This document shows, one piece after another, positions 1 to 48,353 of a stretch of DNA of 48,353 bases (position 1 is its first letter; each line of letters opens with the position of its first letter). The notes beneath the pieces were generated by a model. It saw only the letters and a program-made list of their open reading frames with translations, was not told the DNA's origin and ran no database searches. Origin of the DNA: an uncultured Mycoplasmatales bacterium (GTDB lineage Bacteria; Bacillota_I; Bacilli_A; UBA3375); the NCBI GenBank assembly GCA_937936465.1, contig CALDDH010000007.1, positions 1-48,353 of the forward strand, written 5' to 3'. A program made the position numbers and the translations under genes.

Positions 1-446
1 ATTAATCCATCTTTTAATTCTTTATCTGTTTTAACTATGTAGTTATTCATATCAGTTGATGGCATAATAATTTCTTTTAGTGCTTGACTATGTGTATTTA
101 CTAAGTTAATAATATCTTGGCAATTATCTTTTACTTGATCAATATCGATTTCTACTTGTGAATTTTTATTTTCAGGTTTTAATTCTCTTTGAGCAACATC
201 TATTAACTCATCAATAATATTGATCATACCTTCTATTTCTTCTTTATTTTTACTTGCTAATAACTGCATATTATCGACTTGTTCAACCATTGCTTGATTT
301 GTATTGACACCAAGGTTAGCATCTTCTAAATCAGCTCCAATTCCATTCATTTGATCATCAATAAACTCAAGAGAAAATTTAATGTTATTTAATTCAAATA
401 ATACATCTTCATAGTCTGACTGATTATAATATATTTTCTGACTCAT
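1..446 (-). CDS. helical T7SS-locus protein, 3' end outside window (partial)
   Basis: An open frame of 148 codons starts at the ATG at 446-444 and runs off the left edge without a stop. The visible protein (starting MSQKIYYNQSDYEDVLFEL) is almost entirely polar helix, rich in Asn, Asp, Glu and Ile, with no signal peptide and no membrane segment in the visible part. Its start directly follows the stop of the essA-like gene, so it is in the same operon as esxA-esaA. In the classic T7SSb order the next gene would be esaB (a small ubiquitin-like protein), but this protein is already longer and coiled-coil in character. It could be a secretion partner, a chaperone or the helical (LXG/WXG-like) N-terminus of a substrate; I do not recognise the family. 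The frame is clearly real by codon pattern and operon position. Confidence 0.75.
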   Translation of the reverse strand, partial: MSQKIYYNQSDYEDVLFELNNIKFSLEFIDDQMNGIGADLEDANLGVNTNQAMVEQVDNMQLLASKNKEEIEGMINIIDELIDVAQRELKPENKNSQVEIDIDQVKDNCQDIINLVNTHSQALKEIIMPSTDMNNYIVKTDKELKDGL

Positions 447-800
447 TTATTTAACCTTTCTTCTTACTTTTAAAAAACGAAATAGTATATACATAATAAA
501 AACTATTTGTAATATTAAAATTGTTGAGATAAGTAAACTGATATTTTGATTATTACTATGAGTATTTATTGGGTATTCTTGAGGAATTGCAAAATAATTT
601 ATTAGTGTTGTTTGATCAATATCTAGTTGATGATCTGCAGTTGTTTGGTATAAGTTACTATTAATTTCCTGATAATCATATATTTTATTGTTTTCAGTAG
701 TTGTATATATATCAACATTATATTTATCACTTAAACTCTGACTAACTTGTTCTTGATCTCTTTCATTTATAACATTTTGTTCAATATCTAGATTATTCAT
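447..800 (-). CDS. essA: EssA-like single-pass T7SS membrane protein
   Basis: A 117-residue protein with a polar first 85 residues and one membrane segment at about 87-109, followed by the basic tail KVRRKVK. The ATG lies inside the last codons of esaA (8-base overlap) and the stop touches the next start, so translation is coupled. EssA of T7SSb is a small protein with a C-terminal membrane helix encoded right after EsaA; size, topology and gene order match. Unlike typical EssA I see no N-terminal signal peptide, and no sequence motif clinches the family. The assignment rests on context and topology, so the symbol is tentative. Confidence 0.5.
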   Translation of the reverse strand: MNNLDIEQNVINERDQEQVSQSLSDKYNVDIYTTTENNKIYDYQEINSNLYQTTADHQLDIDQTTLINYFAIPQEYPINTHSNNQNISLLISTILILQIVFIMYILFRFLKVRRKVK

Positions 801-3800
801 CTAAACTACTTTCTTTTTTCCATAAAGATATGATACTAGTTATTATAATTAAGAATAATAAACTAATTATTAAAATTATTAATCTCATTGAGTCATTTTC
901 TGAATCAATACTTTTAGTATCTGATATGTCCTCAGCTTTTAATGGATCAACAATAAAGTTGTAAACTAGTTTATTTGGCATCCCTGACAAGTATGTATTT
1001 AACATTAATCCTGATAATTCATTTAGATACTCTAAATCTTCTTCATCCATTTCATGTTGTTCTGATACATATTCATTAGTTATCTTTTGATATGTTTGAT
1101 CTGAATTTACTTCATCTATATAAACTTGATAGTTATCATAATTTTCTTGATAACCTTCTATCTCAGTTGATTGATTTTCATCATTTATTTCAGCTGTTTG
1201 ACTAATGTTTTCATCAATATTTTGATTAATTAAAGTAAGTTGATTACTATATGGTAGATTATCTATTTCTTCTGGTTCTAAATCAATTATTTTTTGAACT
1301 TCTTTTTCAATTAATTTCAGATCTTGATTTAATAAATCAAGTTTTTGATATGTTCCTAAATAATTTACTGAATTACAATTATAACCATTTAATAAATAAG
1401 CCATGCTGTTTGGTTGTGTGCAGTCGCCATCAATATATTCAATATCTTCAACTTGATTTTCATTTGGATTAATTTCTTTAATTATTTTTTCTTGATATTT
1501 TTTATCTGATTTAAATGCCTGATACTCTTGACATAATATTTCATCATTATTTTTACAAATATTATCTAATTGTTTTCTATCAGCTGTTGTAATATCCGCT
1601 TGATCTTGACTTATAATTGCTGCAAAACTATCTAATTGATTATTATTTAAATGGTTATATTGTTCAAATGATTGCTTACTAACCTCTATTTGTTGATTAT
1701 AATTTTTACTTTGATCTACTAATGATTTACTTGATGAATATAATGAACCAATATCATCTGATGAGAATATCAATTGATCAATTACACTATTAATACCATC
1801 ACTTAATTCATTTTTATCAGCTTTATTAATTGGCAGAGTAGTTATCATTGTATTACTTATGTATAGGCCTTCACTATCTTCACTATCTTCATCAACTTCT
1901 AGATCTTCTATGTTTTTCTTTGCTTGTAATGTGAATCTGATTGTTACATCAGATGGATTATTAATATCATCTGTTGGAGGTATACTTATTATTATACCTT
2001 CTTCTTGTAAATCTTTTAATGATGGATTTTCAACATTTGGACTTTCACCCGAAATGTTTACATCAATATTTTCAGTTTTACCTAATCTGTAATATTGGTC
2101 TAACCCCTCAAGCGGTGCTTGTATATGTATGTCTTTTTGTCTTTTATTAGTATTATTTTGAATTTTTAATTCATATTTAATTTCTTCTGAGTTCTCTACT
2201 GTATTTTCTTCTAGGTAGTTATCATCATTTTTCTGATCAGTTGCTGTTAATTGTGTAGTTACATCACTTCTAACTGGCATATTAACATAATGAGATTCCT
2301 CTTGTCTGCGGTATTGTAAATCAACACTCAAGAAAGTATTTTGATTATGATATTCTTTTTCCAAATCATTAATAGCAGTTAATGTGAATGTAATTTCCAT
2401 TGATTGTTCTGGTGCTAAATTAATTAAAAAACCATCATTTAAAGCATTTATAGTTGATGTTTTACTACCATCAATATCAACAACTTCATTACCACGAACT
2501 TTGAAATATTGTTTTAATTGATCTTTACTAACTTTAAGTTTTATATTATTCATCTGATTCAAAGATTTATTTGTTACTTTAATTGTGAAAGTAACTTGTT
2601 CTTCATTTTCAATCATTTGATTATCATTTTCATCTTCAATTTCATAAGAAATATCTAATCCTTCAATCCCATTGCCACTAATCGCTATTTTATTATTTGT
2701 TTGAATGGTATTTACTTGATCATCTTGACCTAAATTAGTTAAAAATTGATTAACTTGAGTATTTAAATCAGTATACTCCACTTCAATTCCTTTGGCTTTT
2801 TCGATAATTTTAGTATGAATTTCACTTAAATTAGTTTGCTCTTCTTTTAAACAAGTCTCAATTTCACTTTCATAAGTTAATCTTAAACAATCATCTAAAA
2901 TAAATAACTGATTATAATATTCGGAAAATAAGTTCTCACCAAATTCATCATGTATATTATTAATTGCCTCATCTATATCTTCTTGCTCGGAAGATACATC
3001 TAGATTACTACTCTCAAAAGTATTTATTTCATTGTTTAAATTAATAATTTTATTTGCATTATCTGCTTCTTGGTTGTAGTCACTTTCTATTTGATTATTT
3101 GTATCTTCAATTACACTTTCACTTAATTTATCAATTTGTTTTATTTCATCTTCGATTTGAAGATCTGAGACAACACCAATTAAATTATCTGTTGTTTGTA
3201 ATTTTTGATCAACATCTGCTTGATAGACTTCAATTATTTGATCAATATTTTGTCGATATTCATCTATAAGATTTAATAAATCAATACTTTCTTGTGATAA
3301 ATCTAATTGTTCAATATCAATTGATTCTACATCGTTTTTTTCATATTCATATTCGGAAAAAACATCAGTTGATAATATTTCTTCAGTATAATTATATACT
3401 TCATCCATATTACCTTCAACTATCCCAACTCCTTCTTGTGAACTATGAAGACTATCAAAAATACCATACACATATGTATAAGTAATATCACTTTTTAAAC
3501 TTGTAATGATTTGAAATACAATCTCTTCTAACTCTTTTTGTTTTTCAACAGAAAATAATTTATTTATTTCATAGTTTATTTTAGTTGTTTGTGGGTTTTG
3601 TGAGTTAACAGAAACTATTGAATTAGAAAAATTAGATGGGATTGTAATTACAGCACCAATATCTCCATTATTCAAACCACTTTTTGCTGTTTGTGCGTTA
3701 ACTATTTGTAAATTATACTTTTGATAAATTTCATTTTCAATAAGCTTATTAATTGCCATATCAGAATATTTGATAACTTGATTATTATATTCAACTGGTT

Positions 3801-3933
3801 GATCATTGTTAACAAAAACAATCTTATTACTTTCAATTATTTGATCACCTTCAAGTAATTCAACATTGTTTCCAATTATAATTCCTAGCATTAAAAAAAT
3901 AACTATAAAGATTACACTCTTTATTTTTTTCAT
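793..3933 (-). CDS. esaA: EsaA/YueB-type T7SS membrane protein
   Basis: A 1046-residue protein with an N-terminal membrane helix (residues about 5-22), a very large extracellular region and one C-terminal helix (about 1017-1037) before KKESSLDE. The first 150 residues fit the EsaA/YueB/YhgE family: a VNND element after the helix and a conserved block around AVITIPSNFSNSI. The long middle is polar and helical, interrupted at about 420-720 by two related beta-rich stretches. EsaA is an essential T7SSb component that reaches through the wall and serves as phage receptor YueB in Bacillus. Known EsaA proteins have several C-terminal membrane helices; only one is visible here, so this is a simplified form. 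It follows esxA after 84 bases that contain a strong hairpin. Confidence 0.82.
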   Translation of the reverse strand: MKKIKSVIFIVIFLMLGIIIGNNVELLEGDQIIESNKIVFVNNDQPVEYNNQVIKYSDMAINKLIENEIYQKYNLQIVNAQTAKSGLNNGDIGAVITIPSNFSNSIVSVNSQNPQTTKINYEINKLFSVEKQKELEEIVFQIITSLKSDITYTYVYGIFDSLHSSQEGVGIVEGNMDEVYNYTEEILSTDVFSEYEYEKNDVESIDIEQLDLSQESIDLLNLIDEYRQNIDQIIEVYQADVDQKLQTTDNLIGVVSDLQIEDEIKQIDKLSESVIEDTNNQIESDYNQEADNANKIINLNNEINTFESSNLDVSSEQEDIDEAINNIHDEFGENLFSEYYNQLFILDDCLRLTYESEIETCLKEEQTNLSEIHTKIIEKAKGIEVEYTDLNTQVNQFLTNLGQDDQVNTIQTNNKIAISGNGIEGLDISYEIEDENDNQMIENEEQVTFTIKVTNKSLNQMNNIKLKVSKDQLKQYFKVRGNEVVDIDGSKTSTINALNDGFLINLAPEQSMEITFTLTAINDLEKEYHNQNTFLSVDLQYRRQEESHYVNMPVRSDVTTQLTATDQKNDDNYLEENTVENSEEIKYELKIQNNTNKRQKDIHIQAPLEGLDQYYRLGKTENIDVNISGESPNVENPSLKDLQEEGIIISIPPTDDINNPSDVTIRFTLQAKKNIEDLEVDEDSEDSEGLYISNTMITTLPINKADKNELSDGINSVIDQLIFSSDDIGSLYSSSKSLVDQSKNYNQQIEVSKQSFEQYNHLNNNQLDSFAAIISQDQADITTADRKQLDNICKNNDEILCQEYQAFKSDKKYQEKIIKEINPNENQVEDIEYIDGDCTQPNSMAYLLNGYNCNSVNYLGTYQKLDLLNQDLKLIEKEVQKIIDLEPEEIDNLPYSNQLTLINQNIDENISQTAEINDENQSTEIEGYQENYDNYQVYIDEVNSDQTYQKITNEYVSEQHEMDEEDLEYLNELSGLMLNTYLSGMPNKLVYNFIVDPLKAEDISDTKSIDSENDSMRLIILIISLLFLIIITSIISLWKKESSLDE

Positions 3934-3967
3934 ATCTATTCCCCTTAATTTTTTATTTATTTAATAT

Positions 3968-4001
3968 AGAAAGAAATATGAATTACTTCACATTTCTTTC
4001 T
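3968..4001 (-). other. 15-bp hairpin between esxA and esaA
   Basis: Positions 3968-3982 and 3987-4001 are inverted copies around a 4-base loop, with one mismatch that becomes a G-U pair in the minus-strand RNA. No U-tract follows on the minus strand, so it is not a classical terminator. It lies just after the esxA stop and before the esaA ribosome site. An mRNA 3' end stabiliser or partial terminator raising EsxA over the membrane subunits is plausible. Confidence 0.6.
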
Positions 4002-4017
4002 TATTTATTTATTTTTC

Positions 4018-4308
4018 TTATCCATTGATTGAACTTGCCAATTCTTGATCCATTTCTTCGAAATTATCTGCTGTTTCATCTAATGCTTCACCAACTGAAT
4101 CTAAAAACTCAGCTGCAGACTCTAAATCTGATTTAGTATCTTCGTATTTATCTAAAAATGCTTGTGCTGTTTGTCCTTCAAATCCATTATCAACTAATGA
4201 GTTTAGAATTTCTTCACCATTTGAAATTATTTCTCTTAAATCTTCTGATTCAGAACGCATTTCTCCAGCTTTCTCTCTTAATTCTTCAAAATCAACATTT
4301 ACTGCCAT
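4018..4308 (-). CDS. esxA: WXG100 family secreted protein EsxA with FEG in place of WXG
   Basis: A 96-residue, almost fully helical protein of exactly WXG100 size. Two helices flank a turn at residues 40-46; there the family's Trp-x-Gly is Phe43-Glu44-Gly45. Near the C-terminus Phe83-x3-Asp87 takes the place of the usual Tyr-x3-Asp/Glu export signal. EsxA-type proteins are exported as dimers by T7SS and are also needed for the machine to function. It is the first gene of a minus-strand run esxA-esaA-essA, the standard T7SSb order, with a strong ribosome site (GGGAGGTG) and its own extended -10 promoter. Both aromatic signature positions are Phe, a conservative but uncommon change. No other WXG100 gene is in the window. 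Confidence 0.88.
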   Translation of the reverse strand: MAVNVDFEELREKAGEMRSESEDLREIISNGEEILNSLVDNGFEGQTAQAFLDKYEDTKSDLESAAEFLDSVGEALDETADNFEEMDQELASSING

Positions 4309-4340
4309 ATAACCTTACACCTCCCTTTTAATATGATTAA

Positions 4341-4349
4341 AGTATACCA
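4341..4349 (-). promoter_or_regulatory. extended -10 promoter of the T7SS operon
   Basis: Minus-strand TGGTATACT (TGn plus a -10 hexamer) ends about 33 bases before the esxA start, with a GGGAGGTG ribosome site between. No good -35 is visible, as expected for extended -10 promoters. Confidence 0.5.
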
Positions 4350-4401
4350 TAGTCAAAAAGAAATGAAAAATGAAAATTTTTCGCCCTATGAAAATTTTTA
4401 T

Positions 4402-4428
4402 AAAAAAAGAAAGTCTAAAGACTTTCTT
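4402..4428 (-). terminator. intrinsic terminator after dgkA
   Basis: A 9-bp stem (4407-4415 with 4420-4428, 4-base loop) is followed on the minus strand by seven U residues. It sits 44 bases past the dgkA stop and separates dgkA from the T7SS operon. Confidence 0.85.
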
Positions 4429-4471
4429 ATTAATTCATTGATATTTTATTTTATAATTTTATTTTAATTAT

Positions 4472-4846
4472 TTACATAAATAACTCTTTAACTTCATCAA
4501 AAACTAATACTATAAAGATGATCCAAGATGCAACAGAAACAATAAAGACTGCTCCACCAGCACTATCTTTAGCTCTTTTAGCTAAATGTTTTTGCTCTTT
4601 ATCAGTTACTAAATCAGTTAAGTTTTCAATTCCTGTATTCATACTTTCTTGAGATATTAAAATGATCCAAATTAAAAAGATTAAAACTATTTCTTGTATT
4701 TCTGCTCCAAGTAAAATAGCTAATACAAATTGAATTAAACCAAATGTAGCTTGCACCCTCATCATAAACTCTTCTTTAAATGTTCCAATTAAACCATTGA
4801 TTGCATATGATGCACTTATATTTATCTTTTTTAAAATTTTAAACAT
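4472..4846 (-). CDS. dgkA: diacylglycerol/undecaprenol kinase family membrane protein
   Basis: A 124-residue integral membrane protein with three hydrophobic helices and the DgkA signature: ESMNTGIENLTD followed by KRAKDSAGGAV, which supply the acidic metal ligands and the catalytic centre. In Gram-positive bacteria this small kinase family mostly phosphorylates undecaprenol, recycling the lipid carrier for wall synthesis, with diacylglycerol as alternative substrate. The length is normal for the family. It has its own promoter (4902-4910), an AGGAG ribosome site and a terminator, so it is probably transcribed alone although it lies downstream of radC in the same direction. Confidence 0.93.
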   Translation of the reverse strand: MFKILKKINISASYAINGLIGTFKEEFMMRVQATFGLIQFVLAILLGAEIQEIVLIFLIWIILISQESMNTGIENLTDLVTDKEQKHLAKRAKDSAGGAVFIVSVASWIIFIVLVFDEVKELFM

Positions 4847-4901
4847 TAATTACTCCTATGATATTTTAGATCTTCAAACTAAGTTGAAGTGATTTATGTG
4901 T

Positions 4902-4910
4902 ATTATATCA
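4902..4910 (-). promoter_or_regulatory. extended -10 promoter of dgkA
   Basis: Minus-strand TGATATAAT, an exact TGnTATAAT element, about 55 bases before the dgkA ATG. The leader holds a 6-bp hairpin (CTTCAA/TTGAAG, about 4872-4889) without a U-tract. Confidence 0.6.
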
Positions 4911-4933
4911 TAAAATAATATTTATTTTTTAAA

Positions 4934-5602
4934 CTATTCAAATAATTTTGGCTTAATTTTCCGAAGTGAATTATAACCTTGATTGGAAATAATAACATGA
5001 TCAATTAATTCTATTCCAATTAAACGTGATGCCAAAACAAGTCTTTTTGTGACTTCAATATCTTCCTTAGACGCATCAAGATTACCAGATGGATGATTGT
5101 GAACAATTACAATTTGATTAGCAGAATTTAAGATTGCTTCTTTCATTATTTCACGCGGATGAATACTAACCATATTTAATGAACCTTTAAAAATAACTTT
5201 TTTACTCAATATTTCATTTTTTGTGTTTAGTGATAATAAAATAAAGTTTTCTTGTAATTGATCTTTATATTCTTTCGTATACTCATAAATATCTATCGGA
5301 CTTAAAACTTTATTCAATTGTTTATAAACTTTATTTTGATTAACTCTTTTAATAATTTCACCAATGACAAGTAGTTTAATTGCTTTAACTTCACCGACAC
5401 CATGAATTTCATTTAACATTTGATAATTTAAATTAACTAACTCATCAAGACCATTGTGCTTTTCTAAAATATATTGTGAGATTTCCATCACACTCCTAGA
5501 TTTTGTACCACTTTGTAAAATTACTGCTAATAGCTCAGCGTCAGATAATCTAGCTGGCCCCAATTGTTTAAATTTTTCTCGTGGTTTTAAATTATGATTC
5601 AT
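4934..5602 (-). CDS. radC: RadC-family JAB/MPN domain protein
   Basis: A 222-residue RadC protein: an N-terminal UPF0758/helix-hairpin-helix part (IHGVGEVKAIKLL, about residues 66-78) and a C-terminal JAB metalloprotease-like domain with the zinc motif His168-x-His170-Pro-Ser-Gly and Asp181. The length is standard. The biochemical function is unresolved: the old repair role was withdrawn, and in some Gram-positives radC is induced with competence genes. Here it is the last gene of the Tad-like operon, its start touching the stop of the prepilin peptidase gene. In Bacillus subtilis radC also lies near the prepilin peptidase gene comC, so the proximity may be old or functional. All metal ligands are present. 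Confidence 0.92.
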   Translation of the reverse strand: MNHNLKPREKFKQLGPARLSDAELLAVILQSGTKSRSVMEISQYILEKHNGLDELVNLNYQMLNEIHGVGEVKAIKLLVIGEIIKRVNQNKVYKQLNKVLSPIDIYEYTKEYKDQLQENFILLSLNTKNEILSKKVIFKGSLNMVSIHPREIMKEAILNSANQIVIVHNHPSGNLDASKEDIEVTKRLVLASRLIGIELIDHVIISNQGYNSLRKIKPKLFE

Positions 5603-5970
5603 TAACTTAAAATTTGAAATGTACTTACTCCAATTGTTAAGAAAGGGATAAATGGAACTTTATTTTCTTGATTAACTAAACTAAATAATATTGCACTAAT
5701 TGTTGAAACAGCTATTATATAAAAAATAGCAAATTGATATTCAATTGATAAAATGATTAAGACTTTAATATCTCCCCCTCCAATTTGGTTTTTTTTGTTA
5801 ATATTTAGAAGTGCAAAAATAAAGAAGATTAGAAGTGGATAAATTATCATTTGATAGCTAAAATTAATGTCAATTATAATTACAATTAGTAACAGTACTT
5901 GTAAACTCACTGGTACTAAATATGTTTTTATATCAATATATGACATAATTAATAAAATTATTATTATCAT
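5602..5970 (-). CDS. tadV: A24-family prepilin peptidase (TadV/CpaA-like)
   Basis: A 122-residue polytopic membrane aspartic protease. The two catalytic aspartates of family A24 are visible: Asp13 in YIDIKTYLVP and Asp67 in GGGD (64-67). It would cleave the leader of type IV/Flp-like pilins at the membrane face. It is short and lacks the N-terminal methylase domain of bifunctional peptidases, as expected of TadV/CpaA. The start overlaps the stop of the previous gene by ATGA and its stop abuts the radC start. Six ORFs of a Tad-like apparatus precede it. Confidence 0.8.
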   Translation of the reverse strand: MIIIILLIMSYIDIKTYLVPVSLQVLLLIVIIIDINFSYQMIIYPLLIFFIFALLNINKKNQIGGGDIKVLIILSIEYQFAIFYIIAVSTISAILFSLVNQENKVPFIPFLTIGVSTFQILS

Positions 5971-6599
5971 GTTACAAACACTTGCATAAGCATTAAATTT
6001 ATTACTTGAAATAGTAAAATAGTTATATATATAAAATTTAAAACTGTTGGTGGTAATGTATATTTAAAACCTTCTTCTTGGTACTCAGCTATCTTTTTTT
6101 CAATGGTATTATTTTCAATTTTACTTGTTTCATGTAAAACATCATCAATGTATTTTTTACCAAAACCTTTTTTATCAATTTCATGAATTAAAATTAAAAT
6201 ATTTAATTCATAATTAATTCCTTTTTTTAAACTATTTATCTTATAGCCAAAATCATAATAAGGCTTATTACTAAAATCATATTTTAAGTCTTCAAGAAAA
6301 CTATTTATTTCTTTATCAATTAATTGATGGTCTTTTGTTTTAGACTCTTGAAACGAAACTTTAATTGGTTTAGTATAAGACATCAGCATGACTGCTTTAA
6401 TATACTTATAAAATACAGTTTGACGATCTTTTTGCTTCTTTTCTTTAATTTTGTTTGATAATAATTGTTTATAAACTATATTTGATACTTGAATTATTAG
6501 TATAATTAATATTAGTAATATTCTCTCTAAATATAAAAAACTAAATATAAATAATCCCTCGATTATTATTTTAACTATTTTAATTTTTTTCTTATTCAT
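5967..6599 (-). CDS. TadC-like membrane protein (T2SF family, divergent)
   Basis: A 210-residue protein with an N-terminal hydrophobic stretch (about 9-40), a cytoplasmic helical middle (about 50-175) and a C-terminal membrane pair. Size and topology fit half of a GspF/TadC-type inner-membrane platform protein. I assign it mostly from position: it follows a CpaF-type ATPase and a similar TadB-like protein and precedes the prepilin peptidase, the usual tadA-tadB-tadC order. Family motifs are weak, so TadC is an inference. Confidence 0.6.
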   Translation of the reverse strand: MNKKKIKIVKIIIEGLFIFSFLYLERILLILIILIIQVSNIVYKQLLSNKIKEKKQKDRQTVFYKYIKAVMLMSYTKPIKVSFQESKTKDHQLIDKEINSFLEDLKYDFSNKPYYDFGYKINSLKKGINYELNILILIHEIDKKGFGKKYIDDVLHETSKIENNTIEKKIAEYQEEGFKYTLPPTVLNFIYITILLFQVINLMLMQVFVT

Positions 6600-7341
6600 A
6601 TAATTCCTCGGTATAATTCTTTTTAATTAAATAATAGGATGTGTATAAAGTCAATAGTAACATTGACATATTAATTATTAATCCTTGGATTGTTTTAGCC
6701 CAATTATAATAATATATATTTAGTGCAAAAATAACAAGTAAAATAATTGCTAGCGATAAGAAGACTGTAATAAAATAATTTTTCAAATGAACTTCACCAA
6801 GTTTATAAAAGCGATCAATGTTAATTAAATATTCTTGAGAATCATTTGTTGCAAATTCGAAAATTTTAATTGCTGTATTATCAATATTAGATTGTTTTTT
6901 AACAACTAAAATATTACTTAAGACATCATTTAAAATTGGTTTATGTTGATATTTTTTTTTTAGCTTTAAAAATTCTGTCTCATAATCATATGATACTTTA
7001 ATATTTTCTAAACTTTTTCTAATATCTTTTTCAAATTGACCGAATAAAAATGGGATTGTCTTCTCTAAAGAGTCAATCATATTGAAGTCATTTGTCATTG
7101 ATGTAATCGCAATATTTTTAATGAAAACATTAATTTGAAAATCTAATGTTTGCATATTACTCCTAATTTGTTTTAATCTTAAATAGTAGTCATATATTAA
7201 AATACTTAAAATACTAATTACTAATGCACAAATAATATTAAATAGTATTAAAAAACTAATGAATAAAAAGATTAAGAAAAAAAAGATATTTTTAATTATT
7301 AAACTAAGTAACTTTTTTATTTTCTTGATTAAATATTTCAT
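6592..7341 (-). CDS. TadB-like membrane protein (T2SF family, divergent)
   Basis: A 249-residue membrane protein: two N-terminal helices (about 15-55), a cytoplasmic alpha-helical domain (about 60-180) and two C-terminal helices (about 187-240). This is the topology of TadB/GspF platform proteins that couple the ATPase to pilus assembly or secretion. The gene overlaps both neighbours (ATPase by 38 bases, TadC-like by 8), indicating tight coupling. A run of ten A bases in the coding strand near 6951-6960 encodes Lys residues. The sequence is too divergent to name with certainty. Confidence 0.62.
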   Translation of the reverse strand: MKYLIKKIKKLLSLIIKNIFFFLIFLFISFLILFNIICALVISILSILIYDYYLRLKQIRSNMQTLDFQINVFIKNIAITSMTNDFNMIDSLEKTIPFLFGQFEKDIRKSLENIKVSYDYETEFLKLKKKYQHKPILNDVLSNILVVKKQSNIDNTAIKIFEFATNDSQEYLINIDRFYKLGEVHLKNYFITVFLSLAIILLVIFALNIYYYNWAKTIQGLIINMSMLLLTLYTSYYLIKKNYTEELYE

Positions 7342-8449
7342 GAATTAAATACTTCTCCTCCTTTATATTCATTTGATACTCGACAACTTCTTTAATGCTT
7401 CTAATAATATTTCCATCTTGATCAAAAGTTGATATTAAATGCACACCAATATCTAAAACAGAATATATATTTTTCAAAATAGTTTGTTCATTTAAATTAA
7501 CTTTTCTTTCTGTACACATGTTCAGTAGTCTAATGGGAATATCATAAGCGCTATTAGAGTGTAAAGTAGTAATAATATTATGTCCTGTTGTTGCTGCATT
7601 TAACATATCAAATGCTTCACTCCCTCTTGATTCTGATATAATAAGCCACTCTGGATTATATCTTAAAGCTGGTTTAATAAGTGCACTAAAATCAACTTTT
7701 AAACTGGAATAATTCTCCCCCTTTGTTATCCATGTATAAATATCTTTTTGTGGATATAATTGATTTAATTTAAGTTCATTATTATCACTAATTAAGACTA
7801 TTTTATCTAAATCATTAATATGACCAATTAAATATTTTTGTAATTCACTTTTACCACTTCCTGTTACTCCGCTAATTATTACATTTTTTTGCTTAATCAT
7901 TGCATCCTCTAAGTATTCTCTAATTGCATCTGATCCAGGAAAATTATCTTTTGTAATCACATTATAAGATTTAATGACTCTAATTGCAAAACTTCTACCA
8001 ACAGGAGATAAACTTTCATGGATAGCATTAATTCTCAGTGTTTCATATTCAACATCTAAAATTGGATTGACAATATTAAATTGTTTTTGTGCTAGTAATG
8101 CAATTTTCTCAATTACGACATAAGCTTCTTGCTTACTAAACCCTTTGGGGTAAAGATATCTACCTTTAACATTTGATTGTAACCATAAATCAATCCCATT
8201 AAATGAAATATCAGTAATTTGCTCGTCTTGTAATATTTCATCTATAACTCCCAATCCAAAAAGTTCATTATAAATCATTTGTGTAAAATTTTGAGTGTCC
8301 AAGCCATAGTCTGATGTGCTTAAATATTCACAAATTGATTCTTTAATTATTATTTTTGAATTATCATTATCATAAATTTGTTTTAATTCTTTTTGATTAT
8401 TTTCTTTTAAATATTCATTTATATTAATTTTAATATCTTCATAGTTCAT
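7304..8449 (-). CDS. tadA: TadA/CpaF-type secretion ATPase
   Basis: A 381-residue ATPase of the type II/IV secretion superfamily, CpaF/TadA branch. The N-terminal domain has EILQDEQITDISFNG (family E-I-M-V-N-G region). The Walker A is GVTGSGKS at 194-201, the Walker B region reads WLIISESRGSEAF and is followed by a TTLHSN motif (His box). It hexamerises at the inner membrane and powers Flp-type pilus assembly or secretion. It is preceded by the pseudopilin-like genes and followed by TadB/TadC-like proteins. The length is a little short for the family, mainly at the N-terminus. Confidence 0.9.
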   Translation of the reverse strand: MNYEDIKININEYLKENNQKELKQIYDNDNSKIIIKESICEYLSTSDYGLDTQNFTQMIYNELFGLGVIDEILQDEQITDISFNGIDLWLQSNVKGRYLYPKGFSKQEAYVVIEKIALLAQKQFNIVNPILDVEYETLRINAIHESLSPVGRSFAIRVIKSYNVITKDNFPGSDAIREYLEDAMIKQKNVIISGVTGSGKSELQKYLIGHINDLDKIVLISDNNELKLNQLYPQKDIYTWITKGENYSSLKVDFSALIKPALRYNPEWLIISESRGSEAFDMLNAATTGHNIITTLHSNSAYDIPIRLLNMCTERKVNLNEQTILKNIYSVLDIGVHLISTFDQDGNIIRSIKEVVEYQMNIKEEKYLIHEIFNQENKKVT

Positions 8450-8458
8450 AATTATCCT

Positions 8459-8809
8459 TTACATTTGCTTATTTGTAATAATTGTTTTACGTTTTAATTG
8501 ACGATCTTTTCTACTACCAAAATATTGATAGTCATACTCAATTTCTAATTCAAATGAGTCTAGGAATTGATCTCCATCAATTGGCTCTAGCTTTATAATA
8601 TACTTATTATTATATTGATCATTTAATTGGCTAATTTCTTCTTCTGTACTTTCAATATCATCTCCGTTTTTCTCGACAATTAATGCAGAGGATTGTAAGA
8701 AAACTTCCATCTGATTTAATTGTACAAATATAAGTACAACATTTATAAACCATATAAAACAAATAATAAAAAAGAAAAACATTATTGGCTTTGTAAATAC
8801 ATTCATCAT
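8459..8809 (-). CDS. TadE/pseudopilin-like single-pass protein
   Basis: A 116-residue protein with a basic-free N-terminus MMNVFTKP, a strong membrane helix at about 8-30 and a soluble C-terminal part rich in beta-prone and charged residues. The topology is that of TadE/TadF minor pilins. The start is in an ATGA overlap with the preceding similar gene. No processing site motif is obvious. The function as a minor pilin is inferred from topology and location directly before the CpaF-type ATPase. Confidence 0.55.
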   Translation of the reverse strand: MMNVFTKPIMFFFFIICFIWFINVVLIFVQLNQMEVFLQSSALIVEKNGDDIESTEEEISQLNDQYNNKYIIKLEPIDGDQFLDSFELEIEYDYQYFGSRKDRQLKRKTIITNKQM

Positions 8810-9141
8810 TCCACACTTTCTAAAATAAAGACTTTACTCATTTCATAAATATCTTCTTCAAAGGTTGATTTGATCATCACCTCAACTACTAATGGACTTT
8901 CTAATAAAATATTAACTCCAATTTGATAGTCAATTAAATAGTTATTTTCTAAACTTGAAAATTTAATCAGTTGATAAAACAACTCTTCTGGATCAACCAT
9001 TGATTGATATTCACGCAAACTATCAACATCAAATGATGTATAAATGGCATTTTGGGCAAAACTATCTAAATCATTAAATTGGGAAAAGTATACATTCCAC
9101 CTAAAACCGACAAATAAAAATAAAGCATAAAAAGGTAACAT
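8806..9141 (-). CDS. second TadE/pseudopilin-like single-pass protein
   Basis: The ATG at 9141 gives 111 residues and has GAGGTGG about 10 bases upstream; a TTG at 9159 would add six residues but overlaps the upstream stop, so the ATG is preferred. One N-terminal membrane helix (about residues 2-18) is followed by a soluble domain of about 90 residues. Topology matches its downstream neighbour, and the two probably form a pair of minor pilins of the Tad-like machine. No family motif was recognised. Confidence 0.5.
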   Translation of the reverse strand: MLPFYALFLFVGFRWNVYFSQFNDLDSFAQNAIYTSFDVDSLREYQSMVDPEELFYQLIKFSSLENNYLIDYQIGVNILLESPLVVEVMIKSTFEEDIYEMSKVFILESVE

Positions 9142-9155
9142 TATTAAAATCCACC

Positions 9156-11192
9156 TCAATCTATTTCAACCATCCCTTGACCTTCTAAACTTTCAAGAAA
9201 CATAATAAATTCTTGGTTGTTCCCTTGTAAATTTTCATCGCTTTGTTCGATCCAGTCTTTAATTTCCTTTTTAGCTGATTTGCTAATTTCAATATAATAA
9301 TCATATTCTGAAACAGCTGATTGCTCAATTGCTTTGTTTAGATCTCCTTGATTATTTGCCCATAATCTGCTCATGTGATTTGGAAATGGATTTTCTCGAT
9401 TTATTCCTCTAATATAAAATAAATCATTTCTATTCATACCGATTAAATTACCATGAATATCAATATATGAATTTAAAGTGACATCAATTTGATTTAACCC
9501 TAAGTTATTAATTTGAATTTCAAAGGGATGCTTACCTTTATCTAAGTTAAACTTAGTATAGATTACTCTGGATTCAGATGTTATATCCGATAATTGACTA
9601 GTATCATAACTAATCTTTCCCTGTTGATCACGATAAACAATTGGTAAAGTATATTCATCTTTATTTTTTTCTAATGGAATTATCCCAGTGCATGAATCTA
9701 AATCAATAAGGTCACAATCAATTGCTACATTGACTTCAGGATCATTAACTTTAGTTTGCATATATGGATAATTATTACTATATTTAAAGTTAACTTTAAT
9801 ATTAAACACACCTCCAGCATAAAAATGTTCAAATGAAGAATTTAGCTTTTGAAGATCATCTTGAATTGATGTAATTGGACTTGTTACATAAATTTCAATT
9901 GTTTCATAATATTCAGTAATTTGATCAGATAATGTTATTTTATAACCACTATTGGCTTTAATTTCAATTAAATTTTCAGTTTGATTATTTTGCAAATCAA
10001 TTTCAATATCTTCTCTATTTGAGCCTGGGATAAGTGCAGTAATATTATTATCAATATCATTACTATCATAATAAGTATTATTTGCTGGCATCAATGTAAC
10101 CGATACATTAGCAGGAGCTGATACATTTGAAAAAGTCATTTCAATATTTTGATCATTGACTGAGACTACTTTAGTTTTAACCTCTCCATTTACCTCAAAA
10201 ATTGCTAATATTTCTCCATCTGCATTTATATCGTTATATCTATAATCAACTCCAACTGTATAATCTGCATCTTCTATTACAATTTCTGAATAAATATCAT
10301 CAATAGCAACATTTGCTTTAGAGCTAACAGTTAATTTACTATTTCCTGGTCCTAAAAAATCAAAATAGATACTTGATGCCCAACCAGTATATGAATTTTG
10401 ATGATCAGGTTTAGCAATTTTTTTATACCCATTTATTTCATTACTAGGATAAATTCCAACTTGATACCAATTTGTTGGATAATCATATTTAACTTTATTT
10501 GTTTTATAAATACCATCTTGTTGAAAATAGTAATTATATCCACCATAACTAAATTTTGATGAATCTTTTCCAGGACCATTTCGAACATAAACATATTCAG
10601 AATTTAACTTTAAATCAACATCATCTACATCAGATGTGAAATTATATTCTAAATTATTTTCTTGATAATTATCTTCTGTATCTGGAGAATATAATTTTGT
10701 ATAACGCTTTGTATTTGTTTCTTTATTTTCAATATATAAATAAAACTCATATTCATATGGGTATTGAAAAACAGATAATGGAATTTGAACTTCAAAACTG
10801 ACATTCTTATAATAGTAATTACAATCAGTTGGCTCTTGAAAATGAATACTATTATTACAATAATCAACCCCAACATATTTATTTACTTCTGTAAGGTCAT
10901 ATTTATTTGATATCATTGTATCATAATAATATTTTTCACCACTACTTTCATAAACCATAATATCTATATTTAAAATATTATTGTTGTTGTAATGAGATGT
11001 TTCTGGAATGTAACCCCACCCTGAAAAATACAACCCATTTTGATCTAAATTAACATCAATTAATTCATATGCAATCCCCAAACGACCCTTTTGATCTGTA
11101 TACTGATAATCTGAATAATCTTTTGCTTGAATGATAACTATTGATTGAATTAATATAAGTGTGCTTATTACTAATATTTTTATAAATTTCAT
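9156..11192 (-). CDS. large secreted protein of the Tad-like locus, SH3-like segment
   Basis: A 678-residue protein with a clear signal peptide (residues 1-23, ending IQAKDY). It is Tyr/Asn/Asp-rich and mostly beta-predicted. An N-terminal domain (about 25-180) contains SGWGYIPE and a Cys pair (CNNS, CNYY). A stretch at about 200-285 (VYVRNGPGKDSS to TGWASSIYFDFLG) resembles a bacterial SH3 fold. Later parts hold SKANVAIDDI and a second Cys pair. There is no C-terminal anchor or LPxTG. It has a good ribosome site (AGGAGAAT) and overlaps the genes on both sides. It is likely the exposed adhesin or tip protein of the pilus-like machine, but that role is inferred from location only. Confidence 0.7.
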   Translation of the reverse strand: MKFIKILVISTLILIQSIVIIQAKDYSDYQYTDQKGRLGIAYELIDVNLDQNGLYFSGWGYIPETSHYNNNNILNIDIMVYESSGEKYYYDTMISNKYDLTEVNKYVGVDYCNNSIHFQEPTDCNYYYKNVSFEVQIPLSVFQYPYEYEFYLYIENKETNTKRYTKLYSPDTEDNYQENNLEYNFTSDVDDVDLKLNSEYVYVRNGPGKDSSKFSYGGYNYYFQQDGIYKTNKVKYDYPTNWYQVGIYPSNEINGYKKIAKPDHQNSYTGWASSIYFDFLGPGNSKLTVSSKANVAIDDIYSEIVIEDADYTVGVDYRYNDINADGEILAIFEVNGEVKTKVVSVNDQNIEMTFSNVSAPANVSVTLMPANNTYYDSNDIDNNITALIPGSNREDIEIDLQNNQTENLIEIKANSGYKITLSDQITEYYETIEIYVTSPITSIQDDLQKLNSSFEHFYAGGVFNIKVNFKYSNNYPYMQTKVNDPEVNVAIDCDLIDLDSCTGIIPLEKNKDEYTLPIVYRDQQGKISYDTSQLSDITSESRVIYTKFNLDKGKHPFEIQINNLGLNQIDVTLNSYIDIHGNLIGMNRNDLFYIRGINRENPFPNHMSRLWANNQGDLNKAIEQSAVSEYDYYIEISKSAKKEIKDWIEQSDENLQGNNQEFIMFLESLEGQGMVEID

Positions 11193-11611
11193 ATTCTCCT
11201 AACCTTTGTGTAAATATAAATACAAATTATTACGAAAGCCAAAAAATAATATTCAACAAAATCTTTTGATTCATTTATTTCAAATGAATTATTAGTTTGA
11301 TTATTTTCATCAACATTCTTATTTTCTATGATATCTTTTTGTTCATATTCAATACTTTGATTTAATGTAGTTTGATTAGTTAGAGGATCAGTAAAATCAC
11401 TTTCAACTATCTGCTCATTTTCATCAACTATTATATAATCTTGATCACTATTTGAAACACACATTTGAGCAGGTACATATTGATAATTACGATCATCATA
11501 TATAATTATTTGATTTTCACTACTACAATATTCTTGTGCTAAAAAAGTAGACTGATTAATGATTATATTAATTATAATTATTGACAACCAGATTTTTGAT
11601 TTTGAACACAT
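11189..11611 (-). CDS. small surface protein with signal peptide and C-terminal anchor
   Basis: A 140-residue protein with an N-terminal signal sequence (about 7-25), an Asn/Gln/Glu-rich external part with two Cys, and a C-terminal membrane helix (about 118-134) ending KVRRI. It is a type I membrane protein exposed outside. The ATG lies within the upstream gene (34-base overlap) with no clear ribosome site, which suggests translational coupling. I do not recognise a family. It sits between an unknown small protein and the large secreted protein of the Tad-like operon. Confidence 0.6.
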   Translation of the reverse strand: MCSKSKIWLSIIIINIIINQSTFLAQEYCSSENQIIIYDDRNYQYVPAQMCVSNSDQDYIIVDENEQIVESDFTDPLTNQTTLNQSIEYEQKDIIENKNVDENNQTNNSFEINESKDFVEYYFLAFVIICIYIYTKVRRI

Positions 11612-11985
11612 AGTGCATTGTAATAAATCTTACTAGTCCCTTCATATTCTTTTTCATTAACAATAATTTTAATCGGAGCAAACTCTCCAAGCTCTAAGAT
11701 TATTCTCATTTCTTTACCAGTAGCTGAAATAACTGATGTTGAATTATATATCTTTTCATATTCTTTAGTCTCTTGATTATAAATATATTTTTCTAAACCA
11801 TTCTTATCTACTTCTTTATAACTTAATTTAAAATTTAAATATTCAATTTCTATTCCCTCTTTTGTAATTAACTTTTGAACAGTATCAGTTATATTTAATT
11901 CTTTTAATTTAATTTCATCATTATGATATTGTTCAAATTGACTTTGTGTTGGAATCTTTTTGATTATTCCTTTATAAACTTTCAT
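11578..11985 (-). CDS. hypothetical protein, first gene of the Tad-like operon
   Basis: A 135-residue protein without signal peptide or membrane helix, with mixed alpha/beta character and two Cys close to the C-terminus (ALCVQNQKSGCQ). It starts at an ATG with a strong ribosome site (GGAGGTAAC) and is the first of ten overlapping or closely spaced genes down to radC. The leader can form a short CCTTT/AAAGG hairpin (about 11993-12006) that would include part of the ribosome site. No family recognised. Confidence 0.6.
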   Translation of the reverse strand: MKVYKGIIKKIPTQSQFEQYHNDEIKLKELNITDTVQKLITKEGIEIEYLNFKLSYKEVDKNGLEKYIYNQETKEYEKIYNSTSVISATGKEMRIILELGEFAPIKIIVNEKEYEGTSKIYYNALCVQNQKSGCQ

Positions 11986-12059
11986 GTTACCTCCTTTTAG
12001 TAAAGGTCTTGCCCCTACAATATTATTATTACTAATTTAATAAATTTACTCTCACATTA

Positions 12060-12088
12060 TTGATTTAAATTTTTAAATATGCTATAAT
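12060..12088 (+). promoter_or_regulatory. promoter of tRNA-Leu
   Basis: TTGATT (12060-12065), 17-base spacer, TATAAT (12083-12088). It ends 10 bases before the tRNA. Confidence 0.85.
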
Positions 12089-12098
12089 TTTTTTAAGT

Positions 12099-12185
12099 GC
12101 CGACTTGATGGAATTGGCAGACATGTCAGACTCAAAATCTGATGGTAGTAATACCGTACCGGTTCAAGTCCGGTAGTCGGTACCA
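12099..12185 (+). tRNA. tRNA-Leu (anticodon CAA)
   Basis: An 87-base class II tRNA. The acceptor stem GCCGACT pairs with AGTCGGT (one G-U). The anticodon stem TCAGA/TCTGA encloses the loop CTCAAAA with anticodon CAA, reading UUG. A long variable arm (GGTAGTAATACC) and a T-arm with GGTTCAAGTCC follow, and CCA is encoded at 12183-12185. Confidence 0.97.
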
Positions 12186-12193
12186 TTTTAAAT

Positions 12194-12237
12194 AAAAAAG
12201 TATTTAAGCCTTTAATTATTGGTTTAAGTACTTTTTT
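12194..12237 (+). terminator. terminator after tRNA-Leu
   Basis: A 17-bp imperfect stem (12194-12210 with 12221-12237, two wobble pairs) ends in a T-run. It lies nine bases past the tRNA CCA end. Confidence 0.9.
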
Positions 12238-12324
12238 ATATTCAAAATTAATGATTCAGAAAAATCTATTAATTTAGTCAATATTATATTTACAGAATTT
12301 AAAGACAATGTATTAAATGGAAAT

Positions 12325-12389
12325 TAGTTTACAATATGGTTGACTACATTTCTAAATATTAATTCAACTAGTTTACAATATGGTTGACT
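12325..12389. repeat. 21-bp direct repeat, two copies 44 bp apart
   Basis: The 21-base unit that begins TAGTTTACAATATGG occurs at 12325-12345 and again at 12369-12389, identical over its length. It lies in a non-coding stretch just before a decayed gene and may be a local duplication or a pair of binding sites. Confidence 0.9.
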
Positions 12390-12509
12390 GGAATATTAAA
12401 TAATTTAACAAGCAAGGGGCTTCTTGTTAGTTATATTGCCAAAGATAATAAGACTAAATTATATGAATTAAAACCAAACTTTAAACTAAATTATTTAAAT
12501 AATGATTAA
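12372..12509 (+). pseudogene. 3' remnant of a winged-helix-type gene
   Basis: An open frame without usable start runs to the TAA at 12507-12509. It reads TGILNNLTSKGLLVSYI and then KTKLYELKPNF, the look of the recognition helix and wing of a winged-helix DNA-binding protein. A stop at 12369-12371 and the 21-bp duplication interrupt anything upstream. The rest of 12241-12547 holds no other gene; the promoter of the next gene starts at the end of this remnant. Confidence 0.45.
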
Positions 12510-12523
12510 TATAATGTTATAAT
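12494..12523 (+). promoter_or_regulatory. promoter of the zinc-ribbon / CDF gene group
   Basis: An extended -10 TGTTATAAT (12515-12523) with an 18-base spaced TTTAAA (12494-12499). The ribosome site GGGGGG and the start at 12548 follow closely. Confidence 0.6.
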
Positions 12524-12547
12524 AATATTAATTAAATAGGGGGGAAT

Positions 12548-12754
12548 ATGAAATGCAATAACTGTGATAATGATAATGCTCAAATTATTCAAGAAACTGT
12601 TGGGAGTGTCCAATCAAGTAGTTTTGGTAAAGTAATATGTACATGGATAATTTGTTGGCCATGGGGATTATATAATTTAGTAAAAACTAAAGATTATCGT
12701 CGTGAAGTAAACTACAAATACTGTCCTGATTGTGGGAGTAAAGATAGAATATAA
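12548..12754 (+). CDS. small zinc-ribbon protein
   Basis: A 68-residue protein with an N-terminal CxxC (Cys3, Cys6) and a C-terminal CPDCG, the two halves of a zinc ribbon, separated by a hydrophobic, Trp-rich stretch (CTWIICWPWGLYNL). The middle could insert in or lie on the membrane. A very strong ribosome site precedes the ATG. It starts a plus-strand group with a DUF2085 membrane protein and a CDF metal transporter, so a metal-related role is possible, but none is shown. Confidence 0.75.
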   Translation: MKCNNCDNDNAQIIQETVGSVQSSSFGKVICTWIICWPWGLYNLVKTKDYRREVNYKYCPDCGSKDRI

Positions 12755-13109
12755 TAAATTAACCTTTTGGAAATATAGCATGAAAATAGGAAAATTTTTA
12801 GGATGTCATCAAATTCATCAAAGATCTCCAATAGTTTTTGGGTATCAATTTTTTATATGCTATAGATGTTTAGGTATTTATTTAGGTAATATATGTTCAC
12901 TACTCATTATAATATTTTTCAATAATTTGATTAAAGTTGAAGATTATTATATATATATACTTTTATTAATGCCAATGTTAATTGACAGCTTCATTCAGTT
13001 ATCTAATAAAGATTATTTATCCAATTCCTATAAAAGACTTATCACTGGTTTTTTATTTGGTTATAGTATAATAATCTTAATTTATATTTTAATTAGCTTA
13101 ATATTTTAA
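12732..13109 (+). CDS. DUF2085 membrane protein
   Basis: A membrane protein carrying the DUF2085 signature: CHQIHQRSP, then ICYRCLGIYLG. Three hydrophobic helices follow (about 55-70, 75-90, 103-124). The Cys/His pattern suggests metal binding at the membrane. The longest frame begins at a GTG (12732) inside the zinc-ribbon gene and gives 125 residues; the ATG at 12780 gives 109 residues and starts just before the conserved block, so it may be the true start. The ribosome site is weak for either. Function unknown for the whole family. Confidence 0.8.
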   Translation: MGVKIEYNKLTFWKYSMKIGKFLGCHQIHQRSPIVFGYQFFICYRCLGIYLGNICSLLIIIFFNNLIKVEDYYIYILLLMPMLIDSFIQLSNKDYLSNSYKRLITGFLFGYSIIILIYILISLIF

Positions 13110-13160
13110 TAGTTATTAACTTTATATTCAGTTATTTATCAACTAAGGGGGACCAGCTAA

Positions 13161-14039
13161 ATGAATAAGAAAAATAAGCAACATGCCCATAATCACTTAA
13201 CTGGTGATAACAATTTATTAATTGCATTCTTTTTAAATATTAGTTTTGTCTTAGTAGAAATCATTGGTGGTATAATGACAAATAGTATTTCAATTTTATC
13301 TGATGCTATACATGACTTAGGTGATAGCATTACAATTTTAATTGCTTATTTTCTTGATCGATTATCCACTAAAAGTTCAAATAATAATTTTACTTATGGT
13401 TATAAAAGAGTTTCACTAATTGGTGCTCTACTTACTTCGATTATTTTAATAATATCATCATGTTTAATTATTATATCAGCGTTTAACAGACTAACTGACC
13501 CACAGGTTGTAAATGCTGAATTGATGCTTGTAATAGCTTTGTTTGGTATTGCTATTAATAGTTTTGGTGTCTACAAAGTTTTTAAATCAAAAAAAATGAT
13601 TAGTCGAGCTATAATGTTACACTTACTTGAAGATGTCTTAGGTTGGATTGCTATTTTTATTTCTTCAATTTTCATTATAATATTTGATTGGTATGTATTA
13701 GATCCCTTATTATCAATTGTAATTGCAATATTTATTTTATATAATGCTATTAAAAATGCATATTTAACAACTAAATTATTTATGGACAAAGTTCCAGATG
13801 AGATAGATTTTGATCAAGTTAGTATTGATTTAAATAAAATAGATCAGATTGAAAGTTTACATTGCCTTAAAATATGGACAACAGATGGAATTGACAACTA
13901 CCTCACATGTCATGTTGTTTTAAATGAGATAGATAACTCAGAAATAACTTTACAAATAATTAATAAATATTTAAAAAATTATAATATTAAAACAAGCACA
14001 ATTCAATTTGAAAGTCAAAATAATAAATGTAATTTATAA
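13161..14039 (+). CDS. cation diffusion facilitator (zinc/metal exporter)
   Basis: A 292-residue CDF transporter. It has a short His-rich start (KKNKQHAHNH), six membrane helices, the transport-site motif SDAIHDLGDS in helix 2 and HLLEDVLGW in helix 5 (the H-x3-D pair typical of Zn-type CDFs), and a C-terminal cytoplasmic domain. It exchanges a metal ion, most likely Zn2+ by the His-Asp motif, for protons. The ATG has an excellent ribosome site (AGGGGGA). It lies 51 bases after the DUF2085 gene with no promoter visible in between, so the three plus-strand genes are probably co-transcribed. CzcD or ZitB would be the nearest named types. Confidence 0.92.
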   Translation: MNKKNKQHAHNHLTGDNNLLIAFFLNISFVLVEIIGGIMTNSISILSDAIHDLGDSITILIAYFLDRLSTKSSNNNFTYGYKRVSLIGALLTSIILIISSCLIIISAFNRLTDPQVVNAELMLVIALFGIAINSFGVYKVFKSKKMISRAIMLHLLEDVLGWIAIFISSIFIIIFDWYVLDPLLSIVIAIFILYNAIKNAYLTTKLFMDKVPDEIDFDQVSIDLNKIDQIESLHCLKIWTTDGIDNYLTCHVVLNEIDNSEITLQIINKYLKNYNIKTSTIQFESQNNKCNL

Positions 14040-14111
14040 AATAATATTTATACTATCAGAATAATAATATAAATATACTAATGAAGCAAAAAACATATTA
14101 TAGTAACAATA

Positions 14112-14141
14112 AAGAATTCTATATAATAGAATTCTTCTTTT
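14112..14141. terminator. terminator between the CDF gene and glmM
   Basis: A perfect 10-bp stem (14112-14121 with 14127-14136) is followed by a T-rich tract on plus. It serves the CDF gene and may also slow minus-strand readthrough from glmM, whose stop is at 14153. Confidence 0.8.
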
Positions 14142-14152
14142 TGTATAAAATA

Positions 14153-15460
14153 TTATTTAATATAACTAATAATTTCTTGACTAATCTGATGACAAATATC
14201 AATGTCTTGATGTTCAACCATAACACGGATTAATTCTTCTGTCCCACTTGCTCTAACAAGTATTCTTCCTTTTCCATCTATTTCTTTTGATAGTTTATCA
14301 ATTAATTGATTTAATTTTTGGTCTGTCATTATAACTTTTTTATTTTCAACTTTTTTATTTACTAAGACTTGAGGGAATTTCTGCATTTCTTGTGAAATTT
14401 GCTTTAAACTAATTTCATTTAAAATACTCGCTAACATTACACTAACAAGTACTCCATCTCCCGTTGGTAAAAGATCTGGTAAAATTATATGTCCAGATTG
14501 CTCTCCACCTAAAGATCTTTTATCTTGATTTAATTTTTGCATTACAAAACGATCACCAACGGCAACTTTATCATATGTAACATTAATTTGATCTAAACTT
14601 TTTAAAAGTCCTAAATTAGCCATAACTGTTAAAACAACATGATTATCTTTTAATTGATTATTTTTCAATAAATGTTTAGCTAAAATATAAATAATGTAAT
14701 CTCCATCATATACACTTCCATTTGGACCAACAAGCATAAGTCTGTCCGCATCACCATCATATGCAAATCCAAAATCAAAATCTTTATCTTTAATATATTC
14801 AACAAGTGTTTGAATATGTGTTGACCCAACTTGATTATTAATATTTATTCCATCGGGAATGTTACCAATAACTTCGACTTGAGCACCAAGTTTTGCAAAT
14901 ATTTCTGGTGCAATTAAATAAGCTGATCCATGTGAACAATCTAATGCAATCTTTAAACCACTTAAATCTTTTGCAATTCCTTTTACATAATTAATATATT
15001 GATTAGTTATATTTAAATTAAAATTATGTTTACCTAATTTTTCAATTTCAACTTTATTATATTTTTTACTTATTAATACTTCTTCAATATCTTTTTCTAA
15101 TTGATCATTAATTTTTTGTCCATTTGAACCAAATAATTTAATTCCATTATCACTATATATATTATGAGAAGCTGAAATCATTATTCCATAATCATATTTA
15201 TTATTTAAAATTGCATATGAAATAATTGGTGTTGAAATAACACCAAATGAATCAACATCAATTCCCGCTTCAAGTAAACCTGTTATTAATGCTGTCTCTA
15301 AAATATCTGAACTTATCCTTGGGTCCTTACCAATTGCAATCTTTATATTTTCTTTTTTTAAGATAGTTCCTGCACTAAGACCAACAGCATATGCAAATTG
15401 TGGAGTTAATTTACTACCATAGGCACCTCTTATTCCATCAGTTCCAAAATATTTATTCAT
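14153..15460 (-). CDS. glmM: phosphoglucosamine mutase
   Basis: A 435-residue alpha-D-phosphohexomutase that converts glucosamine-6-phosphate to glucosamine-1-phosphate for UDP-GlcNAc and wall synthesis. It starts MNKYFGTDGIRG, has the catalytic phosphoserine loop ISASHN (Ser98), the metal loop DGDADR, the sugar-binding GGEQSGH and the phosphate-binding RASGTE near the C-terminus. The length is slightly under the usual 445-450. It is the last gene of the cdaA-cdaR-glmM operon, a conserved arrangement in which CdaR and GlmM modulate the cyclase. A ribosome site GGAGAAA precedes the ATG. Confidence 0.97.
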   Translation of the reverse strand: MNKYFGTDGIRGAYGSKLTPQFAYAVGLSAGTILKKENIKIAIGKDPRISSDILETALITGLLEAGIDVDSFGVISTPIISYAILNNKYDYGIMISASHNIYSDNGIKLFGSNGQKINDQLEKDIEEVLISKKYNKVEIEKLGKHNFNLNITNQYINYVKGIAKDLSGLKIALDCSHGSAYLIAPEIFAKLGAQVEVIGNIPDGININNQVGSTHIQTLVEYIKDKDFDFGFAYDGDADRLMLVGPNGSVYDGDYIIYILAKHLLKNNQLKDNHVVLTVMANLGLLKSLDQINVTYDKVAVGDRFVMQKLNQDKRSLGGEQSGHIILPDLLPTGDGVLVSVMLASILNEISLKQISQEMQKFPQVLVNKKVENKKVIMTDQKLNQLIDKLSKEIDGKGRILVRASGTEELIRVMVEHQDIDICHQISQEIISYIK

Positions 15461-15478
15461 TATATTTCTCCTGTTTTA

Positions 15479-16786
15479 TTATTCTTTTTCTTCAATATTT
15501 AATTTTACTTTTTCATCTGATAATTCAACATCCACATATTGATTAGTACTATAAAGAATTGGTAATTCATAAACACCAGCTGCTTCAATATCAGTTAAAT
15601 CTACATATAATGAGATATCATCTTCATCAAAGCTATCTATCACACTATCAGCTCCTGTAACTGTAATACTAATTGTTGCACTATCTAAATCTTCAACTAT
15701 TACAGAATAGATAGAATTCAAATTTTCTTTTCTAATTTGAACATTATCTATTGTTTTACTTTTACCTTTATCAAGTTTAATTTTAATTGTCTTAGTTGGC
15801 TCTGTTGTGAATACATTTGGTGGCAGAACTGCACTTCCTGTTACTACTGCTTCGTCATCTTTTATGCCAGATAAATCAAAAACATATTCCACTTTATCTA
15901 TTTTAGATATTTCATCTTGTTCACCATAAAGTTCTGTAGTAATTGGTATATCACCATTATCTTCACATTCAACAATTTGGTCTTCTTGACATGCAAATGA
16001 AATATATTTATTATCTGGTTTACCAATAAATTGATATTCTGCTTCAACAATTGTTGTTGCAATTTCAAATGGTTGTGTGATATTTATTGTTTCAAAATTA
16101 GTTTCAACATCAACCACTTGACCTTTATTATCATATACAACAATTGGTGCTTCTATTTCTTCTTCTTTTGTTTTAGCATCTTCAAGTTCATTTAAATCAA
16201 CTAATGCAACAACTTTTTCAATACTATTTATTTCTTGAGAGCCACCTTCAACAATTATTGTATCTCTTGATAACTCAGGTTGTTTAAGAATATAACCTTT
16301 TGAAATACTTTGAGATCCAACATAATCAACTTGAATTGGTAACTCACGCGTTATTTTTTTTTGAACATCTAATTCAATTTCTTCAATTGTTGGTTTAATA
16401 TTAACATCACCACTATAATTAAATTCCAGCATTTGATTTAAATTAATTGTTTTTATTCCTTCACTTTCAATCGGCAATTCCAATGTTGCTGTTATTGTAT
16501 CTTTTTTATTCATAGCAGCTTGGACATTACTTTTTGTTCCTGTAATTGTTGCAGATATTTCTTCAGGATAACCAGTTACAACATATCCCTCATCATATAC
16601 AACATCTAAAGGAATATTTTCAATGTATTCAGTTGTATGAAAAACCTCAGAATCATAACCAATTACTCCATTAATTGAAATGAAAAATGCAAGTGCCATT
16701 AAAAAAGAAAAGATTCGTAGAAAATTGTCATTTCTAAAATATTTTTTGATTATTTTTTGTTCCTTTGTCAATAAATCTTTCATCAT
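15479..16786 (-). CDS. cdaR: CdaA regulatory protein CdaR (YbbR domains)
   Basis: A 435-residue protein with one N-terminal membrane helix (about 24-41) and a long extracellular part made of four YbbR-like repeats of about 85-95 residues each (recurring patterns of the kind PLDVVYDEGYVVTGYP and LPIQVDYVGSQSISKGY). CdaR binds CdaA at the membrane and adjusts its cyclase activity. The gene lies between cdaA and glmM, 9 and 18 bases from them. The length and domain number are as expected for Bacillota. Confidence 0.93.
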   Translation of the reverse strand: MMKDLLTKEQKIIKKYFRNDNFLRIFSFLMALAFFISINGVIGYDSEVFHTTEYIENIPLDVVYDEGYVVTGYPEEISATITGTKSNVQAAMNKKDTITATLELPIESEGIKTINLNQMLEFNYSGDVNIKPTIEEIELDVQKKITRELPIQVDYVGSQSISKGYILKQPELSRDTIIVEGGSQEINSIEKVVALVDLNELEDAKTKEEEIEAPIVVYDNKGQVVDVETNFETINITQPFEIATTIVEAEYQFIGKPDNKYISFACQEDQIVECEDNGDIPITTELYGEQDEISKIDKVEYVFDLSGIKDDEAVVTGSAVLPPNVFTTEPTKTIKIKLDKGKSKTIDNVQIRKENLNSIYSVIVEDLDSATISITVTGADSVIDSFDEDDISLYVDLTDIEAAGVYELPILYSTNQYVDVELSDEKVKLNIEEKE

Positions 16787-16795
16787 ATAAAACTC

Positions 16796-17563
16796 CTAGA
16801 TATTTTTTTCATTAATAAATTCTTCAAAGAATTTTTTATTTAAATCTAAATATAATTTTCCATTATAAGCAATTGATATTTTAGCAGTCTCTTCTGAAAC
16901 AATAACTGTAATTGAATCACTTTCTTTAGAAATTGTTAATGCTGCACGATGTCTTGTCCCTAATTTTTTATCAATATTCAAGTCTAATGATATTGGATAA
17001 AAAGTTGATGCATATTTAATTCTTCCATTATTTATAACAACTGCACCATCATGTAAAATTGATTCTTTTTCAAAAATTAATTGAATTAAAGCTGGTGAAA
17101 ATATTGCATCAATATTTACTGCTTTACTTGTATAAGTTATAAGTGATGAATTACCTTCAAGTGTAATTAATGCTCCTGTTTTATTTTTACTCATTTCAAA
17201 ACAAGCATCATATAACTCTCCTGCAAATTTTTGATCACCTTTTTTACCTTCTTCAGAAAAGAATGAGTTAAGAGATCCTAATTTCTGTAATGAATCACGA
17301 ATTTCTTGTTGAAATAATACAACTATTATTACAACTATCCAAGATGAAAAGTTATTTAAAATAACATTAACAGTTTCTAAATTAAATATATATGATAAGA
17401 AAAATAAACCAATTAAGATTAGAAATGCATTGAAAATCATCAATAGCTTCTCGGACTTTGATAGTACTTTTAAAATAAAGTAAATAATCAATGCAACTAA
17501 AAAGATATCAATAACAACTGTAAATATATCATACAGTGTTTGAAATATGAAGTACCCTTGCAT
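16796..17563 (-). CDS. cdaA: diadenylate cyclase CdaA
   Basis: A 255-residue membrane enzyme that makes c-di-AMP from two ATP. Three N-terminal membrane helices (about 15-85) precede the DAC domain with the two catalytic motifs DGA (172-174) and GTRHR (RHR at 204-206). c-di-AMP controls potassium and osmolyte uptake and wall homeostasis. First gene of cdaA-cdaR-glmM, with a near-consensus promoter (17583-17611) and ribosome site AAAGGG. The window also encodes NrnA, which can degrade the pApA breakdown product. Confidence 0.97.
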   Translation of the reverse strand: MQGYFIFQTLYDIFTVVIDIFLVALIIYFILKVLSKSEKLLMIFNAFLILIGLFFLSYIFNLETVNVILNNFSSWIVVIIVVLFQQEIRDSLQKLGSLNSFFSEEGKKGDQKFAGELYDACFEMSKNKTGALITLEGNSSLITYTSKAVNIDAIFSPALIQLIFEKESILHDGAVVINNGRIKYASTFYPISLDLNIDKKLGTRHRAALTISKESDSITVIVSEETAKISIAYNGKLYLDLNKKFFEEFINEKNI

Positions 17564-17582
17564 AAGACCCTTTCTATATATA

Positions 17583-17611
17583 ATTATACTCTATTTAAGC
17601 AATTATTTCAA
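17583..17611 (-). promoter_or_regulatory. promoter of cdaA-cdaR-glmM
   Basis: On minus: TTGAAA (17606-17611), 17-base spacer, TATAAT (17583-17588), 20 bases before the cdaA start. Confidence 0.85.
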
Positions 17612-17630
17612 CTAAGATAATAATATTGGA

Positions 17631-17651
17631 ATAATAATAATAATAATAATA
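17631..17651. repeat. (ATA)7 microsatellite between divergent promoters
   Basis: Seven ATA triplets lie between the cdaA promoter and the tRNA-fMet promoter. A length change would alter the spacing of the two divergent promoters and possible UP-like elements. Confidence 0.9.
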
Positions 17652-17662
17652 TATTAATATAT

Positions 17663-17691
17663 TTGACATTTAAAATAAATATTGTTATAAT
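17663..17691 (+). promoter_or_regulatory. consensus promoter of tRNA-fMet
   Basis: A perfect TTGACA (17663-17668), 17-base spacer and TATAAT (17686-17691), preceded by an AT-tract. The strongest promoter in the window. Confidence 0.93.
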
Positions 17692-17709
17692 AATTATGTT
17701 CAAAGATAT

Positions 17710-17786
<77 letters not shown>

Positions 17787-17792
17787 ATTATT

Positions 17793-17836
17793 AAAATAAT
17801 AAATCAAGTTTATAAAATTGGATTTATTATTTTTTT
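17793..17836 (+). terminator. terminator after tRNA-fMet
   Basis: A 13-bp AT-rich stem (17793-17805 with 17821-17833) merges into a T-run. The ruvB extended -10 begins nine bases later. Confidence 0.85.
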
Positions 17837-17844
17837 ATATTTTA

Positions 17845-17853
17845 TGTTATAAT
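17845..17853 (+). promoter_or_regulatory. extended -10 promoter of ruvB
   Basis: An exact TGTTATAAT element 20 bases before the GTG start, with AAAGGAG between. Confidence 0.6.
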
Positions 17854-17872
17854 TTCTAATAAAGGAGTTTTA

Positions 17873-18850
17873 GTGGATGATAGAATATTAACCGCTGAAA
17901 AACGCGAAGATGACTTAATGTTAAGACCTAAATACTTAGATCAATACATAGGTCAAAATGAAATTAAGAGCAATTTAAAAATTTTTATTGAAGCTTCTAA
18001 AAAAAGACAGGAAGTCTTGGACCATGTTCTTCTTTATGGACCTCCAGGGCTTGGAAAAACAACACTTGCATACATTATTGCAAATGAAATGAATACAAAC
18101 ATTAAAATAACTAATGGTCCTTCTTTAGAAAAACCAGGTGATTTAGCATCTGTTTTATCTGTTTTAGAAGCTGGTGATATATTATTTATTGATGAAATAC
18201 ATCGAATTCCAAAGATAGTTGAAGAAGTTTTATATTCAGCAATGGAAGATTTTAAAATAGATATTGTAATCGGTAAAGATACCCAAGCAAAAACTTTAAA
18301 CATTGATTTAGTTCCTTTTACCTTGATTGGTGCAACAACAAGACCAGGTGATTTAACTAATCCACTTAGAGATCGTTTTGGGATTGATGCACGTTTAGAA
18401 TATTATTCTGATCAAGAAATAAATCAAATTATTTTAAGAACAGCTCAAGTGTTTGAAACGAAAATATCAGATGAGTCGGCAAACATACTCTCAAAGTGTT
18501 CTAGAAGTACTCCAAGAATTGCTAACCGCTTGCTCCGACGTGTCAGAGATTTTGCTGAAGTATTAAATAACAGTAATATCGATGATAAAATAACATCCAA
18601 GGCTTTAACACAGATGAAAGTTGATCAAGCTGGTCTTGACAAAATTGATCATAAGATTTTAATAACCATTATTCAAAATTTTTCAGGAGGCCCAGTTGGA
18701 CTTGAAGCTATTGCTGCTTCAATTGGTGAAGACAGAACAAACCTTGAAGAAGTATATGAACCATATTTATTACAAAAAGGTTTTATATTAAGAACACCAA
18801 GAGGTCGAGTTGCCTCAAAAAAAGCATACAAACATTTAAATTTACAATGA
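17873..18850 (+). CDS. ruvB: Holliday junction branch migration ATPase RuvB
   Basis: A 325-residue AAA+ motor that drives branch migration of Holliday junctions with RuvA. It shows Walker [10 protein letters not shown] (about 55-63), Walker [10 protein letters not shown], the sensor [10 protein letters not shown], the arginine finger region LRDRFGI, and the C-terminal winged helix with RGRVAS. It starts at a GTG with ribosome site AAAGGAG 6 bases upstream. ruvA, its usual partner gene, is not adjacent; instead a tRNA precedes it. The other junction enzyme in the window is RecU, the Gram-positive resolvase. Confidence 0.97.
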
Positions 18851-18860
18851 AAGAGAGATT

Positions 18861-19532
18861 ATGAAAAAAAGCATTAACTTTTGGATTAAAAGATTTATAA
18901 TAATTGGATTACTAACAAGTATGATAACAAACATATACACAATATTTATTTTAGATAACTCACAATTATTATTCCCACTTATTGCAACATTATTATTATT
19001 AATATTATATTTAATAATTGAAAAAATTTATAAAAAATACTTTAAAAATATTTCATTAATTTATTATAATATATTTGCTTTATTTTTATTTGCATCATTA
19101 ATTTTAGGGGAGATATATAATTTTTACTATAAATTTGAACTGTGGGATAATATTCTTCACTTTTCATCAGGATTTCTTTTAGCACTACTATTAATAAATG
19201 TATTTTACTATTTAATGAGTAAGTACTTTAAAAAACCAGATAGTCAAATCCAAATTATTATTATTATTATTATTTCATTACTTGCAAGTTTATCATTTGC
19301 TGTTTTTTGGGAACTATATGAATTTTCAATTGATTATATTTTTGAAAAAAACATGCAAAAAGGTTTAATAATTAATCAAGGTATGGCTCTTAGACAAATT
19401 GCAGGATACGTTAATAGTAGCGGAAGATTTATAGACCCAGCCTTAGTTGACACAATGTCAGACTTATTCTCAGCAACAATCGGATCAATATTAGCAGGAT
19501 TATCTTATTACTTTTATACAAACAAAAAATAA
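18861..19532 (+). CDS. polytopic membrane protein, DUF2238/YjdF-like
   Basis: A 223-residue protein with about six membrane helices. Conserved-looking acidic/His motifs lie in or next to helices: WDNILHFSSGF, FWELYEFSIDYIF and DTMSDLFSATIGS. This D-x3-LH ... WE-x2-E ... DT-x2-D pattern is that of DUF2238/YjdF-type membrane proteins, whose function is unknown. Residues 132-138 are seven Ile encoded by seven consecutive ATT codons. It follows ruvB by 10 bases with a GAGAGA ribosome site and probably shares its transcript. Confidence 0.7.
   Translation: MKKSINFWIKRFIIIGLLTSMITNIYTIFILDNSQLLFPLIATLLLLILYLIIEKIYKKYFKNISLIYYNIFALFLFASLILGEIYNFYYKFELWDNILHFSSGFLLALLLINVFYYLMSKYFKKPDSQIQIIIIIIISLLASLSFAVFWELYEFSIDYIFEKNMQKGLIINQGMALRQIAGYVNSSGRFIDPALVDTMSDLFSATIGSILAGLSYYFYTNKK
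19254..19274 (+). repeat. (ATT)7 coding microsatellite
   Basis: Seven ATT codons in frame encode seven Ile in a membrane helix of the DUF2238-like protein. Slippage would change helix length without breaking the frame. Confidence 0.9.
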
Positions 19533-19556
19533 AGCATTTAATTTGCTTTATTTTTT
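19528..19556. terminator. shared bidirectional terminator
   Basis: A 9-bp stem (19528-19536 with 19544-19552) with a T-run on plus and an A-run before it. The left arm contains the stop of the plus gene, and the loop holds the stop of the convergent minus gene. Confidence 0.85.
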
Positions 19557-20218
19557 ATGTTCTTTTCTTTTTCTGCAATTTCTTTAATTGTTTTATTAAT
19601 TCCATCTTTAATTTTCAAAATATTATCACTATTACTAAAACTATAATCTTTTAAATATACATTTAATATTAAATCAGGTGAAACTTCGCTTTCATTTATA
19701 CCTTGCCATTCAAGTGATAAATAATGATAAATTAAAGTACTATATACCATTACATCAACCTCATATTTATTTTTATTATCTATATTCTTATAAACGCATT
19801 TCATATTTTTTTCAATTAAAAAATGAACTTGCCAAGAAAAAGAATAAACTAATGTTTGTGAAATTAATTCAACTAACTCATACATAAAATATATCTTATC
19901 TTCATCAGAATGTACCAACCTCTGTTTTAAAAATAATTTAATCCTATCATTGTTGTTTGTTTCAATATCTTTTTCTTTAAAATTTTTTTTTCTAATACTA
20001 TTATTATTTAAATTCTGCCACGCAAATAATATACTTATTTTTTCTTCAGATAATAAATTTTGCTTATCTAATAAATTTTGGTGTTCTAACCTTATTTTTT
20101 CATTATCTAATTTTTTATCTTCAAGCTTTATATTTTGTTTATTTGTATTATAATTTATATATAATTGGTAAGCAAAAGTACCAAAAGCACAAATTATTGC
20201 AACTAAAACCCCATCCAT
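19538..20218 (-). CDS. membrane-anchored protein of unknown function
   Basis: A 226-residue protein with an N-terminal membrane helix (about 3-20), a highly charged coiled-coil (about 25-65, Lys/Asp/Glu/Asn-rich) and a helical cytoplasmic domain with several aromatic residues (VELISQTLVYSFSWQVHFLIE). It follows the Rossmann-like gene after 14 bases with a GGAGAT ribosome site, so the two form a pair. I do not recognise the family. A single helix, coiled coil and helical domain are seen in membrane-anchored effectors or sensors of defence pairs, but nothing here proves that. Confidence 0.6.
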   Translation of the reverse strand: MDGVLVAIICAFGTFAYQLYINYNTNKQNIKLEDKKLDNEKIRLEHQNLLDKQNLLSEEKISILFAWQNLNNNSIRKKNFKEKDIETNNNDRIKLFLKQRLVHSDEDKIYFMYELVELISQTLVYSFSWQVHFLIEKNMKCVYKNIDNKNKYEVDVMVYSTLIYHYLSLEWQGINESEVSPDLILNVYLKDYSFSNSDNILKIKDGINKTIKEIAEKEKNIKNKAN

Positions 20219-20232
20219 ATAATCTCCTTTAT

Positions 20233-21225
20233 TTATATTTTAAAAATATAATATTTTGCCTCTACTTCCATCTCAAGTGTTTTCATATGCTTCTTATCTT
20301 TAAATTCATTTAGTTTATTATTATCTTTTACAATTAAATATTTATCTAAATTAGTTGATATTATCTTTTTATCCAAAATTACACCAATTAGTTTTACTTC
20401 TGTATTAATTCTCATATTGATCGCATCATTATGAGAATTATTAGCAATGATAATACCACCTTTTTTTAAGTACTTTATATTATTATCTTTTACAAAACCT
20501 GCATATAATGAAATAATTAAATCATATTGTACATTAAGTTTTAAATCATTGTTATAATCTTTACCAATAAATAAATATTTATTACCAAATAATTCTTTCG
20601 TTTCAATTGCTTTAAAAAATTTAATTGCTTTTTTATCTGAATCAATATATGTCACATTATCAAATACTTTGGAAGGAGAGACTTGTACATAGCTTCCAGG
20701 ATATAAGACATTTTTAATTTTAAATTTACTTTCAAGTAAAGACCATAACCATATTAACTCATAATTTTTATCTACATAATATTTATTATATAAATCAAAT
20801 TTTTCATTTTCTTGATGTACGATTGTTTTAAAAGCTAATACTATTTCTTCTCTTAAAATCCAAATGAATTTATTATCCTTCTTATTTTCTGGTTCATTGT
20901 TTTTTTTATCACTTGTTGTAAAGAAAAAATTCCAAGTTCTCATACTATCTTTATCATCTCGACTTAAATCTATTTTTTTATCTAATATTTTTTCAATTAA
21001 TTTTATACTGTTGAAAAGTAAAATATTATAATTTCCTTTTGATGGTTTATATTTTTCTTGATAGTGTTCATTACCAAAGACACCTTTTGGATATTTAGTT
21101 GCTAAATCTTTCAATAAACTGAAAAAGATTTCATTTGCTTGAAATCTCTTGTCATTTAAAACTATAACCCAATCATTTTTAGTTACATTATAGTCTTGAT
21201 TATTATATTTTTCATATCTACTCAT
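20233..21225 (-). CDS. two-domain protein with Rossmann/methyltransferase-like C-terminal half
   Basis: A 330-residue soluble protein. Residues 1-165 are helical and charged, with an Asp/Lys-rich part (LSRDDKDSMRTWNFFFT). Residues 170-275 look like a class I SAM-type Rossmann core: NVLYPGSYVQVSPSKVF (motif I position, PGS rather than GxGxG), then VTYIDSDKKAIKFF (acidic end of strand 2), YDLIISLYAG (strand 4) and LKKGGIIIANNSHND (strand 5). The GxG loop is degenerate, so methyl transfer is uncertain. It sits between plsC and an unknown membrane protein, with a GGGAGA ribosome site. No name can be given. Confidence 0.6.
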   Translation of the reverse strand: MSRYEKYNNQDYNVTKNDWVIVLNDKRFQANEIFFSLLKDLATKYPKGVFGNEHYQEKYKPSKGNYNILLFNSIKLIEKILDKKIDLSRDDKDSMRTWNFFFTTSDKKNNEPENKKDNKFIWILREEIVLAFKTIVHQENEKFDLYNKYYVDKNYELIWLWSLLESKFKIKNVLYPGSYVQVSPSKVFDNVTYIDSDKKAIKFFKAIETKELFGNKYLFIGKDYNNDLKLNVQYDLIISLYAGFVKDNNIKYLKKGGIIIANNSHNDAINMRINTEVKLIGVILDKKIISTNLDKYLIVKDNNKLNEFKDKKHMKTLEMEVEAKYYIFKI

Positions 21226-21253
21226 AATTTATTATCTCCCTCAAAATAATATT

Positions 21254-21934
21254 CTATTTACCTTGAACTATCTTCTCTACTTTGTCTTTTATTTCATGAA
21301 TATTTAAATCTTTATATTCTTCATATGTTATCGGTTTAAAAAATGTTATTACTACTTCACCTTTATTAATTCTCATATTTTTTTCATAAATATTATGTGT
21401 TCCTTTAATTCTCATTGGAATAATTGGTTTATGTGATTTTTGGGCTAATTTAAATGTCCCTGCTTTAAATTCCATATCATCTATACTTCTAGTTCCTTCT
21501 GGAAATACAACTACATTACGTCCATTTTTAAGTTCATCTACTAATTGATTAATCATCTTAACTTGTGACCTTACATCTTTACGATCTATATATTTAACAC
21601 CTAATCTTAATGACCAGTATTTAAGTGGTTTAAGTTTAGTGATTTCTTTTTTAGCAATATATGCATGTGTATCTTTAAGAACTGTTGTTATTATTAAAGG
21701 ATCAAAAATACCTTCATGATTTGATATTAATAAATAGTTTTCATTCGTTATGTTATCTAACCCATTTACAGTTATATTAACACCTGATACTTTCATTATA
21801 CCTTTACCCATTGTCCAATGAATAAAAGTATAAACTTGATCAGGTGTAAATTTAATTATTTTATCAATTGGAATTAATAACCAAGCAATTAAATCAATAC
21901 ATATTAAATACAATGATAATAATACTGTTCTCAT
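21254..21934 (-). CDS. plsC: 1-acyl-glycerol-3-phosphate acyltransferase (PlsC family)
   Basis: A 226-residue membrane-bound acyltransferase with one N-terminal helix. The catalytic motif is NHEGIFD (Asn72-Asp78, equal to NHx4D) and the substrate motif is FPEGTRS; a further block reads PIIPMRIKGT. It adds the second acyl chain to lysophosphatidic acid in phospholipid synthesis. The ATG lies only 22 bases after the mature 3' end of rnpB with a GAGGAG ribosome site, and no separate promoter is evident, so it may be expressed by readthrough from rnpB. Confidence 0.93.
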   Translation of the reverse strand: MRTVLLSLYLICIDLIAWLLIPIDKIIKFTPDQVYTFIHWTMGKGIMKVSGVNITVNGLDNITNENYLLISNHEGIFDPLIITTVLKDTHAYIAKKEITKLKPLKYWSLRLGVKYIDRKDVRSQVKMINQLVDELKNGRNVVVFPEGTRSIDDMEFKAGTFKLAQKSHKPIIPMRIKGTHNIYEKNMRINKGEVVITFFKPITYEEYKDLNIHEIKDKVEKIVQGK

Positions 21935-21956
21935 TTAACTCCTCAATTATAATTAT

Positions 21957-22322
21957 GTGTGATGATCATAAGCCATGTTTTGTAACTATTTAAAATAGCA
22001 ATAATCATTTATCTATAAATATTTGCATATTTATCCAAAGATCAGTTCATTTCCTAATCATTTAGTGCCTCTACCAAATTTGAGTTTCTCACTTGTGGGG
22101 TTTACCGCGTTTCAGTTTAAATTTTTCAATTTAAAATCGTCTCTGTGGCACTTTATGAATTTAAATCATAGATTAAAACCCTTAGATTTAAAACTAGCCG
22201 TTAATTATATAAATATAATTACTTTGATTTATTTTTTCATCAAACACAAACACTACAAGCATCTCAGCTTGTGTGAGCATGGACTTTCCTCTTGAATATC
22301 AAGCGATTATTTCACATCACAC
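21957..22322 (-). ncRNA. rnpB: RNase P RNA (type B)
   Basis: A 366-base RNA on minus. The ends GTGTGATG (22322-22315) and CATCACAC (21964-21957) pair as helix P1. Conserved blocks are visible: GAGGAAAGTCCATGCTC near the 5' end, GGTAAACCCC, GAGAAACTCAAATTTGGTAG, and ACAAAACATGGCTTA near the 3' end. The position between gpsB and a downstream gene matches Bacillus-type genomes. It processes the 5' ends of tRNAs. A small reading frame on plus across this region is not a gene. Confidence 0.95.
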
Positions 22323-22328
22323 TACAAT

Positions 22329-22337
22329 ATTTTAACA
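22329..22337 (-). promoter_or_regulatory. extended -10 promoter of rnpB
   Basis: Minus-strand TGTTAAAAT ends seven bases before the RNA 5' end at 22322. Confidence 0.65.
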
Positions 22338-22346
22338 TGTTTTAGC

Positions 22347-22583
22347 CTATTTGTCTAATGTAATACGTTGTTCTTTAATTTTCAAAATTTCCATCTTCAA
22401 TTTAAAGTTTTCTTGTTCAAGCTTTTTAAAATCTCCTTCAAAACGAAGGTTATTAGTATTAAGTTGCTCTAATATCTCAATTGTTTCATCTAAAAAAGCA
22501 TCAACTTCTTCTTTATTATATCCTTTGATTTGATTCTTAAACTCTTTTTCATACAGCTTATCAATTATCTTATCTATTCTCAC
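22347..22583 (-). CDS. gpsB: GpsB/DivIVA-domain cell cycle protein
   Basis: A 78-residue protein beginning at a GTG and made of the DivIVA/GpsB lipid-binding head (FKNQIKGYNKEEVDAFLDE, the GY-x-x-x-EVD-x-FLD signature at about 20-33) and a coiled coil. It is shorter than usual GpsB (about 95-100 residues), so the C-terminal trimerisation part is reduced or absent. GpsB shuttles PBP1 between the septum and the side wall; ponA is encoded just across the divergent promoter, as in Bacillus. It lies right before rnpB. Confidence 0.88.
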   Translation of the reverse strand: MRIDKIIDKLYEKEFKNQIKGYNKEEVDAFLDETIEILEQLNTNNLRFEGDFKKLEQENFKLKMEILKIKEQRITLDK

Positions 22584-22601
22584 AATTTCTCCTTTTTCTA
22601 A

Positions 22602-22610
22602 ATTATAACA
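22602..22610 (-). promoter_or_regulatory. extended -10 promoter of gpsB
   Basis: Minus-strand TGTTATAAT, 18 bases before the gpsB GTG, with an AAAGGAG ribosome site between. Confidence 0.65.
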
Positions 22611-22635
22611 TATTCTTTTTTTTTTTTGATAGATA

Positions 22636-22644
22636 TGGTAAAAT
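22636..22644 (+). promoter_or_regulatory. extended -10 promoter of recU-ponA-yidD
   Basis: TGGTAAAAT, 15 bases before the recU ATG, preceded by a run of 12 T (22616-22627) that could act as an upstream element. Confidence 0.55.
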
Positions 22645-22659
22645 ATATAAGAGGTACTT

Positions 22660-23289
22660 ATGTATAACTATCCTAATAAAAAAAAATTAAGTGATCATAA
22701 TAATAATTCTAGTGTCCAAGCTAAATCTAGTTTTTTTGGTCTAGAAAAAAAAGGTGCAAAGTTAGAGCAATTAATAAACCAATCTAATGAGTATTATGCT
22801 GATAAACAAATTGCTTTTATTTATAAGAAGCCAACACCAATTAAAGTTAATAAAGTTAAATCAATCAACAATTTTGGTATTAAATCTCATGTTATAAGTG
22901 AAGCTTATTTTACTGAAAAATCAACAACAGATTATAATGGCTTATATAAAGGTTATTATATTGACTTTGAGGCAAAACAAACAAAATATAAGACATTCAA
23001 TTTAACCGCTAATCTTCACAGTCATCAAATTGATCACCTAAATAACATTCACAACAATAATGGAATTGCTTTTTTAATTGTCTTTTTTTATCAATATGAT
23101 AAAATATTTTTAATTGAATTTAGCCAATTAAAAGAGCAATTAAAATTAAAAAAATCCCTAATAACAATCAGTTTTTTTGAAAAATATGGTTTTGAAATTA
23201 AACAACAACTACATCCTGCTTTAGATTATATAAAGACAATTGATCTAATATTAGAAAAAAGGAGAAAAAAAGATGAAGAAAAGAAATAG
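22660..23289 (+). CDS. recU: Holliday junction resolvase RecU
   Basis: A 209-residue nuclease of the RecU family. The PD-(D/E)xK active site is visible as Asp91 (TTDYNGLYKG), then IDFEAKQT with Asp102, Glu104 and Lys106; the N-terminal NYPNKKK and KGAKLEQLINQSN blocks are also typical. It resolves Holliday junctions, with RuvB encoded upstream on the same strand. It overlaps ponA by 17 bases, the conserved recU-ponA pairing. Confidence 0.94.
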   Translation: MYNYPNKKKLSDHNNNSSVQAKSSFFGLEKKGAKLEQLINQSNEYYADKQIAFIYKKPTPIKVNKVKSINNFGIKSHVISEAYFTEKSTTDYNGLYKGYYIDFEAKQTKYKTFNLTANLHSHQIDHLNNIHNNNGIAFLIVFFYQYDKIFLIEFSQLKEQLKLKKSLITISFFEKYGFEIKQQLHPALDYIKTIDLILEKRRKKDEEKK

Positions 23290-25789
23290 TAAAAAATTTA
23301 GTTTACCATTATCAAGAAAATTAAAAAGAGTAGCATTAACTATATTCTTTATAATTGTAATAGGACTTATGTTAATTCAAACAATTTTCTTTATTACAGC
23401 ACAATTAACAATTGATATTACTAATAATAATTTTTGGCAAAGTAAAGCAAGTATCTTAATGTATGATCGTGAGGATGAATATATCGGTACTTTAACCGAA
23501 AATAATGTTCAATGGGTTGATCTTTATACTGATGTCGATGGAGAAAAAAAGTTAAATGTATCTGAGTATTATTTAGAAGCTTTGATTGCAACAGAAGACC
23601 GTTCTTTTACAGAGCATAATGGAGTAAATTATAAAGGTATATTTAGAGCAGTAACTGGAGTCTTAGTAAATCGAGATACATCTTCAGGTGGTGGTTCATC
23701 AATTACAATGCAACTTGCTAAGTTATTATACTTACAACCTGTTGATATTTATAGTGAAAATGAAGAAGACGGTGTTGTAGCAACTTATAATATCGCCTAT
23801 CAAGATCCAATTAGATATAAACTACAACAAATCGTTTTAGCAAAGAAAATTGAAAAAATGTACTCAAAAGAAGAAATATTAGAAAATTATATTAATACAA
23901 TGTACTTTGGTAGTGGTGGATGGGGAATTTATAATGCTAGTGACTACTTTTATGGAAAAGAACCAAAAGATTTAAACATATATGAATCAGCTACTTTAGC
24001 TGGAATGACACAAAGACCAACATCATGGAACCCTTACACTAATCCAGAGGACACAAAAGCAAGACGTGATGTTGTTATTAATAATTTATTATCTGAAAAG
24101 TATATAACTCAAGCAGAAGCTGAAACAGCAATAAATACACCAATTGATAAAAATTTAGTTGATCATTCCAATGATACAGATGCAGAAATATCAAATATTG
24201 CATATAATTCATTTTTCGATGCAGTTAACCGTGAATTAAAACAAACTCTTGGTGAAGACTTTGATTATACAACTGGTGGTATTAAAGTATATACAACAAT
24301 GGATGCTGACTTACAATCTCAAACTTATGAAATTTTGAAGACAGAAAACTATGTTGACTACCCAGATGATTATCAAGTAGGAACTGTATCAATGGATCCT
24401 CAAACTGGTGAAGTATTAGCAATTGGTAATGGTTTAGAGGGACATGAAAGTTTTGGTGGTACAAATTATGCCTTTACAGAAAAAAGGCAATCAGGGTCAT
24501 CAATCAAACCAGTTTTAGACTATGCACCAGCAATTGAGTATTTAGATTGGTCAACTTTTCATCAGTTAAGTGATGAACCAATTTCATATTCTAATGGTGG
24601 AGAAGAAATTCGAAACTATGAAGGTTCATATAAAGGGCCAATGTCGATGCAAGAAGCATTATCATCTTCCAGAAATACAACTGCACTATACACTATGCAA
24701 CAAGTAATAGCCTCGGTTGGTACAGGACCGTTAATTCAACTAATGGAAGACCTTAATTTTGATGATGAGCTTATAACTAATCCTTCTACAGGTAAAAGTG
24801 CTTTCAATGAAGCTTATGCTCTAGGTGGTGGTTTTAATACATCACCACTACAAATGGCGGGTGCATATTCAGTCTTTGCTAATGGTGGTTCATATATACA
24901 GCCCCATGTAATATCCAGAATTGAATTTGATGATGATAATCCTTACCAAGAAGAATATGGTAAAGTCTATGAAATTGAATATGAAAGTAAACAAATATTT
25001 GAACCATCTACTGCTTTTATGATTACCCAAATGCTTGACCCTAACTTATCAACTTCCATTGCTGGACTTGCAAACGTACCTGGGATGGATTTAGCGATTA
25101 AAACAGGAACATCTACTTTTGGAGAGAATGGCAAAGGTATACCAGAAGATTCAGCAAGAGATCGTTGGGTTGTAGGATACTCTCCTAATATAACAACAGC
25201 AGTTTGGTCGGGATATCCAGAAAATATTGAATCATCAGAAAACTATATATCATATCATATAAATGTGCCTGAATATGTCTTTAAATCAATTATGAGTTAT
25301 GCTAATTCATTACCTGATGCCTATTTACATGATGATGTATTTATTTCTCAACCATCAAATGTTGTTTCAGTTCAAGTTGTACCGAATACTTGGCCACCTG
25401 TAGAATCATCATCAGGTGAAACTCATTACTTCATTAAAGATTCAGCTGATTATAATGAAGTAAACAAATCAGTTCCACTCTCTACACCGACAGTAACAGC
25501 TAAAATAAGTGATGATGGTGTTGATTTAAAATGGAATGCAATCGATGGAGATAATGTGTCCTATAATATATATTTAGATGGGGAATTATTAACAAATACA
25601 AAAGAGACATCATACTTATTAACTTATGAAGCATTATTTTCTAATAAATGTAAAGAAACATATACAGTATCTGTTGAAGCTAAAAATGAAAATGAAATAA
25701 GTTATCAATATGATGTCCAAATTAAAAATAGTAACGAAACATGCGACCTAAATACTAGTCAAAGTAATGAAAGTAATAAAGATGAATAA
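23273..25789 (+). CDS. ponA: class A penicillin-binding protein 1 (transglycosylase/transpeptidase)
   Basis: An 838-residue bifunctional wall polymerase. One N-terminal helix (about 19-44) anchors it. The GT51 transglycosylase domain has the catalytic glutamate in [10 protein letters not shown] (about residue 112) and [11 protein letters not shown]. The transpeptidase domain has SSIK (Ser409, Lys412), SSSRN as the SxN motif, and KTGT at 610-613. A C-terminal fibronectin type III-like domain (about 735-825) follows. It polymerises glycan strands and cross-links peptides. It lies between recU and yidD with overlaps on both sides. Confidence 0.96.
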
Positions 25790-25991
25790 GATAATCATTT
25801 ATTTAATTAAATTTTATAAATATGCTATTTCACCATACACACCACGATCTTGTCGGTTTGATCCAAGTTGTTCTGACTACAGCATTCAAGCCTTTGAGAA
25901 GTATGGTTTATTTAAAGGTGGCTATAAAACAATTAAAAGAATATTAAAGTGTAATCCATGGGGGCCATTTGGTTATGATCCTTTGGATTAG
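25767..25991 (+). CDS. yidD: membrane protein insertion efficiency factor YidD
   Basis: A small protein with the complete YidD signature: [17 protein letters not shown] followed by [10 protein letters not shown] and [11 protein letters not shown]. It helps YidC-type insertases put proteins in the membrane. The longest frame starts at 25767 inside ponA; the ATG at 25782 gives the more usual beginning ([14 protein letters not shown]) and is probably the true start, still overlapping ponA by 8 bases. It ends the recU-ponA-yidD transcript. Confidence 0.93.
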
Positions 25992-25996
25992 TTATG

Positions 25997-26029
25997 AAAA
26001 AAACTGAAAGTATATTTTCAGTTTTTTTT
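25997..26029. terminator. shared bidirectional terminator between yidD and dnaE
   Basis: A stem of about 12 bp (AAAAAACTGAAA with TTTCAGTTTTTT) flanked by A- and T-runs. The right arm contains the stop codon of dnaE. Confidence 0.88.
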
Positions 26030-28927
26030 ATGTTCAATAATACTTTTAATACTTAATCCTCTACTTCTACTAATGATATTGAAAATTAAAAAGTGCTTAA
26101 TATTATTTTTTAAAAGATTTTTATATTTGCTATATTCACCTTTAAAAATCATAACTTTATATTCACTTGTTATTGATTTAATTATTAACTCTGCCATAAT
26201 ATCACCAGTCTTTGTTTTAAACTCACTTATTTCTTTTAAAACACCTATTACATCATATGCTTGATTATTATAATGTATATCTATTTCTTCAATTAAAATA
26301 ATCTTTGGATTTACCTTTTTAAATTGGACATAATAATTTTCAAAAGTATTATATTTAATATTTAAACCAAGTGCTTGGTATTCATATTCTTCACATTGCT
26401 TAAGAGAGAAATTATCAACTTCAATAATTCCAATTTGTTGATTAAAGAAACCAAGTGCATCAATATCAATATTACTTTTGTCTAAAATATAATTAATAAT
26501 TGATTTCTCATTTAATTTACTATGACTAAATAATCCCGAAAATACTAAGTTATATATTTGCTTTTCTTCTAGTTTTAAAGGGATAATTAGTTTATCTAAT
26601 ATTTGTGAAAGATTTAATTGATCTAGATCAAGTTTATTTCTTTTTTCAAGTATCATATTTTGATCACTATCAGTTAGTAATTTAATAAAATGAATTCCTA
26701 ATTGAATGCTGTTTTTATAAAGAATATTTTTTTTGCTACTTGTTAGTATATCAGGTCTTAATATATTTATCTTTAAATAATTTAATTCTGAATTAATTTG
26801 ATTAATTATATTTTTATTTTTATTGATTAAACAATTATAATATTGAACTGGATAATTAACTTTTAAATATAATAATGAATAAACAATTTTACTATATGAA
26901 TATGCATGAGCTTTATTAAAACCATAATTAGCAAATTCTAAGATGTCATCTGATATTTTATTAATAACTTGAATATTAATCTTATTATCAACTGCTTTTT
27001 GTTTGAAATTTTCAAGTTCTAGTTTCATCTCTACTGATTCCTTCTTAGATATTACTCTTCTAAATATATCTGCTTGAGCTAGGTCATAATTAGCTAGTTT
27101 CTGAACGATTTGAATTATTTGTTCTTGATATACTATTATTCCATATGTATAACCTAAAATCTCTTCCAAGTAGGGATGGGTATAATTGATTTTATTTTTC
27201 TCATTTTTTCTCTTAATAAATTGATCAATATTTTTCATTGGTCCAGGACGATAAATTGATAGAAGCAAGGCAATATCATCAAATGTTTTTGGTTTGTATT
27301 TCTTTAAGACTTCAACCATTCCATTAGATTCCATTTGGAAAATACTATAAGTATAACCTTTAGCAAGTAAATCATATACTTTTGAATCATTAAGATCAAG
27401 ATTATTAACATCAATATTAACATTTACATTTTCTTGAATCTTATCAACTACATCATGGATAAATGAGAGTGTTGATAATGATAAGATATCTAATTTAACT
27501 AAACCTTTTTTTTCTAAACTATGAGCATCTAAAAGTGATACACCTTCTTTATTAACAGCAGTATAATTAAGCAAGTTTTCATCAGCAATAATAATACCTG
27601 ATGCATGAATAGATGTATTACGTGGAATATTTTCTAACCGAGAAATAAAATCAAACATATACTTCAAATCAGAATTAAGTAAAAACTCTTTAGCTAGTTT
27701 TTTATTTATTTTTAAATTTTGTTTAAAGCTGTAATTCATATCTAAATTTTTAGAAATATAACTAATTGTATTCTTATCAACTTCTAAAGTTTGAGCAATT
27801 TCTCTAAAAGCACCTTTTACTTGGTAACGATTAAGTGTTCCAATTTTACAAACATGACTACAACCATAAGTTGTTTTCAAATAACTAACAACATCTTCAC
27901 GTCTTTTATCTTCAAAATCTAAATCAATATCAGGCATGCTTAGTCTCATATTATTTAAGAATCTTTCAAATAAAAGGTCATATTTAATTGGATCAACATT
28001 TGTTATTCCCAGGCAGTATGCTACTAACGATGAGGCACTACTACCTCTTCCAGGTCCAAAATATATATTACTTTTCTTACAATATTTTATTAAATCCCAA
28101 ACAATTAGAAAATAATTAGTAAAATTCATCTCTGCTATCACTTCTAATTCATAATTTAATCTTTTTTGATATTTCTCATCTGTTTTCTGATTCAACCTTT
28201 TATTTAAACCTAAATTACACAAATTAGATAAGTAGACATCAGAATCTTGATCAATTGAAAAAGAAGGAATTTTATATTCTTTTTTATCAATTTGATAATT
28301 TATCTTTTTAACTAAACTTTGATAATTAATATCTAATAGTTGATATTGTGATGATAATGATATTTTATGTAAATATTTGTGTTTATTATCTAGTAACTTA
28401 TTTTGACGATAAATTTTATTTTCATTAATACTGCGATATATTTTATAAAAGTCAAAATCATTTTCTAAGAAATATGTTTCATCGATTAAAATCATTTTTT
28501 CAGTTATCTTTTGAATGTTTATTAATTGATCACGTCTGAGGCCAATGTATAAATTAGTTAATTCAAAATCTAACTCATGGTTATTTATAACTATAATAAT
28601 TAAATTTTTAATTTTCTCAATTGATATATAGTTCTCTTTACTATTTTCTGATATAATGTAATTAATTTCTGAAAATGATTGATTATCTTTTGCAATTAAG
28701 ATAACATCAATCATTTTATTTTGATATGTAACAACTGTTTGAATACCAACAATTGCTTTAATTTTTTTAGTTTCTGCATAATCAAGAAATTCATCAAATC
28801 CTTGAGTTGTATTAATATCGATCAAACCAATGCTTGATAATTGATTATTGACTGCAAAATCAATAATTTGCTTTGGACTTGTTGTTGCTTTTCCTAAACT
28901 ATAATAACTTTTATTATTTAAGTGCAC
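26018..28927 (-). CDS. dnaE: DNA polymerase III alpha subunit DnaE, with degenerate PHP domain
   Basis: A 969-residue DnaE-type replicative polymerase, short against the usual 1050-1150. The catalytic motif PDIDLDFEDKRR lies around residues 338-349; other blocks are GPGRGSSASSLVAY, YRPGPMKNIDQF, YGIIVYQEQ and FNKAHAYSY. A C-terminal OB fold (VIGVLKEISEF) is present. The N-terminal PHP domain has lost its metal ligands: the HxH of family members is Asn-x-Lys at residues 4-6, and the TDH motif reads IDI. Proofreading by PHP is therefore unlikely. The start overlaps nrnA by 14 bases, and the end lies in a shared terminator. Confidence 0.95.
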   Translation of the reverse strand: MHLNNKSYYSLGKATTSPKQIIDFAVNNQLSSIGLIDINTTQGFDEFLDYAETKKIKAIVGIQTVVTYQNKMIDVILIAKDNQSFSEINYIISENSKENYISIEKIKNLIIIVINNHELDFELTNLYIGLRRDQLINIQKITEKMILIDETYFLENDFDFYKIYRSINENKIYRQNKLLDNKHKYLHKISLSSQYQLLDINYQSLVKKINYQIDKKEYKIPSFSIDQDSDVYLSNLCNLGLNKRLNQKTDEKYQKRLNYELEVIAEMNFTNYFLIVWDLIKYCKKSNIYFGPGRGSSASSLVAYCLGITNVDPIKYDLLFERFLNNMRLSMPDIDLDFEDKRREDVVSYLKTTYGCSHVCKIGTLNRYQVKGAFREIAQTLEVDKNTISYISKNLDMNYSFKQNLKINKKLAKEFLLNSDLKYMFDFISRLENIPRNTSIHASGIIIADENLLNYTAVNKEGVSLLDAHSLEKKGLVKLDILSLSTLSFIHDVVDKIQENVNVNIDVNNLDLNDSKVYDLLAKGYTYSIFQMESNGMVEVLKKYKPKTFDDIALLLSIYRPGPMKNIDQFIKRKNEKNKINYTHPYLEEILGYTYGIIVYQEQIIQIVQKLANYDLAQADIFRRVISKKESVEMKLELENFKQKAVDNKINIQVINKISDDILEFANYGFNKAHAYSYSKIVYSLLYLKVNYPVQYYNCLINKNKNIINQINSELNYLKINILRPDILTSSKKNILYKNSIQLGIHFIKLLTDSDQNMILEKRNKLDLDQLNLSQILDKLIIPLKLEEKQIYNLVFSGLFSHSKLNEKSIINYILDKSNIDIDALGFFNQQIGIIEVDNFSLKQCEEYEYQALGLNIKYNTFENYYVQFKKVNPKIILIEEIDIHYNNQAYDVIGVLKEISEFKTKTGDIMAELIIKSITSEYKVMIFKGEYSKYKNLLKNNIKHFLIFNIISRSRGLSIKSIIEHKKN

Positions 28928-29882
28928 TTTGTTCTTCTTGGATTAATATCTTCATTTTATCAACTACTTCATTCATTTTATCCCATTCATAAATCATCGC
29001 ACCAGAAGCATTTTTATGACCTCCACCTCCATATTGCATTGCAATTTTAGAGATGTCAATATTATGTTTGGACCTAAGATTAACTCGAATAAATTTTTTA
29101 TGTTCATTAAATACAACCCAAGCTTTCAAGTTATTAAACATGCCAAGAAAATTAACAACAATCGATAGTTTACTTGCTTCAATTTTGTGTTTTCTTTGAA
29201 ATTGCTTGTCAAATACAATATATCCAACTTCTTGGTCAATTTGGATATTACAAAGGGCATATCCGACTGCTCTGATGATGTCTTCATCAAAACTTTTTAA
29301 ACGCAACACTGTTTGTTCAAATGGTATATTAAATTTCAGTATTTCAGATAATGCATAAAATGTATTACTTGTTGTGTTTTGAAATGTAAATCCTCCAGTG
29401 TCTCCATATATTCCACAAAATAATGAATGCATAATTTTTGTATTGAAAATAAAGTTTTCTGTTTTATTTAAATAATCAAATAAACTAAATAATAATTCAG
29501 ATGTCGAAGATACATCTGGCTCAACTAACATAATATTTCCATACGGAGTTTCATTAGGGTGATGATCAATTTTAATACAGACCTTTGGATCAAATAAACT
29601 TCCACCATCAATTCTCTCAACATTTGCAGTATCTACAACAATAACTAATGCATCTTCATATGTAGATTCTAAAATAATATCAGCAATACCTATAAAATTA
29701 AAACCTGATTCATTATCTTCAGCTGTTGCATATATTTCTTTGTCTGGAAAATTAAGTTGTATATATTGCTTTAAAGCCATTTGAGAACCGATAGCATCAA
29801 GATCAGCTCTTTTATGACGATGAATTATTATTTTATCATTCTTTACTATTTCTGTTAGTATTTGCTTATAAATATTTTCCAT
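28914..29882 (-). CDS. nrnA: NrnA-type DHH phosphoesterase (oligoribonuclease/pAp phosphatase)
   Basis: A 322-residue DHH-DHHA1 enzyme. Motifs in order: RADLDAIGSQ, VVDTAN, KIDHHPNE and the DHHA1 glycine motif GGGGHKNASG near the C-terminus. NrnA enzymes hydrolyse nanoRNAs and 3'-phosphoadenosine 5'-phosphate, and many also hydrolyse pApA, the linear product of c-di-AMP. That links it to the cdaA operon in this window. The ATG overlaps the ackA stop by one base, so both are in one transcript with dnaE. Confidence 0.94.
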   Translation of the reverse strand: MENIYKQILTEIVKNDKIIIHRHKRADLDAIGSQMALKQYIQLNFPDKEIYATAEDNESGFNFIGIADIILESTYEDALVIVVDTANVERIDGGSLFDPKVCIKIDHHPNETPYGNIMLVEPDVSSTSELLFSLFDYLNKTENFIFNTKIMHSLFCGIYGDTGGFTFQNTTSNTFYALSEILKFNIPFEQTVLRLKSFDEDIIRAVGYALCNIQIDQEVGYIVFDKQFQRKHKIEASKLSIVVNFLGMFNNLKAWVVFNEHKKFIRVNLRSKHNIDISKIAMQYGGGGHKNASGAMIYEWDKMNEVVDKMKILIQEEQSALK

Positions 29883-31057
29883 TAAAATTTTGTCATTTCT
29901 AATGCAATTTGGTATTCTTCATTAGTACTTATAACATATACTGGAACCTTTGAATTACTAGTTGATATTTCTTCTGAATTTTCTAAGTTAGCTGATTCAT
30001 TAATTTCAATTCCTAATACTGCTAATTTTTCAGTAACTAGACTACGAATAAGTGCACTGTTTTCTCCAATACCTGCTGTAAAGACAAGTGCATCTAAACC
30101 ACCTAATCTTAAGTAATAAGACCCTATCATTTCAACAATTCTTGTAATATATATATTAATTGCTAAGATTACTTGCTTATCTCCCTCTTCATATTTAGCA
30201 GCTAAATCTCTTAAATCAGATGAATACTGACTTAACCCTAAAAGACCACTTTCTTTATTTAAACTATTGATTAATTGACTAACACTTTGTCCTGTTTGTT
30301 CTGACATATATTGTAATATAGATGGATCAATATCACCTGATCTAGTTCCCATCATAATTCCTCCTAATGGTGTTAATCCCATTGAAGTTTGAAGACATTT
30401 ACCATCTAAGATTGCAGCAAGTGAAGCACCGTTACCTAGATGACAGTTAATAATTTTTAAACCTGACTTATTATTCATTTTTTCATTCATATAATTTGCG
30501 ATAAATTTATGAGAAATACCGTGTGCTCCATATCTTCTTACTTTATTTTCAGTATACCATTTATATGGAACTGGGAAAATATATGATTCTTCTGGCATTG
30601 AGTGGTGAAATTCTGTATCAAAAACAGCAATGTTTTTCGCTGCTGGAATTAACTTAGAAAAAACTTCGATTCCTAATGCGTTTGGTATGTTATGTAATGG
30701 AGCTAATTTAGCTAACTCTTTAATTTGAGCTAATTCTTTGTCTGTCACTAAAACAGCTTTATTAAAATACTCTCCACCTTGAACCACTCGGTGACCAATC
30801 TTAGTTATTTCATTTAGATCATTAATTACTTGATTATCAATTAGTAATTTAAGCATTTCTTGAATTCCAACTTCATGATTAGGAATTGTTTGATTACTTT
30901 TAATTTTCTGACCATTATATTTAATTGCCATTTGACCATCTTCTAATCCAATTTTATCAATTAAACCATCAGCAATATCTATCTTTATATTATCTTCTTC
31001 GAAAATTTTGAACTTAATTGATGAACTTCCTGAATTTATAACTAGTATTTTATTCAT
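29882..31057 (-). CDS. ackA: acetate kinase
   Basis: A 391-residue ASKHA-fold kinase that interconverts acetyl phosphate and acetate with ATP formation. The start MNKILVINSGSSSIKFKIF is diagnostic; further blocks are VVQGGEYF, FDTEFHHSMP, YGAHGISHK, NCHLGNGASL, MGTRSGDIDP and FTAGIGENS. The length is normal. It indicates substrate-level ATP from acetyl phosphate, with pta not in view. A TATAAT at 31087-31092 and AGGAGAAA precede the start. Confidence 0.97.
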   Translation of the reverse strand: MNKILVINSGSSSIKFKIFEEDNIKIDIADGLIDKIGLEDGQMAIKYNGQKIKSNQTIPNHEVGIQEMLKLLIDNQVINDLNEITKIGHRVVQGGEYFNKAVLVTDKELAQIKELAKLAPLHNIPNALGIEVFSKLIPAAKNIAVFDTEFHHSMPEESYIFPVPYKWYTENKVRRYGAHGISHKFIANYMNEKMNNKSGLKIINCHLGNGASLAAILDGKCLQTSMGLTPLGGIMMGTRSGDIDPSILQYMSEQTGQSVSQLINSLNKESGLLGLSQYSSDLRDLAAKYEEGDKQVILAINIYITRIVEMIGSYYLRLGGLDALVFTAGIGENSALIRSLVTEKLAVLGIEINESANLENSEEISTSNSKVPVYVISTNEEYQIALEMTKF

Positions 31058-31086
31058 ATTTCTCCTATTTTTTTTTATTTATTTAT

Positions 31087-31092
31087 ATTATA
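31087..31092 (-). promoter_or_regulatory. possible -10 of ackA-nrnA-dnaE
   Basis: Minus-strand TATAAT about 30 bases before ackA, in the 69-base gap after addA. No good -35 or TG extension is visible, so this is tentative. Confidence 0.35.
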
Positions 31093-31126
31093 ATCTAAAA
31101 CACTTAACTTTGTTTGAAAATTTAAG

Positions 31127-34100
31127 TTAATTTACTTTTTTAAACTGTTTTTTACTAATAGAAACTAAGTAAGCATTTACTTGATGCGACGATATTGTTT
31201 GAATATATTTTATATAACTATCTAATTGCTCAATATATTCTTTTTTTTCAATATCATTTAATTTATAATCAATGATTATATAGTTATTTTGATCTTTAAT
31301 TAATAAATCAATTATCCCATGAGTTGCTTTACCATTATCCAAATAAGAAAATTCAAATTCAGGGTAATATTTATTTTCAAACTTTAATAAATTTAACTTA
31401 TCTAAAACATCTATCACATTCTTAACATATTGTGAGGCTACATTTACAGCTGTTTGATAATTATTAAAATCAAAAAACTCTAGCTCTTGGTGAATTTTAT
31501 TTCCAAGCATTAAATTATCTTGTAATTGGTTTGATCCAATTGAAATAGACTTCATCGATGGACGACTTTTATTAATAATTTGTACATTATTTTTAATTTC
31601 CAGATTATTGATTTTTTTATCTTGTAGATTAATTTTTTCAACTTTCTGCTCAAAACTTATTAATTGATCTAAATTAACTGCTTCTCTTGATTTAAATGTG
31701 TCTGTTACTTGGGCTAACATATTAGCAAATGATTTATAATCTTTTTTAATACCTTTTGTAACTAAGTCATTTTGATTAACAATTAAAATAATCTGATCTT
31801 TTGTTCTCGTTAATGCAACATAAAACAAACGAATATATTCAGAAACTAATTTTTCACTTTTCTGATCTCGATATATTGTTTGCAATAATGAAGTGGATAA
31901 ATTATTATTTTCATTAACAGAACTACAAGCAAAACCAAATTGTTGATCAAAGAGAAAATTATCGTTTAATTCTTGCTCATTAATTTTTGAGAAAAGGTGT
32001 GGAAAGTAGCAAATATTATATTCTAAACCTTTAGAACTATGAATTGTTTGTAAGGACACAGAATTAATTTTAATTGGTTTAGGCGTCGAAAATTCAAAGT
32101 CCTTAGAAACTTTATCAATATCAACTTCAACTTCTTCTAAGTATTTAATAAAATCTGTTATTGTGTAATGCATATCATCTAATTTGGTTGCTAACATTAA
32201 TAAATAATTAATATTCTTTTCAGCTAATATCGGATCTTTTAATTTATAGATAGATGAATATACATTAAATTTTTCAATTGTTTCAATAACTACAGTATAA
32301 ATTGACTTTAATTCAATCTTATTACTAATTTGTAAACATTTTTCTGTAATTTCATTGCACTCCTGCTGCTTTGTCATTACTTGATCAATATACTGATCAG
32401 AATATTCAAAAATAAAACTACGCATTGTTGCTATTAATGAAAAATTATAATGCTTTTGTTTATATTTAATTGATGTTTGTGATAAGATTAAATGGATTAT
32501 ATTCTTAATTATATTGACTTCACTTGAAACCGAAAAACTTTCATTAATTGTTAAATCAAGTGGTATTTGGTATTGATCAAATAAACTTTTAAATAAACTG
32601 AAAGATTTTCTTTTAGTAGTTAATATCGCAAAGTCAGTATATTCACAGTCTCTAAATTGTTTTTGTTTTAAATCATAAATTTGATATTTTTGCCTTATTT
32701 TAGTTTGAATATCAATGATTATTTGTTTAATTTCAAATTCTTCTTTTTCTAATTCAACTACCTTTGAATCATACATAATAATATCTAATTGATTATCTTC
32801 TTTAGTATTATCATACTGCTTATTTCCATAAATTAAATATTGGTCTTGATTGTATTCAATTGCCTTTTTATCTTGCATGACAGTTTGGAAAATTGTATTG
32901 ATATTGTTTAAAACAACTTCTCTGGAACGGAAATTTTTATTTAGTAAAATCAATTTACCACCATCATTATTTTTATAATGCTTATATTTTGTTTGAAAAT
33001 TATTAATGTTGGCATTTCTAAATTGATATATTGATTGCTTTGCATCTCCGACCATATATTGATTATTATTAGAAATTAAATTAATAAAGTTTTCTTGAAT
33101 ATCACTTGTATCTTGATATTCATCAATCATAATTTCATTTGTATTAGCTATCAAGTACTCTCTAATAAACGTATTATCTTGAACAATTTTAATTGATAAC
33201 TTATTTATATCAATATATTCATATAAATTGCTTTCAAATTTAAATTGATTTAATTGATAATCAAGTTCTTTTAAAATTTTATCAATTACTTTAATATTAT
33301 CTTTAGATGATATAATTTCTAATTTTATTTCTTTAATACTTTGATAGTCAACTAGCTCAACAATTTTTGTATAAGTTTCTTTGATTTCTTTATTAATTGA
33401 CCCAACTTTTTCTTTACCTTGATATTTTTTACTACTTAACCTTGGAAACTTAATCTCGAAGCTACTGTCAATTGCCCCTTTAAAATCATTGTATTTCCTT
33501 GCAGTAAATAAACTTGATACCTTTAATCTTAGTTCAACTAAATAATCTGCTAAAATATCTGACTCTATCTTTTCAATCGCATCGATACTTTCAAAAATAT
33601 AACTACTTAATTGAATGAGCTTATCCTCTAATTGCTCAATTATTAAATTGATCATTTCATCGGTATAATAATCATCAATTTTAATTGGTTCAATGCTCAT
33701 TTGATACTTGTAGTATATTTGTAAAATGTTTTTCTTAATAGTTTGATCTGAGTACATTGTAAACTGATCAATTAACTGTAAGAAATCTTGATCTTTAGTT
33801 AAAAATAAATTATTAAATATATTATCAATTATTAAATTTTTTTCTTTTTCAATTATTAACTTATCACATATTTCTATTTGTGAATCAATATTTAATAAAT
33901 AACTATATTTCTTTAAAATATACATACTATAACTATCAAAAGTCATAATAAAACTATTATCAATATTTTTTAATTCACTTTGACAATTATTATTTGTAGC
34001 TTGCTCTTTAATTAATTGATTTCTAATTCTCTCTTTCATCTCTGCAGCTGATGCTTTTGTAAACGTTAAAACAATTAAATTCTCAAGTTTAATTCCATCT

Positions 34101-34255
34101 TTAATTTTCTCAATAATTCTTTGCGTTAAAACAGCAGTCTTACCACTTCCCGCACCGGCACTAACTAAGATATTTTCACCGTTATGAACAATTGCTTGCC
34201 ACTGCTCTTCTGTAAAGATACTATTTGGTGGTTTTAATTTCACTTTTCTCCTCAC
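31127..34255 (-). CDS. addA: ATP-dependent helicase/nuclease AddA
   Basis: A 1042-residue UvrD-like helicase fused to a RecB-family nuclease; shorter than the usual 1200-1250. It has the Q motif TEEQWQAI, Walker A SAGAGSGKTAVL, Walker B MIDEYQDTSD, GDAKQSIYQFRNA, LNKNFRS, TIHSSKGLEY and YVALTRTKDQ. The C-terminal nuclease shows GIIDLLIK and IIIDYKLN (the D...D-x-K pattern, with DYK intact). AddAB resects double-strand breaks up to Chi sites for recombination. The ATG lies within addB (35-base overlap). It pairs functionally with RecU and RuvB in this window. Confidence 0.95.
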   Translation of the reverse strand: MRRKVKLKPPNSIFTEEQWQAIVHNGENILVSAGAGSGKTAVLTQRIIEKIKDGIKLENLIVLTFTKASAAEMKERIRNQLIKEQATNNNCQSELKNIDNSFIMTFDSYSMYILKKYSYLLNIDSQIEICDKLIIEKEKNLIIDNIFNNLFLTKDQDFLQLIDQFTMYSDQTIKKNILQIYYKYQMSIEPIKIDDYYTDEMINLIIEQLEDKLIQLSSYIFESIDAIEKIESDILADYLVELRLKVSSLFTARKYNDFKGAIDSSFEIKFPRLSSKKYQGKEKVGSINKEIKETYTKIVELVDYQSIKEIKLEIISSKDNIKVIDKILKELDYQLNQFKFESNLYEYIDINKLSIKIVQDNTFIREYLIANTNEIMIDEYQDTSDIQENFINLISNNNQYMVGDAKQSIYQFRNANINNFQTKYKHYKNNDGGKLILLNKNFRSREVVLNNINTIFQTVMQDKKAIEYNQDQYLIYGNKQYDNTKEDNQLDIIMYDSKVVELEKEEFEIKQIIIDIQTKIRQKYQIYDLKQKQFRDCEYTDFAILTTKRKSFSLFKSLFDQYQIPLDLTINESFSVSSEVNIIKNIIHLILSQTSIKYKQKHYNFSLIATMRSFIFEYSDQYIDQVMTKQQECNEITEKCLQISNKIELKSIYTVVIETIEKFNVYSSIYKLKDPILAEKNINYLLMLATKLDDMHYTITDFIKYLEEVEVDIDKVSKDFEFSTPKPIKINSVSLQTIHSSKGLEYNICYFPHLFSKINEQELNDNFLFDQQFGFACSSVNENNNLSTSLLQTIYRDQKSEKLVSEYIRLFYVALTRTKDQIILIVNQNDLVTKGIKKDYKSFANMLAQVTDTFKSREAVNLDQLISFEQKVEKINLQDKKINNLEIKNNVQIINKSRPSMKSISIGSNQLQDNLMLGNKIHQELEFFDFNNYQTAVNVASQYVKNVIDVLDKLNLLKFENKYYPEFEFSYLDNGKATHGIIDLLIKDQNNYIIIDYKLNDIEKKEYIEQLDSYIKYIQTISSHQVNAYLVSISKKQFKKVN

Positions 34256-36596
34256 TTTTACTTTTCAAAAATTGATAATCTAGATTTGTTTTATTACATA
34301 TTTCATAGTAACTACAAAATTTACATGATTTATTTTCAAATTTTCCACCTTTAGTTTTCAATACTTTCGGATTTATTAAAAATTGACTGTTAATAATGTC
34401 TAGTGTTGCAAGATTAATCTTTTCACCAACTATTTCTTCTAAATGATTAATTTGTTTGTCATCAATTTTCTTATTGTTTAATTTAAAGATTATTTGTTCA
34501 TTATCTTGTTCATATCCTTTAATATTAAATTGATCAACAAGTTCTTCTTGATTTCTTAACCGTTTATCTTGAACTTTTTGTTTATAAAATCCATCTAATT
34601 TAATTTCCCCTTCTTCATATTTATATTCTTCTTTAAATAGAATGTAGTAAATTAAATTTTGCATATGGAAACCAAATTCAACTTCTTCTAATTTAATATC
34701 TATATTACCTGTCTTATAGTCATAGATTTTAATAAACATCTGATCATTTAAAATCTTAACCATTATTTTATCAACTTTACCTTCTAAGTATACATTAAAA
34801 TCTTCATTTAAAAGCATTGAATATTCACTTTCTAAGATAATATCATCATTATAATTACTAGAATTGTGTTCTTGAATCATCCAGTTTGCTAATTTATATA
34901 AAACTTCTGTATATTTATGTAAATAATATTGGGTATTTACAGCTAACTTTTCATTTTTAATTAAATCATTGATATAGTGATCACTTACTTGATTAATATA
35001 ATATGTAAGATCATCACCTGAATAGGACATTGCTAATTCTAAAACATTATGCGCTAAATTACCAAAAATTAAACTATCAGATTTAGTTTTTTGCTTTTTA
35101 ATAAATAATATATTTTGCAAATAATATTTATAGCTACATTGAAAAAAAGTTTCAAGTGAAGTATGAGATACATTGAAATTTATTTGTTTTCGATCAATTC
35201 CAGTAAACTGATTATCATATTTATTTAAGTTTAAGTAACTTGCAGGATACCGATCATAATCAGCAGTTTTAATCTTATATTTATTAAATAATTCTAGATC
35301 TTTACTATACTTAATTAAATCATAACTACTTGAATAAATACTATCTTGATCACTTGATACTTTTTCAATTATTTTAATTTTTAATTGATCAATTATTATT
35401 GCTAAATCAACTTCTTTTTGTAAGTGATTAAGACTATAACTTAATGATAAATTTGGATATGTAATTATAATCTTTTCAAAAATATCACGCTCTAGTTGAT
35501 TATTAACCTTAGAACTATTTAAACCAACTAAATGTCGGTCTTGATCATCAATTAAATCATTATTTTTATGTATTTTTGGTATACTACCTTCATTTACTCC
35601 TAAAATAAATAAATGTTGGTTATTTGTATATAGAAATGAATTAAAAGGGTTATATTGTTTAATAATATTAACTTGTTTAAATAAATTAATCTTAACATCT
35701 TTAAATTTGCTAATTAAAATTGGTAATATACTTAAATAATCTGCTTGATAATCTGAATAATCATTTAAAAGATTAATTATTTGACTCAATAATTCACTTT
35801 CAAAATCTTGATATTTTTTTAAACTAATATCAAAATTATTATTTTCTATATCTTTAATTATAATTTTAGTTTCTTTAAATGAATATAATGATTTACTTGA
35901 CTTAAAATCACTGGCAATATTATATTGCTTAATTATATTATTAAAGATAATTTGATATTCATTATTGGGCAAATAAACATTTATATTATCAAGATCAATA
36001 CCTCGAGATATAAGTTTAATTATTTGTTCGCAAACATCAGTTATCTCACTGATTATATCTTGGTGTTTAATTATTTGTATATTATTTTTCTGTTGATTAA
36101 ATTTTAATTTTTTAATTATACAATTATTTAAACTCTTGAAATGATTTATATAATATGGTTCAATTTTAGTCAACATGACTATTACTTGATATTCTTCAAG
36201 TTTTGAGTTTAAGAATGACTTATTAATTAAATTATTTGCTACTAATTCCTGTTTAATTATTTGTAAATCTTGTAATAAATCTGATTGATAATCTTCATCC
36301 ACATCAAGATAAATTAAATTTCCAAGAATTTTTTCTAGTACTTTAATATTTGTAATTTTTCTTGATTGTACATAAGTTTGATTTTCAAATAAATAAACAA
36401 GTGCTTTGTCTAATCTATTTTCAATAAATAAATTACTATATTGATCTAAAGTCATAATCTTATAATCTTCAATAAGTGAATTTTTATTTTGATATTGTAA
36501 AATCATCTCTTTTGTATAATTATCTGTAATAATTATTTTCTTTCTTGAATCAAGCTTATGCTCACTTATAGCAAGTAAATTTATTAATGTTTGCAT
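34221..36596 (-). CDS. addB: AddB helicase/nuclease subunit, compact form
   Basis: About 790 residues, well below the usual 1100-1160. The C-terminal nuclease is complete: FFQCSYKYYLQN, IYDYKTGNID with the catalytic DYK, and the Fe-S cysteines CKFCSYYEIC plus the earlier Cys. The helicase-like N-terminal half is reduced and shows no Walker A loop, so ATP binding by this subunit is unlikely. AddB in this family reads Chi and cuts one strand. Start: a GTG at 36602 directly abuts the AAAGG ribosome site; the ATG at 36596 has proper spacing and is preferred. Confidence 0.9.
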   Translation of the reverse strand: MQTLINLLAISEHKLDSRKKIIITDNYTKEMILQYQNKNSLIEDYKIMTLDQYSNLFIENRLDKALVYLFENQTYVQSRKITNIKVLEKILGNLIYLDVDEDYQSDLLQDLQIIKQELVANNLINKSFLNSKLEEYQVIVMLTKIEPYYINHFKSLNNCIIKKLKFNQQKNNIQIIKHQDIISEITDVCEQIIKLISRGIDLDNINVYLPNNEYQIIFNNIIKQYNIASDFKSSKSLYSFKETKIIIKDIENNNFDISLKKYQDFESELLSQIINLLNDYSDYQADYLSILPILISKFKDVKINLFKQVNIIKQYNPFNSFLYTNNQHLFILGVNEGSIPKIHKNNDLIDDQDRHLVGLNSSKVNNQLERDIFEKIIITYPNLSLSYSLNHLQKEVDLAIIIDQLKIKIIEKVSSDQDSIYSSSYDLIKYSKDLELFNKYKIKTADYDRYPASYLNLNKYDNQFTGIDRKQINFNVSHTSLETFFQCSYKYYLQNILFIKKQKTKSDSLIFGNLAHNVLELAMSYSGDDLTYYINQVSDHYINDLIKNEKLAVNTQYYLHKYTEVLYKLANWMIQEHNSSNYNDDIILESEYSMLLNEDFNVYLEGKVDKIMVKILNDQMFIKIYDYKTGNIDIKLEEVEFGFHMQNLIYYILFKEEYKYEEGEIKLDGFYKQKVQDKRLRNQEELVDQFNIKGYEQDNEQIIFKLNNKKIDDKQINHLEEIVGEKINLATLDIINSQFLINPKVLKTKGGKFENKSCKFCSYYEICNKTNLDYQFLKSKSEEKSEIKTTK

Positions 36597-36634
36597 TATC
36601 ACCCTTTATGTTTATTAATATATTATTTATTTAT

Positions 36635-36643
36635 ATTTTACCA
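36635..36643 (-). promoter_or_regulatory. extended -10 promoter of addB-addA
   Basis: Minus-strand TGGTAAAAT, about 39 bases before the addB ATG. Confidence 0.55.
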
Positions 36644-36693
36644 TGTAACAATTATTTAATCAGATATTTAATATTTTAAATTTAAATATATAG

Positions 36694-36699
36694 TATAAT
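36694..36699 (+). promoter_or_regulatory. -10 box of apbE
   Basis: TATAAT 33 bases before the TTG start of apbE; the -35 region is only AT-rich. Confidence 0.4.
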
Positions 36700-36731
36700 A
36701 AAGTATATAAACAATTACTTAAAGGAGCAGT

Positions 36732-37730
36732 TTGAAAAAAATTATTATAGTTATAGTTAGTTTGATTTTTATCTATTTATTATATAATTCTCACATTATA
36801 ACCGAGCAATTAAATTACTATTATTTTGATACACCAATTGAAATATCAATTACTGATCAAAAAAAGAATTTAAAGGATATTGATCAGATAGATAGTGATA
36901 TCCAAGCTATCCTGTCACCACTTCATCAAATGTTTGACTATAATAATCCTGATAGTTTGATCAATCAAGTTAATCAAAATAAGACAACACAAATCAATCA
37001 GGACTTTTACAATGTTCTTGCTCCAAGCATTGATGCTTGCAAACAGTCTAATGAATTATATGATCCAACAATTGGTGCAGTAAGCTATATTTGGAAAGAA
37101 GATGACAATATACCTCCTGATACTAGCCTTATTAATAATAATTTACAATATATTGACTGTCAAAAAATCGAGTTAACAAAAGACACAATAACTAAACCAG
37201 AAAATGTACAAATAGATGTCAACTCTGCTGTTAAAGGGTATGCAACTGATCAAATTACAACTTACTTAAGAGATCAAAACTTAGTTAATTCAACAATTAA
37301 TATGGGTGGAAATGTTGCTGTGTTAGATTCACCTGATGATGATTTATATACAGTTGGAATTGAATCTCCAGAAAGAAATAATAATCAACCTGTTGCATCA
37401 CTTACTATTGAAAATAATTCAGTAGTAACAACCGGACCTTATGAACGAGGATATACATACCAAGATACTTATTATCATCACCTATTAAATACAACAACCG
37501 GACAACCTGAAAATAATGACTTAGCAAGCGTGACAATTATTACAGAATCATCTTTAGAAGCGGATATAATTGCTACAACATGCTACCTTGCCGGCCTTAG
37601 TCTTGCACAAACAATAGTTAATGAGCTTGATAATACAGAAGCCATATTTATCACAAATGATAAAGAAATATATTCAACTGATACTTCAATTAATTTAAAT
37701 GTCTTAGATGACAGATATACATTAGTTTAA
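36732..37730 (+). CDS. apbE: FAD:protein FMN transferase ApbE
   Basis: A 332-residue flavin transferase. A TTG start follows AAAGGAGCAG. It has one N-terminal membrane helix (about 3-20) with no lipobox Cys, so it is anchored with the enzyme outside. Family motifs are VNSAVKGYATDQI (flavin/Mg site), INMGGNVAVLD and VVTTGPYERGY, and near the end EADIIATTCYLAG. It attaches FMN through a phosphoester to the Thr of SGAT motifs. The convergent rnf-like operon encodes an RnfG with exactly such a motif, its likely substrate. Confidence 0.93.
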   Translation: MKKIIIVIVSLIFIYLLYNSHIITEQLNYYYFDTPIEISITDQKKNLKDIDQIDSDIQAILSPLHQMFDYNNPDSLINQVNQNKTTQINQDFYNVLAPSIDACKQSNELYDPTIGAVSYIWKEDDNIPPDTSLINNNLQYIDCQKIELTKDTITKPENVQIDVNSAVKGYATDQITTYLRDQNLVNSTINMGGNVAVLDSPDDDLYTVGIESPERNNNQPVASLTIENNSVVTTGPYERGYTYQDTYYHHLLNTTTGQPENNDLASVTIITESSLEADIIATTCYLAGLSLAQTIVNELDNTEAIFITNDKEIYSTDTSINLNVLDDRYTLV

Positions 37731-37741
37731 TAGTACTTGAA

Positions 37742-37777
37742 ATTAAAAAAGACAAATCATTTATTTGATTTGTCTTT
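37742..37777. terminator. terminator between apbE and the rnf-like operon
   Basis: A perfect 12-bp stem (37748-37759 with 37766-37777, 6-base loop). On minus it is followed by six U, directly after the rnfB stop, so it ends the electron-transfer operon. On plus it serves apbE, with a T-rich tract further on. Confidence 0.88.
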
Positions 37778-37789
37778 CAAAATTATTTT

Positions 37790-38083
37790 TTACTCAGGAT
37801 GCAATAGCTCATCTAATTTAACTGCTATTTCTTCTCTTCGCTCTGGTTTACAAGGTTTACAATCTGAGACCTTTTTATTACCAGCTATTAGTTCTCCTGC
37901 TAATGCTTCACAACCAGGAGTACCACATGCACCACAATTAAAGTGTGGTAACATTTCAAAAATTTGTTGGATTCTTACATCTGGAGCAACATATAAGATT
38001 TTGGATGAAATTCCAATTATAACACCTAAAACAATTGCTACTAATCCACATATCATTGTTGCAATAATAATTGATTCAATCAT
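37790..38083 (-). CDS. rnfB: truncated RnfB (membrane helix plus first Fe-S domain only)
   Basis: A 97-residue protein with one N-terminal helix (about 5-25) and the RnfB-specific Fe-S domain: FNCGACGTPGCEALAGE with Cys50, Cys53, Cys58 and later Cys75 (SDCKPC). Normal RnfB proteins (180-330 residues) continue with one or more ferredoxin 2x[4Fe-4S] domains; here a genuine TAA and a terminator follow at once. No frameshifted continuation is seen, because the next 50 bases hold only the terminator. Likely role: electron carrier subunit of a reduced Rnf-like complex, last gene of its operon. The ribosome site is GGAGG. Confidence 0.87.
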   Translation of the reverse strand: MIESIIIATMICGLVAIVLGVIIGISSKILYVAPDVRIQQIFEMLPHFNCGACGTPGCEALAGELIAGNKKVSDCKPCKPERREEIAVKLDELLHPE

Positions 38084-38274
38084 TAGTTTTCCTCCTTTTT
38101 ATCTCCAGGGTGAATTGGACAAGTTGTTTGTTCACAACTTTGACAACTTCCAATAAATCCCTTTATTTCAAAATTCTCAGGTTTCTTTGTTTTTTTATTA
38201 ATAAATATTGTTAGTGTGAAAAAAATAAATAAACTTATTACTAGTAGAATACCTACTATAATTGAACTCATCAT
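38083..38274 (-). CDS. small triple-Cys membrane protein, NqrM-like
   Basis: A 63-residue protein with one N-terminal helix (about 4-26) and a cytoplasmic tail with FIGSCQSCEQTTCPIHPG (Cys44, Cys47, Cys52). It lies between rnfA and rnfB, overlapping rnfB by one base. The layout (N-terminal helix, then a GSC motif and clustered Cys at the end) resembles NqrM (DUF539), the factor that supplies iron to the Cys centre shared by NqrD and NqrE. RnfE and RnfA are homologues of those, so a maturation role fits. The resemblance is by eye only; a novel Fe-S or metal subunit is the alternative. Confidence 0.55.
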   Translation of the reverse strand: MMSSIIVGILLVISLFIFFTLTIFINKKTKKPENFEIKGFIGSCQSCEQTTCPIHPGDKKEEN

Positions 38275-38284
38275 TCCTCCATTT

Positions 38285-38857
38285 TCAAATAAACCCTGTC
38301 ATAATAAGTGACATAATTCCTGCCGTAATTAATGCAATTGGAACTCCACGTAAAGCACGAGGCAATTGAGCTTTGTCTAAATGATCTCTAATATATGCAA
38401 ATATATAAATAATAAAAGTATATCCAAATGCTGTTGCCATACTGAAAACAAGCATGTGTGAGAAATCATATCCATTATCAATGTTTAATAGAGCAACACC
38501 TAAAACAGCACAGTTAGTTGTAATCAAAGGCAGATAAATACCTAATGATTTATATAAAATTGGTGATACTTTCTTAATAAACATCTCAACTATTTGAACT
38601 AAAGCTGAAACAATTAAAATAAAGACGATTGTTCTTAAATACGTTAAATCGTAAGGTACTAAAACAAGGTTATACACTAACCATGTTACCACAGATGATA
38701 CTGTTATGACAAATAAAACGCTTAATCCCATTCCAAGTGCCGACTCTTCTTTGTTACTTACTCCAAAGAATGAACAAAGCCCTAAAAACTGTGTTAATAT
38801 AATATTTTGAACTAAGAAAGCATTAATAGCAAAAGCAATTAGTGTTGTATTATCCAT
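38285..38857 (-). CDS. rnfA: RnfA/NqrE family membrane subunit
   Basis: A 190-residue protein with six membrane helices. The Cys ligands of the intramembrane Fe centre are present at LGLCSFFGVS (Cys28) and TTNCAVLG (Cys116). RnfA pairs with RnfE in inverted topology and carries electrons across the membrane in the Rnf and Nqr ion pumps. The length is normal. It abuts rnfE with a one-base overlap. Confidence 0.94.
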   Translation of the reverse strand: MDNTTLIAFAINAFLVQNIILTQFLGLCSFFGVSNKEESALGMGLSVLFVITVSSVVTWLVYNLVLVPYDLTYLRTIVFILIVSALVQIVEMFIKKVSPILYKSLGIYLPLITTNCAVLGVALLNIDNGYDFSHMLVFSMATAFGYTFIIYIFAYIRDHLDKAQLPRALRGVPIALITAGIMSLIMTGFI

Positions 38858-39510
38858 TATGCTCTCCTCTTCTTAGCTTTTTTAGCTTGTTTCATTCTTA
38901 AATCACTGATAATCCATGCAAGGATCCCGAACGCTAAAAATGCACCTGTACTTTGAACAAATAATTCCATACTATTCTCTGAGCTAAATATTTGAATATT
39001 AAGCATTGCAATTCCACCAGTTCCCAAAATCTCACGAAATGTAGCTAGTAGGATTAAACTAAGTGAAAATGCAATTCCAACTGTAATACCATCAAATAAA
39101 GAATCCTTTACTTTGTTTTGTGAAGCAAAGCTTTCAGCTCTTCCTAAAATAATACAGTTAACAACTATAAGTGGTAGAAATATTCCAAGACTTGTATATA
39201 AATTTGGCATATATGTTTCCATTACCATTTCTAATACTGTTACAAGTGTTGCAATGATCGTAATGTATACTGGAATTCTAATTTCATCTGGAACCCACCT
39301 ACTAATACTTGATACTAAAACGTTAGACATTGCTAAAACAAATATAACACTAATTCCCATTCCAATTGCATTAGCTACATTGTTTGTAACTCCAAGTGTT
39401 GGACATAGTGCTAAAAACGTTACAAAAGTTGGATTTTCATCTATAACCGCTGTCTTAAGCATTTTATTAAATTTTCTTTTATCTCTTTTAAGTGTTCTTT
39501 TAAAACCCAT
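38857..39510 (-). CDS. rnfE: RnfE/NqrD family membrane subunit
   Basis: A 217-residue protein with six membrane helices and an N-terminal basic stretch. The Fe-ligand Cys are at ALCPTLGVTN (Cys36) and VVNCIILGRAES (Cys119), as in RnfE/NqrD. It forms the pseudo-symmetric partner of RnfA. The C-terminus is basic (KKAKKRRA). One-base overlaps with rnfG and rnfA place it inside the operon. Confidence 0.94.
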   Translation of the reverse strand: MGFKRTLKRDKRKFNKMLKTAVIDENPTFVTFLALCPTLGVTNNVANAIGMGISVIFVLAMSNVLVSSISRWVPDEIRIPVYITIIATLVTVLEMVMETYMPNLYTSLGIFLPLIVVNCIILGRAESFASQNKVKDSLFDGITVGIAFSLSLILLATFREILGTGGIAMLNIQIFSSENSMELFVQSTGAFLAFGILAWIISDLRMKQAKKAKKRRA

Positions 39511-40058
39511 TATGCCTCCCTGTAATTTTCATTAAAATCAAGTGCTGATGCTTCGACACTTTTCTTGACAGCTGTTGAACTATATGTTGCTCCTGATACT
39601 AAATCAATATTCACTTCATCGGTACCTTTAGAAACAAATTGACTCATAAAAGGATCTTTAGTTACAACATCTCCAATTCCTGGTGTCTCTCCAAAGTTAA
39701 TATATTCAATTCCATCTATAACCCCTGGATTTGATATGCCAATTACAGAAACAACTTCTCCATTTTTACCAATATATGATGTCTTATATGCATACGCTAA
39801 ATCATCATTACTTAAAGTAACTTCATAAACTTCTTTAATCGGCTCATCATCTGCAAGCTCACGATCTAATTTATTTACAGCTTGATTATCTGGGTATATA
39901 ATATCTATACTATTGGATACTGCTGCTATTTCTCTTTCTTGTAAAATTGGCGTTGTAATTTCAAAAACAACTGTAACAATTGTGACACATATAACTACAA
40001 TTAAAAATAATAAACTACTAAATTTAAAAATATTCTTAAACATTCTCAGACACCTCAC
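39510..40058 (-). CDS. rnfG: RnfG, covalent FMN-binding subunit
   Basis: A 182-residue protein with one N-terminal helix (about 12-33) and an extracellular FMN_bind domain. It has ETPGIGDVV and the flavinylation motif VSGATYSS, with the acceptor Thr at position 158. ApbE (encoded convergently) would attach FMN there. The length is slightly short for RnfG. The start overlaps rnfD by 23 bases. Confidence 0.93.
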   Translation of the reverse strand: MRCLRMFKNIFKFSSLLFLIVVICVTIVTVVFEITTPILQEREIAAVSNSIDIIYPDNQAVNKLDRELADDEPIKEVYEVTLSNDDLAYAYKTSYIGKNGEVVSVIGISNPGVIDGIEYINFGETPGIGDVVTKDPFMSQFVSKGTDEVNIDLVSGATYSSTAVKKSVEASALDFNENYREA

Positions 40059-41145
40059 TTGATTCAGATTCTAAGATAAGCGTGTATTGATGTTGAATAA
40101 AGTAACTACTTCCTAAAATAAAGATAATTAAAATTGAGATAGAAATTATTTTTCCTTTATTCCAAACATCTGTTGATTTTTTATTAATTATTGGTGTTAA
40201 CATGTTTGCAAATAATATTGCAAATAATATTCCAACGATTGATGTTGATAAAATGCGTATAAACATTGTAACTACAGCAATCAAGACTCCATATATTACT
40301 TTACCATAATTACCTCTTGGCGACGTAACCGGATCAACTGCTAAAAAGAAGATTGCAAATACTGTTGCTCCTAAAGTCATGTTATATACAACATATGTAA
40401 AACTTGCCCCTTGAAAATTACTCATAATTAATGATATTACCATAATTGTAATCATAGTTGTTAACGGAATAATGTATGAACAATACTTTTTAACTAACAG
40501 ATAAATTCCAAGTGGTAATAAAATAATTATTGGAATTGCCCCAAGCATATTTGTCACATCATTTGTAAATAAGACATTTACTGATCCAGATACATCAAAA
40601 TCCTTTAATAAATAAGCATTTGATAAAGTATCTTCTGGTACATTAAAAGCAGATGTTAAGATGTAATCAATTAAATTACTTGCAAGTAATGTTGAAGTCA
40701 TATATACTGGCCAAGCGGCTGCCATAAAAATACGACCAACAATAGCTGCATTAAATATATTGAAAGTTAATCCACCAAATGCATTTCTAACAATAAAAAC
40801 ACTAAAGAAAACAGTAATAATAACACCAAAAATCGGTACACCAATTGGTGATAAAAGAGCAATTAATAAACCGGTTATTTCAGGTCTTGTTTCACTGATT
40901 GCAATTTTTGCACTTGCTCGATCTGCATTTTTTTGATGTGAAAAGAAAAGAATTTCTGCTTCACGTGAACTAATTACTGCCGTGATCATAATTAATAATG
41001 CTTTAATAAAGAATGCCATCGAAATTGTTAAGTTTATAAATAATGATACAATACAAATTAATAATAATATATACCAAAATACCTTCATAGCTTGATCATA
41101 ATTTGGATTTGTCTTTGTAAAATCTTTATTTCTTCTTATAGTCAT
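40036..41145 (-). CDS. rnfD: RnfD/NqrB-like subunit without the SGAT flavin site
   Basis: A 369-residue protein with about ten membrane helices. RnfD signatures are visible: GGLTFNIFNAAIVGRIF, and LAVDPVTSPRGNYGKVIYG. Where the family carries the FMN-attachment motif (SGATP), this protein reads DVSGSVNVLF (Ser186-Gly-Ser-Val189), so the acceptor Thr is missing. The GEtS block that normally follows is also changed. It is the first rnf gene here, with a strong ribosome site (GGAGGTAG), four bases after cydB. RnfC, which usually precedes RnfD, is absent. Confidence 0.9.
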   Translation of the reverse strand: MTIRRNKDFTKTNPNYDQAMKVFWYILLLICIVSLFINLTISMAFFIKALLIMITAVISSREAEILFFSHQKNADRASAKIAISETRPEITGLLIALLSPIGVPIFGVIITVFFSVFIVRNAFGGLTFNIFNAAIVGRIFMAAAWPVYMTSTLLASNLIDYILTSAFNVPEDTLSNAYLLKDFDVSGSVNVLFTNDVTNMLGAIPIIILLPLGIYLLVKKYCSYIIPLTTMITIMVISLIMSNFQGASFTYVVYNMTLGATVFAIFFLAVDPVTSPRGNYGKVIYGVLIAVVTMFIRILSTSIVGILFAILFANMLTPIINKKSTDVWNKGKIISISILIIFILGSSYFIQHQYTLILESESSEVSENV

Positions 41146-41149
41146 ATTT

Positions 41150-42163
41150 CTACCTCCAAAACTTTATGTATTTATATGTTTGATATGTTAAAACAATTGG
41201 TAAAAAAATTAAAATTACAATAAATAAAAATAATAATGTTTTTTCACCTGATGATGCTTCATTAATTAAGATTCCATTACTTACGCTTTCTGTACTACGA
41301 ATGATATATGGAAACATTGCTGTGTAACCTGTGAAAATAAATGAAAATACACCTATAATAAATGAAATAAATGAAAGCAAATTCTTTTCCAACCAAATAA
41401 ACATAGAACCAAATAAATAACCTAATATCATTAATAGAGGTAATATATAATAAATATAATTATTTTGATATAAACCATTAGGTAAATTAAAAATTTCATA
41501 TGTATTATTAAAAGATAAAATAATAACAACACTTAATAATATTGTAAATAAACTTGTTATTTTTGCAACTTTTTTAATTTCAGTAAAGCTATCGGTTGTA
41601 TATAGATTTAAAAATAAATATCCAAATATAACTCCACTACATAAGAAAAATAACAAACCAATAAATGCTAAGGAATTAAATATAAATAGGAAAGAACCAA
41701 AAGTGTCATTCATATGACCATCAACTATTGGTAATCCAATAAAATAATTAATAAAATATATACCTAATACACTTAGAAGTAAAACACTACCTATTGACCA
41801 CATCCACTTCATAATATTTTGAATTTTAATATTATCAGTTTTATAAATTAATTCAATTGCTGTACCTCTTAAAATAATTGCAGTTAAAAGTAAATAAAAT
41901 GGAATATATAATGATGATAATAATGTCCCATATGCTAGTGGAAAGGCCGCAAACAATCCACCAATAGCTAAAATAATCCAAACTTCTATTCCATCCCAGT
42001 GTGTTCCTACAGCTTTATTAATTAATTGATGTTTTTCTTTATTCTTTAAATATTTAAGTGATAAAATTCCGGCCCCAGTTACAAATAACTCTTGACATAA
42101 ATAAATCGCCCATACTAATGCCAAAAGAAAAAACCAAATATTACTTAAAAGTTCATATGACAT
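41150..42163 (-). CDS. cydB: cytochrome bd oxidase subunit II
   Basis: A 337-residue protein with eight or nine membrane helices. CydB blocks are THWDGIEVWIILAIGG and FAAFPLAYG, and LRGTAIELIYK. Several usual residues differ: the GFDxG loop reads LFVTGAG, WDGNE is WDGIE, and the Arg after RG-x-A-x-E is replaced. It forms the heterodimer with CydA and completes the quinol oxidase. Stop-start overlap with cydA and a four-base gap to rnfD place both in the same transcript. cydDC, the usual assembly transporter, is not nearby. Confidence 0.9.
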   Translation of the reverse strand: MSYELLSNIWFFLLALVWAIYLCQELFVTGAGILSLKYLKNKEKHQLINKAVGTHWDGIEVWIILAIGGLFAAFPLAYGTLLSSLYIPFYLLLTAIILRGTAIELIYKTDNIKIQNIMKWMWSIGSVLLLSVLGIYFINYFIGLPIVDGHMNDTFGSFLFIFNSLAFIGLLFFLCSGVIFGYLFLNLYTTDSFTEIKKVAKITSLFTILLSVVIILSFNNTYEIFNLPNGLYQNNYIYYILPLLMILGYLFGSMFIWLEKNLLSFISFIIGVFSFIFTGYTAMFPYIIRSTESVSNGILINEASSGEKTLLFLFIVILIFLPIVLTYQTYKYIKFWR

Positions 42164-43371
42164 TATTTATCCTCCATTTTTTTTATATACTTATATTTAT
42201 AGTCAATTGTTGTCATATCTTTATCAACTTGTAATTTTCCAAAATAAATTGATATTATAAATAGTATTGCATACAATATTCCTACCAATATCAATGAAAA
42301 AACTACTTGAGATGTTGGAAATTGACTAACTCCATCTGATGTTTTCATCAGACCATACACTATCCATGGTTGTCGTCCAAGTTCAGCAACATACCAACCT
42401 GCAACAGATGCAATATATGGTAAAATAAATATCCATAAGTAAATTTTTTGTAAAGTTCTACTCTCCATGTAACGATTGAAAAATATTATTGTATATAAAC
42501 TAAGTAATATAAATAATGTTCCTAACCCAACCATTATAAAAAATGCAATACGTACAGCCATCCCAAGATCACTACCCTCAAGTACACCAGTTGATATAGC
42601 ATCTGTTTTTGTTGGCTGTACTTGTGCTACATAACCATAGTATAAGTTACCAACTATTGGCATTAACAAACTAAATACTAATGCAACTTTTGCTGCAATT
42701 TTCGTTAAAGTTTTAAACATAATTCTTTCTTCATCATTAGTGCTTTTTTTCAATAATTTATAAGCAGAAATTGATAAAGTGAAAAAAGCCCCAACTAAAT
42801 AAGCAGATGTTACAGTATGTAGTAACATAAAAAACATATATGGATTGAAAATTACTTCCCAAAAATTATCAAGTAGCAGTCTAGTACCATCATCTGCAAG
42901 AACATATCCAACAGGATGCTGCATAAAAGAATTTGCTGTAATAATCCATAATGCAGATAGACTCGTTCCAATTGTAATTAAAGAAATTGTTACTAATCTA
43001 AATTTAGGACTAATATCATATCGCCTGAAAAAATAGATACCTGCAAAAGTTGATTCTAAAAAGAAAGCTAATAATGCCTCAAGTGCTAAAGGTGCCCCAA
43101 ATACACTACCTATATAATTTGAAAATTCAGACCAATTTGCTCCAATCTGAACAGTAAGTGTTATCCCCGTAACTATACCAATTGCATAACTAACTAAAAA
43201 TATATTACCTAAATAATCTGTAATTTTACGATATTTATCATCTTTTGTTCTATAGTGTAAAATTTCAGTAATTAACATCATCAAAATTAAACCAATTGAT
43301 AATGGTACAAATATATAATGAAAAGTAATTGTAAATGCAAATTGTATTCTACTAAGTATTTCTAAAGTCAT
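42163..43371 (-). CDS. cydA: cytochrome bd oxidase subunit I
   Basis: A 402-residue quinol oxidase subunit, short for CydA (usually 440-520). Haem-site residues are visible: His18 (ITFHYIFVPLS), Glu98 and Glu106 (LALEALLAFFLEST), His185 (FMLLHTVTSAYL), Met280 (FFIMVGLG) and the quinol-site motif GWYVAELGRQPW. The Q-loop is atypical: QPTK is followed by TDAIS, lacking the Met after QP and the Glu five residues past Lys; the Arg normally two residues before the Met ligand is Phe. It reduces O2 to water with quinol at high affinity. It starts the cydAB-rnf part after a 56-base gap with a palindrome. Confidence 0.93.
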   Translation of the reverse strand: MTLEILSRIQFAFTITFHYIFVPLSIGLILMMLITEILHYRTKDDKYRKITDYLGNIFLVSYAIGIVTGITLTVQIGANWSEFSNYIGSVFGAPLALEALLAFFLESTFAGIYFFRRYDISPKFRLVTISLITIGTSLSALWIITANSFMQHPVGYVLADDGTRLLLDNFWEVIFNPYMFFMLLHTVTSAYLVGAFFTLSISAYKLLKKSTNDEERIMFKTLTKIAAKVALVFSLLMPIVGNLYYGYVAQVQPTKTDAISTGVLEGSDLGMAVRIAFFIMVGLGTLFILLSLYTIIFFNRYMESRTLQKIYLWIFILPYIASVAGWYVAELGRQPWIVYGLMKTSDGVSQFPTSQVVFSLILVGILYAILFIISIYFGKLQVDKDMTTIDYKYKYIKKMEDK

Positions 43372-43390
43372 TTTTCTCCTATATAATTTT

Positions 43391-43402
43391 TGTTTTAAAA
43401 CA
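43391..43402. promoter_or_regulatory. 12-bp palindrome TGTTTTAAAACA upstream of cydA
   Basis: A perfect palindrome lies 20 bases before the cydA ATG, between the ribosome site and the upstream gene. It could be an operator for a redox regulator, or an internal promoter element; it does not match the known Rex or FNR sites fully. Confidence 0.35.
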
Positions 43403-43427
43403 TTTCTTACCCAATACTAATATTTTA

Positions 43428-44048
43428 CTACAAAAAAGAGAAAAAATATAGTATTATTACAAATAAATAGATAATTTCTATGACATTAATAATTTCTATT
43501 CTATCTTTTTTTTTTTTTAAAAGATAATTTATTTCTAAGAATTCATAAATATAATCATTTTTTAATTTAAGTAAGAGTTTTAATAGATTTTTTATTTCAC
43601 TCATTTTTTTTGAATAAATTGAAAAATAATATTTAATGAAACTTTTAATGCTTGTAATTAAAGTTGATAAAATCATTAATTTTTCATATCTAGACTCACT
43701 TGAAAAGGAAATAGCTAATATTAAATCATCCCTTTGATATTTACTTGTAATGATAAGTGAATTAATAACTACAATGAAATATTTTAAAAGATAAAACAAT
43801 GATATATTTAAAGCAACTTGAAGATCTTGCTCAACAAATAGCTTTAAAATAAATGTTGAGATAAATAAACCTATAGCAACCGGCAATACAAAAATAAAAT
43901 ATTTAAACTTATATTTATTTATTATTATTTTAATAATTGTTAATACTATTAATAATTTAATTAGTAATGGGTTTCCAATTATAATAATTAAGAAAATAAT
44001 TATTAAATTAATAAATGATAAGTAGATATTTCTATTCATAATTCTCAC
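43428..44048 (-). CDS. EcfT-like polytopic membrane protein (divergent)
   Basis: A 206-residue membrane protein with about five helices (around 8-25, 28-44, 50-70, 82-100, 187-205) and a long cytoplasmic helical stretch (about 105-180). The layout resembles the EcfT/CbiQ transmembrane subunit of energy-coupling-factor transporters, but the Ala-Arg-Gly coupling motifs are not found. It overlaps the upstream degenerate EcfA-like gene by 17 bases. A run of 13 A (coding strand) near codon 178 encodes Lys residues and could slip. Identification as EcfT-like is tentative. Confidence 0.5.
   Translation of the reverse strand: MRIMNRNIYLSFINLIIIFLIIIIGNPLLIKLLIVLTIIKIIINKYKFKYFIFVLPVAIGLFISTFILKLFVEQDLQVALNISLFYLLKYFIVVINSLIITSKYQRDDLILAISFSSESRYEKLMILSTLITSIKSFIKYYFSIYSKKMSEIKNLLKLLLKLKNDYIYEFLEINYLLKKKKDRIEIINVIEIIYLFVIILYFFSFL
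43506..43518. repeat. 13-base homopolymer in a coding region
   Basis: Thirteen T on plus (A on the coding strand) within the EcfT-like gene. Replication or transcription slippage here would shift the frame and remove the last membrane helix. Confidence 0.9.
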
Positions 44049-44604
44049 TTACAATAATCTGATTTTTATATTTACTCAGTTCAATTATTTGGTCATTAGT
44101 TAAGATTTCTAAAACATCTAGCAGATAAACTTTCTTTACCTTAATAATCTCAATTAACTCGGTAAATCCTAATGCTAAAAATTTATATTTATCAATTAGA
44201 TAATAATCTGCTTTTAAATTCAATTCAGCTTTTGAAAAACCTAACTGTGCAATTTTCAAACTACTCATACCAACTATGATTTTTAGGCACTGATAATCTT
44301 CTTCTCGCATTTTTCTATTTGCCCCATCAATTATAATAACTTTTTTAGATTTATCAATAAGATCATTACCGAAAAAATTATTATAAATGGAAATGTATTT
44401 AATTTCAGATAAAAAAGATTCATAATTATGATCATCTAAAATCAAATTACCGATCCTAATCTGACCTTGGTAATCATTTTGCAAAGTTAAAAGATGTGGT
44501 TTAATTAATTCAAATATTTCCTTATCGATATAAGCATCTTGCTTAATATTAATATCCAAGCAAATACTAGATATATATTTATTAAAATTTAAGCTCATCT
44601 TCAC
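44032..44604 (-). CDS. degenerate EcfA-like (ABC ATPase-derived) protein
   Basis: A 190-residue soluble protein. Its pattern follows a shortened ABC ATPase: an initial strand pair, then QGQIRIGNLIL (the G-x-I-x-I-x-G element after Walker A), KKVIIIDGANRK in a Walker-B-like place, and ADYYLIDKYKFLALG, which matches the end of EcfA proteins (AD-x-I-x-V-x-x-G-x-I-x-x-x-G). The Walker A glycine/lysine loop, the LSGGQ signature and the H-loop His are missing, so it cannot be an active ATPase of that type. It is encoded between the Gx transporter and the EcfT-like gene, overlapping both. The assignment is by eye and uncertain. Confidence 0.5.
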   Translation of the reverse strand: MKMSLNFNKYISSICLDINIKQDAYIDKEIFELIKPHLLTLQNDYQGQIRIGNLILDDHNYESFLSEIKYISIYNNFFGNDLIDKSKKVIIIDGANRKMREEDYQCLKIIVGMSSLKIAQLGFSKAELNLKADYYLIDKYKFLALGFTELIEIIKVKKVYLLDVLEILTNDQIIELSKYKNQIIVSENYE

Positions 44605-45097
44605 CCCTTATTTTTTCATATAAAAACGCGATTATAAAGCCACTTAAAGTTCCAGTAATTATGACTACTGGAATATAGTAGAAATAAATAAGATCATTGA
44701 AATATATGCATGCAAAAAAGATTTGGAATATATTATGTGATATTGCTCCAGCCATCGATATAACATAAATAGATAGATATTGTTTAAAGTACTTAACTAA
44801 AAGATACATAACTGTTATAGAGCTGAACCCACCAAATAAAGCAAAGAAAATAGTTGAAAAAGTTCCAAACATTATATTTATGCCAATTATTCGATATGCT
44901 TGAAGTTGGATTAAATATAAATAACTTTTATCAAATATTATTAATAAGAAAAGGATATTTGATAAGCCGATTTTAAACCCTGGAATTATTACTGGAAAAA
45001 AAACTCTTTCAATCGCTGATAACATCATTAAGCCAGCTAAAATAAAAATAAAATCCATGTAAGAGTTATATTTATTTAACCTTATATTCCTATACAT
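44582..45097 (-). CDS. Gx transporter family membrane protein (EetB-like)
   Basis: About 171 residues, five to six membrane helices. Typical blocks are LMMLSAIERVFFPVIIPGFKIGLSNI and FGGFSSITVMY, and AGAISHN, as in PF07456 proteins (once called heptaprenyl diphosphate synthase component I; EetB in the Listeria electron-transfer locus). They look like substrate-binding (S) units of ECF transporters. The GTG at 45109 gives four more residues, but the ATG at 45097 has AGGTGAG at good distance and is preferred. It overlaps the NusG_II gene slightly, a common pairing. Confidence 0.85.
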   Translation of the reverse strand: MYRNIRLNKYNSYMDFIFILAGLMMLSAIERVFFPVIIPGFKIGLSNILFLLIIFDKSYLYLIQLQAYRIIGINIMFGTFSTIFFALFGGFSSITVMYLLVKYFKQYLSIYVISMAGAISHNIFQIFFACIYFNDLIYFYYIPVVIITGTLSGFIIAFLYEKIRGEDELKF

Positions 45098-45545
45098 ATT
45101 CACTCTCACCTGTTATTTTAACCATTAGATGGTGTGGAACACAACTAATATTTTGATAACTATTTGTAATGCTACCAACTTCCACACATATTTTATTTTG
45201 ACAGTTAGCCTCATACATAGTAACCATTTTATTTTCAAGGACTAACATATTAAATTGCAAATCATTATCTAGTTGGTCATAAGGAATTTGATCAGGATCG
45301 CTTAGATCTTGATATTCGATATTCAAATCAAAATAGTCAACTATTTCTTGATCTTCTAGGACAATAAATTCTTCTTGATCTTGAACAACCCAAACAATCA
45401 TTTGCTGATCAGTTAACTTATGGTTATATATTAAATCATTGTCAATATATACTTCAACATTTTCTTGGTCAATAAGTGAGTATGAATTTAAAATAAAAAT
45501 TGCAATAACTACCATTATAATGGCAAAAAATATTCCTTGCTTCAT
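45090..45545 (-). CDS. NusG domain II-containing membrane-anchored protein (EetA-like)
   Basis: A 151-residue protein with an N-terminal helix (about 5-24) and an extracellular NusG_II (PF07009/DUF1312) domain. The conserved end reads EANCQNKICVEVG, then NISCVPHHLMVKI, with the C-x5-C and C-x-P-H pattern. The family is regularly encoded next to the Gx transporter, and in Listeria-type extracellular electron transfer loci the pair is called EetA/EetB. It is the first gene of the whole run to rnfB, with its own extended -10 promoter and AGGAGAG ribosome site. Confidence 0.85.
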   Translation of the reverse strand: MKQGIFFAIIMVVIAIFILNSYSLIDQENVEVYIDNDLIYNHKLTDQQMIVWVVQDQEEFIVLEDQEIVDYFDLNIEYQDLSDPDQIPYDQLDNDLQFNMLVLENKMVTMYEANCQNKICVEVGSITNSYQNISCVPHHLMVKITGESEYV

Positions 45546-45562
45546 TTGTCTCTCCTATATCC

Positions 45563-45571
45563 ATTATAACA
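45563..45571 (-). promoter_or_regulatory. extended -10 promoter of the electron-transfer supercluster
   Basis: An exact TGTTATAAT element on minus, 18 bases before the NusG_II gene ATG; the next ten genes lie on the same strand with gaps of at most 56 bases. Confidence 0.65.
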
Positions 45572-45696
45572 TCATAGAAGCCTATTTAAAAGTATTAACA
45601 AGACCATAATTAAATATAATACATTAAATAAATTTCAAATACATTAAACTTATTAATTCAATATCATATTAGATTAGATCAAATTATCTACTTAAA

Positions 45697-45727
45697 ACAA
45701 AAAAGACTGTGATATTTTCACAATCTC
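45697..45727 (-). terminator. terminator after the GntR gene
   Basis: A 9-bp stem with one wobble (45704-45712 with 45718-45726), followed on minus by a U-rich tract. The rest of 45546-45742 is AT-rich with no gene seen. Confidence 0.8.
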
Positions 45728-45742
45728 TTTTGGCAATATAAA

Positions 45743-46081
45743 TTATTTGCTTTTGTTGATTAAATCAATTATTTGCTCTTTGTTATAATTGTAAATTTTC
45801 ATTTTATTGACAAAATCTAATACTTCTTGATTAACAACCTCATCACTAATATCTTGTAAAGTTTTTTGGTTGTTAGTTATAAATCTCCCCTCACCAACAA
45901 CTACAACAAATATTTTCTTGTTTTCTAAATATTCAAAGGCTTTTTGAATTGTTTTGGGGTTAACTTTTATTTCCATTGCCATATCACGAACACTGAGCAC
46001 TTTATCATTTGGCATGTATTTACCACAAACAACATCTTGCATAATATTTTCAGCAATTTGAATATATAATAATTTTTTCAA
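45743..46081 (-). CDS. GntR-family regulator, YtrA subfamily
   Basis: A 112-residue transcription regulator starting at a TTG with AAAGGAG. The GntR winged helix spans about residues 5-70: IQIAENIMQDVVCGKY, LSVRDMAMEIKVNPKTIQ and AFEYLENKKI, then GEGRFITNN. The short C-terminal region (about 40 residues, helical) is that of YtrA proteins, which repress ABC transporter operons and often respond to wall antibiotics. It is the last gene after ABC transporter genes on the same strand, so it likely controls them. Confidence 0.9.
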   Translation of the reverse strand: MKKLLYIQIAENIMQDVVCGKYMPNDKVLSVRDMAMEIKVNPKTIQKAFEYLENKKIFVVVVGEGRFITNNQKTLQDISDEVVNQEVLDFVNKMKIYNYNKEQIIDLINKSK

Positions 46082-46126
46082 AATGCTCCTTTCAAAACTA
46101 TCATATTTAATAATAGATAGATGTTA

Positions 46127-47395
46127 TTACTTACCTTTAAGACTTTTATTAATCTTAATTAAGTAAATTAAATAGATAATTAATGTAATCATCAGATTTA
46201 TTGTAATAAAAGTTAAGGTTGTAATGAGTGAAATATTATAGCCCATTAAATATACAAATACTTGGGCAATAATTACTAATCCAAATGATAACACGATTGT
46301 CTTTATAATATCTTTTTTATTTTTAATATACTTAGTAATTAAAATCAAAATAATCAGTGTGTATGCTATCAAGAAGTTTCTAACTAGATTTGATTGGTCT
46401 TTAATATCTTTAGCAGCTAACTGATCACTAATTAGATAGTCAATGTTTTCTATGTTTTTTAAATCAGAAATAACTTGATTTTTATTAGCATCATCAGATA
46501 ATGTAATATTGGCATCAGGATAGTAACCGGCATATATTTGATTTGCTGTTGTTGGGTCAATCATACCTTTTACACCGTTATCAAAACTTGCTTGATAGTT
46601 AAGAACATCACGTGTACCTGTTCCATATTCATCTGTATATTCTTCTTGATCATAAACAGCTAATTCACGATTATTAACATCATCAATTGTTGAGTATGCA
46701 ATTTGATTATTCCAAATAGTTATAGCTTCATCAATCGATGATTTTTTATTTATTTCTGAATATTTGATTATTCCATAATCATATATTATCTCTTTATTGA
46801 CTTTCCCATTACCAGTATTACTGTTATAACTAACTCTAGAATGTGCATTAAAATCATTACTGTATATACCTTCGATTATTAAAATATCTTCAGAGTAAAT
46901 ACCACTTATTTCTTGACCAATTAATTGTTCAATTGAATCAATCTCTTTATTTACTTTACTTCCACTTATTAAATCAATAGCAAAGTTTTCACTAATTACT
47001 ATTCCATTTTCTTTAGTTATTTCTCCACCATATAAATAATCTAATTGTTGATCAAGTTTAAATTTTTCACTTATGTTAATACAATCACTTGAAAGTTCTG
47101 TTGCACTATATAAATTTTCATTAATATTATATTCATATCCATAACAATAATTATCATAATAACCATATTCCACTTGCTCAATCCCATCAATTAATTCTAT
47201 TTCCTCTTGGTCTTCTTTCGTTAACCCAAAATGACCAAAACTTGCATTATCATTCCTGATTAAAATCTGATCATCAGGGATTATTTCAATTTGAGCTTCA
47301 ATATTTTTCTTTTGCATAAAATAAAAATTAAATGGGATAATGAAAATTATTAAAATTGATACCCAAGTAATAATTAGTAAAATTCTTTTTTTCAT
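46127..47395 (-). CDS. ABC transporter permease-like protein with large extracellular domain
   Basis: From the ATG at 47395 (RBS AGAAAGGA) the protein has 422 residues; an upstream TTG at 47425 is in frame but has no fitting ribosome site. One N-terminal helix is followed by about 300 extracellular residues and three C-terminal helices, the MacB/FtsX layout. The extracellular part is acidic and Asn/Tyr-rich. It is encoded with a second membrane protein, an ABC ATPase and a GntR regulator. The substrate is unknown; antimicrobial peptide or lipoprotein release would fit the type. Confidence 0.7.
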   Translation of the reverse strand: MKKRILLIITWVSILIIFIIPFNFYFMQKKNIEAQIEIIPDDQILIRNDNASFGHFGLTKEDQEEIELIDGIEQVEYGYYDNYCYGYEYNINENLYSATELSSDCINISEKFKLDQQLDYLYGGEITKENGIVISENFAIDLISGSKVNKEIDSIEQLIGQEISGIYSEDILIIEGIYSNDFNAHSRVSYNSNTGNGKVNKEIIYDYGIIKYSEINKKSSIDEAITIWNNQIAYSTIDDVNNRELAVYDQEEYTDEYGTGTRDVLNYQASFDNGVKGMIDPTTANQIYAGYYPDANITLSDDANKNQVISDLKNIENIDYLISDQLAAKDIKDQSNLVRNFLIAYTLIILILITKYIKNKKDIIKTIVLSFGLVIIAQVFVYLMGYNISLITTLTFITINLMITLIIYLIYLIKINKSLKGK

Positions 47396-47405
47396 TTTTT
47401 CCTTT

Positions 47406-48176
47406 CTATAAAAATGTATTATCAAAGAAATTATTTAAATATTCACATACTATTACAAAAAATAGTAATAATATTGAAAGTAAATAGAACCAATGATAGA
47501 TTACCATATTAACTACATATATTTCTAGTCCATTAAAATATGAATGAGATTCTGACATACTTGTGATTGTAATAATGAATATTACTCCAATAAATAATAA
47601 TAATGTAAATAATTTTTTAAATAGTTTCCAATTTTTTTGTTTTTTTAGTTTATATTTATAATTACTTTGAAAGATTATTTCTTTTAAATTTAAGTAGCTA
47701 AATAAAACAATATTGATTGCTATACCAATCATTATAATTAGGAAATACTGATTTACAATCATCTCAAAAATATATTCAAATGGAATATTCGCCCTGAGAT
47801 TATTTAGATTAATTATATGATAAATCGATGCATTACATAAAAAGAATATAATTATAAATGTTCCAACATTAATCATTAGTAAATATTTTAGATAGGCTGT
47901 TTTTCCATATAATCTCATGATAGTTTCTCTTCTCTTACCAATAATATTAATAAAACCATTAATTAATACTAAAATAATTGTGATTCCAATTACAAGAAAA
48001 ATTAACCACTGATATATTTCCACTAATATTGTTAACATAACATTATCAATGATAAAATCCAGAGAATTTTGAAATATTTCATTAATTATAAGTAAGATAA
48101 CACTCGTTAAAATCAATGAGATAATCATGAATATCTGCCACTTATTTGTAACTTGATAAAACTTTAATAAATTCAT
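47406..48176 (-). CDS. ABC transporter-associated polytopic membrane protein
   Basis: A 256-residue protein with about six membrane helices in pairs (around 15-35, 45-72, 100-122, 135-160, 192-210, 222-248). No soluble domain of note. The start overlaps the ATPase stop (ATGA). It is probably the other half of the permease, or an FtsX-type half-transporter, acting with the 46127-47395 protein. No motif identifies a substrate. Confidence 0.65.
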   Translation of the reverse strand: MNLLKFYQVTNKWQIFMIISLILTSVILLIINEIFQNSLDFIIDNVMLTILVEIYQWLIFLVIGITIILVLINGFINIIGKRRETIMRLYGKTAYLKYLLMINVGTFIIIFFLCNASIYHIINLNNLRANIPFEYIFEMIVNQYFLIIMIGIAINIVLFSYLNLKEIIFQSNYKYKLKKQKNWKLFKKLFTLLLFIGVIFIITITSMSESHSYFNGLEIYVVNMVIYHWFYLLSILLLFFVIVCEYLNNFFDNTFL

Positions 48177-48353
48177 AATTTGACCTCATCATTAAAATAT
48201 TTTTTTAAATAGATAAATAATGTATCTGCTTCTTGTCTAATTTGATCCATCTCTTGATCAAAGATAATTTCTGTTTCATGTAAATAAACTATCCTTGTTA
48301 AAACACCTTCTATTTCATTAATTAAATGAGTTGTAATAATAATACATTTGTCT
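48173..48353 (-). CDS. ABC transporter ATP-binding protein (3' end only)
   Basis: Sixty codons of a C-terminus that enters from the right edge. The visible part begins DKCIIITTHLINEIEG, the beta strand and H-loop His of an ABC ATPase after Walker B, then a typical closing segment (IVYLHETEIIFDQEMDQI). The TGA stop overlaps the next ATG by two bases. The nucleotide-binding motifs lie outside the window. Confidence 0.85.
   Translation of the reverse strand, partial: DKCIIITTHLINEIEGVLTRIVYLHETEIIFDQEMDQIRQEADTLFIYLKKYFNDEVKL

Follow-up and report, generated by a model that had tools for sequence, protein, structure and literature searches.

Cytochrome bd oxidases are usually held to need quinol, and the Rnf complex to need NAD. 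The Rnf complex (RnfABCDGE) is a ferredoxin:NAD+ oxidoreductase, represented here by C. tetanomorphum 7zc6 and 9eri. The quinol oxidases of the bd type (qOR) are represented by E. coli 6rko and 7ose and by M. smegmatis qOR-2 9r2g. According to the description of Murali 2021 as cited in PMC13189123, the bd-type families OR-N and OR-C lie outside the group defined by the CydA quinol site. Partial Rnf/Nqr systems with one-way electron flow towards an outer flavin have been described as NQR/RNF-like flavinylated systems (PMC8238504), which are two-protein systems of an RnfD-NqrF fusion and RnfG. Flavin-based extracellular electron transfer (EET) of the Listeria type is characterized by DMK synthesis together with Ndh2. 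For 'Ca. Izimaplasma', the same organism group and genes as studied here, two Rnf complexes and a cytochrome bd have been reported, but were treated as separate with an assumed quinone pool (PMC6256511, PMC8397711). No report uniting Rnf and cytochrome bd as one system was found in our literature searches, and it is this pairing that is new here.

The window, a stretch of 48,353 nucleotides, comes from a relative of wall-less bacteria. It carries one run of genes, all on the reverse strand, in the order eetA, eetB, two unnamed open reading frames, cydA, cydB, rnfD, rnfG, rnfE, rnfA, a gene for a 63-residue protein with three cysteines, and a short rnfB, with apbE convergent to it. A preliminary description of this DNA had noted tiny gaps or overlaps between neighbouring genes; the largest overlap is 23 nt and the widest gap 56 nt. 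Profile matches agree with its family assignments for ApbE, RnfB, RnfA, RnfE, RnfG, RnfD, CydB, CydA, the Gx transporter (EetB) and EetA. The terminator it placed at the end of the run corresponds to a terminator-like hairpin of 13 pairs with a T tail after rnfB (37747 to 37778, reverse strand). A second terminator-like hairpin lies before eetA (45698 to 45732, reverse strand; consensus match only) and probably ends the preceding transcription unit.

The locus shares with the Rnf complex the RnfA/E/G/D membrane core, its [2Fe-2S] cysteines and the RnfG flavinylation motif, and differs from it in the missing RnfC, the lack of a ferredoxin domain in RnfB, a changed flavinylation residue in RnfD, and the presence of cydAB in the same operon. 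In RnfE (38857 to 39510; TIGR01948) and RnfA (38285 to 38857; TIGR01943), both on the reverse strand, both cysteine motifs of the membrane [2Fe-2S] site are intact (C28/C116 and C36/C119 for RnfA/RnfE). The SGAT-type motif of RnfG (39510 to 40058, reverse strand; PF04205) is retained in the alignment of all six sets in which Rnf and cydAB are joined. RnfB (37790 to 38083, reverse strand) has 97 residues, made up of a membrane anchor and one [4Fe-4S] domain (PF04060, alignment), and the 2[4Fe-4S] ferredoxin domain is absent. The membrane-anchored protein upstream of it (38083 to 38274, reverse strand; C-x2-C-x4-C) is a class-wide neighbour of Rnf. Both are the norm in the class, and a short RnfB also occurs in sets having rnfC; it was dropped as a novelty of the locus.

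RnfD (40036 to 41145, reverse strand; PF03116, 180 bits) is present in one copy in the window genome. The position of its flavinylated threonine is a tyrosine in the alignments (DTLSNAYLL), and an asparagine in relative G047; G074, G012, G248 and G002 have Thr or Ser. With two clear cases only, loss of RnfD flavinylation was dropped as a general feature and serves as side evidence. The retention of RnfD in every set, and the Thr/Ser in those four, count against the electron path proposed below.

The preliminary description had reported that RnfC is missing. The run carries no rnfC, and no nqrF-like gene, which would encode an FAD/2Fe-2S NADH dehydrogenase, was found among the profile matches of the operon. 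The window genome (87% complete) was searched family by family. Complex1_51K (PF01512) had no match in it, and the single match of RnfC_N (PF13375), on C24, was below the cut-off and inside a 1315-residue reading frame which we read as RNA polymerase beta; it was dismissed. Because of the genome completeness, the absence of rnfC from the genome is likely rather than certain.

The bd oxidase is encoded by cydA (42163 to 43371; PF01654 in two pieces, 402 residues) and cydB (41150 to 42163; PF02322, 196 bits), both on the reverse strand. Alignments with PDB structures show that the ligands of hemes b558, b595 and d (H18, H185, M280) are retained in CydA, as is GRQPW, and in both these features and the CydA/CydB fold the oxidase resembles the qOR type (TM about 0.8 between the CydA model and the known bd fold). 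The difference lies in the quinol site. The spacer from QPxK to GRQPW is 73-80 residues in CydAs of this kind against about 130-150 in the best 80 other CydAs listed, and the Q-loop between TM6 and TM7 is predicted to be reduced to a 7-residue turn in a structure model, which was built from 6 sequences and has modest confidence (pLDDT 70). The equivalent of Glu257 is lost in all six Rnf-linked CydAs and kept in the CydA of G031, where cydAB is not linked to Rnf. A wider contig search with CydA gave at least 80 ordinary Q-loop CydAs, none of them adjoining Rnf among the matches listed. The closest of the listed matches to the window CydA are likewise ordinary Q-loop CydAs. Judged by their description, the OR-N and OR-C families may share with this oxidase a position outside the group that has a quinol site in CydA.

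This CydA was found in only 7 of 395 class genomes, and in six of the seven cydAB stands in one run with rnfDGEAB. The six are the window genome and, by locus and genome, L055 G002, L056 G074, L057 G047, L059 G012 and L150 G248; G047 is the cultured Xianfuyuplasma coldseepsis zrk13, whose operon lies at about 127,000-132,500 of a contig of 1,958,905 bp. The neighbourhood is thus conserved in five relatives. Rnf sets linked to cyd group together in a single clade (UFBoot 93), and the rnfC-bearing sets fall outside it even when they come from the same genomes. From the cyd-linked run itself rnfC is absent in five of six cases, and G002 has kept an RnfC without the Complex1_51K NADH/FMN domain. 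Three of the six genomes (G012, G047 and G074) have a second, complete Rnf with its own rnfC elsewhere; therefore, the loss of rnfC is specific to the cyd-linked copy. In a phylum-wide search with RnfD, all genomes among the matches listed belong to the same class. Upstream of cydA, a ferric-reductase/MsrQ-like protein is encoded in each of the five relatives (Pfam-tested in three). It is missing from the window, an observation counting against the chain proposed below.

The quinone prenyltransferase UbiA is needed for quinone synthesis. A UbiA match was absent from all five tested genomes with the Rnf-bd pairing (the window genome G000, 87% complete; G002; G012, a single contig; G047; G074), and present in 14 of 14 control genomes and in G031. 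As the window CydA also lacks a Q-loop, a quinol pool, which the preliminary description had offered as one partner of the system, is weakened as a reading of these sequences. Loss of the Q-loop alone is not proof of lost quinol use, since the CydA of G031, which adjoins the window CydA in the CydA tree, is also without the loop in a genome holding UbiA, an Ndh2-like protein and a polyprenyl synthase. This case counts against the chain proposed below, as does the fact that quinones could be scavenged.

That Rnf and bd are coupled is well supported, and the recurrence of the pairing in five other genomes, together with the lack of UbiA in the four of these tested, points to a short respiratory chain to oxygen that would be undescribed. 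We consider the chances about even that the operon is one respiratory unit, in which electrons would pass from RnfB through RnfA/RnfE to the FMN of RnfG, then to heme b558 of CydA and to oxygen, without NAD or quinone. A cytosolic low-potential carrier, presumably a ferredoxin-like protein, would reduce the short RnfB at its [4Fe-4S] cluster. From there electrons would reach the RnfA/RnfE [2Fe-2S] site and cross the membrane to the FMN that RnfG binds covalently at the outer face, bypassing the inward return to NAD+ via RnfD and RnfC. Heme b558 of the oxidase without a quinol loop would accept them on the outer face, probably by direct protein-protein transfer, and O2 would be reduced in CydA. 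More tentatively, the complex may be a ferredoxin:O2 oxidoreductase with RnfB-A/E-G docked on the bd oxidase; it may also pump ions (Na+ or H+). The donor is uncertain, since pyruvate:ferredoxin oxidoreductase had no match in the window genome and its only ferredoxin-like candidate is a small single-cluster reading frame. Entry through RnfB/A/E and the bd sink set this arrangement apart from the NQR/RNF-like flavinylated systems.

The main competing explanation, which we regard as unlikely, is a ferredoxin:quinone:O2 chain, where an NQR-like RnfD reduces scavenged quinone and the Q-loop-less CydAB oxidises the quinol. Some Firmicutes are known to use CydAB with scavenged quinones, G031 combines such a CydA with quinone genes, and RnfD does align to NqrB. 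The alignment begins at residue 161 of NqrB and therefore does not cover the N-terminal part, which forms the NqrB quinone pocket (PMC12174285); furthermore, only CydAs linked to Rnf have lost the equivalent of Glu257, and none of the five genomes tested has UbiA. Rather improbable is an ordinary ferredoxin:NAD+ oxidoreductase, with RnfC borrowed or missing from the assembly, co-transcribed with an independent bd oxidase for O2 removal. An rnfC is available in the other set of three genomes, and the window genome is incomplete; against this, the order without rnfC is also found in single- or two-contig genomes, the cyd-linked sets form their separate clade, both the window and G047 have lost the RnfD threonine, and away from Rnf genes the class has almost no cydA.

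The preliminary description had proposed an RnfADEG(B) core that is coupled to the bd oxidase and has an extracellular flavin as electron partner. Its distinct membrane system, with an RnfC-less Rnf core tied to a bd oxidase, is supported: related genomes share the neighbourhood, and the searches of the window genome gave no rnfC. The extracellular flavin was dropped as electron partner and is very improbable. In its favour are eetA (45090 to 45545, reverse strand; PF07009, 63 bits; a membrane-anchored NusG domain II protein), eetB (44582 to 45109, reverse strand; PF07456, Hpre_diP_synt_I, 98 bits; probable ECF-S substrate subunit of a FAD exporter, PMC9973259) and apbE (36732 to 37730, forward strand; PF02424, 208 bits; FAD:protein FMN transferase). 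EetB and ApbE are, however, known as flavin export and flavinylation supply for Rnf-type proteins, eetB stands alongside Rnf in hundreds of Clostridia, and a strain with eetA deleted was unimpaired in EET (PMC9973259). In addition, the UbiA/DMK route of Listeria-type EET is absent from the window genome, and no eetAB was observed next to the relatives' cyd-linked sets. These genes are better explained as flavin supply, and EetAB and ApbE would provide and attach the flavin of RnfG.

Two reading frames between eetB and cydA had been called EcfA-like (44032 to 44604, reverse strand) and EcfT-like (43428 to 44048, reverse strand; hydrophobic, 206 residues). Neither had a Pfam match even at E=1 or was assigned to an NCBIfam family, and a motif check found no Walker A in the first; these names are therefore plausible only. 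The 206-residue frame contains no histidine, which rules it out as the MsrQ-like protein of the relatives.

In this recurrent operon Rnf and bd have each lost exactly the parts that deal with NAD and quinol, and the five genomes tested gave no match to the quinone prenyltransferase. If the proposed chain is true, it is a new way of building a respiratory chain, and the quinone pool assumed for X. coldseepsis zrk13 (PMC8397711) would have to be revised. As this organism is cultured, the idea is directly testable.

The gene run from eetA to rnfB (minus strand, 45545 to 37790) was recovered as the preliminary description had it: all named genes are found, and apbE on the plus strand is convergent with the operon. 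Neighbouring genes overlap by up to 23 nt or are separated by up to 56 nt, and terminator-like hairpins are located immediately ahead of eetA (45732-45698) and immediately past rnfB (37778-37747). Two of the gene names were withdrawn. Family searches gave no match for the ORFs called EcfA-like and EcfT-like, a motif check found no Walker A motif in the former, and both are left unnamed.

The window covers the entire contig C7 (48,353 bases) of a 987 kb genome which is 87% complete. RnfC had been described as missing, and a search of this genome agrees: Complex1_51K gave zero matches, and the sole RnfC_N match, below cut-off, is inside a 1315-aa frame read as RNA polymerase beta and was rejected as an RnfC. 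RnfD is present in a single copy.

CydA of the window type was found in 7 of 395 genomes of the class (a separate search of 247 class genomes gave 6 over the Pfam cut-off), and in six of the seven cydAB stands in one run with rnfDGEAB. The order cydA-cydB-rnfD-G-E-A-B without rnfC is shared by the window, G012 (locus L059), G047 (L057, the cultured Xianfuyuplasma coldseepsis zrk13), G074 (L056) and G248 (L150). The order in the sixth genome, G002 (L055), is rnfD-G-E-A-B, NuoE/NuoF-like and [FeFe]-hydrogenase-like proteins, an RnfC-like protein, a ferric-reductase-like protein, cydA and cydB. The NADH/FMN domain of this RnfC-like protein is gone, which would fit an intermediate toward loss of rnfC. 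As G012, G047 and G074 carry a second, separate rnfC-bearing Rnf set, it is specifically the cyd-linked copy that has lost rnfC. In a tree of RnfD, RnfE and RnfA the six cyd-linked sets form one clade (UFBoot 93) apart from the sets with rnfC that the same genomes carry, and the window is joined to the group of G012, G047, G074 and G248 with a support of 91. The distinct electron-transfer system proposed from the window is supported and widened to six genomes, and the recurrence of the genes gives good support to Rnf and the bd oxidase functioning together.

Within the G002 run, L055:8449-15020 encodes the NADH/FMN-less RnfC together with two [FeFe]-hydrogenase-like, a NuoF-like and a NuoE-like protein, possibly a hydrogenase-Rnf-bd assembly. 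Upstream of cydA the relatives carry a ferric-reductase/MsrQ-like membrane protein of 208-217 aa (L059:7439-8065, L150:2392-3018, L055:7786-8439), over the PF01794 cut-off in L055 only and not seen in the window, which is a candidate heme relay.

Several features of the run are ordinary in the class. An NqrB/RnfD-family gene is found in 163 of 247 related class genomes, the sampled loci have the order rnfC-rnfD-rnfG-rnfE-rnfA-(triple-Cys)-short rnfB, in many cases accompanied by apbE, eetA and eetB, and RnfB usually has some 90-120 aa and lacks a ferredoxin domain. EetB, an FAD-export subunit feeding ApbE, is found together with Rnf in 572 genomes of Clostridia (PMC9973259). Neither the short RnfB nor eetAB with apbE is therefore enough to argue for extracellular electron transfer or to mark out a new system, and the extracellular flavin proposed earlier is left unsupported. 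The small triple-Cys protein has a membrane anchor and the strictly conserved motif C-x2-C-x(4-6)-C. It accompanies Rnf class-wide, has no entry in Pfam or NCBIfam, and could be a subunit of Rnf that has gone unrecognised. Of 17 checkable rnfC-bearing sets, 13 have it between rnfA and rnfB (L040, L041, L042, L044, L047-L051, L054, L057, L058, L061), and so does the window (38083-38274), but the cyd-linked sets of the relatives lack it.

The Pfam match to the window CydA is split in two, with the Q-loop positions missing. Between QPxK and GRQPW lie 73-80 residues in the six class CydAs measured, the seventh (G248) being likewise short with 389 aa; among the matches listed from the contig database search, the 80 nearest other CydAs have approximately 130-150 residues here and at least 420 aa each. 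In the predicted structure a 7-residue turn would take the place of the Q-loop, with the bd subunit fold retained. Counterparts of His19, His186 and Met393, the heme ligands in E. coli, are kept in the window CydA, as are the Glu99/Glu107 pair and GRQPW. A recent structural study credits Lys252, Glu257 and Glu280 with keeping the Q-loop in the quinone-bound form (PMC13189123). The equivalent of Lys252 is kept; that of Glu257 is changed in each of the six CydAs linked to Rnf (Ser, Val, Thr, Gln, Thr, Thr) and kept in the unlinked CydA of G031, the seventh genome.

Every known quinone route requires a UbiA-family prenyltransferase. No match was found in any of the five Rnf-bd genomes searched (the window genome G000, G002, G012, G047 and G074), and all 14 control genomes and G031 gave one. 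G031 is an exception that helps: its cydAB is standalone, and UbiA occurs there alongside an Ndh2-like protein and a polyprenyl synthase. Its CydA adjoins the window CydA in the CydA tree and also has no Q-loop, so loop loss alone is no proof of quinone independence. On the same contig as this cydAB, UbiA, an Ndh2/DoxX-like protein and the polyprenyl synthase are clustered (L151:58-5218).

In Rnf, electrons pass from RnfB over the RnfA/E [2Fe-2S] site to the RnfG FMN outside, and back in via RnfD to RnfC and NAD+ (PMC12174285). The entry half is intact, with the RnfA/E cysteines present in the window and the SGAT-type motif of RnfG in all six sets; the exit half is gone with RnfC, and at its flavinylation position RnfD has Tyr in the window and Asn in G047. 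Because the exit of Rnf is missing, the quinol entry of the adjacent bd oxidase is lost and these ends fit on the outer face, we propose that electrons would enter through RnfB and the RnfA/E site to the RnfG FMN and be transferred to CydA, directly or assisted by RnfD, meeting on the outer face where both this FMN and heme b558 are situated. We infer the direct route from RnfG to CydA. For the window genome the electron donor is uncertain: pyruvate:ferredoxin oxidoreductase gave no match there, and is present in the other Rnf-bd genomes and in G001, of the same family as the window genome. The search of the window genome gave just one ferredoxin-like gene (C16:11876-12097, L186), which encodes 76-86 aa with one cluster motif.

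For 'Ca. Izimaplasma', earlier work records two Rnf complexes and cytochrome bd (PMC6256511; PMC7761423), and in zrk13 complex I and cytochrome bd were assumed to share a quinone pool (PMC8397711). No report of Rnf and cytochrome bd as one system was found in the literature searched (Skennerton et al. 2016 and Murali et al. 2021 being outside it). Rnf-bd is built from variants of known families, and there is a real chance that it is a new kind of respiratory chain.

The closest CydA outside the class among the matches listed (L063) lies on a contig that bears the label Chryseobacterium sp. ISL-80; it is of the short-Q-loop kind, as expected of other groups, and the label may be wrong. Elsewhere in the window, 4018-4308 and 7304-8449 encode a WXG100 protein and a type II/IV secretion ATPase with small membrane proteins alongside, possibly ESX-type secretion and pilus-like genes.
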